DNA from: Thermoanaerobaculia bacterium
GTDB taxonomy: Bacteria; Acidobacteriota; Thermoanaerobaculia; Multivoradales; JAHEKO01
Length of the DNA stretch: 37,492 nt
Direction of reading: 5' to 3'
Assembly (NCBI GenBank): GCA_945787575.1
Contig: CALZKB010000012.1
Span: forward strand, 1 to 37,492
Of this stretch, positions 1 through 37,492 are shown one piece after another. The notes under the pieces are model-generated. The model saw only the letters and a program-made list of their open reading frames with translations, did no database searches and was not told the DNA's origin. How positions within the stretch are numbered: the stretch's first letter is position 1; each line of letters starts with the position of its first letter. The position numbers and the translations under genes are program-made.

Positions 1-406
1 GAACCGCGGCGGCTGCGGGAACTGCCGCTGGACTCGTTGCCGGTTGACTCCTCTGGGTGGCTCGGACATTGAGCCACACCTGCGCCAGCTGATCCTGGAC
101 CACCGCCGCGTCCTCGACCAGGACGCCGCTCCCGGTTCCGGCAGCGCCCGCAACGGCGAGCCGGCTGAACTTGGTCAGCTGGGCGTTGAGCAACCGAATG
201 CTGCGAGCATCGGCATCCGAAACGAGGGTTCCCTGCAGCTCCATGTGGCTGGTGATCTCGTCGAGCCACTCGGCCTGTGTCTGCATCGCCTGGATCTGTT
301 CACTCGAGGCGAGCGCTTGAGCCAAGACCGCTTCCTGGCCGAGGCCGATGACCGGAATCATCACCGCCAGGACGCATCGGCGGATCTTCGAAAGTCGAGT
401 TCTCAT
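1..406 (-). CDS. Hypothetical secreted protein (partial, runs off window start)
   Basis: Reverse-strand reading from ATG at 404-406: [83 protein letters not shown]..., open to the window edge, with signal-peptide-like N terminus. The provided track missed it because it is truncated. Confidence 0.6.
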
Positions 407-649
407 CTTCGCTTCCCCCTTTCGTATGGCTGCGCCCGACAGCTCGAGCCGACTTTCGGCGAGCTTCTTGCGCAGTGACACTCCCTGATCTCGCAAGGCC
501 GGTGCCACTCCCGACGGCACCGGCCAAGCCCGCTCGACCGCCAACAACCAAGCGGCTTTCCGGCCTCTCAAGAGAACTCTGGACGCGCCGACGTGGCACA
601 CATCGGAGACTTGCGCTCACCAGCAATCGGAAGCTACGCTCCGATTCCA

Positions 650-2056
650 TGCACATCCGAGCCGTAGTCATCTCGAACGACCCCGAGTGGTGTCTCGAGA
701 TTCGCCGTTTGTTGCCGAGCGACGACCTGTCGACGGTCGATTCGTTCTACGACTCGGCCGCGATCGGACGGCTGGAGGGTCTCAGCTTCGACCTGGCGTT
801 CATCGACCGGCAGGCGCTCGACGAGCCGTTGGAGCAGGCCCTCGAGCCCCTGACCGCACATCGCGACCGCCCCGGGATCTTCGTGCTGCAGAAGAAGGAG
901 ACGCCGGAGCAGACGGACGAGCTGATCGCCGCGGGCTGCAACGCGGTGATCGGCGCCAGCGCAGCACCCGACCTGCTCGGGCGGACCCTGAGCACTCTCG
1001 TCACGCGCTGGCAGGGGGTGATCTCGGAACGCCTGGCAGCCGGCGAGAAGCGCCCGGACTTCCGGCTTGGCGACTTCGCGTCCTACAGCCCCGCGATGAG
1101 CGAGACCCTGAAACTGGCCGAGCGGGTGGCGCGAGCCGACAGCTCGATCCTCATCACCGGCGAGACCGGCGTCGGCAAGGAGTGGATGGCCCGGGCGATG
1201 CATGCCACCAGCCGGCGCTCGGACGGCCCTTTCGTAGCCGTCAACTGCGCCGCCATCCCCGCGGAGCTCCTCGAGAGCGAGCTCTTCGGCCACGAAAAGG
1301 GCGCTTTCACCGGCGCCGTCCGGGCCCATCGCGGCTACTTCGAGCTAGCCCACGGCGGCACCCTGATGCTGGACGAGATCGCAGGACAAGACCGTGCGTC
1401 GGGTCGGCGCCGAAGCGGGACAGCCCTTCGATGTGCGGGTGATGGCGGCGACCCATCGCGACCTGGCCGAGGAGATCGAGGCGGGGCGTTTCCGCGAAGA
1501 TCTCTTCTACCGTCTGGCGGTCGTGACGCTCGAGGTGCCCCCCCTGAGGCGCCGGCAAGAGGACATTCCGCATCTGGCTCGGAACCACCTCGAGAGGCTC
1601 GGTACCGAGGTCTTGACCTTTGCCAAGGCGATCGACGACGAGGCCATGGCGGCTCTGGTCAGCTATTCCTGGCCCGGCAACGTGCGCGAGTTGATCAACG
1701 TCATCGAGCGCGCGGTGCTTCTGTGCGACCGCTCGAGCCTCGGATGCCAGCACTTGCCGGCCATCATCGTGGGTGAACGTGTCTCTTCGGCGGACGCGCT
1801 GCCCGGAGGCTACCTCCAGCTCCACGTGCCCGATTGGACGAAGATCTCGCTTAAAGAAGTCCGGCAAAAGACGCTCGAAGCCATCGAGCGGATCTACCTG
1901 TCCGAACAGCTACGGCGTCACCAGGGCCGCATCGCCGAAACCGCGAAGAGCTCGGGCATCGACCCGCGATCGCTCTACGACAAAATGAAGCGACTCGGCC
2001 TCGACAAGGCCGACTTCAAGCCGGGGACCACGCCGGACGGCGAGGCTCAGGGCTAG
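650..2056 (+). pseudogene. Sigma54-dependent response regulator (receiver-like + AAA+ + Fis HTH), split by an internal frame-shifting deletion
   Basis: ORF 475..1776 carries [14 protein letters not shown]..., GETGVGKE (Walker A), [16 protein letters not shown] (Walker B), then becomes nonsense. ORF 1394..2056 resumes as [28 protein letters not shown]...FREDLFYRL...[16 protein letters not shown]...Fis HTH in another frame. The join is near 1381. Confidence 0.8.
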
Positions 2057-2691
2057 AACGCGGTCCGCCCGGGCGCCGAGGAGCCGGTGATCTCCGCTTC
2101 CCGCTCCCGTTCGCCGAGCCAACGGGCGTGGACGACGAAGCGCTGCGGCGCGGCGCCGACGTAGTCGAACGGGTAGCAGGTGATCAGCGTCAATTGACGC
2201 CCGCCTCGCGGATCGATGACGTCGACCTGGGTCGGTTCGACCACCCGGGTCTCTTCGATCCGATAGGAATGGATGGCGTACGGGGTCTCGATCTCGACTT
2301 CCTGTCCGACGACGACTCGGCGCAGACCGCGGAAGAAGGAGTCGCGGTGTGCCGCAAAGCTCGCATTGCCCCGCTCACCAGGCAGCGCCGTCCCGGGAAA
2401 GTGCCCCACCGCCCGCTTCAGGGTCTTGGCGTCGATACCCTCGAGCGCCACGGCGTCGACCTCGGCCTCTGAGATGACGATTCGCCCTACCACCGACCCC
2501 AGCGCCGGCCGCGGCGTCGGCGCGGAATCGAGCAGCTCTTCCGACGGCGGCAACCGACCCTCGAGCTCGCTGCGGCCCGCCTGCTGGGTCGCGCGGCGCT
2601 CGAGCACCTCGACTCCGATCCACAGCAGCAGAGCCAAACCGATCACGATCGCGAGGGTGCCGGGCAGCACACGAATCGGAGCCTTGGCCAT
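2053..2691 (-). CDS. Sortase (class D-like), N-terminal TM anchor
   Basis: N-terminal TM (TLAIVIGLALLLWIGVEVL), GNASFAAHRDSFFRGL (catalytic His), LTLITCYPF (catalytic Cys), RFVVHARW (Arg). Confidence 0.9.
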   Translation of the reverse strand: MAKAPIRVLPGTLAIVIGLALLLWIGVEVLERRATQQAGRSELEGRLPPSEELLDSAPTPRPALGSVVGRIVISEAEVDAVALEGIDAKTLKRAVGHFPGTALPGERGNASFAAHRDSFFRGLRRVVVGQEVEIETPYAIHSYRIEETRVVEPTQVDVIDPRGGRQLTLITCYPFDYVGAAPQRFVVHARWLGEREREAEITGSSAPGRTAF

Positions 2692-2708
2692 GAGTCATTC
2701 GCGCGAAA

Positions 2709-2746
2709 AGCCCGCCCCGCCCGGGGAGTGAACCTCGGGGCGGGGC
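2709..2746 (-). terminator. GC-rich hairpin followed by a short T tract, between the LPXTG gene and the sortase gene
   Basis: GCCCCGCCC (2714-2722) pairs with GGGCGGGGC (2738-2746). On the minus strand the stem is followed by GGGCTTTTCG. Confidence 0.5.
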
Positions 2747-2765
2747 GACGACTCTTCTGGGAAGT

Positions 2766-3527
2766 CTAGCGCCAGAACCTCGACACCAGACCACCAGCGA
2801 TCAGCAGCAGACCGACGAGGGCAACCATGGGCGACTGGCTGGCAGTCTGCGGCAGGGTCACCATCGGCTCGGGCGCCTCGACCGGGGCAGGTGCCGGCTC
2901 GGGAGTCGGAGCCGGAGCCGGCTTCGGGATGTCCTGATAGGAGATCTTCACCGGCGACTCGTCGAACGTGTCCGGCAGCAGCACCAGTCCGGTCGCCATA
3001 TAGCTCGGCGGCTTGGTCGACACCACCCTGTAGGTCAGGGCGACACGCTGATTCGGCTTGGGGAACGGCTGACGGAAGGTCTTCGGGTCGATCACGAAGG
3101 CGTGCTTGCCCTGCTGGGTGCGAATGATCATTTGGTGCGGCGAGGTCACCGCCCCATCGAAGCGACCGATGATCGCCCGCTCGCGGATTCCCTTGCCCTC
3201 GACCCACACTTCCTGATCGACGAGGATGACGCGCTCCGCCACCTTCGAGCCGGGAGTGGTTTCACGCACGACTACCAGACTGCCTTCGCCCACAGGGCGC
3301 TGCGGCATGAGCGTGCTGTCGTTGAGCACGAAGACCTCGCGGCCCTTCTTGGTCCACAAGGCGAGCCTGCCTTCCTTCTTGGTGATCACGATACCCGACC
3401 TGAAGCCGGACTCCGTCTGGGTCTGTGCCTTCTCCGCGCCCTGCGCGACGGCAGGTGCAGCCAGCCCGGCCAGGGCCAGCACCGCGAGCGCTGGCGCAAG
3501 TGCGGCCAACTTGAGTAACTTGTTCAT
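2766..3527 (-). CDS. LPXTG-type cell-surface-anchored protein (sortase substrate)
   Basis: Signal peptide MNKLLKLAALAPALAVLALAGLAAPAVAQ; C terminus VTLPQTASQSPMVALVGLLLIAGGLVSRFWR (LPQTA + TM + basic tail). Confidence 0.85.
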   Translation of the reverse strand: MNKLLKLAALAPALAVLALAGLAAPAVAQGAEKAQTQTESGFRSGIVITKKEGRLALWTKKGREVFVLNDSTLMPQRPVGEGSLVVVRETTPGSKVAERVILVDQEVWVEGKGIRERAIIGRFDGAVTSPHQMIIRTQQGKHAFVIDPKTFRQPFPKPNQRVALTYRVVSTKPPSYMATGLVLLPDTFDESPVKISYQDIPKPAPAPTPEPAPAPVEAPEPMVTLPQTASQSPMVALVGLLLIAGGLVSRFWR

Positions 3528-3817
3528 CTGATACAACTCCCTTCCGAGGAATCGGCGCACGAACTTGTGCGGCACTCCTCGCCGGAGCAAGCGCAGTGCC
3601 AAACCTGGGCGCCTCGGAGAGAACACCCGAAGAGGCCTTTTTTCAACGACTTAGCGGCCAGATTGCCAAGCGCAGAACCTGCCGGACTGGAGGTCCGGAG
3701 GTGGGGGCTCCGATTCGAATCGGAGAGCCTCGGCCAGATCGCCGGCGTCTCTCACCTCCGAGAGACCCCGTCCCTGCATTGTCCTGGGTTGCCAACAGTT
3801 GCCAGTGTCCGCCCGCG

Positions 3818-5125
3818 TTATCTGGACGGAGACGCTCCGTAAGAGCGGGCCTCCAGCACCGTCGGAATCGGCATATTCTGTGGGTCGTACTCCTTCTTCG
3901 GCGCATAGTCGCGAATCGCGACGGTGGTTCCCTGGAGGTTCTTCCCGAGCAGCCGGGCCACCTCGTTCCGCCAGCCCGGATTCGCCCTGACCTCCTCGAC
4001 GTCGAGGGTTTTCACATCGCCCAAGGCGAGGGGGATTCCCGGCGCGATGCTGACATTCCCCTCGGCCTCGTCCACCGCCGGAAACTCCTCGATCTGCTCG
4101 ATCGAGATCGGTTGCTTGCGCCCGCCCGCCGAGACGATCATCGCCACGGATTCGGGCTCCGTCTCACCGTGTAGGAGCCCGTTCCCGACAAAGTTGTTGC
4201 GGCTGATGACGAGTGACGGCAGCTGGCCATGCAGCGCCAGAACAGCGCCACCGAAATTGGCGTAGAACAAGTTGTTCGTGAGGACGATCTCGTCCGCCGC
4301 GTCCCTGGGGCCCAGCTCGACGGCAGCGGGCAGCCCGGTGTCCGGGTCGGGATTGTAGGCCCAGTTGACCAGGAAGCTGCAGTGGTCGACCTCGATCCGG
4401 GCCGGCCGATTCCGGAAGCGGGCCGTGTCGAGTTTGAGGGGGATGCGGTTGTTGAGGAAGATCGAGTTGGAGAAGCGGATCACCGCTTGCGGAGTGGCCG
4501 CGCGAATCGTCGTCTCCATCACTCGATTCGCCGAGTTCATGAAGATGCAATTGTCGAACGCCAGCTCGTCGAGCTCGAGGTAGTTGAACTTGATGAACAC
4601 GTGGGTCGAGGACTTACCGACCAGCAGGCTATTGGTGTCGACGTCGTAAGCGTTCGAGGCCGCAGTGTCGAACAGCAAGCCATCGACCACCAGCGACCCC
4701 AGCTTGCTGTTCCGGGCGAAGGTCCAGAGCGGCGCACTGCGCTCGGCGATGGTGACGATGCGAGATGGGCTGTGGAAGGGATTCCGCGACGCGAAGTCGT
4801 CCGTGTGGCCGCCCTCGATTCGCAACTCGCCGGCGGGGTTGGCGAACGCCGGCAGAGCATAGGCGCCGGATCCGAGATCGCCGTCGAAGTCGCCCGCTGC
4901 GAGCTTGAGCAGGACCTTCACCTCACCACCGGCGTTGAGGTCGCCGGCTGCCTTGGCGAACCCCTTGCTCAACGACGAGAGCCAAGCGCCACCTTCCCGC
5001 TCCGCCGCCGCTTCGCCCGCCTCTCGGTCACCGCCGACGAAGTAGGTGACGGCCGCGGCCTCGACCAAGCTCGGACAGAGGGATAGGGCAAGCACTAATA
5101 GAACAGAACCTGGACAGCTGCGCAT
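3818..5125 (-). CDS. Secreted right-handed beta-helix-like protein
   Basis: Signal peptide MRSCPGSVLLVLALSLCPSLVEA from ATG at 5123-5125; repeated short IRFSNSIFLNN / IEVDHCSFLVNW / IVLTNNLFYANFGG rungs typical of beta-helix repeats. Confidence 0.65.
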   Translation of the reverse strand: MRSCPGSVLLVLALSLCPSLVEAAAVTYFVGGDREAGEAAAEREGGAWLSSLSKGFAKAAGDLNAGGEVKVLLKLAAGDFDGDLGSGAYALPAFANPAGELRIEGGHTDDFASRNPFHSPSRIVTIAERSAPLWTFARNSKLGSLVVDGLLFDTAASNAYDVDTNSLLVGKSSTHVFIKFNYLELDELAFDNCIFMNSANRVMETTIRAATPQAVIRFSNSIFLNNRIPLKLDTARFRNRPARIEVDHCSFLVNWAYNPDPDTGLPAAVELGPRDAADEIVLTNNLFYANFGGAVLALHGQLPSLVISRNNFVGNGLLHGETEPESVAMIVSAGGRKQPISIEQIEEFPAVDEAEGNVSIAPGIPLALGDVKTLDVEEVRANPGWRNEVARLLGKNLQGTTVAIRDYAPKKEYDPQNMPIPTVLEARSYGASPSR

Positions 5126-5286
5126 TTCGGCTCCTCGTCGGTAGGTGCATCGCAACGCCCGGGGCTCCCAGAGCCCGGGTGAAGGATCCAGATGGCCTCT
5201 CAGTTCTTCGACTTTGTCTTCGTAAACAATCACGCGGCGATGGGTCAACACCCCTTGGGGTGGGGTCCGTCGAGCCGTGCTCCGGG

Positions 5287-5973
5287 TCAGCCGCCACCGG
5301 CCGGGTAGGTTCGCCCGGCTTCCAACCCCTGCGGATTCGGATCGGTGTTCCGAAAGTTGACCGCGATCGACGAGCAGTCCCCTCCCGTGCCTGGCAGCCC
5401 CGGAAGGCGGGAGCACGGGTGAACCGAGAAGTGGAGGTGGGGAACCCCACCCGTGTTGCCGGTGTCCCCGCTACGGCCCACCGACTCACCGGCGGCGACG
5501 AGCTCGCCCACTTCCACCAGGTTGCCGTCGCGGGTCAGGTGCGAGTAAAGCGCAACCGTTCCGTCGTCGTGCTCGATCGTGACGAGATTGGTGCGCGACC
5601 GATCGCCGTCCTCGGCGCCGCCGAGCGAGTGAACGACCACCCCCGACCGGGCGGCTGTCACCGTCGTGCCGAGCGGCATCAAGAAATCGTACCCGTTGCT
5701 CCAGAAGCCGGAATGGCCGAAGCCGGAGCAGTTGGCCTGGTTGACGTAGTAGGCGGTCCCCACTGGGTAGGGAAGCGCGTAGGGCGAGGACTGCCACGCA
5801 CCGAAGGGGCCACAGATGTCGGGCTCTGCGCGGGGCGCGCTGGGGCTATCACCGTGGTCGCAGGCGGCAACCGAGAGCACCAGGAGGGCGCGCGGGAGGA
5901 GGGCTGCCGCCCACCGACGAAAAGCGGGGAGGGCTCGAAGCCGAGAGGTCTTTCCTGCAGAGATCTGGCGCAT
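5287..5973 (-). CDS. M23-family metallopeptidase (LytM-like) lipoprotein
   Basis: Lipobox-like LLVLSVAACDH; GYDFLMPLGTTVTAARSGVV...LVTIEHDDGTVALYSHL...VGRSGDTGNTGGVPHLHFSV (HxH). Confidence 0.85.
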   Translation of the reverse strand: MRQISAGKTSRLRALPAFRRWAAALLPRALLVLSVAACDHGDSPSAPRAEPDICGPFGAWQSSPYALPYPVGTAYYVNQANCSGFGHSGFWSNGYDFLMPLGTTVTAARSGVVVHSLGGAEDGDRSRTNLVTIEHDDGTVALYSHLTRDGNLVEVGELVAAGESVGRSGDTGNTGGVPHLHFSVHPCSRLPGLPGTGGDCSSIAVNFRNTDPNPQGLEAGRTYPAGGG

Positions 5974-6119
5974 CGTGTTCGTCGCTCTTCCCTCCTGCCC
6001 AGAGACGCGACATCGTAGGAGACGATCCGCAAGATCGCCCCGACGCCCACGTGCGCTTTAGTCCCATCGGCCTAGCGTCGATCCCGGAGACCGGACCGTC
6101 GGCGGCCGACGGATCGACA

Positions 6120-7344
6120 ACGAAAGGCCCTCACCAGTCGACGCCGATGATCGGCAGCCAGGGAGTGCGCCAGCGGCTCGAGCGCTATCGTCTTCTGGAG
6201 CTCCTCGATGGCTTCGTCGTTCCTGCCCGTTATGAGCAGAACGCCGCGCTCCCTTTTCGGCCTCCGTCCAATTCCAACCCAGCGCGAGAGTTATATTTGC
6301 CAGCGTCAGATGGGCATCGGAGACGGAATCGTCCAGGTCAAGAGCCTGAAAGGCGTAGGCCTTGGCTTTCTCGAGCGACTCGCTTGGCGACTCGACGGCG
6401 CCCCTCGCAAGCCACAGATAGAGCTCGGCCAGTCCGCCATGCGGCTGAGCGTAGTCCGGGGCGATGGCGATCGCCTGCTCGAACGCCTCTCTTGCCTTGC
6501 CAACGGCCTCCTCTCCGCGCTGGTCGGAGAAGTAAAGGCCCACCTCCTGCGGTGAGAGCGTGATACGGATCCGCTCGGCAATGGCGCGGGCCACGTCGCT
6601 CTGCAGGCCGAGAACATCTTCCAGCTCGCGCTCGAAGTTGTTGGCCCACAGGTGTCGCTCCGGTCCGATACCGACGAGTTGCGCGGTGATCCGGACCGTG
6701 TTCTCCGATCTCAAGACCGACCCCTCGATCACGGCATCGACTCCGAGCCTGCCGGCAATCTCCTCGAGAGAGTCCTGGGTGTCGCGGTAGCGGTTGACCG
6801 AGGTCCGAGAGATGACGCGCAGCGCGCCGATCCTGGAGAGCTCGGTGATCGGTGCGCCGTGCATCCCGTCGACGAAGTACTGCTGTTCGGGATCGCCCAT
6901 CAGGTTGTCGAGAGGAAGCACCGCGAGTGATTTGATCTCGCCAGTCTCGGGCGTTGCGGGAGCCCCTCTTCCGGTCAGCCAGGCGAAACCGCCCGCGACG
7001 GTCAGCATGGTGACCGCCGCGATCGCTAAGCGCCAGCCGAACGCCCGCTCGAGCCTGGGCGCGACGGCCTCTGTCGCCGGAGCGCTCCTCTCGGAACGGA
7101 GAAGCTCCGCCAGATCCGTCCGCACGCCGTGCACCGACTGGTACCGGTCATTGGGGTCCTTTGCCAGCATCTTCCTGACGATGTGTCCGAGTAGCTCCGG
7201 CGTTTGGTCACTGTAGCGGGCCAACGGGTCGGTTTCGAAGGCCGCACCGAGGAACTTCAGTGCGACCTTGCGGCCAAGAACGGTGTCCTCGGCGAGATAC
7301 ACTTCACCCATCCCGCCTTCGCCGAGCTTCTTCAGTATCTGTTA
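6120..7344 (-). pseudogene. Degraded Ser/Thr protein kinase-TPR (FlgO-like region) gene
   Basis: In-frame TAA at 7342-7344 just before [30 protein letters not shown]. The kinase core is absent: ..[11 protein letters not shown] runs straight to [29 protein letters not shown] region leaves frame near 6235-6260 and [27 protein letters not shown] continues in another frame. Confidence 0.8.
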
Positions 7345-7516
7345 ATGCCCGTAAGTTAGGCCGATCATGGCTCGCGGTCAGCTCTACGCTACGGTCGCGA
7401 GCCGCGCAGAGGACCACCTCGAGGGGTGGGTGTCACCGGTTGTGAGCGAGACCCTCGGGGCAGCGTTGGGGATTGGGGGGCGGCACCCGGCCGCCTCGAC
7501 CTACCGGCTAGGCCGC

Positions 7517-7723
7517 TCAGGTAAAGCCGGAGCCGGCACCGCAACCACCGGCTGTCGGGACCGACGCCTTGCCGTCCGAGCTGCTGGCAAAGGTCGAATA
7601 CTGCTTCTCCAACTTGGCCGCATCACATTGCGGGCAGCTCAGGCCATCAGCGCCTTCGCCGATTCTCTGCAGGATCTCGAAGCGGTGTCCGCACTCGGCA
7701 CAGGCGTATTCGTAGAGTGGCAT
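7517..7723 (-). CDS. FmdB-family zinc ribbon protein
   Basis: [45 protein letters not shown]: CxxC...CxxC putative regulatory protein family. Confidence 0.9.
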
Positions 7724-7897
7724 GATGATCTCTCCGGGCGCGAATTCTATCGACCTCGCGTGCTCCGGGGAAGTCGACCCTGTCGGTGTGCCCGACGGCG
7801 GGCGCCTGATGGCACTTGAAGATCAGACCCCGTGCCGTCTTCCGAAATGATCTTCCGCTGCTAGCGTCGCGGTCCTCGTCCGAGTCCGCTCCGGCCA

Positions 7898-8034
7898 CCG
7901 CGCTCGAGGTCAGCGCTTCGTCGCCGGTCAGTCGTCGGATCGCCGCCGCGACCTCCGCCTGCAGGAGCGTCGGCGCGACCAGAGCGCTTCCCTCGACAAC
8001 GGCCTCCTCGAGCCAACGTGCGCCTCGCCGCTCC
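7898..8034 (-). pseudogene. PIN-domain (VapC-like) toxin relic
   Basis: Reverse-strand reading ARWLEEAVVEGSALVAPTLLQAEVAAAIRRLTGDEAL resembles the central part of VapC-like PIN proteins. No complete N or C terminus is present. Confidence 0.45.
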
Positions 8035-8074
8035 ACCCAGTTACGGTCATTGCAGGCTGTGACGCTCTTGCGGC

Positions 8075-10264
8075 CTATTCCTCCGACTCTTGGTCGGCCG
8101 GGTCCGTCGTCTTCGCGATCACTTTCTCGACCAGTGCCGTGTAGCGTGGGTGCTTGCGCACCGGGTCGAAGTAAGGGTCGTTCTCGATCCACTCGATGTG
8201 GCCCATGCCGAATTCGATCGCGCGCTCCAGGTTGTCGAGCGACTTGTCGATCTCGCCCAGTTGGGCGAAGACGCAGGCCACGTTGTAGAGGGTGTTGGAG
8301 TCGTCGGGATCGATCTCTACCGCCCGGGTGATCCACTCCTTGGCCAGCTCGAGCTCGCCGAGCTCGACCAGGCCGCCCGCGCCGAGGTAGAGCGCCCGGG
8401 GGTCGTCGGCGTGGAAGGCCAGGTGCTTCTTGACCGCCTCGACGGCCTTGCGCAGGCTCACCGCGGCATAGGCTCTCTGGCCCAGGCTCAAATAGGTCTG
8501 CGCCAGGAAGAACGGGGCCTGGTAGTCCTCCGGGCTGACTCGACACGCTTCCTCGAATCGCTCGACGGCCTCTTCGTGGCGTCCCTCGGCAAACAGGGCC
8601 CGAGCGAAGAAGTAGTGAGCCTCGTAGAGCTTGGGGTTGAGCTCGATCGCCCGCTTGAACTCCCGCTCCGACTCGTCGAACTTCCCGCTGAACGACAGCG
8701 CCAGGCCGCGGGAGGCATGCGCTTCGGCGCTCTGCGGGTTGATCTTCACGGCCTTGAGGCTGGCCGCGTCGGCCTCCTGCAGGTTGGCTTCGCTGGCGTC
8801 GTACCACATGTACAGGAAGCAGCAGCAGTCGGCGACGCCGGCGTAGGCCCGAGCGTAGCGATCGTCAATGACGATGGCGCGGGCGAACATCTGGCGCGCC
8901 AGCTCGAATCCCCTGGCATGGAACTCGTAGAAGAACTTCCGTCCCTTGAGGTAGTAGTCGTAGGCCTGCACGTCGGCCGGAGCCGCCGTTTCGACCGCCT
9001 GTTTGGCCTTCGGCGTCAGCGTGACCTGCAGGGCTTCGACGACGCTTTGCGCAATCTCGTCCTGGATGGCGAAGACGTCCTTGAGCTCACGGTCGTAGCG
9101 ATTCGACCAGAGGCGGTAGCCGTCTGCCACGTCGACCAGCTGCACGCTGATGCGAACCTGCTTGCCGGCCTTGCGCACGCTGCCCTCGAGCACCGTCGAG
9201 ACGCCCAATCTGCGCCCGATCTCGCGAATGTCCGACTCAGCGCCCTTGAAGCGGAAGGCGGAAGTGCGCGAGGCGACTTGCAGGCTCTCGACTCCGCCCA
9301 GCGCGTTGATCAATTCCTCGGCGAGGCCCTCGCAGAAGTAGTCCTGGTCCTTGTCCGGGCTCATGTCGGCGAACGGTAAGACCGCGACGGACGGCCCCTC
9401 GTCCTTGCGCTCCTGACCGACCGCTTCGCCGACCTTGGACAAGGCGGTATGGATGTCGACCGCCGATTGGTAGCGAAGCTCGGCCTCTTTCTCCAGACAG
9501 CGGCCGATCACGCGACCGAGGTGCCCGGGAAGGTCGGGGCGCCGGTCGCTGACCGCTTCGGGGGAGTCCCTCAAGATAGAGGAGACCAGCTCAGCCGACG
9601 TTCCTCCCTGGAAGGGGCGCCGACCGGTCGCCATCTCGTAGAGGATGACGCCGAGCGAGAAGATGTCGGCGCGATGGTCGACCGGCTTGCCCTGCACTTG
9701 CTCGGGCGACATGTAAGGCACCGTGCCCAGCACCACTCCCTGTTGAGTCAGCATCAGGGTCGCATCGTCTCCGCTGTCCGCGTCCGTCTCCCCGACGTGC
9801 AGCTTGGCGAGTCCGAAGTCGAGGATCTTCACCGTACCTTCTTCGGTCACCATGATGTTGGCCGGTTTCAGGTCGCGGTGGGTGATGCTGCGCTGGTGAG
9901 CGGCGACGAGCGCCCGAACCAGAGGCAGACCGATCTCCAGCACCCGCTCGACCGACAGACCGTCGCCGGTGATGATCTGGTCGAGACCCTTGCCGGTAAC
10001 CAGCTCCATGGTGATGAAGTGGCCGGCCGGCGACTCCTCGATCGAATGGATGGTGACGATGTTGGGATGATTGAGAGAGGCGACGGCTTGAGCCTCGCGG
10101 CGAAAGCGCTCGAGCCGATCGGGATCCGAGGCGGTCTCCGCCGGCAGCATCTTGAGCGCCACCTCGCGCCCGAGGTTGGTGTCCTCGGCGAGGTAGACCG
10201 TCCCCATCCCACCTTCGCCCAGGATGTCGAGGATCTTGTAGTGGGAGATCGTCTGATCGATCAT
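8075..10264 (-). CDS. Ser/Thr protein kinase with C-terminal TPR region
   Basis: MIDQTISHYKILDILGEGGMGTVYLAEDTNLGREVALKML, HRDLKPANIMV, DFGLAK, GTVPYMSPEQ, then SVAVLPFADMSPDKDQDYFCEGLAEELINAL and TPRs. Confidence 0.92.
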   Translation of the reverse strand: MIDQTISHYKILDILGEGGMGTVYLAEDTNLGREVALKMLPAETASDPDRLERFRREAQAVASLNHPNIVTIHSIEESPAGHFITMELVTGKGLDQIITGDGLSVERVLEIGLPLVRALVAAHQRSITHRDLKPANIMVTEEGTVKILDFGLAKLHVGETDADSGDDATLMLTQQGVVLGTVPYMSPEQVQGKPVDHRADIFSLGVILYEMATGRRPFQGGTSAELVSSILRDSPEAVSDRRPDLPGHLGRVIGRCLEKEAELRYQSAVDIHTALSKVGEAVGQERKDEGPSVAVLPFADMSPDKDQDYFCEGLAEELINALGGVESLQVASRTSAFRFKGAESDIREIGRRLGVSTVLEGSVRKAGKQVRISVQLVDVADGYRLWSNRYDRELKDVFAIQDEIAQSVVEALQVTLTPKAKQAVETAAPADVQAYDYYLKGRKFFYEFHARGFELARQMFARAIVIDDRYARAYAGVADCCCFLYMWYDASEANLQEADAASLKAVKINPQSAEAHASRGLALSFSGKFDESEREFKRAIELNPKLYEAHYFFARALFAEGRHEEAVERFEEACRVSPEDYQAPFFLAQTYLSLGQRAYAAVSLRKAVEAVKKHLAFHADDPRALYLGAGGLVELGELELAKEWITRAVEIDPDDSNTLYNVACVFAQLGEIDKSLDNLERAIEFGMGHIEWIENDPYFDPVRKHPRYTALVEKVIAKTTDPADQESEE

Positions 10265-10395
10265 CGCTTTCCTTGTCGAGGCCGCCGAGCAGCGCCTGGA
10301 CCTCGCGTCGTCGCGCAACGAGCGCTAGGGTATTGCTTTCGTCCTCACGGGTCCAGATGGGCCGGGAGACGCCTCGCTTCTGCTAGGTTGACTCG

Positions 10396-10683
10396 GTGAG
10401 CGCGACGATTGTCCGGGTGCGAATCGAGGGCCGCGTTCAAGGCGTCTGGTTTCGGGGCTGGACTATCGAGGAGGCCCGGCATCGGGGTCTCGACGGCTGG
10501 GTACGCAACCGGGTCGACGGCTCGGTCGAGGCGCTCTTCTCGGGCTCGCAGGAGGCGGTCGAAGCGATGATCGCCGCCTGTCACCGTGGTCCGGCCGCAG
10601 CTAGGGTGAGCTCCGTCCGGCGCTTTCTGGCCACCGCGGAAGAGCTTCGCGGTGACGAGTTCGTCTACCTGCCGACGACCTGA
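10396..10683 (+). CDS. acyP: Acylphosphatase
   Basis: VRIEGRVQGVWFRGWTIEEARHRGLDGWVRNRVDGSVEALFSG signature. Confidence 0.93.
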   Translation: MSATIVRVRIEGRVQGVWFRGWTIEEARHRGLDGWVRNRVDGSVEALFSGSQEAVEAMIAACHRGPAAARVSSVRRFLATAEELRGDEFVYLPTT

Positions 10684-10765
10684 AGGCGCCAGGTACCGTC
10701 TCGCCGCCAGGCTTCTGCGCCGGGCGAGCCGTGGCTCCCTCGGCATCGAATCCCCAGACGGCCCT

Positions 10766-11146
10766 CTAGCGGGCGGCCATGACCAGCAGCGCCCCGGTCA
10801 CGTAGGCGACCAGCCACCAGCCGAACGCGAGCCGCGAGAAGCGGTGCAGCCAACCAGGCACCACGTCGTCGCCGTGCGCCCGACGGTGGCGCCAGGCCAG
10901 CGCCGTCTCGGTCAGCATCGCCGCCAGCGACGAGAAGCCGAGCACGCCGTGCGCGGTGAACGGGCCACGACTCGAGCCGGCGATCATGCAGACGGTGGCC
11001 GTCACGTCGAGGACCACGCCGGCAGCGAGAAACGCCAGCGTGCGGGAGCTCACCCGCCGGCTGCGCTGCTCCCCGACGATTCCCACGGCGTAGGAGATCA
11101 GGGCCAGGTTGACGATGATCGTGCCGGCTATCAGAACGGGACTCAT
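10766..11146 (-). CDS. Small multi-TM membrane protein (HsmA/TIGR03987-like)
   Basis: MSPVLIAGTIIVNLALISYAVGIVGEQRSRRVS... with about four TM segments and a C-terminal FGWWLVAYVTGALLVM. Confidence 0.6.
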   Translation of the reverse strand: MSPVLIAGTIIVNLALISYAVGIVGEQRSRRVSSRTLAFLAAGVVLDVTATVCMIAGSSRGPFTAHGVLGFSSLAAMLTETALAWRHRRAHGDDVVPGWLHRFSRLAFGWWLVAYVTGALLVMAAR

Positions 11147-11374
11147 GGCTTCCTCCCGGTGGGCCTCGTCGGTCTCCCAGAGGCTATCAGCGTCAACCGA
11201 CCTCCCCACTCTCCCCCGGCCGAGATACTCATCTAGATCGATGGTCAGTCGATAGAAGAACCGCAGCACAACCTCGGAGGACACCCGTGATGAAGAGACT
11301 GCACGGCGGTCTGGCCCCGACGACCTGTCGAACCTCGATTCCGGATCTCGGTCATCCGGCGATGACGGGTCGGG

Positions 11375-13333
11375 TCAATCCAGCCTCGAGAACTCACGGG
11401 CGCGGTCAGCGAACGGACCGGTCGGCGCGCGCTCGAGAAACTCCAACCAGAGGGGCACGGCCTCCGCTCTTCGGCCGAGACGAAGCAGAGCCAGTGCCTT
11501 TCCGTAGGTCACGTGAGGATGCTCGGGAAAGCGCCTCTCGGTCTGCTCGAATGTCGCCAGCGCACTCTCGAACCGAGCCGCTTCGATCTCGAAGAAGCCG
11601 AGGTTCAACCAAGCGGTCACCGCTGCGGGGTTGCGTTCCACCGATCGTCTCATCTCGCTGATCGCCTCATCCAGGAACCCGTGGGTACGCAGCCGCAGGC
11701 CGAGGAGAAATCTCAGCTCCGGGTCGTCCGGAGCCGCCGAGACCGCTTCCCGGAGCTCTGCCAGCCTGGTGTCTCTTTCGAAGTAGACGAACCAGAGACC
11801 CGGTTGGACCTCCGCCGCTCTCGGGGAGTAGGCCTCCTGGAACTCGAGCCTGGCGATCAGGTCTGAAGGAGCGGGCCACCAGCCTTTCTCCGGCTGTACG
11901 CGTTCGAGGATCTTCTTGGTCGTGAGGTCGCGGGCGGGATCGAAATCCGACTCCTGGGTGCCGTACTCGATCGCCACGATATCCGGCTTCCGGGAGAGCA
12001 CGTACTCGGAGTCGTATTTCTGGTGACCCAGGAAGCCTCTATCGAGCTCCATCTCCCGATGGGCGATGTGCTCGTCGGCCAAACCGAGCATGTCGACGCA
12101 AGGCAGCTCGGAGTAGTACGGGATACGTCCCAGGGAACTGATCGCCAGAAGGGTGTCGGGCGGGAGGTTGTTGCCGAGCCATTCTCCATACGCGCGCATC
12201 CGCGGTGCGCTCGCCCGCAGAGACGACTCGAACGCCTCTCGGTGAGCCCGATCGGGCAGGATCTTGCCGCTCAGGCACAAGGATAGGGCGACGACCAGCG
12301 GCAAGGCGCCGGCGAGAACGGCAACGGCTGTACTCCCGCTCTCGAACCGCCGTGAGAGCTTCGAGCAGCCATCGATCAGCAAGAGGCTCCACCAAGGGAA
12401 GTACGGAATCAAGAACCGCGAGTAGGGGTAGATGTCTCCTCCGACGAGGACCACGTAGACGGTCGCCGCGCCGAGCAGAGTCAGCACCAGCGTCCGCTTG
12501 GCTCGGCCTCGTCGGGTCAACAGAGAGCCGAGCAGCACCGGCATTGCCCAAATGCCGTGACTGATCATGAACTCGCCCGTGTACTCGAGCCCGTCGCGGA
12601 TCATCGCCTCACTCAAGTCGGTCTTGGCGTAGAACGTGTTGGGCAACGGATACCCGTAGTACGACAATCGAAAGAGGAGGTGGGGGACGAAGATCGCGGC
12701 GAAGGCGACGACCAAGGCCAGCGTGTTCCGGCGCTGGTCCGGGGCTCGGAGAATCCAGTAGCCGGCGGCGATGGCGACCAAGCCCGCGGCCTCCGGCCTG
12801 GTCAAGTAGGCGAGGCCGAAGAAGACGCCCACGACGATGCCCGATCGTCTGCGCTCGGGAGCTCGAAGTGCCAGCGAGATCGCGAGAGTGATCAGTAGAC
12901 CGTAGAGACTGGTCTCGAGCCCTCCCCCAGCCCACATCGCGAGCGGTGCGCTCGAGACCAGCGTGAGGCACGAAAGCAACGCATGGGCTCGCGGGAGACG
13001 CAGTCCCCTCCTGCCTCCCAGATAGGTGGCGGGCACGAGAGCCAGGGTGAAGACGAGTCCCAGCGCCCCGGCCGCCCGAGGCGGATCCAGCCCGACCCGA
13101 TCGGCGCCAGCGAGAACCACGACCCAGAGGAAGTCCGTGTAGCCTTCGACTCGCTCGCCCCGGTTGAACACGAGGCCGTCGCCGGCGGACAGATTCCGTG
13201 CATAGCGAAAGGCGATGAACGCGTCATCCACCGGCACCCAATAGCGCATGACGTGGAAGGCCAAGACGAGAACCAACCCAGCGAGAGCGAGGTAGACCAC
13301 GCCACGGCTCATGGGCGAGAATCTGCGGGTCAC
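11375..13333 (-). CDS. Integral membrane glycosyltransferase-like protein with C-terminal TPR domain
   Basis: Multi-TM N-terminal half with VDDAFIAFRYARNLSAGDGLVFNRGERVEGYTDFLW (GT-C/AftB-like); C-terminal TPR (AVTAWLNLGFFEIEAARFESALATFEQTERRFPEHPHVTYGKALALLRLG). Confidence 0.75.
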   Translation of the reverse strand: MTRRFSPMSRGVVYLALAGLVLVLAFHVMRYWVPVDDAFIAFRYARNLSAGDGLVFNRGERVEGYTDFLWVVVLAGADRVGLDPPRAAGALGLVFTLALVPATYLGGRRGLRLPRAHALLSCLTLVSSAPLAMWAGGGLETSLYGLLITLAISLALRAPERRRSGIVVGVFFGLAYLTRPEAAGLVAIAAGYWILRAPDQRRNTLALVVAFAAIFVPHLLFRLSYYGYPLPNTFYAKTDLSEAMIRDGLEYTGEFMISHGIWAMPVLLGSLLTRRGRAKRTLVLTLLGAATVYVVLVGGDIYPYSRFLIPYFPWWSLLLIDGCSKLSRRFESGSTAVAVLAGALPLVVALSLCLSGKILPDRAHREAFESSLRASAPRMRAYGEWLGNNLPPDTLLAISSLGRIPYYSELPCVDMLGLADEHIAHREMELDRGFLGHQKYDSEYVLSRKPDIVAIEYGTQESDFDPARDLTTKKILERVQPEKGWWPAPSDLIARLEFQEAYSPRAAEVQPGLWFVYFERDTRLAELREAVSAAPDDPELRFLLGLRLRTHGFLDEAISEMRRSVERNPAAVTAWLNLGFFEIEAARFESALATFEQTERRFPEHPHVTYGKALALLRLGRRAEAVPLWLEFLERAPTGPFADRAREFSRLD

Positions 13334-13352
13334 GACGATGCCCGCCTCGGCT

Positions 13353-13500
13353 CGGCTCCCAGCCTCGGCGAACTGCGCTGGGGCTCTCCCGGCTTGTACC
13401 GCCCTGACGATCGATCGGGTCGCGCCAATCCTCTCCCTCGTTGTCAGTTCCCGCCGGGACTCCCCCCGGATGTCGGAAGCCGGCTCCTAAGTGTAGACGG
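13353..13500. repeat. Dispersed repeat copy A (5' side of HAO-like gene)
   Basis: CGGCTCCCAGCCTCGGCGAACTGCGCT (13353-13379) and CCCCCGGATGTCGGAAGCCGGCTCCTAAGTGTAGACGG (ending 13500) match copy B blocks. Confidence 0.55.
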
Positions 13501-13720
13501 TCCGTTTCCGGGCTGGCGGACCGATCGCGTCACTTCGGGGGGCGTGCGACGCGACGACGCGCTCGGTGCGAACAAGGTCCGGTGAGTCTGGGAATCGAAC
13601 CTCAGCGAGCGCGAGCTGAGATGCCAGCCGCCTTCTCATGAAGTAGGATCGATCTACAGAGATCGCCGCGAGCAGTCGACTAGAGATCCCTCGCGGCGCC
13701 AACAGAGGAAGGTGGCTGAG

Positions 13721-15178
13721 ATGAGAGGGTCGCCGCTGTTCGGAGTCGCAGCTCTGTCGGTTCTCGTGATGACGCCCGCTGCCGGTGGGGCGCAAAAGAC
13801 GACGCCGACGGTGATGTCCGCGGAGACGGAGGAGTGCAACGAGTGCCATGCCAGCGAGACGCGCGGCATCTATCAGGAGTGGGGAACCTCCAAGCACTAC
13901 CGCGCCCACGTCGGTTGCTACGAGTGCCATCGGGCGGAGGAAGGTGAAGCCGACGCCTTCGACCACATGGGGCACTCCATCAGCATCATCGTCTCGCCGA
14001 AAGACTGCGCCCGCTGCCACGAACGGGAGGTGGCCGAGTTCGACGAGAGCCATCACTCGAAGGCGGGCCTGATCCTCGGATCGCTCGACAACTTTCTCGC
14101 CGACGTGGTGGAGGGAGACAAGGCCTTCTTCGGCGGTTCGGCTCTCACCGTGAGCGGATGCAAACAGTGCCACGGCGGCGAGGTGGAGGTCGCCGAGGAC
14201 GGCTCCCTGCTGCCGACCGGTTGGCCCAACACCGGCATGGGGCGCCTCAACCCGGACGGCTCGGCAGGCGCCTGCACGGCCTGCCATCAGCGGCACGCGT
14301 TCTCGGCCGCCCAGGCCCGCCGGCCGGAGAACTGCGGCAAGTGCCACCTTGGACCGGACCATCCGCAGAAGGAGATCTACGAGGCTTCGAAGCACGGAAT
14401 CGCCTTCGAAGCGCACGTTGACGACCTCAACCTCGACAGCGCCAAGTGGGTGCTGGGCGAGGACTACACGGCGGCTCCGACCTGCGCCACCTGCCACATG
14501 TCGGCGGTGCGCACCGCCGACGGCGAGCTGATCCCGGTGACTCACGACGTCGGCCTGCGCATCAGCTGGAACAACCGGCCGCCGATCTCGATCCGGCCCG
14601 AGGTATCGGACGCCAAGCTCGGCCTCGAGAAGATGGCCAAGGTCGGCTGGCAGGAGAGGCGCGCCAACATGAAGCAGGTGTGCGTCGTCTGCCACACCTC
14701 GAACTATGTCGACAACTTCTACCAGCAGTACGACGGCGTCATCGAGCTCTACAACTCGAAGTTCGCCCAACCGGGAAGCGATCTAATGGCGCTGCTGCGC
14801 GAGCATGAGCTGATCAGCGCGCTACAGTTCGACGAAGACGTGGAGTGGACCTGGTGGGAGATCTGGCACCACGAAGGCCGAGTCGCGCGTCACGGCGCTT
14901 CGATGATGGCGCCCGACTACACCCACTGGCACGGGCTCTACGAAGTGGCCAAGCACTGGTACACGAAGTTCGTCCCCGAGCTGCAGGCGATCGTCGCTGA
15001 GCACGTGCACTCCGACGATCCGTCCAGAGTCGAAGGAGCGCGGGCGCTCCAGGCCGCGCTGGACGAGCTGCTCGCCAGACCCGAACACGCGTGGTACACC
15101 GGCAACCTGACCGACGAGGAACGAGAGGCGAGGCGAGCGGCACAGGAGGAGTTCAAGAAGCGGTACGGCGGCGACTAG
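13721..15178 (+). CDS. Octaheme c-type cytochrome, hydroxylamine oxidoreductase (HAO)-family
   Basis: Signal peptide; eight CxxCH: CNECH, CYECH, CARCH, CKQCH, CTACH, CGKCH, CATCH, CVVCH; C-terminal helical region with APDYTHWHGLYEVAKHWY. Confidence 0.85.
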   Translation: MRGSPLFGVAALSVLVMTPAAGGAQKTTPTVMSAETEECNECHASETRGIYQEWGTSKHYRAHVGCYECHRAEEGEADAFDHMGHSISIIVSPKDCARCHEREVAEFDESHHSKAGLILGSLDNFLADVVEGDKAFFGGSALTVSGCKQCHGGEVEVAEDGSLLPTGWPNTGMGRLNPDGSAGACTACHQRHAFSAAQARRPENCGKCHLGPDHPQKEIYEASKHGIAFEAHVDDLNLDSAKWVLGEDYTAAPTCATCHMSAVRTADGELIPVTHDVGLRISWNNRPPISIRPEVSDAKLGLEKMAKVGWQERRANMKQVCVVCHTSNYVDNFYQQYDGVIELYNSKFAQPGSDLMALLREHELISALQFDEDVEWTWWEIWHHEGRVARHGASMMAPDYTHWHGLYEVAKHWYTKFVPELQAIVAEHVHSDDPSRVEGARALQAALDELLARPEHAWYTGNLTDEEREARRAAQEEFKKRYGGD

Positions 15179-15346
15179 CTCTCCGCTCACCCCTCGCGTC
15201 GTAGCGGATCTCGCGACGTTTACCCGGGCATTGCAGCCGGCCGAGGTAGGTCGGGAGAAGTCCCCTGCGGCTCATCGCCGGACGCCGCGGCCCATCGGCG
15301 GGAACCGGTAGATCACGCCTGACCTGCTTACCCTCGGCTCTCGGAT

Positions 15347-15421
15347 CGGCTCCTCGCCTCGGCAAACTGGGCTCGCCAGGCCTCCCACCGGTGTGGGAGG
15401 CCGGCTCCCTGGTGCAGACGG
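15347..15421. repeat. Dispersed repeat copy B (3' side of HAO-like gene), containing a perfect hairpin
   Basis: CGGCTCCTCGCCTCGGCAAACTGGGCT (15347-15373) and CCCACCGGTGTGGGAGGCCGGCTCCCTGGTGCAGACGG; stem GGCCTCCCAC / GTGGGAGGCC with CGGT loop (15379-15402). Confidence 0.55.
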
Positions 15422-15475
15422 GGTTGCTCGTCGCTCGTTCCGCTCACGTCAAGGGGTCGTGACTTGATCCTCCGG

Positions 15476-17758
15476 TTAATTCGCCGCGGAATGGTGCAGC
15501 GGCAAGGTCTTGTCGATGAGCTTCCCGAGGTCGACCCGGTCGGGGTAGAGCAGCCGTTGTGTCCACTCCGCGTCGACGTCGGCGACGATGATGTCTCCGA
15601 CCTCGTCGTGGACGTTGCTGAAAATGCCGTGAGTCAGCATCTTCTGCGTCTGGTAGTGGTTGTCCTCGGTTGGGGAGACGTAGTGCACCGAGACGATCTT
15701 GTAGCGATGGATGAGGAAGAGGTGGATCAACGACATGAGGCGTTTCTTGCGCAACGCCTTCTCGAAGGTGTTCTGGTCGCGAATCGAGAGCAGGTTGCGG
15801 CCTCGGCGGTCCTTGATGATGGCGAAGATCACGTTGGCGACCTTGGTGCCGGACTCGTCCAGCGCCATCAGTTCGAGCAGATCCGAGGCTGCGGTCTGGG
15901 GCCTGAGCTCGACGCGCAGCGGTGGCAGCTCGTGGTGCGCGGTCCACAGCCCGAGCCACTCCTCGAGCAGCTTGCGTGGCACTTCGGTCTGCACGAGATG
16001 CTGGAACTGAGTCGAGCCCTTGCCCATCGCCTTGGTGGTCGCGGTGCGCCCCGAGGAGGCCATCAGCGCGGCGTCGAGCCGCGGGCCGCCGACAAGGGTC
16101 TGAGGCGTCTTGTAGGGGGACTGCAGCAGCCGGAACTTACGCTGCAGACGGGCCAGCGCCAGCATTCCGTCCTGCCCGAGAGCGGTGGCGAAGTCCTCGC
16201 CTGCCAAGCCGTCGATCTGGTGGCCGCCGTAGGTGATGAAGTTGAAGACGTAGCCGAGCTTGCCGAGCTCCTCGGGAAAGCGCTTCATCTCCTCCTCGCT
16301 CATGCCGGTCGTGTCCCAGTTGAACGATGGTGAGAGGTTGTAGGCGAGCATCTGGTCGGGGAACTTCGCGTGCATGGCCTCGGCGAAGGCCCGGGCATCT
16401 TCGAGGTCCGCCGTCTTGGTCTCCATCCACAGAATGTCGGCGAACGGCGCCACCGCCAGCGACTTGGCGATCGCGTAGTCGATCCCGCCCTGGATCTGGT
16501 AGTAGCCCTCGGGAGTCCGGGGAAGCTCACAATCCCAGATGATGGAGATACCCATCGACCGAGCCTTCTGGCGGGCGGCGAAGAACGACGCGCCGGCGGC
16601 GAATTCGTTCCATTCGTCGACGCTCGAGTCGAACTGCTCGCCCTCGTGGACGCGGAACTCGATGACGTCGGCAACCGCCTGGCCGTAGGTCTTGAGGCCG
16701 GCCTCCGCCTGCCAGCGATCGATGTAGGTCGTCGACACCACGTCGAGCATCGCGTCGACGTTGGCGAATCCACCCTGCTCGAAGGCGTCGACGTTGGCTT
16801 GGATCTCGCTCGACAGACCGGTGCGCTCGAGCCAGGTCTCGGCCGCCGCGTGCTCCTCGTCCGAGAGCGCGAACAGCAGATGGCCCCTGATCTCCTCGAT
16901 GCCGAGATCGTAGAACTTCTTCAAGAGCGTCACGTAGCCGGCCTTGTAGGTCGGCAGCTCCACGTTGGTGGCACCGAGAATGAAAGGCTGATCGCGCTCG
17001 TCGGACCTGCTCTCGAGGAAAGTCGCCGATTCGGCGTCCGTTCGGGCGACGATGATGCCCGCCACCTTCATCACGTCGAGCTGGAAGCGCGCCGCATTGA
17101 GCCTCTTGATCTGCTCGTCGACCGTGACGAGGACCTTGCCCCCTTGATGCCCGCACTTCTTGAGACCGGGCTTCTGGTCCTCGATGTGGTAGCCGGGCAC
17201 GCCGACCTCGACGAACCTGCGAATCAAGTTGCGGACGTGGGCGTCGCCGCCGTGCCCGGTGTCGGCATCGGCGATGATGAAGGGGCGGAAATCGACCTCG
17301 GGCGTCGCCTGGCGCTGCTCTTCGGTCATTCGCGAGCGGGCAAAGTGCTGGTTCCGGTCCGCCGTCAGCAGGGCGCGCACGATCGGCGCCGCTTCGTCCG
17401 GCACCTGACTCAACGGGTAGCTCGCCAGATCGGCGCCGGGGTCTTCGGTGATCGAGCCCTTGGCGGAGGTCGCCCAGCCACCGAGGTAGATACCGCCCAG
17501 ACCGAGCCGTCTCATGGTGACCGCCTGGCCTGGAGAGTAGGGGCCGAAAGTCGTGATGCTCCGGCGACGCCTGAACAGCTCACGGAGGGAATCGTAGAAG
17601 CCCTCGGCCGCCTCTTCGGCGACCGGGTAGTGGTTGGCGATCGTGCCCTGCTGAGCCGCTACCTGAGAGGGAGAGTAGAGGCGTACGATCCCTTCGAAGC
17701 GCGGGCGCGATGCCCAATCTTGTGCTCTTGCCTTCTGTTTCTCGAATGAGCTCATCAT
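15476..17758 (-). CDS. aceA: Isocitrate lyase, long (Icl2-like) form
   Basis: [47 protein letters not shown] (KKCGH catalytic motif), [13 protein letters not shown], plus a C-terminal extension (total 760 aa). Confidence 0.93.
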
Positions 17759-17764
17759 GGGCTC

Positions 17765-19687
17765 CTAGGTAGTCGAGCCGCCGCGCGCGGAGGCGAAGTC
17801 GAGATTCTCGGTGATCCGGACTCCGTCGTCGTGCAGGGCGTCCATGTAGCGGACGATACGCCGTCTGGCGACCGCCAGCTCATGGTTGTCGAGGTTGATG
17901 TTCAAGAGATCGATGTACCACGGGGCTTTCTCGTCGCTGGTGACGTAGATTTCGACGATCTCGCGGGCGATCGGCAAGGTGGTCTCTTTGGACACGTCGT
18001 GGACGTCGCGGTTGCTCGCGTTCCGCAGCTTGTCGAACTCCTCGGACAGCAGCCGGCCAAAGAGCTCGGGGGTGAGCTCGTCGCCCTTCGCGACGCCGGT
18101 CTCGGCGTCGTCCTCGGTGAACGCGGCTCGCTTGTGGAGCCACTCCCACAGAATGCTCAGGCGGATCTCCCCGGTCGCCATGTCCTCCATGAGATAGAGA
18201 ACATCGTCGTTGCCGAAGAAATCGGCCGGCTTGAGCGCGGCCGCTTGGAGCCCTTGGCCGAAGGCGTTGCCGTACTGCAGGCCAACGCTCAACAGATCGC
18301 GTGCCCCGGCCACGGTTCGCGGCGCCGGCTCGAGCAGCAGCAGGCCGTCGGCATCCGCCGGCGTGTAGGTGAGCGGCGGAAACTCGCGGCCGAGCTGGTT
18401 GGCCGCGCCGACCTCTTCCCAGATCGGGCGCACGGCGTGCACCATCTTCCAGTGGGCGACCCACTTGCCGCTGGCGCCCTCCTGCTGTTCGCGGCGGCCG
18501 CCGGCGACCGCCCGCTCGAGCCCGGCGGCGACGCCCTCGGCCGAGCCGACCGGGATGTTGGGCTCCATGCCTCCCTGCCACAGAGCGTAACGGCCTTCGC
18601 GATCCGGGGTGTTGACCGCCCGCCGCACGCGGTCCTCGTAGGTGCGCATGTAGCCGTAGGTCATGGTGATGGCGTCGATATTGGGATTGACGAAGTCCGG
18701 ATCCCACGCCACGGCGTCGGCGACGCTGTTGATGTAATCCCACCGGCCGGTGTTGAAGCCGACGAAGTGCCGGCCCAGCGCCGCCCGGATCTCCATGAGC
18801 TGGAAGCATGCCTCGATCTGCTCGACGAGCACGTAGACCTTGACCGATCCGCCGGGCAGAGCGAGATGTGCTTCGAGGGCCTCGATCATGTTGTTCCACA
18901 ACGCCGCCTCCTCGGCGGTCTGGATCTTGGGGAGATAGAGAACGAGCGACGACCCGGCGTCACGCAAGCGGCGGTGGTTGTTGACGATGTAGAGCGTCAT
19001 GTCGACGAGCGAAGCGGAGAACCCCGAGCCGTCCGCGCAGCGCACGTGACGGTCGTCGAGATGAAGCCCGCGCGGGCGGAAGATCTTGGTCGTGAAGTCG
19101 AGCTGGGAAGTCCAGTCGTCGATGATCCGTCGGCCGAAGAACCCCTCCGACCACTCGTTCATCTCGCCGGCGACCTGTTCCGCAGCGCGCATGAAGACGT
19201 CGTCCTTGGCGATCGCCAGCTTGAGGTTGCGTTGGTTGTCGAGCGACATCGTCCCCACCTGGCCGAGGGCATCCTCACCATCGAACATCCAGCCGTCGGC
19301 GCCGGACAGCAGAGCGTAGGCCACGTTGCGAATGCTCTTCTCGACGGTCGATCGCGGTCTCGCCGCCGGCCCCGTACCCTGGATCCACTGTCGTTCGAGG
19401 TCGGCCGGAATGTCGCTGCCGATGAAGTTGCCGTCGCGCGCGTCCTGGACCGAGATCGCGGTACGCGGGATGATCCGGCGGCCGTCGGGGAAGGAGAGTC
19501 TCCGTCCCTCGCGAGCCCGCCGTGCGCGCCGGGCGAGCCGCGCCGCCATGACCGCCCGGCGCTCGGGCTCGAACGAAGCGAGGGCGGTCAGCGCCGCGAT
19601 CACCTCCGGCGTGAGAACGTCCCGATGGGAAGTCTCGAGGTCAGCGGCGATCTCGAGCGTGCTATCGCTAGTCGTGGAGGTGCTCAT
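17765..19687 (-). CDS. aceB: Malate synthase
   Basis: YALLSGADGWMFDGEDALGQ, LYLPKIQTAEEAALWNN, VYVLVEQIEACFQLMEIRAALGRHFVGFNTGRWDYI, TMTYGYMRTYEDRV, WQGGMEPNIPVG. Confidence 0.9.
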   Translation of the reverse strand: MSTSTTSDSTLEIAADLETSHRDVLTPEVIAALTALASFEPERRAVMAARLARRARRAREGRRLSFPDGRRIIPRTAISVQDARDGNFIGSDIPADLERQWIQGTGPAARPRSTVEKSIRNVAYALLSGADGWMFDGEDALGQVGTMSLDNQRNLKLAIAKDDVFMRAAEQVAGEMNEWSEGFFGRRIIDDWTSQLDFTTKIFRPRGLHLDDRHVRCADGSGFSASLVDMTLYIVNNHRRLRDAGSSLVLYLPKIQTAEEAALWNNMIEALEAHLALPGGSVKVYVLVEQIEACFQLMEIRAALGRHFVGFNTGRWDYINSVADAVAWDPDFVNPNIDAITMTYGYMRTYEDRVRRAVNTPDREGRYALWQGGMEPNIPVGSAEGVAAGLERAVAGGRREQQEGASGKWVAHWKMVHAVRPIWEEVGAANQLGREFPPLTYTPADADGLLLLEPAPRTVAGARDLLSVGLQYGNAFGQGLQAAALKPADFFGNDDVLYLMEDMATGEIRLSILWEWLHKRAAFTEDDAETGVAKGDELTPELFGRLLSEEFDKLRNASNRDVHDVSKETTLPIAREIVEIYVTSDEKAPWYIDLLNINLDNHELAVARRRIVRYMDALHDDGVRITENLDFASARGGSTT

Positions 19688-19956
19688 CGCACGGCTTTTC
19701 TCCCTGAGAGTGGGTTCGGAGCGGCCTGGATCCTAGAATCTACACTGAAGCATCCTGAAGCAAGGAACGACAACATCCGTATGGGTAGGTCCTCGGAGTC
19801 AGGCGCTCTGCAAACCCCTGTCTACGGCGAGCAGGCCGGCCGATCATGCGCGACCCGACCGAAGAGCCAAAGAGATCAACCACGCCGGCCGATCCTCGTG
19901 AGAGGACCTGCGCCAGTGGCGTCGCTTCCGGCGGCGTGTAGACTTCTTGCCGGATC

Positions 19957-20097
19957 ATGATGAGGAAAGCGCGGTGGCTCGTCCTCTTGGCGGTTGCCAC
20001 GGGATGCGCGGGCAGCGTGGACGACGTATTCTCGAGTCGCCTCGAAGCGCTCGGGTTCTTCGACTACGCGGACTCACCGGCCGACGCGAAGAGCTGA
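19957..20097 (+). CDS. Short putative lipoprotein (46 aa)
   Basis: MMRKARWLVLLAVATGCAGSVDDVFSSRLEALGFFDYADSPADAKS*: basic N-region, hydrophobic stretch, lipobox-like VATGC. Below the ORF-track length cutoff. Confidence 0.4.
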   Translation: MMRKARWLVLLAVATGCAGSVDDVFSSRLEALGFFDYADSPADAKS

Positions 20098-20322
20098 GGT
20101 GGGCCGCGACGGCGAGCCAGCGCCTCCGAGGGCCCCTACTCGCCGTCGAAAGAGCATCCTCTCTTCGGTCAGCCCGAGCGATAGGCCTGTGTTGCGGGAG
20201 CCGACTCCACCTGCCGGAGGATCGGGCGGGGACCCGTGCCCCCGGTCGTCTCGACAGGAAGGCCGGCCACAGGTGCCGGTGGCGAGTGACACCCCGGGGC
20301 CGGCTTGGGTATCCTCGTTCCG

Positions 20323-21705
20323 GTGACCGAGGAAAGGGAGAGCAGCGCAGCCGAGCTTGCCATCGTCATGGCGGGGGTCAGCAACGTGTTCGAGTCCCTC
20401 GGACGTGCCATCGTCTGCCTCAGCCCGCACTTTCAGATCGTCCACACCTCCGACGGTATCGACGCTCTCTTCGGCACCGGCGCGGCCCGCGAGATCCTCG
20501 GCAAACAGGCTCAGGACGTGCTCGGCGACGATCTGTTCGGGACCGGCGGCACGATGCGCAAGGCGCTCGCCGATGGCGAGCGTCGCGAAGGGTGGGGAGC
20601 GACCGTGCGGATCGGCTCGCGGCGACCCCGTCTGGTATCGATCAGCGGCGCACCGATGCAGCATCCGCCGGGGACGCCCTGCGATCCGCAGGTCGCCTAC
20701 GTCCTCGTCGTCCGCCCCGGCGAGAGCGAGGACGGCAGCGGCTCCTCGGCGACGACTCTCTTCTCGGGCCTGATCGGGCGCTCGCGTTCGATGCTGCAGA
20801 CCTTCCACCTGATCGAGAATCTCGAGGAGAGCGACGCCACCGTCTTGCTGACCGGTGAGAGCGGCACCGGGAAGGAGGTCGTGGCGCGCGCCCTGCACGT
20901 CCACTCACAACGCCGCAACAAGCCGTTCGTGGCGGTGAACTGCGGCGCCTTGCCGGGCGAGCTGCTGGAGAGCGAGCTCTTCGGTCACGTGCGCGGCGCC
21001 TTTACCGGCGCGGTGCGCGATCGCGTCGGCCGTTTCGAGGCGGCGGGCGGCGGCACGATCTTCCTCGACGAGGTCGGCGATCTACCACTGCCGCTTCAGG
21101 TCAAGCTGCTGCGAGTCCTGCAGGAGCGATCGTTCGAGAGAGTCGGTGAGAGCACCGGGCGAGAGAGCGAGGCGCGGGTCATCGCCGCCACCAACAAGAA
21201 CCTCCGCAGGGAGGTCGACGAAGGTCGGTTTCGGGACGATCTCTACTACCGGCTACGGGTGGTTCCGATCGAGATCCCCCCTCTGCGCGAGCGCCGCGAA
21301 GACATCGAGCCGCTGGCCCGCCATCTTCTGGTGCGAGTCAACTCACGTCACAACCGCAATCTCCGGCTCTCTCCCGACGCTCTGGAGTCGCTCTTGCAAT
21401 ACCGCTGGCCCGGCAATGTACGCGAGCTCGAAAATGCTCTCGAGTACGCCGTCGCGGTGACTCGCGGGGACACCATCCACCTTCAGCATCTGCCAGCCGA
21501 GGTGCGGGAGTCGGGGTCCGCGGCCACCGGCGAGACGCCGCCTTCGGCAGCGGAAGCGCCACCCGATGCCGATTCGGGAGAGCGCCAACGCATCGTCGAG
21601 ACCTTGCAAGCCCACCAGTGGCGCCGGGCCGACGCCGCGCGGGCGCTGGGCATGAGTCGCACGACCTTGTGGCGCAAGATGCGCGAGCTCGGCTTGCAGG
21701 ACTGA
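20323..21705 (+). CDS. Sigma54-dependent transcriptional activator (PAS-like N domain + AAA+ + Fis HTH), candidate FisR-like regulator
   Basis: [83 protein letters not shown]-terminal Fis HTH (RRADAARALGMSRTTLWRKMRELGL). GTG start at 20323 likely. Confidence 0.9.
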   Translation: MTEERESSAAELAIVMAGVSNVFESLGRAIVCLSPHFQIVHTSDGIDALFGTGAAREILGKQAQDVLGDDLFGTGGTMRKALADGERREGWGATVRIGSRRPRLVSISGAPMQHPPGTPCDPQVAYVLVVRPGESEDGSGSSATTLFSGLIGRSRSMLQTFHLIENLEESDATVLLTGESGTGKEVVARALHVHSQRRNKPFVAVNCGALPGELLESELFGHVRGAFTGAVRDRVGRFEAAGGGTIFLDEVGDLPLPLQVKLLRVLQERSFERVGESTGRESEARVIAATNKNLRREVDEGRFRDDLYYRLRVVPIEIPPLRERREDIEPLARHLLVRVNSRHNRNLRLSPDALESLLQYRWPGNVRELENALEYAVAVTRGDTIHLQHLPAEVRESGSAATGETPPSAAEAPPDADSGERQRIVETLQAHQWRRADAARALGMSRTTLWRKMRELGLQD

Positions 21706-21746
21706 TCCCCTTCGCCCTCTAGCTCGCTGCAGCCGGCATCGCCCGG

Positions 21747-21788
21747 TGTTGCAACAATGAAACCTCGTGTTGCAACGATGCGTTGCAG
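21747..21788 (+). promoter_or_regulatory. Candidate activator (UAS) sites: GTTGCAAC palindromes
   Basis: TGTTGCAACA at 21747-21756, TGTTGCAACG at 21768-21777 (21 bp apart), partial CGTTGCAGC at 21781. Confidence 0.6.
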
Positions 21789-21849
21789 CGCGACGCTCCA
21801 GGCACACCAAGAATCGTGTAAATGACTTAGAAACAATAACTTACCGTCT

Positions 21850-21865
21850 TGGCACGCCTTCTGCT
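21850..21865 (+). promoter_or_regulatory. Sigma54 -24/-12 promoter
   Basis: TGGCACG-CCTT-CTGCT: GG at 21851-21852 and GC at 21863-21864 with the canonical 12-nt spacing, 44 bp upstream of the SQR start. Confidence 0.8.
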
Positions 21866-21908
21866 CAAGGACTGAGCGAGGTCGAACCAGCAAGAGGATC
21901 CCAAGACG

Positions 21909-23198
21909 ATGAAGAACCTGCTCATTCTCGGCGCCGGAACCGCCGGCACGATGGTCGCCAATCAGATCCGCAAGACCCTGCCGGCCGACTGGTCGACGAC
22001 AGTCGTCGACCCCGAGCCGACTCATCTCTACCAGCCTGGGCTGCTCTTTCTCCCCTTCGGCGCCCGCGACGAGGCCCAGATGCAGAAGCCGCGCGCCAAG
22101 ACCCTCGGCTCGGACGTGCAGTGGATTCGCAAGAGCGTGGAGCTCGTCGACCCGGACAAGCAGCAGGTCGTGCTGGCCGATGACGAGCGCCTCGACTACG
22201 ACCTGCTCGTCATTGCCAGCGGGTCCTCGATCCGCCCCGACGAGACGCCCGGCCTGCTCGGCCCGCACTGGCACGATTCGGTGCACGACTTCTACACCCT
22301 GGAGGGCGCCCAACGCCTGCGCGACTCTCTGGCCGCCTTCGAAGGCGGCAAGCTGGTCGTCAACATCGTCGAGATGCCGATCAAGTGCCCGGTGGCGCCG
22401 CTCGAGTTCCTGTTCCTCGCCGATGATTTCTTCAAGCGGCGGGGCATCCGCGATCGGGTCGACCTGGTCTACGCGACGCCCCTCGATGGCGCCTTCACCA
22501 AGCCCGCCTGCTCGGACGTCCTCGGCTACCTGCTCGAGGAGAAGGGGATTCGCCTGGAGACCGAGTTCAATGCCGGAGCGGTGGATGGCGACGCCCGGAT
22601 CCTGCGCTCCTACGACGAGCGTGAGATCCCCTACGACCTGCTGGTGACCGTCCCGACCCACATGGGAGCGCCGTTCATCGAGGCTTCGGGCCTCGGCGAC
22701 GACCTCGCTTTCGTGCCCACCGACAACCACACCCTGAAAGCCGTGGGACACGACAACATCTTCGTGCTCGGCGACGCCGCCAACGTGCCGACGTCGAAGG
22801 CCGGCTCGGTGGCGCATTTCCAGAGCGAGGTGGTGGTCGACAACCTGATGCGCACGATCCAGGGGCGCGCCCTGCACAAGGGCTCGGACGGCCACGCCAA
22901 CTGCTTCATCGAGAGCGGCAACGGCAAGGCTCTGCTGATCGACTTCAACTACTACGTCGAGCCTCTGCCCGGGCACTATCCGCTGCCTGGCGTCGGCCCC
23001 TTCACCCTGCTCGGCGAGAGCCGGCTGAATCATGCCGGCAAGCTCGGATTCCGCTGGCTCTACTGGAACGCCTTGCTGCCGGCGCGGCGGCTTCCGGTGG
23101 GCAACCGTATGTCCATGGTCGGTAAGAAGACCATCAAACTGAACGGCAAGAAGGCGGACGCCGCCGGTGCCGACGAACGAGAAACACGAGCCGCATGA
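21909..23198 (+). CDS. sqr: Sulfide:quinone oxidoreductase-family flavoprotein
   Basis: MKNLLILGAGTAGTMVANQI (FAD-binding), PEPTHLYQPGLLFLPFG, VEMPIKCPVAPLEFLFLADDFF, NIFVLGDAANVPTSKAGSVAHFQSEV. Confidence 0.88.
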   Translation: MKNLLILGAGTAGTMVANQIRKTLPADWSTTVVDPEPTHLYQPGLLFLPFGARDEAQMQKPRAKTLGSDVQWIRKSVELVDPDKQQVVLADDERLDYDLLVIASGSSIRPDETPGLLGPHWHDSVHDFYTLEGAQRLRDSLAAFEGGKLVVNIVEMPIKCPVAPLEFLFLADDFFKRRGIRDRVDLVYATPLDGAFTKPACSDVLGYLLEEKGIRLETEFNAGAVDGDARILRSYDEREIPYDLLVTVPTHMGAPFIEASGLGDDLAFVPTDNHTLKAVGHDNIFVLGDAANVPTSKAGSVAHFQSEVVVDNLMRTIQGRALHKGSDGHANCFIESGNGKALLIDFNYYVEPLPGHYPLPGVGPFTLLGESRLNHAGKLGFRWLYWNALLPARRLPVGNRMSMVGKKTIKLNGKKADAAGADERETRAA

Positions 23199-23227
23199 AG
23201 CGCGCTCCAGTCAAGGAGGATGCAGCA

Positions 23228-23545
23228 ATGGAAGCCATCAACTACGCCGGTCAGACGGTCGAGGTCAACGACGAGGGGTTCCTCACGAACAGCGAGCATT
23301 GGACTCCCGAGGTCGCCGGGGCGATCGCCGAAGAGGTCGGCATCGGCCCCCTGACCGACGAGCACTGGAAGGTCATCACCTTCTGCCGCGAGGACGCAGC
23401 GCAGCAGGGGACGCCTCCCGGCCTGCGGCGGATCTCGAAGCTCTCCGGAGTCAACATGAAGGATCTCTACAGGCTCTTTCCCAAGGGCCCGGGCAAGCTC
23501 GCCGCCAGGATCTCCGGACTCCCCAAGCCCCAGGGCTGCATCTAG
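23228..23545 (+). CDS. DsrC/TusE-family sulfur carrier protein
   Basis: GFLTNSEHWTPEVAGAIAEEVGIGPLTDEHWKVITFCRE...LYRLFPKGPGKLAARISGLPKPQGCI; penultimate conserved Cys present. Confidence 0.9.
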   Translation: MEAINYAGQTVEVNDEGFLTNSEHWTPEVAGAIAEEVGIGPLTDEHWKVITFCREDAAQQGTPPGLRRISKLSGVNMKDLYRLFPKGPGKLAARISGLPKPQGCI

Positions 23546-23572
23546 CCACGACCGAGGAAGGAGCGATAGATC

Positions 23573-24103
23573 ATGAGCTCGACAGTCACCCTGGAGAAGC
23601 CGCAGACCGCTGCCGGAAGCGGCGAAGACCGCCCCCGGCGCCAGCGGATCGAGCACGTCTCGATCATCTGCTCGAAGGGCACGCTCGACATGGCTTACCC
23701 CGGGCTCATCCTCGCCAACGCGGCCCGGATGAGCGGTATCGACGCGACCCTGTTCTTCACCTTCTGGGGTCTCGACATCATCACCGAGAAGCGGCTCGAC
23801 CATCTCCACGTGTCGACGGTCGGCAACCCGTCGATGCACATTCCGACGATGGTCGGCGGGCTGCCGGGGATGGAATCGCTGGCCTCGACGATGATGAGGA
23901 AGGAGATGGAGAAACTCGACATTCCGCCCGTCCGCGAGATGTTGGAGATGCTCCACGACGCCGGCGCCAAGATGTACGGCTGCCGGATGGCGATGGACAT
24001 GTTCAAGCGCGAGAAGGAAGACCTGGTGCCGTGGGTCGACGACGTGATCTCGGCGATGGACTTTTTCGACAAGAGCCAGGGAGCTCAAGTGCTCTTCATC
24101 TGA
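23573..24103 (+). CDS. DsrE/DsrF-like (DsrE2-type) sulfurtransferase
   Basis: VSIICSKGTLDMAYPGLILANAARMSGIDATLFFTFWGLDII...LHDAGAKMYGCRMAMDMF; DsrE2 family hallmark Cys positions. Confidence 0.87.
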   Translation: MSSTVTLEKPQTAAGSGEDRPRRQRIEHVSIICSKGTLDMAYPGLILANAARMSGIDATLFFTFWGLDIITEKRLDHLHVSTVGNPSMHIPTMVGGLPGMESLASTMMRKEMEKLDIPPVREMLEMLHDAGAKMYGCRMAMDMFKREKEDLVPWVDDVISAMDFFDKSQGAQVLFI

Positions 24104-24140
24104 GCCCCGCGCAAACCGTTCAATCCCAAGGAGCTAAACG

Positions 24141-25478
24141 ATGAGAACCTTCAAGCATACGCTTGCGGCACTGGTCATCCTGGCCATGACGATCCCGGGC
24201 GCCGTACAGGCCACCAACGGGATGTACTTGACCAGCTACGGTGCCGAGTCGATGGGCCGGGCCGGTGCCAACCTCGCGATCGCCGATCGGGGACTGGCAC
24301 TCAACTTCAACCCGGCGGGCATCGGCCAGCTCCAGGGGCGTCACTTCACCCTCAATCTCTCGGTCTTGGCGCCCTCGCTGGAGTATCAGAACACCCTGAA
24401 CGACGCCATCAACGGCGACGACCGGTACTTCCCACTGCCGGCGATGGCCTACGTCCGCTCGGCCAAGAACTCACCGTGGGCGTTCGGCGTCGGCTTCGTG
24501 GCGCAGGGCGGCATGGGCGCCACGTTCGAAGGCGAGAGCACGTTCTTCGGCACCGTCGATCAGACCTACACCGAAGTCCGGTTCATGACCTTGAGCCCGA
24601 CGGTCTCTTATTCCTTCGGCGAGGACATGGCGATCGGTCTGGCGCTCAACCTCGGTTACGCCGACGCGTCGTTCAAGTTCTTCCCGGAGACTTCCTTCTT
24701 CAACGTCGAGAGTCCCGACCAGAGCTTCTTCGGCGTCAACATGAAGCAGGCGGGAGGCGAGCAGTTCAACGCCCGGCTCGGCTGGTGGTGGAGAGCCAAT
24801 CCGAAGCTTTCGATCGGCGCCATCTACCAGACCGAGACCGAGAGCACCTACGACGGCGGCGAGCTGTCGATGAACTTCACCGGTCATCCCTTCGTCGGGC
24901 GTGAGGTGATGTACGAAGCCGAGATGGAGGGGTTCACCTTCGCCGCCCAAGCCGGTGTCGGCATCGCCGTAAGGCCTGCCGAGCGCTGGATCCTGGCGCT
25001 CGACGTCAAGCGCTACTTTTGGGACCACGCTATCGACAGCATCGTGGTGACGGCCCGTAATCCCGACTCCGAGACGGCACCACCCGAGGTGACGCTCCCC
25101 CCGTTCGTCTTCAACTGGGAGGATCAGTGGATCGTCGCGTTCGGTGGTGACTACCGACTCAACGACGTGCTCACCCTGCGTGCCGGCCTCAACTACGGTG
25201 AGAATCCGGTCCCCGACGACACTCTGACCCCGCTATTCCCAGCCACGGTGGAGCGCCACCTTACTTTCGGGTTCAGCTATCTCCGCGGCAACAAACTCCT
25301 CGAGTTCGCCGTGGAGCGAGGTTTCGACGAGGACCTGGTCAACAACTCGACCGATCCGTCGGTCAACCCGTTCGGTCCCGGTTCCGCCGTGACCCATGGC
25401 CAGTGGAGCGCCGGCTTCGGTGTCTCCTGGGCTCTGGATCGCAGAGCGGGTCGGGCGGGCGACTTTGGCATGGAGTGA
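24141..25478 (+). CDS. OmpP1/FadL/TodX-family outer membrane transporter
   Basis: Signal peptide then TNGMYLTSYGAESMGRAGANLAIADRGLALNFNPAGIGQLQGRHFTLNLSVLAPSLEY, beta-barrel pattern to the end. Confidence 0.88.
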   Translation: MRTFKHTLAALVILAMTIPGAVQATNGMYLTSYGAESMGRAGANLAIADRGLALNFNPAGIGQLQGRHFTLNLSVLAPSLEYQNTLNDAINGDDRYFPLPAMAYVRSAKNSPWAFGVGFVAQGGMGATFEGESTFFGTVDQTYTEVRFMTLSPTVSYSFGEDMAIGLALNLGYADASFKFFPETSFFNVESPDQSFFGVNMKQAGGEQFNARLGWWWRANPKLSIGAIYQTETESTYDGGELSMNFTGHPFVGREVMYEAEMEGFTFAAQAGVGIAVRPAERWILALDVKRYFWDHAIDSIVVTARNPDSETAPPEVTLPPFVFNWEDQWIVAFGGDYRLNDVLTLRAGLNYGENPVPDDTLTPLFPATVERHLTFGFSYLRGNKLLEFAVERGFDEDLVNNSTDPSVNPFGPGSAVTHGQWSAGFGVSWALDRRAGRAGDFGME

Positions 25479-25484
25479 TCCATC

Positions 25485-25901
25485 ATGAAAAGACTATCGA
25501 TAGTGATCGTCGCCCTCGCTCTCGGGCTGGTATGGCCGCCGAGCGCGCAAGCCTCGAACGCCACCGCCAAACGAGAAGGTCTCTCTTGCACCGCCTGCCA
25601 CGACAAGCCTGGCAGCAAGCTGCTGACGAGTGAGGGCAAGTACTACGAGCTGATGCGGACGCTGGACGGCTACCAGGAGCTGATGGCCGAGTTCGGCAGC
25701 TGCACCTCCTGTCACGTTCGCAAACCCGGTTCGAAGAAGCTGACCGAGAACGGCAAGCGCTTCCTGTGGATGATGGAGGACATGAGCGGCCTCAAGAGCT
25801 GGCTCGAAGATCTCCACCCGATCGCTCCGGCCGAGCCCGAGGCCGACGACTCGCCACCTGCCGAGGCGCAGGAGAGCACGCCTGAAGTGGTCAAACCCTG
25901 A
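25485..25901 (+). CDS. Periplasmic diheme c-type cytochrome
   Basis: Signal peptide; SCTACH and SCTSCH motifs; ATG 7 bp after the FadL stop. Confidence 0.8.
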   Translation: MKRLSIVIVALALGLVWPPSAQASNATAKREGLSCTACHDKPGSKLLTSEGKYYELMRTLDGYQELMAEFGSCTSCHVRKPGSKKLTENGKRFLWMMEDMSGLKSWLEDLHPIAPAEPEADDSPPAEAQESTPEVVKP

Positions 25902-26001
25902 TCCACGACAGGCCCCTGCCGACGAGCGGGCCGCCGCGTCCCCCGGCGGCTCGCACGTCTCAGGGCGTGATCGCGACGCCGGTTGATGGTAGTAATCCAC
26001 C

Positions 26002-28116
26002 GTGAGCGACGTGACGACGCCTTCCCTCGACCCCATCTTCTCCCCCCGCTCGGTGGCGGTCATCGGTGCCTCCACCCGTCGTGATTCGATCGGCTTCGCC
26101 CTCCTCCACAACCTCGTTATCGAGGAGTTCGAGGGTGCTCTCTACCCGGTGAACCCGACCGCCTCCTCGATCCACTCGCTCAAGGCGTACCCCTCGATCG
26201 GCGCCGTCCCCGATCCGGTGGACCTGGCGGTCATCGCCGTCCCCCGCGACGCCGTGCGCGGCGTCATCGAGGAATGCCTGGCCACGGAAGTCCGCGGTCT
26301 GGTGGTGATCACCGCCGGATTCTCCGAGACCGGCCACGAGGGTGCCGTCCTGGAGCGCGAGCTGCGGGACCTGGCCCGCGGCGCCGGCGTACGCATGATC
26401 GGCCCGAACTGCATGGGGGTGCTCAACACCGATCCGGCGGTGCGACTCAACGCCACCTTCTCGCCGACTCCCGCGCGGGCCGGCACCATCGGCTTCGTCA
26501 GCCAATCCGGGGCCCTCGGTGTCGCCATTCTCAACGCGGCGCAGGATCTCGGCGTCGGTCTGACGCAGTTCGCCTCGATGGGCAACAAGGCCGACGTCGA
26601 CGGCAACGACCTGGTCGAGTTCTGGGAAGACGACGAGCGCACCAACGTCATCTGCATGTACCTCGAGTCGTTCGGCAACCCGCGACGTTTCACCGAGATC
26701 GCCAAGCGCGTCGGCCGCAAGAAGCCGATTCTCGTCGTCAAGTCCGGCCGCACCGCCGAGGGAGCCCGTGCCGCCACCAGTCACACCGGAGCGATCGCCG
26801 GCGCCGACGTCACGGTCTCCGCTTTCCTCGAACAGTGCGGGGTGCTGCGCGCCAACACGATCTCGGAGCTCTTCGACATCGCCAAGGCGCTGTCGCGCTG
26901 CCCGCTGCCGGCAGGCCATCGCGTCGCGATTCTCACCAACGCCGGCGGCCCCGCCATCATGGCCACCGACTCGTGCATCAACCTCGGGTTGACGCTGGCG
27001 GAGCTGTCGGAGGCGACGCGCGCAGAGCTGGCGACCTTCCTGCCGGCGGAAGCCAGCCTCGTCAACCCGGTCGACATGATCGCTTCGGCCACCCCCGCCG
27101 ACTACGCTCGGGCGCTCGACCTCGTGCTGCGCGACGAGCAGGTGGACATGGCGCTCGTGATCAACGTGACGCCGCTGCTGTCGTCACCCACCGACGTCAT
27201 GGAGGCGGTCACGCGGACCGCCGGAGAGAACTCGAAGCCGGTCTTAGCGGTGATCATGGCGACCGAGGATTTCTACGAGGAGATGAAATCCCGCTCCGGA
27301 CATCCGCCGATCTACCGTTTCCCGGAGCCGGCCGCCAACGCCTTGGCGCAGCTCGTCCGTTACGCCGACTGGCGCCGCCGGCCGGCCGAGGAGGCGACAC
27401 CCGATTTCCCCGTCGACGACGGCGCGGTGAGCCGGATCCTCGACCCCGCTCCCGAGGGTTATCTCAGTGACGCCGAAGCCTTCCGCGTGCTGCGCCACTA
27501 CGGCATACCGCTCGTCGACGGACGCAAGGTCGACACCGTCGAGCAGGCGTTGGCGGCGGCCGAGGAGATCGGCTACCCGGTGGTGGTCAAGGCGATCGGC
27601 GCCGAGCTGATCCACAAGAGCGACGTCGGGGCGGTCAAGATCGACCTGCGCAGCCCCGCCGACCTCCAACAGGCGATGGCGGAGATCGACGTGGCGCTCG
27701 GCGCGAAGGATCTGGCGCCCGAGGGATACCTCGTCCAAGAGCTCGCTCGCGGCGGGCACGAGGTGATCTTCGGGATGTCGACCGATCCCCGTTTCGGGCC
27801 GCTGTTGATGTTCGGCCTCGGCGGCAAGTACGTCGAGGTGCTGCGCGACGTGCACTTCGGCGTCACCCCACTCAAGCCGAGCGAGGCGCGCGACATGATC
27901 CGCGGCCTGCGCGGCTACCCGCTGCTCGAGGGAGTCCGCGGCGAAGCACCCGCCGACCTGGCGCGCCTCGAGGAGACGCTCCTGAGAATCGCCCAGCTCG
28001 TCACCCGGCACCCGCGGATCCTCGAGCTCGACATCAATCCCTTCCTCGCCGCGCCGGAAGGGGTCGAGAGCAAGGCTCTCGACGTGCGGATCCGGGTCGG
28101 CCCGGCGAGCGTCTGA
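26002..28116 (+). CDS. NDP-forming acyl-CoA synthetase (fused alpha/beta; acetate-CoA ligase, ADP-forming-like)
   Basis: IFSPRSVAVIGASTRRDSIGFALLHNL, MIGPNCMGVLN, FVSQSGALGVAILN, SHTGAIAGAD, ATP-grasp half with YPVVVKAIGAELIHKSDVGAVKIDL and ELDINPFLA. Confidence 0.9.
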   Translation: MSDVTTPSLDPIFSPRSVAVIGASTRRDSIGFALLHNLVIEEFEGALYPVNPTASSIHSLKAYPSIGAVPDPVDLAVIAVPRDAVRGVIEECLATEVRGLVVITAGFSETGHEGAVLERELRDLARGAGVRMIGPNCMGVLNTDPAVRLNATFSPTPARAGTIGFVSQSGALGVAILNAAQDLGVGLTQFASMGNKADVDGNDLVEFWEDDERTNVICMYLESFGNPRRFTEIAKRVGRKKPILVVKSGRTAEGARAATSHTGAIAGADVTVSAFLEQCGVLRANTISELFDIAKALSRCPLPAGHRVAILTNAGGPAIMATDSCINLGLTLAELSEATRAELATFLPAEASLVNPVDMIASATPADYARALDLVLRDEQVDMALVINVTPLLSSPTDVMEAVTRTAGENSKPVLAVIMATEDFYEEMKSRSGHPPIYRFPEPAANALAQLVRYADWRRRPAEEATPDFPVDDGAVSRILDPAPEGYLSDAEAFRVLRHYGIPLVDGRKVDTVEQALAAAEEIGYPVVVKAIGAELIHKSDVGAVKIDLRSPADLQQAMAEIDVALGAKDLAPEGYLVQELARGGHEVIFGMSTDPRFGPLLMFGLGGKYVEVLRDVHFGVTPLKPSEARDMIRGLRGYPLLEGVRGEAPADLARLEETLLRIAQLVTRHPRILELDINPFLAAPEGVESKALDVRIRVGPASV

Positions 28117-28272
28117 ATTCCCCGCGCTTCGCTCGAGCTGCTTGCCGACAGGTGGCGGCGGAGTACGCCGTCCGCCGCCGGAGCTCGACGCTACCCGGAG
28201 ACCGCTTGCGCTTCTCGCTCGGCGCGGCGGGTGCAGGTCGAGGCTCGGCCCGCTCGACCAAGATTGCGGAAC

Positions 28273-29322
28273 TCAGTTCCGCAGTATCCGAAAATAGTAT
28301 CTGCCTGCGAGCTCGAGCTCGCCACCTGTGGTCGCGCCACTCAGCCGAATATAGTAGTCGCCGACCAGTAACAACTTGGTCGGCAACGTCACGTCCACGG
28401 CAACCCTGGAATCGAAGGATTCAGCCTGGAGCTTCGCCTGGCTCCACAGCTCATCGCCGGCCGCTTCGTGAAGAGACGCGCGGTAGCTCGCGTAGTCGTC
28501 TACGCCGAGATCGAGAAGCAGTTGAAGCAGACTCGCGTCCGCCGGGATGATCACCCGCTCCGTCTCTCCCCCACCCCGGAGAAGACCTGGTGTAAGCCAA
28601 ACCGAGGCGAGGAATGACCCTAGCCCGGCTTTCCGCGCCAGTTTGTCGCCCGCGGCCCGAACCGCTTCGAGCTCGCGTTCCAGCGAAGCGCGCTGAGAGC
28701 GTTCGGCCAGCAGCTCGACTTTCAGCGATTCGCCGCGCGCTCGTTGCTCGGCCATCTGGCGCCTCGACGAGGCCTCGCTCTCCGCGAGCGCGGCCTGGGC
28801 GGAATGAGCTTGGTCGAGTCTGGTCTCCAGCCGCAGCTTGCCGACGAACAGCCACACGCCACCGATGATGGCTGCGACCAGCGTCGCTGCCAGAGCCATG
28901 CTCCAGGCGGGACGAGCTACCCAAGCCGATAGGTTTCGGAACGGCCGAGACTCCACTGGGCTTACCTCTCCGGAGGACTGAGGAGCCCCGCGTTCCTCGA
29001 GGTAGCTCTTCAGTATTGGGGCGAAGCCCAGCGCAAAGCTCAATGGCCTTCGTCGCCGAGGCGCGCGCAAGAAGTTGTCTTCGAAGAGCCTCCGTTGGAG
29101 TTCACTCAATTCACCCCAGACATACTCATCGATCAGCTCGGCCTCGACGTTCTCCAGCTCGCCTTCGACCTTCTTCGAACGCTCACCCGAAGCCTCCATC
29201 AGCCGGAGCTCGACAACCTCCGCCAGCTGCCTGTCCCCGTCCCCTTGCGAGTCCGGGTCAAAGTCCGTCAGCAGGTAGGCTCTGACCTCCTCGTGAAGAG
29301 CTTCGTTGATCTGTGCCTTCAT
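28273..29322 (-). CDS. Single-TM protein with coiled-coil segment, possibly anti-sigma-like
   Basis: MKAQINEALHEEVRAYLLTDFDPDSQGDGDRQLAEVVELRLME... cytosolic helix-rich N region, TM WSMALAATLVAAIIGGVWLFV, coiled coil, beta-rich C region. Immediately follows the sigma factor gene. Confidence 0.55.
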   Translation of the reverse strand: MKAQINEALHEEVRAYLLTDFDPDSQGDGDRQLAEVVELRLMEASGERSKKVEGELENVEAELIDEYVWGELSELQRRLFEDNFLRAPRRRRPLSFALGFAPILKSYLEERGAPQSSGEVSPVESRPFRNLSAWVARPAWSMALAATLVAAIIGGVWLFVGKLRLETRLDQAHSAQAALAESEASSRRQMAEQRARGESLKVELLAERSQRASLERELEAVRAAGDKLARKAGLGSFLASVWLTPGLLRGGGETERVIIPADASLLQLLLDLGVDDYASYRASLHEAAGDELWSQAKLQAESFDSRVAVDVTLPTKLLLVGDYYIRLSGATTGGELELAGRYYFRILRN

Positions 29323-29387
29323 ATTCCGCCCACTCCCTCTCTGATCCACTTCATCCAATCGGTAATGACCCAACACCCCATTTCATT

Positions 29388-29990
29388 TCAATGCTCCTGT
29401 CCTTCCAAGCACCCATGAACGCATTCGCGCAGCTTCGTTCTAATTCGGCAGGTCGCGATCCGTAGTTGATTCAGGTTCCAGTTGTGTTTCTTCGCGAGGT
29501 CTCTGCGATGGTCGATTTTGGCTCTCTTCTCCGAGTGGTAATACTCCAGGATCAGCTCCCGGCTTCCCTTGTTCAATCTGTCCAACTTGTCGAGGCATCG
29601 ATCGAGGCACCGGCTCATGCGCTCCTTGATCTCCTGGTCTTCGAGATCGGTTTCGGCTGCCGGTAGCCGGTCCGGCAGAGGCTGTTCCCGCCATCGCCTC
29701 AACGACTCTTTGAACACCCGGGTGGCGAACGAATAGACGAAAGGAAGAGGGTCGCCCACACACGGTTTTGCGATCTCGTCCGCTTCGCACTTCCTCGCCA
29801 ACCGGTCGAGCGTCTCTTCCGCGAGATCTTCCGGGTCCGAGGAGCCGCGATATGTAAAGATCCGGACGAGACCGGCCCGGATTCTCTGCAGCTTCTCCCT
29901 CGCGACTTCACGATCGCGATCGAGAAAGCGAATCAAACTGGCGTAGGAGTCAGGGGTGAGCTTCTCCCAGCCTTTGGGCCTAAACGACAT
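29388..29990 (-). CDS. ECF-like sigma-70-family RNA polymerase sigma factor
   Basis: RKCEADEIAKPCVGDPLPFVYSFATRVFKESLRRWREQ (region 2-like) ... LDRLNKGSRELILEYYHSEKRAKIDHRRDLAKKHNWNLNQLRIATCRIRTKLRECV (region 4-like). Confidence 0.75.
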   Translation of the reverse strand: MSFRPKGWEKLTPDSYASLIRFLDRDREVAREKLQRIRAGLVRIFTYRGSSDPEDLAEETLDRLARKCEADEIAKPCVGDPLPFVYSFATRVFKESLRRWREQPLPDRLPAAETDLEDQEIKERMSRCLDRCLDKLDRLNKGSRELILEYYHSEKRAKIDHRRDLAKKHNWNLNQLRIATCRIRTKLRECVHGCLEGQEH

Positions 29991-30062
29991 ATTGACCATC
30001 CGTTTCGATGCGGCCAGCTTCATGACGCAGCTGACGGTGCCGCCACAAAGATCGCAACTGGC

Positions 30063-33000
30063 TCACTGCCACTCCCCCTGCAGGGTGAACGCGGCCCAGT
30101 AGAAAGGCGAGCGCCACTGAGTCTGACTCCACATCTCGATCTGCGCCCGCCGCAACGCCGCCGGCGGCGAGTCGTTCTCCTTCAGCATCTGGTAGTAGAA
30201 GCGGCTCATCAGCTGTCCGGTGGCCTCATCATCAACCTTCCACAGGCTAGCCACCACACGTCTGGCGCCGGTGTACATGAAGCCTCGCACGATACCTACC
30301 AAACCCTCACCCCGGATCTCCTTTCCCAAGGCAGTATTGCAGGCGCTCAGCACGACCAACTCGACCGGCAGCTTCAGCTGGTAGATGTCATGCAATCGTA
30401 GAAATCCGTTCTGCGGTTTTCCCTGTTCATCGAACAGAGAAAGCACGATGGCCGAGAGGCCAGGATTCTGGTTGTTGATCAGGCCATGAGTGGCGAAGTG
30501 AACGATCCGATACCCGGCGAGCTCGGAGCTCGTTGCCAAGTCGAGGCTCGCGTCGAAGCCCAGCGCTATCAGGCTCGTGCCCGCGGGCGCCGCGGCCACG
30601 ATCGCATCGGCCTCCTGGCGCGTCGCCACCAGTCGTGGGATCCGCAACCTACCGTCCTGAAGAAAGCCGACCTCGCGCAGGGTGCCGGAGACCACGAATT
30701 CCGTCGAGGCAGTGGTCTCGGCGAAATCGGCATCGAGCCGTCTGGTGGATCTCTCCGCTCCTCCGACTCTCGGGTCGTCGAGCTCGAAGACCGGATCGGC
30801 CAGGACCGCCACCGACATCCCTGGCGTCTCTCGCCCCGCGGTCTCTTTCCGCAGGGTCGCCAGGGTCGAAATGGACGGCAAACTCACGATCTCGTGCTCG
30901 ACTGCCAGGGGGACCGGTGCCGCCCCCTTTGATCGAACGGGTAACGCCCCGAAAGGCAGATACTGCAGCGCTCCGTCCGCCACCACGAGAAGCCTCTTTC
31001 CGGCGAATCTCTCTCCGACAGGCCCGATGAGCATCTCGCTCAGGCGTGCCGCCTCGGTCCAGTAGGCGGCGTCGGCGGCCTTTACCCGCCGGCGGCGTTC
31101 GCTCAGGGTCTCGCCGGATACCGGCAACCGCGCCGTTAGAAGCCGATAGACGTTGCGAGCGGCCCGCTCAATCTGGGCACGCGGCGGCAGCTCGTAGGTC
31201 GCGTACCCACTTCGCCACACCGCCCACAGGAAGCTGCGCGTCTCTCCCAGTGCATACTCCAAGAGTAGGGTGTCGTCGTCCAGTACATCGTCCTGGATTC
31301 CCTTCAGGTCCAGGGATCGAGGCTGGCTCAAGGCCGTGACCTCCGGACTCTGGCTGCGGATTCGGGCCTGAAGCTGATCGTAGAGAATCGTCAGGTCTCG
31401 GACCTGGCCCTCCGCCGTTTCCAGCTCACGCGGGTCTGCCTCGCTGCCCATCAGCTCCATCAATCGGTCGGCAGAGGCATCCAGAGTCCGCTTCAGCTGT
31501 CGTTCTCGCGCCCTCAACAGCGGATCCAGGCCTCGATACAGATCGATGCCGGATTCGGCCAGGTTTTCCAGCAGCGACTGCGCGCGCGCTCGCTCGGCCA
31601 CCTGCAGAGCCTCGGCCGCGAGCTCCCGCGTCCCGTCGATCTCGTGGAGGCGCATGAGCACTTCAATGTAGACCTCGTAGTACTTATGAAAGGACGCCAC
31701 GTAGGAGGCGCGTAGACTGTGACTCGCCACCTGCCCGCGCAGCGATTCTGCAATCCGTAGGGCCGCTTCGAGATGAGTCCGCGCCGCCCAGAGATCTCGC
31801 CGCTCCCGCTCGACCCTACCCAGGCCATAGAGGGCCGCTGACTCTCCCTGGCGATCTCGAGCGAATCTGCTGAGGTTGAGGGCACCCAGCAGGTAGTGCT
31901 GGGCTCGCTCGAGCTCGCCGAGCTGAAGATAGGTCCTCCCGATGTCGGCCAGCGTGTCGGCCTCGAGCCTCGGGTCGACGAAGTGCTTCTGGTAGCTCAG
32001 AGAGCGCTGGTAGTGCTCCAACGCCTCATTCAGCTCTCCGCTCGACTGATAGGTCATTCCGATCAGCCGAATTCCGTATGCTTCGGCTCTTCGATTCTCC
32101 AGTTCCCGGCTGATGGCAACCGCTTCCTCGAAGCGAGCGAGAGCGGCGGTGTGGTCATGCGAGGCAAGAGCATTCCAGCCGAGGAACTCGAGCAGCTCCT
32201 CCTCAGCCATACGAAGACCTGCCGACCTGTACAGCGCCAGCGCTCTTGCCCAGTAGCCTCGGGCACTTTGGTTCTCGCCCATCTGCGAATAGACCGAGCC
32301 CAAGCCGGCCAGGGCGCTCGCGCGCCACACGGCATCACCCATCTTCTCCAGTAGCGACAGCGCTCGATTGAAGGCGTTCAACGCCAGCTGAGATTCGCCG
32401 AGGCGGAAGTTCAAGCGACCGATGGCCACCAGAGTCATGGCTTCCCCTCGTCTGTCACCCAGGAGTTCCCAGAGTGCCAGCGCGCTCTCGTAGTGGGCGT
32501 GCGCCCGGTCGAGGTCGCTCAGATCCGAATAGGAATAGCCAAGGAGAAGCAACGTTTGGGCGAGGCCTTCTTGGTCGCCGAGCCGGCGCCAGAGCTCCTC
32601 CGCCCGCCGGTAGGAGCTCACCGCATCCGTCAGGTTTCCTCGATGGTAGTCGACCTCTCCCAGACAGTTGAGCGCCTTTGCTTCGCCTCTCGCGCTCGCC
32701 AGCTCGCGCACCAAAGCGAGCGCCTCCTGACATCGCGTCAATGCTCTCTCCTGGTCACCCAGAAGAACATGAAGCAAGCCAACGTCGCTGAGGAGCTCGC
32801 TCTCGATCGGCCGAGCCCGACCCTCCCGACTGAGCCTCAGAGCGTCTTCATACGCCTTCAACGCCTGGTTCAGATCGCCCGATCGCTCGTAGAGCAGACC
32901 GATTCTCTGACCTGATCTTGCGGCCCCCTCTTGGTCGCCTCTGCGCGCGAAGGCCTCGCGAGCTGCTCGATAGGTCTCCAGTGCTTGGCTTCCAGCTCCT

Positions 33001-33194
33001 TCCTCGTAGACACGGAGCAGGTGTTCTCCTTGCTCGAACACCTCCTCCGCCGATGGTTGCCGATCGGCTTCGGCTGCCGCCTTGCCAGCGAGCTGCGAGT
33101 TCGGCCATGTACTGCCCGAGGCGACCTCGGAGCAGAGCAAGCAGACGAGAACACACATCGCGCTCCCGAGCCGTCCGCTGATTCTTCCGAACAT
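30063..33194 (-). CDS. TPR-CHAT domain protease-like protein
   Basis: Signal-like N terminus, many TPRs, C-terminal CHAT with YRIVHFATHGLINNQNP (His) and VELVVLSACNTALGKEIRGEGLVGIVRGFMYTGARRVVASLWKVDD (Cys). Confidence 0.92.
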   Translation of the reverse strand: MFGRISGRLGSAMCVLVCLLCSEVASGSTWPNSQLAGKAAAEADRQPSAEEVFEQGEHLLRVYEEGAGSQALETYRAAREAFARRGDQEGAARSGQRIGLLYERSGDLNQALKAYEDALRLSREGRARPIESELLSDVGLLHVLLGDQERALTRCQEALALVRELASARGEAKALNCLGEVDYHRGNLTDAVSSYRRAEELWRRLGDQEGLAQTLLLLGYSYSDLSDLDRAHAHYESALALWELLGDRRGEAMTLVAIGRLNFRLGESQLALNAFNRALSLLEKMGDAVWRASALAGLGSVYSQMGENQSARGYWARALALYRSAGLRMAEEELLEFLGWNALASHDHTAALARFEEAVAISRELENRRAEAYGIRLIGMTYQSSGELNEALEHYQRSLSYQKHFVDPRLEADTLADIGRTYLQLGELERAQHYLLGALNLSRFARDRQGESAALYGLGRVERERRDLWAARTHLEAALRIAESLRGQVASHSLRASYVASFHKYYEVYIEVLMRLHEIDGTRELAAEALQVAERARAQSLLENLAESGIDLYRGLDPLLRARERQLKRTLDASADRLMELMGSEADPRELETAEGQVRDLTILYDQLQARIRSQSPEVTALSQPRSLDLKGIQDDVLDDDTLLLEYALGETRSFLWAVWRSGYATYELPPRAQIERAARNVYRLLTARLPVSGETLSERRRRVKAADAAYWTEAARLSEMLIGPVGERFAGKRLLVVADGALQYLPFGALPVRSKGAAPVPLAVEHEIVSLPSISTLATLRKETAGRETPGMSVAVLADPVFELDDPRVGGAERSTRRLDADFAETTASTEFVVSGTLREVGFLQDGRLRIPRLVATRQEADAIVAAAPAGTSLIALGFDASLDLATSSELAGYRIVHFATHGLINNQNPGLSAIVLSLFDEQGKPQNGFLRLHDIYQLKLPVELVVLSACNTALGKEIRGEGLVGIVRGFMYTGARRVVASLWKVDDEATGQLMSRFYYQMLKENDSPPAALRRAQIEMWSQTQWRSPFYWAAFTLQGEWQ

Positions 33195-33242
33195 GGAGTC
33201 CCCTACGCTGCCGGGACGCTTCTCCCTGAAACCTGCCTTCGA

Positions 33243-34925
33243 TTATAAGTCCGGCGGCCAACGAAAGGAGCCGCACCCCGGTGGCAGGTTCTGTGCCGAG
33301 TGCTCTCGATCGGAGGTACCTTCATAACGGCTGCGGGCGTAGCGACTGCGGGCATAGCGACTGCGGGCGTAGCGACTACGCGCGTAGCGACTCCGGGCAT
33401 AGCGGCTGCGCGCATAGCGGGAGAACTCCCTAAGAGCCTCTTCAGACGCAGGCTCCGATAGGTCGAAGTCACGCCCGAGAATCCTCTGAACCATCCCCTG
33501 CAGTGAATCCGAATCCTCAGAATGGGTCTGACTCCGATCAGTTATGCCGTCTCTGGCGTCGCGTCTCGTCTTCTTTAGATATGACTCGACGAAATTTACC
33601 CACTGCGGCGCATCTCTCGCCAGCTGCAAGTTCTTGTAGGTAGGCGAGAGCTCGGCCCAGGGAAAGGAGAGCGCGATCCCGTGGGAGTGTTGACAGGCAG
33701 AGCCGCAGCCAGACGACACCACGACCCATCTCTTCCACTCGTTATCGTCATCGATCGTCTTGCACGCATTGATGACCCGGTCCCAGACCTTTCTGTCTGG
33801 GTGGCCGCTCTCTGGTTTGTGTGATTTGAACTCCCTCTGGAGGCAGATGCAGAGATCGCGCAGGTCGACGAACTGGTGGAATTTGTAGGTCTGTGCCCTC
33901 CAATGTGCAATGAGGATCTGGTCCTCGAACCGCTCCAGAGCGTCCCCCAAAGCCCCTCCCAGTTTGTCGAGCCGCTCTTTCAATATGTCGATCTCGCCCA
34001 GCTTGATCGCTGCCAGGTCTACAGAGCGCCCTACCGAACGATCATAGTCTCGGTAATAGCCGACGTAGCTGTCGACAATCACCTCACCAAGCTCCTCGGG
34101 TAGGAGCGGTCGATCTTCGTAGGAAGCGGCGAGCGCCGCGTTCAGAATCGAATGGTACGGCCAGCCGAAGTCTGGCTCGTAGCCTTCCGCCCCGACGATG
34201 ACCTCGACGTGTTCCCGAACCTCGTAGCAGACTTCCAGCATGTTCATGAAGCAAGCGTCCATTCCCAGGAGATGAATCTTTTCCTCGGGGGTTTGACCGC
34301 GCTGGAGTGCTTCGCGTCGTTTCTCGCAACAGTCGTCGTGCGTTGGCCCATCTTCCTGGTCCACGTACTCACAGTCCAGTGCTATGAGGATACGGGCGCG
34401 CTCAAGTGCCTCGCGTAGCTCGGGGAGCGTCAACGAGTCCTCGGCCGCCTCGTCTTTCAGGAGAAAGTCCTCGGTCGCCCCGCTCCCGTGTCCCACGAGG
34501 AGGATTGCGTACTTGTCGGCGCGACCGTTCTGCTCCTCAACACCACCGGCGGTCTTCTTTGGACTATTCACCGCCCAGCCGACGAAACCGCTAAGCGCCC
34601 CGGGGTTTCCGGTGTTTGTCTCGTCCAGGCGAAGCTGCGGCTCTACCACCAAGTCTTGATCAACGCCGTCGTCTTGATCAACGCCGTCGCTCCCAGCGCT
34701 CGAGGCGGAGGGCTCTCGTCCAGTGATGAGGTAACGTTGGGTGGGGATGCCGAGGCCGCTGGGATCGAGCTGCGCCAACACCCTGACGCGACCCTCCAAT
34801 TCGGTACCGGTACTGCGAAGTTGCTGCAACTGCAGCACCATGTCCTCGGCCAAGCTGTTGTCTCCGGCCATGTAGGCCATGGCGGTCCAATGGGTTTCGT
34901 TCAGCTCTTTTTCTGCTGATTCCAT
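33243..34925 (-). CDS. C11 (clostripain-like) cysteine protease with C-terminal RYARS pentapeptide repeats
   Basis: WTAMAYMAGDNSLAEDMVLQLQQL, KYAILLVGHGSG (catalytic His), HLLGMDACFMNMLEVCYEVREHVEVIVGAEGYEPDFGWPY (catalytic Cys). Confidence 0.88.
   Translation of the reverse strand: MESAEKELNETHWTAMAYMAGDNSLAEDMVLQLQQLRSTGTELEGRVRVLAQLDPSGLGIPTQRYLITGREPSASSAGSDGVDQDDGVDQDLVVEPQLRLDETNTGNPGALSGFVGWAVNSPKKTAGGVEEQNGRADKYAILLVGHGSGATEDFLLKDEAAEDSLTLPELREALERARILIALDCEYVDQEDGPTHDDCCEKRREALQRGQTPEEKIHLLGMDACFMNMLEVCYEVREHVEVIVGAEGYEPDFGWPYHSILNAALAASYEDRPLLPEELGEVIVDSYVGYYRDYDRSVGRSVDLAAIKLGEIDILKERLDKLGGALGDALERFEDQILIAHWRAQTYKFHQFVDLRDLCICLQREFKSHKPESGHPDRKVWDRVINACKTIDDDNEWKRWVVVSSGCGSACQHSHGIALSFPWAELSPTYKNLQLARDAPQWVNFVESYLKKTRRDARDGITDRSQTHSEDSDSLQGMVQRILGRDFDLSEPASEEALREFSRYARSRYARSRYARSRYARSRYARSRYARSRYEGTSDREHSAQNLPPGCGSFRWPPDL
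33328..33417 (-). repeat. Six 15-bp tandem repeats encoding RYARS
   Basis: Units cggctgcgggcgtag / cgactgcgggcatag / cgactgcgggcgtag / cgactacgcgcgtag / cgactccgggcatag / cggctgcgcgcatag in register. Confidence 0.95.
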
Positions 34926-34953
34926 AGCTCTTGCGCCTCTAGTTGGGTTGACG

Positions 34954-35844
34954 TTACCGATTCTGCAGATCCGCCATCGAATGTCGGGGAAATCCACTGA
35001 CAGGTCTGCTCCCGCGCGTGATCGCGATGAGATTGATGTCGTCCGGAGATGGCTTGCCACCGCTGAACTGAATCGCGCTGGCCATCAGGTGCTCGATTAC
35101 CGCTTCCCCCGCCTGACCGGCTACTCTCGCGAGCCCTTCTTGTAAGAACCCGTCTTCAAAGGACTCGTCCAGGTCGTTGACGATCGAGCCCAAACCGTCG
35201 GACGCGATCAAGAACACATCTCCCCATTCCAGCGTCAGAGTGGTTGCCTCGTACGTTGCTGCTCCTTCGCCCTCGAAGAGTCCGATAGGGCAGCCAGTAA
35301 CCTCCACTTCCTCTACCCGCTGAGTGCGGGAGCGCAGCACGAAGGGATGGGGCAGCCCAGCGTGGGCGTAGCGCACCGCGGAGCCTTCGCCCTCGAGTGT
35401 CGCCACTCCCGCCGCGACGAACACCCTCCGCGGGACGAGCGGAAGGAGTCCCGCGTTCATCCGTGCCAGAAGGTCGCGCGGCACGATCGTCGTGGCGGCG
35501 GCTTCCTGAAAGACGGCCTTCACCAGCATAGTGGTCATAGCGGCCTCGATACCGTGCCCCATGACATCGCACACCAGCAGGGCCGCACTATCGTGATCGC
35601 GAAAGAGATCGTAGAAATCTCCCCCGAGCGCTTCACATGGCCGGTAGAGCGCCGCGAAGCTGTACTGCCCGAGCGGCGCCGAGAGGTCTGGTAGCAGGCT
35701 CTTCTGGACGCGCGCGGCCCGTTCCAGCTGCCGCGCGAGCGAGCCCAATGTGTCGACTCGTTCCCGCTGCATTTTAAGACTCGACGCGAAGGACAAGACG
35801 CTGTCCCTTTCCCGCCGGATGGCTCGCTGTTCGTTGAGCTGCAT
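34954..35844 (-). CDS. SpoIIE/PP2C-type serine phosphatase (RsbU-like)
   Basis: ARVQKSLLPDLSAPLGQYSFAALYRPCEALGGDFYDLFRDHDSAALLVCDVMGHGIEAAMTTMLVKAVF...DVFLIASDGLGSIVND. Upstream in-frame extension to 36036 possible. Confidence 0.9.
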   Translation of the reverse strand: MQLNEQRAIRRERDSVLSFASSLKMQRERVDTLGSLARQLERAARVQKSLLPDLSAPLGQYSFAALYRPCEALGGDFYDLFRDHDSAALLVCDVMGHGIEAAMTTMLVKAVFQEAAATTIVPRDLLARMNAGLLPLVPRRVFVAAGVATLEGEGSAVRYAHAGLPHPFVLRSRTQRVEEVEVTGCPIGLFEGEGAATYEATTLTLEWGDVFLIASDGLGSIVNDLDESFEDGFLQEGLARVAGQAGEAVIEHLMASAIQFSGGKPSPDDINLIAITRGSRPVSGFPRHSMADLQNR

Positions 35845-36439
35845 GGTTTGCTCTCGATCCGAGCTGCTTGTGTCTGCCCTGCTTCTATATGAGCCATCAG
35901 GCAAAAACCTTTCAACCTCGGGCTGGAGCGTCGTTTCACTTCTCCACCAAAAAGCGAGCTCTGCCGCCCTTGGCCTCTCCTTCGGCGGCTCGGCGCCCTT
36001 CGCGACTGCCAGACAAGACTGAGCGGTCGACCCCACCAGGGGCGACGAGGACCCCTAGCCTTACGAGGTCGCCTTCAGCCGGCCGTGCCGTTCTCGGGAT
36101 CTGGTCTCATTCGACTACACAGCTAGCAGTTGTCTCAATACCCCAACGGGTAGGCAATAGGCGAATCTGACGAGGTACGTTCGGGCCGAATTTCAACGGC
36201 GCATCGGTCATTCTCTTGAGCCCCGCCGCGCTTGGCAACTACCCAGATATGGGCTGCTCTCCCGGCCCAGTGAACGTCTAAGCCGTCGTGGACACTAGCG
36301 ACTTCGGCCTCGTCTGAAGAACGACGGTCAGTGTTATGTGGCGGCCCACTGGCCAGCGCGCCGACCGCACTTATAAAGGCATTCCGTCGAGGACCGACCC
36401 CGGCGCCAAGAAACGTTTTGCGCGTCGTGCTCATTAATA

Positions 36440-36718
36440 GTGAATGCAGCGCAAGCCGGAAGGACATTTCATTATGAAGCGAAATGTAGTCGAACTGATT
36501 CGAGATTTGTCGTTGTTTCGATCCTGGCCCTGGCCTTCGCCGTCCGCTCGGGGGCGTGCGGCCTGCCGGTCGGTCCGACAGAGCCTCGCCTGCGGGTCGA
36601 TGACCCGGCGGCGGCGGCACCACCGGCCCTGGAGACTCTGCAGGGTCCCGGCGGGTGTCCCGATGATGTCGTCGCCGACCGACCGGGTAGCGACTGCCAG
36701 GACTGGGAGTCCGAATGA
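36440..36718 (+). CDS. Possible small secreted/exported protein
   Basis: ORF with hydrophobic stretch FVVVSILALAFAVRSGACGLPVG upstream of the 36810 gene; no family recognised, competing ORFs overlap. Confidence 0.25.
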   Translation: MNAAQAGRTFHYEAKCSRTDSRFVVVSILALAFAVRSGACGLPVGPTEPRLRVDDPAAAAPPALETLQGPGGCPDDVVADRPGSDCQDWESE

Positions 36719-36809
36719 TCGGTCCACCGAAAAGAGCGACCCACCGCTACGGCAATCCTGTCGGCCAGCGGTTCCAGTGGGACGAACATCGTTCCGAAGG
36801 AGGTAAGTC

Positions 36810-37319
36810 ATGAAGAGCACCAACAACCAGAGGATATGGACCTTGGTCTCGCTTCTCGCGCTCGCGATGAGTGCAGCGACCCTCGGAGCCGCGCAAGGAC
36901 AGCCCGGCTCACTCGCACGGAGCAATCCGATCGACTGCGAGCCGCTAGTGGTCTTTGACGTCAGCGGCTACGGCATCGCTGGCATGATCCACCAGCATTT
37001 CGTCGTCTACAGCGACGGTCTCGCCAGTCTCTCGGCGCTCAGTCCGGGCGGGTCGTACGCGGACCTCACCTGGGTGACAACGGATCGTGCCAAGGAGTTC
37101 AACAACGAGCTCCTCTCGGCTGGCGCCCTGGAGCTCAACGACAGACTTACGCCCGGCACCGCGGACATTCCGCTGACCACCGTCACGGTGTTCAACGGTG
37201 GCGATCCGAGTGCCGTCCACAACACCTTTAGCTTCTACGCCATCGGCGGGGACGACGACTATCAAGCCGTCGTCGAGATCGTGCAAGCGTTCATCGGCTT
37301 CGCCTTCTACGCCGAGTGA
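36810..37319 (+). CDS. Hypothetical secreted protein
   Basis: RBS GGAGG before ATG; signal peptide MKSTNNQRIWTLVSLLALAMSAATLGAAQ; mature protein of unknown family. Confidence 0.7.
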   Translation: MKSTNNQRIWTLVSLLALAMSAATLGAAQGQPGSLARSNPIDCEPLVVFDVSGYGIAGMIHQHFVVYSDGLASLSALSPGGSYADLTWVTTDRAKEFNNELLSAGALELNDRLTPGTADIPLTTVTVFNGGDPSAVHNTFSFYAIGGDDDYQAVVEIVQAFIGFAFYAE

Positions 37320-37344
37320 CAGCCTCCTGTGTCGGCGACTTTCG

Positions 37345-37403
37345 CCGCTGACGACACCCGACCCTCGTAGCAACGAGCCCTTTCGCCGCGTTGTCGTCAG
37401 CGG
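37345..37403. terminator. 12-bp perfect inverted repeat between convergent genes, possible bidirectional terminator
   Basis: CCGCTGACGACA (37345-37356) and TGTCGTCAGCGG (37392-37403), followed on + by TTTTCG. Confidence 0.4.
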
Positions 37404-37421
37404 TTTTCGTCTACCCGCCCT

Positions 37422-37492
37422 TCAAACCTCGGGCAAGGAAGCGGCGCTCAGGCGGTCGGTCGCCTCGAGTCGGAGCTGCGCCAGCTCGAGAC
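37422..37492 (-). CDS. C-terminal fragment of a CDS running off the window end
   Basis: Reverse reading ...LELAQLRLEATDRLSAASLPEV* with stop at 37422-37424. Confidence 0.35.
   Translation of the reverse strand, partial: LELAQLRLEATDRLSAASLPEV

Follow-up and report, generated by a model that had tools for sequence, protein, structure and literature searches.

Tandem-repeat tails with a Lys or Arg in every unit on a family of mainly acidobacterial C11 proteases: candidate self-cleavage linkers

The DNA considered here, from a Thermoanaerobaculia bacterium of the Acidobacteriota (assembly GCA_945787575.1, contig CALZKB010000012.1, positions 1 to 37,492; these 37,492 nucleotides are called the window below), encodes a clostripain-family (C11) cysteine protease whose tail is built of tandem five-residue units. 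What such a tail does on a protease, and whether it is peculiar to this locus, is the question addressed here. The first-pass annotation had suggested an Arg-directed auto-cleavage ladder or a basic docking function.

The protein, P0001, was assigned to family C11: it matched Pfam PF03415 with 82.4 bits (curated cut-off 25.8), and the top Foldseek matches were the C11 structures 6n9j, 9cip and 6mzo (E ~1e-14), as expected for a caspase-like C11 fold. Both residues of the His/Cys dyad (H146 and C225) were conserved in the alignment, and D223, two residues ahead of the catalytic cysteine, is the predicted S1 Asp. In PmC11, an Asp at this place gives Arg/Lys specificity at P1 (PMC4850288), and P0001 is accordingly predicted to cleave after Arg or Lys. 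No signal peptide was seen on P0001 by eye. The same gene also displayed a separate 18-bp in-frame repeat at window positions 34653-34689, which encodes DGVDQD twice in a loop ahead of the catalytic histidine. Coordinates of all features are collected in Table 1.

Table 1. Features of the window around the C11 protease gene, with the basis of each assignment (A3 and A4, protein alignments)
Feature	Position	Strand	Basis
SpoIIE/PP2C phosphatase, upstream in the gene run	34954..36036	-	PF07228, 114.6 bits
C11 (clostripain-family) cysteine protease P0001, 560 aa	33243..34925	-	PF03415 and Foldseek
Codon of catalytic His146	34488..34490	-	Invariant in alignments A3 and A4
Codon of Asp223, predicted S1 Asp (DxC; equivalent of PmC11 Asp177)	34257..34259	-	Invariant in A3; PMC4850288
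Codon of catalytic Cys225	34251..34253	-	Invariant in A4
T453-x-R455, end of catalytic domain, approximately where non-family C11 proteins stop	33561..33569	-	Invariant in A4; A3
Tail array, SRYAR x6 (33333-33422) and degenerate SRYEG (33318-33332), residues 502-536	33318..33422	-	TRF, repeat score, codon count
[K/R/Q]N motif after the array, here Q545-N546	33288..33293	-	Conserved in alignment
Predicted beta-strand SFRW (553-556) after the disordered array	33258..33269	-	AlphaFold, moderate confidence; same place in L018
TPR-CHAT protein with signal-peptide-like N-terminal segment	30063..33194	-	PF12770, 217 bits
ECF-like sigma factor, weak match	29388..30023	-	TIGR02989, E 1.2e-4, below its cut-off; conserved cassette member
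Single-TM protein resembling an anti-sigma factor in position and layout	28273..29376	-	Conserved beside the sigma gene

Six SRYAR units followed by a trailing SRYEG had been announced for this protein, and translation of the minus-strand ORF, TRF and a shuffle test all agreed with this description. TRF independently located the array at 33323-33419, and the protein-level repeat score of P0001 was 28, against a maximum of 5 among 200 shuffles of the same protein. The array also contained 13 Arg residues, as had been estimated, while the interval first given for it (33328-33417) lay a few bases out of codon register with the full units. Neighboring units shared 82 % of their nucleotides and 100 % of their amino acids. 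Within the core of identical units, seven alternative codons were encountered and all seven were synonymous (P=5e-5, with 0.24 as the synonymous fraction under neutrality). The earlier statement that every difference is synonymous was thus correct for this core and fails in the seventh unit, which displayed two amino-acid changes, A to E and R to G. The RYARSRYA pattern had no second occurrence in the organism's own genome outside the C11 gene.

AlphaFold assigned low confidence across the array (pLDDT <50 at residues 511 to 548), which is predicted to be disordered. A similar model, with a low-confidence array and a short strand of moderate confidence at the extreme C-terminus, was obtained for the relative L018, although the two runs are not independent because the same input sequences were used for both. 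The array is enclosed by two more constant elements: T453, R455 and N546 were invariant in 17 out of 17 aligned members, the window protein included. The [K/R/Q]N dipeptide was also located in the other members examined, among them members lacking an array; as the script picks the last such dipeptide, a few of these rows are chance matches.

With profiles run against 396 genomes from the whole phylum and against 162 genomes of one class, 64 family proteins could be tabulated, nearly all of them from Acidobacteriota and one from a Planctomycetota MAG, which carried SKYNRA repeats in its tail. In the window's own class, close matches came only from three known genomes, with weaker matches in four others. 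Two genomes of the window's own family encoded C11 proteins 44 % identical to P0001, with tails composed of RYRRN (three copies) and KYGRTT (two copies). Most relatives displayed a tandem-repeat tail at a common place, and 42 of the 64 reached a tail-repeat score of at least 7, some of the remaining ones being cut by contig ends. Copy number ranged from 2 to 13 per array. The text of the unit was lineage-specific, with SRYAR, NNPPWSK, LAGQEGSK, DFPELGTK, PPYDVDNK, DGLPFTK, LGTGQGR and others; LAGQEGSK occurred only in the C11 gene in the genomes G168 and G203. Absence of an RY-rich tail from orthologues had been named as a refutation of the earlier idea; to the letter it applies, since the RY/KY theme was restricted to a four-member clade, but only to the letter, the tail itself being family-wide. 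Some genomes carried two or three family members with differing repeat units (e.g. G365 and G372).

The window protein bears both marks of the family, namely T-x-R after the catalytic domain with [K/R/Q]N near the C-terminus, and tandem units containing K or R. Unlike this repeat-tailed family, the other C11 proteins aligned here mostly stop at the catalytic domain; only four out of 64 such proteins scored 8 or more, their repeats being unrelated, and the remainder lacked such tails. No description of the family was found in the literature searched, most subscription papers and all preprints lying outside that coverage. A family-wide repeat tail in which a Lys or Arg is constant while the text of the unit changes is a new finding.

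This constancy was apparent from 31 distinct units, listed by hand from the family arrays. Lys or Arg was present in all 31, whereas random dealing of the same residues predicted 22.8 such units (0 of 20,000 deals, P<5e-5), and the result was unchanged with a conservative set of 22 themes. Exactly one basic residue was present in 25 of the units. No other residue class was universal among the 31, and none exceeded chance at the level of Lys/Arg. Small or polar residues at P2 were found in 26 units (18.3 expected), an enrichment that is suggestive only, as it was noticed post hoc over some 40 combinations of class and position. Aromatic residues were encountered in just 15 of the 31 units. A radical-SAM cyclophane RiPP precursor had been considered for the aromatic-x-basic triplets seen in the window (YAR) and in L032 (WSK); LAGQEGSK contains no aromatic residue at all, and three genomes had a single SPASM match apiece, which in no case lay on the contig of the C11 gene. 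With aromatic residues missing from half of the units and no SPASM gene nearby, this reading was abandoned.

Over 37 arrays, 240 of the 242 unit cells had kept a basic residue at the basic position; of 12 changes recorded there, 10 were exchanges between Lys and Arg. Non-basic positions had changed in 59 of 1415 cells (~4 %). The tail of L210 (3881-5740) appeared transitional, reading DNPIWSK-DHSIWSK-DNAFWNR-SNPSASR-SNPSASR: two types of seven-residue units stood side by side, and the seven-residue spacing of K/R continued unbroken through the replacement. Retention of K/R, with changes mostly from one to the other, is what a P1 site would be expected to show.

Synonymous alternatives outnumbered non-synonymous ones by 125 to 21 in core arrays, a ratio biased upward because these arrays were picked by amino-acid identity. 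The bias is lessened in the count over all 37 arrays, degenerate edge units included, which gave 259 to 67 where 81 synonymous alternatives were expected under neutrality. As judged from these codon counts, the text of the unit is under purifying selection, in agreement with the original view of the tail as selected. Tandem repeats are frequent at protein ends and copy number was variable here, as functionless slippage repeats would have it; with a synonymous excess inside the arrays, a universal K/R across a family-wide tail and the absence of this tail from other C11 proteins, neutral slippage is nevertheless extremely unlikely.

Electrostatic attachment of the tail to membranes, nucleic acid or phosphate-rich surfaces would suit the window, whose units each carry a net charge of +2. 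It does not hold up across the family, where the net charge was 0 or -1 in 20 of the 33 unit consensus sequences, and the basic docking or nucleic-acid-binding tail suggested at first is very unlikely for the family.

Since the basic residue is the tail's only universal feature and the protease is expected to cut after basic residues, the tail would most simply be a self-cleavage linker. Processing of this kind is documented in the family, as PmC11 is activated by self-cleavage at a Lys (PMC4850288) and self-cleavage of globupain, another C11 enzyme, proceeds in trans, a fragment of its C-terminus also being lost (PMC10315481). P0001 shares with clostripain, PmC11 and globupain the fold, the His/Cys dyad and the S1 Asp, and known C11 members cut after Arg/Lys and process themselves at Lys/Arg (PMC4850288, PMC10315481). 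In contrast, the two papers describe neither a tandem K/R tail nor a [K/R]N C-terminal element. In the mechanism proposed here, tandem and individually cleavable Lys/Arg sites would form a disordered linker between the catalytic domain and a C-terminal element, made of [K/R]N and the short strand, which may pack back onto the protein. C11, acting in cis or in trans, would cut after the Lys or Arg of any unit, and the cut would sever the C-terminal element, irreversibly switching protease activity or partner binding. Even odds are given to this scheme as a whole; the cleavage, its assignment to C11 and an inhibitory or regulatory role of the C-terminal element are all inferences. The initial idea of an Arg-directed cleavage of the tail has received strong, if indirect, support from these comparisons and was widened to Lys and to the family.

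A drift of only 4 % at non-basic positions is, on the other hand, slower than expected if P1 alone mattered, and calls for recognition by further subsites or for another function; conservation of the whole unit would stem from docking, a peptide product or recognition by subsites. Multicopy peptide precursors, such as yeast alpha-factor and neuropeptide precursors, consist of tandem identical short units parted by basic residues, and the C11 tail is likewise composed of tandem identical short units with basic residues. By this analogy, C11 or another K/R-specific protease would release identical peptides of 5-10 residues as an intracellular or exported signal. Units that are identical within an array and differ between lineages, present in 2 to 13 copies, under purifying selection over their whole length and with one K/R suited to excision, would all be accounted for. 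Unlike in these precursors, the array is fused to its predicted cutter and the secretion signal is absent; moreover, no dedicated transporter or receptor was noticed in the conserved cassette of neighboring genes, and the conserved C-terminal motif beyond the array would be superfluous. A peptide precursor is therefore rather unlikely, and its more specific form, a signal precursor joined to the very protease that processes it, with lineage-private peptides tied to a sigma-factor response, is unlikely.

Predicted disorder, multiple identical copies and conservation of the whole unit would equally suit a multivalent docking array, in which every unit would serve as a short linear motif recognized by a cognate partner, with the K/R as part of that motif. 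The resemblance of units to their own partners ranked at 0.50, 0.50 and 0.54 for the CHAT, sigma and anti-sigma-like proteins, against 0.5 expected. The partner would also have to be replaced together with the unit, and a universal, interchangeable K or R is left unexplained, which makes docking, with the peptide precursor the main rival of self-cleavage, likewise rather unlikely. Units were also considered as mimics of a site in the neighboring sigma, anti-sigma or CHAT protein, a candidate that was rejected as they matched their own locus no better than others.

Variation at S1 was encountered within the family. One C11 subclade (L144, L147, L186, L190, L193, L197-L200, L206-L208) displayed FHSC instead of FDSC, a His replacing the S1 Asp, which should change substrate preference. 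In the tree, where the S1-His clade comprised 11 rows with support 100, arrays were rarer in this clade (5/11, against 36/43 in the others; Fisher 0.015). This speaks for self-cleavage, but the association is not independent because the S1-His rows form a single clade. Against it, two S1-His members, L144 and L193, still harbored K-containing arrays, and six S1-Asp members (L143, L149, L188, L189, L202 and L204) displayed the C-terminal motif while lacking the array.

In the window, the C11 gene belongs to a run of five minus-strand genes separated by short gaps (28273-36036), in the order phosphatase, C11, TPR-CHAT, sigma and single-TM; the last product had no Pfam or NCBIfam match. The cassette of sigma, single-TM, C11 and TPR-CHAT genes recurred at many acidobacterial loci, and homologues of the sigma factor adjoined C11-CHAT at other loci. 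Apart from the window, genome G008 was the only one in which the phosphatase gene was encountered. The adjacent, co-directional C11 and CHAT genes, which occasionally overlap by a few bases, would be compatible with the earlier suggestion that the CHAT protease cuts the tail. CHAT proteins, however, displayed signal-peptide-like starts and many of them a C-terminal TM segment, while C11 family proteins began directly with the catalytic domain and showed no export signal (all by eye); in addition, 13 long-array C11 genes had neither a CHAT nor a sigma gene in the fetched flanks, some of which are shortened by contig ends. CHAT is for these reasons a highly improbable cutter. The standalone members (L132-L136, L185, L211, L213, L216, L218, L221, L223 and L224) carried the longest arrays, of up to 13 copies, with units of the LAGQEGSK, LGGSGSSTK and LGTGQGR types; a gene near one of them, L134, has a beginning similar to that of a protein kinase.

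The combination of a TPR-CHAT protein with a neighboring ECF-like sigma factor and a likely sigma inhibitor recalls the type III-E CRISPR module (Csx29 TPR-CHAT, Csx30, CASP-sigma), where proteolysis relieves a sigma inhibitor (PMC10028731). The cassette of the window differs in that it adds C11, its CHAT protein seems to be exported, the putative inhibitor has a single TM segment and no CRISPR effector was seen among its proteins: neither the Cas7-11 effector nor Csx30 was matched, and PADLOC, run against known defence systems, returned only a generic TPR match. In members belonging to the cassette, the output of the proposed switch would go to the neighboring sigma/anti-sigma pair.

Few biological roles are known for C11 enzymes, which are related to caspases, and a C11 protease is linked here to a sigma/anti-sigma/TPR-CHAT cassette in many Acidobacteriota. 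Repeated replacement of the unit text, with one Lys/Arg kept per unit, amounts to a natural experiment on putative self-cleavage switches, and the family gives a direct way to ask how C11-type enzymes are turned on.
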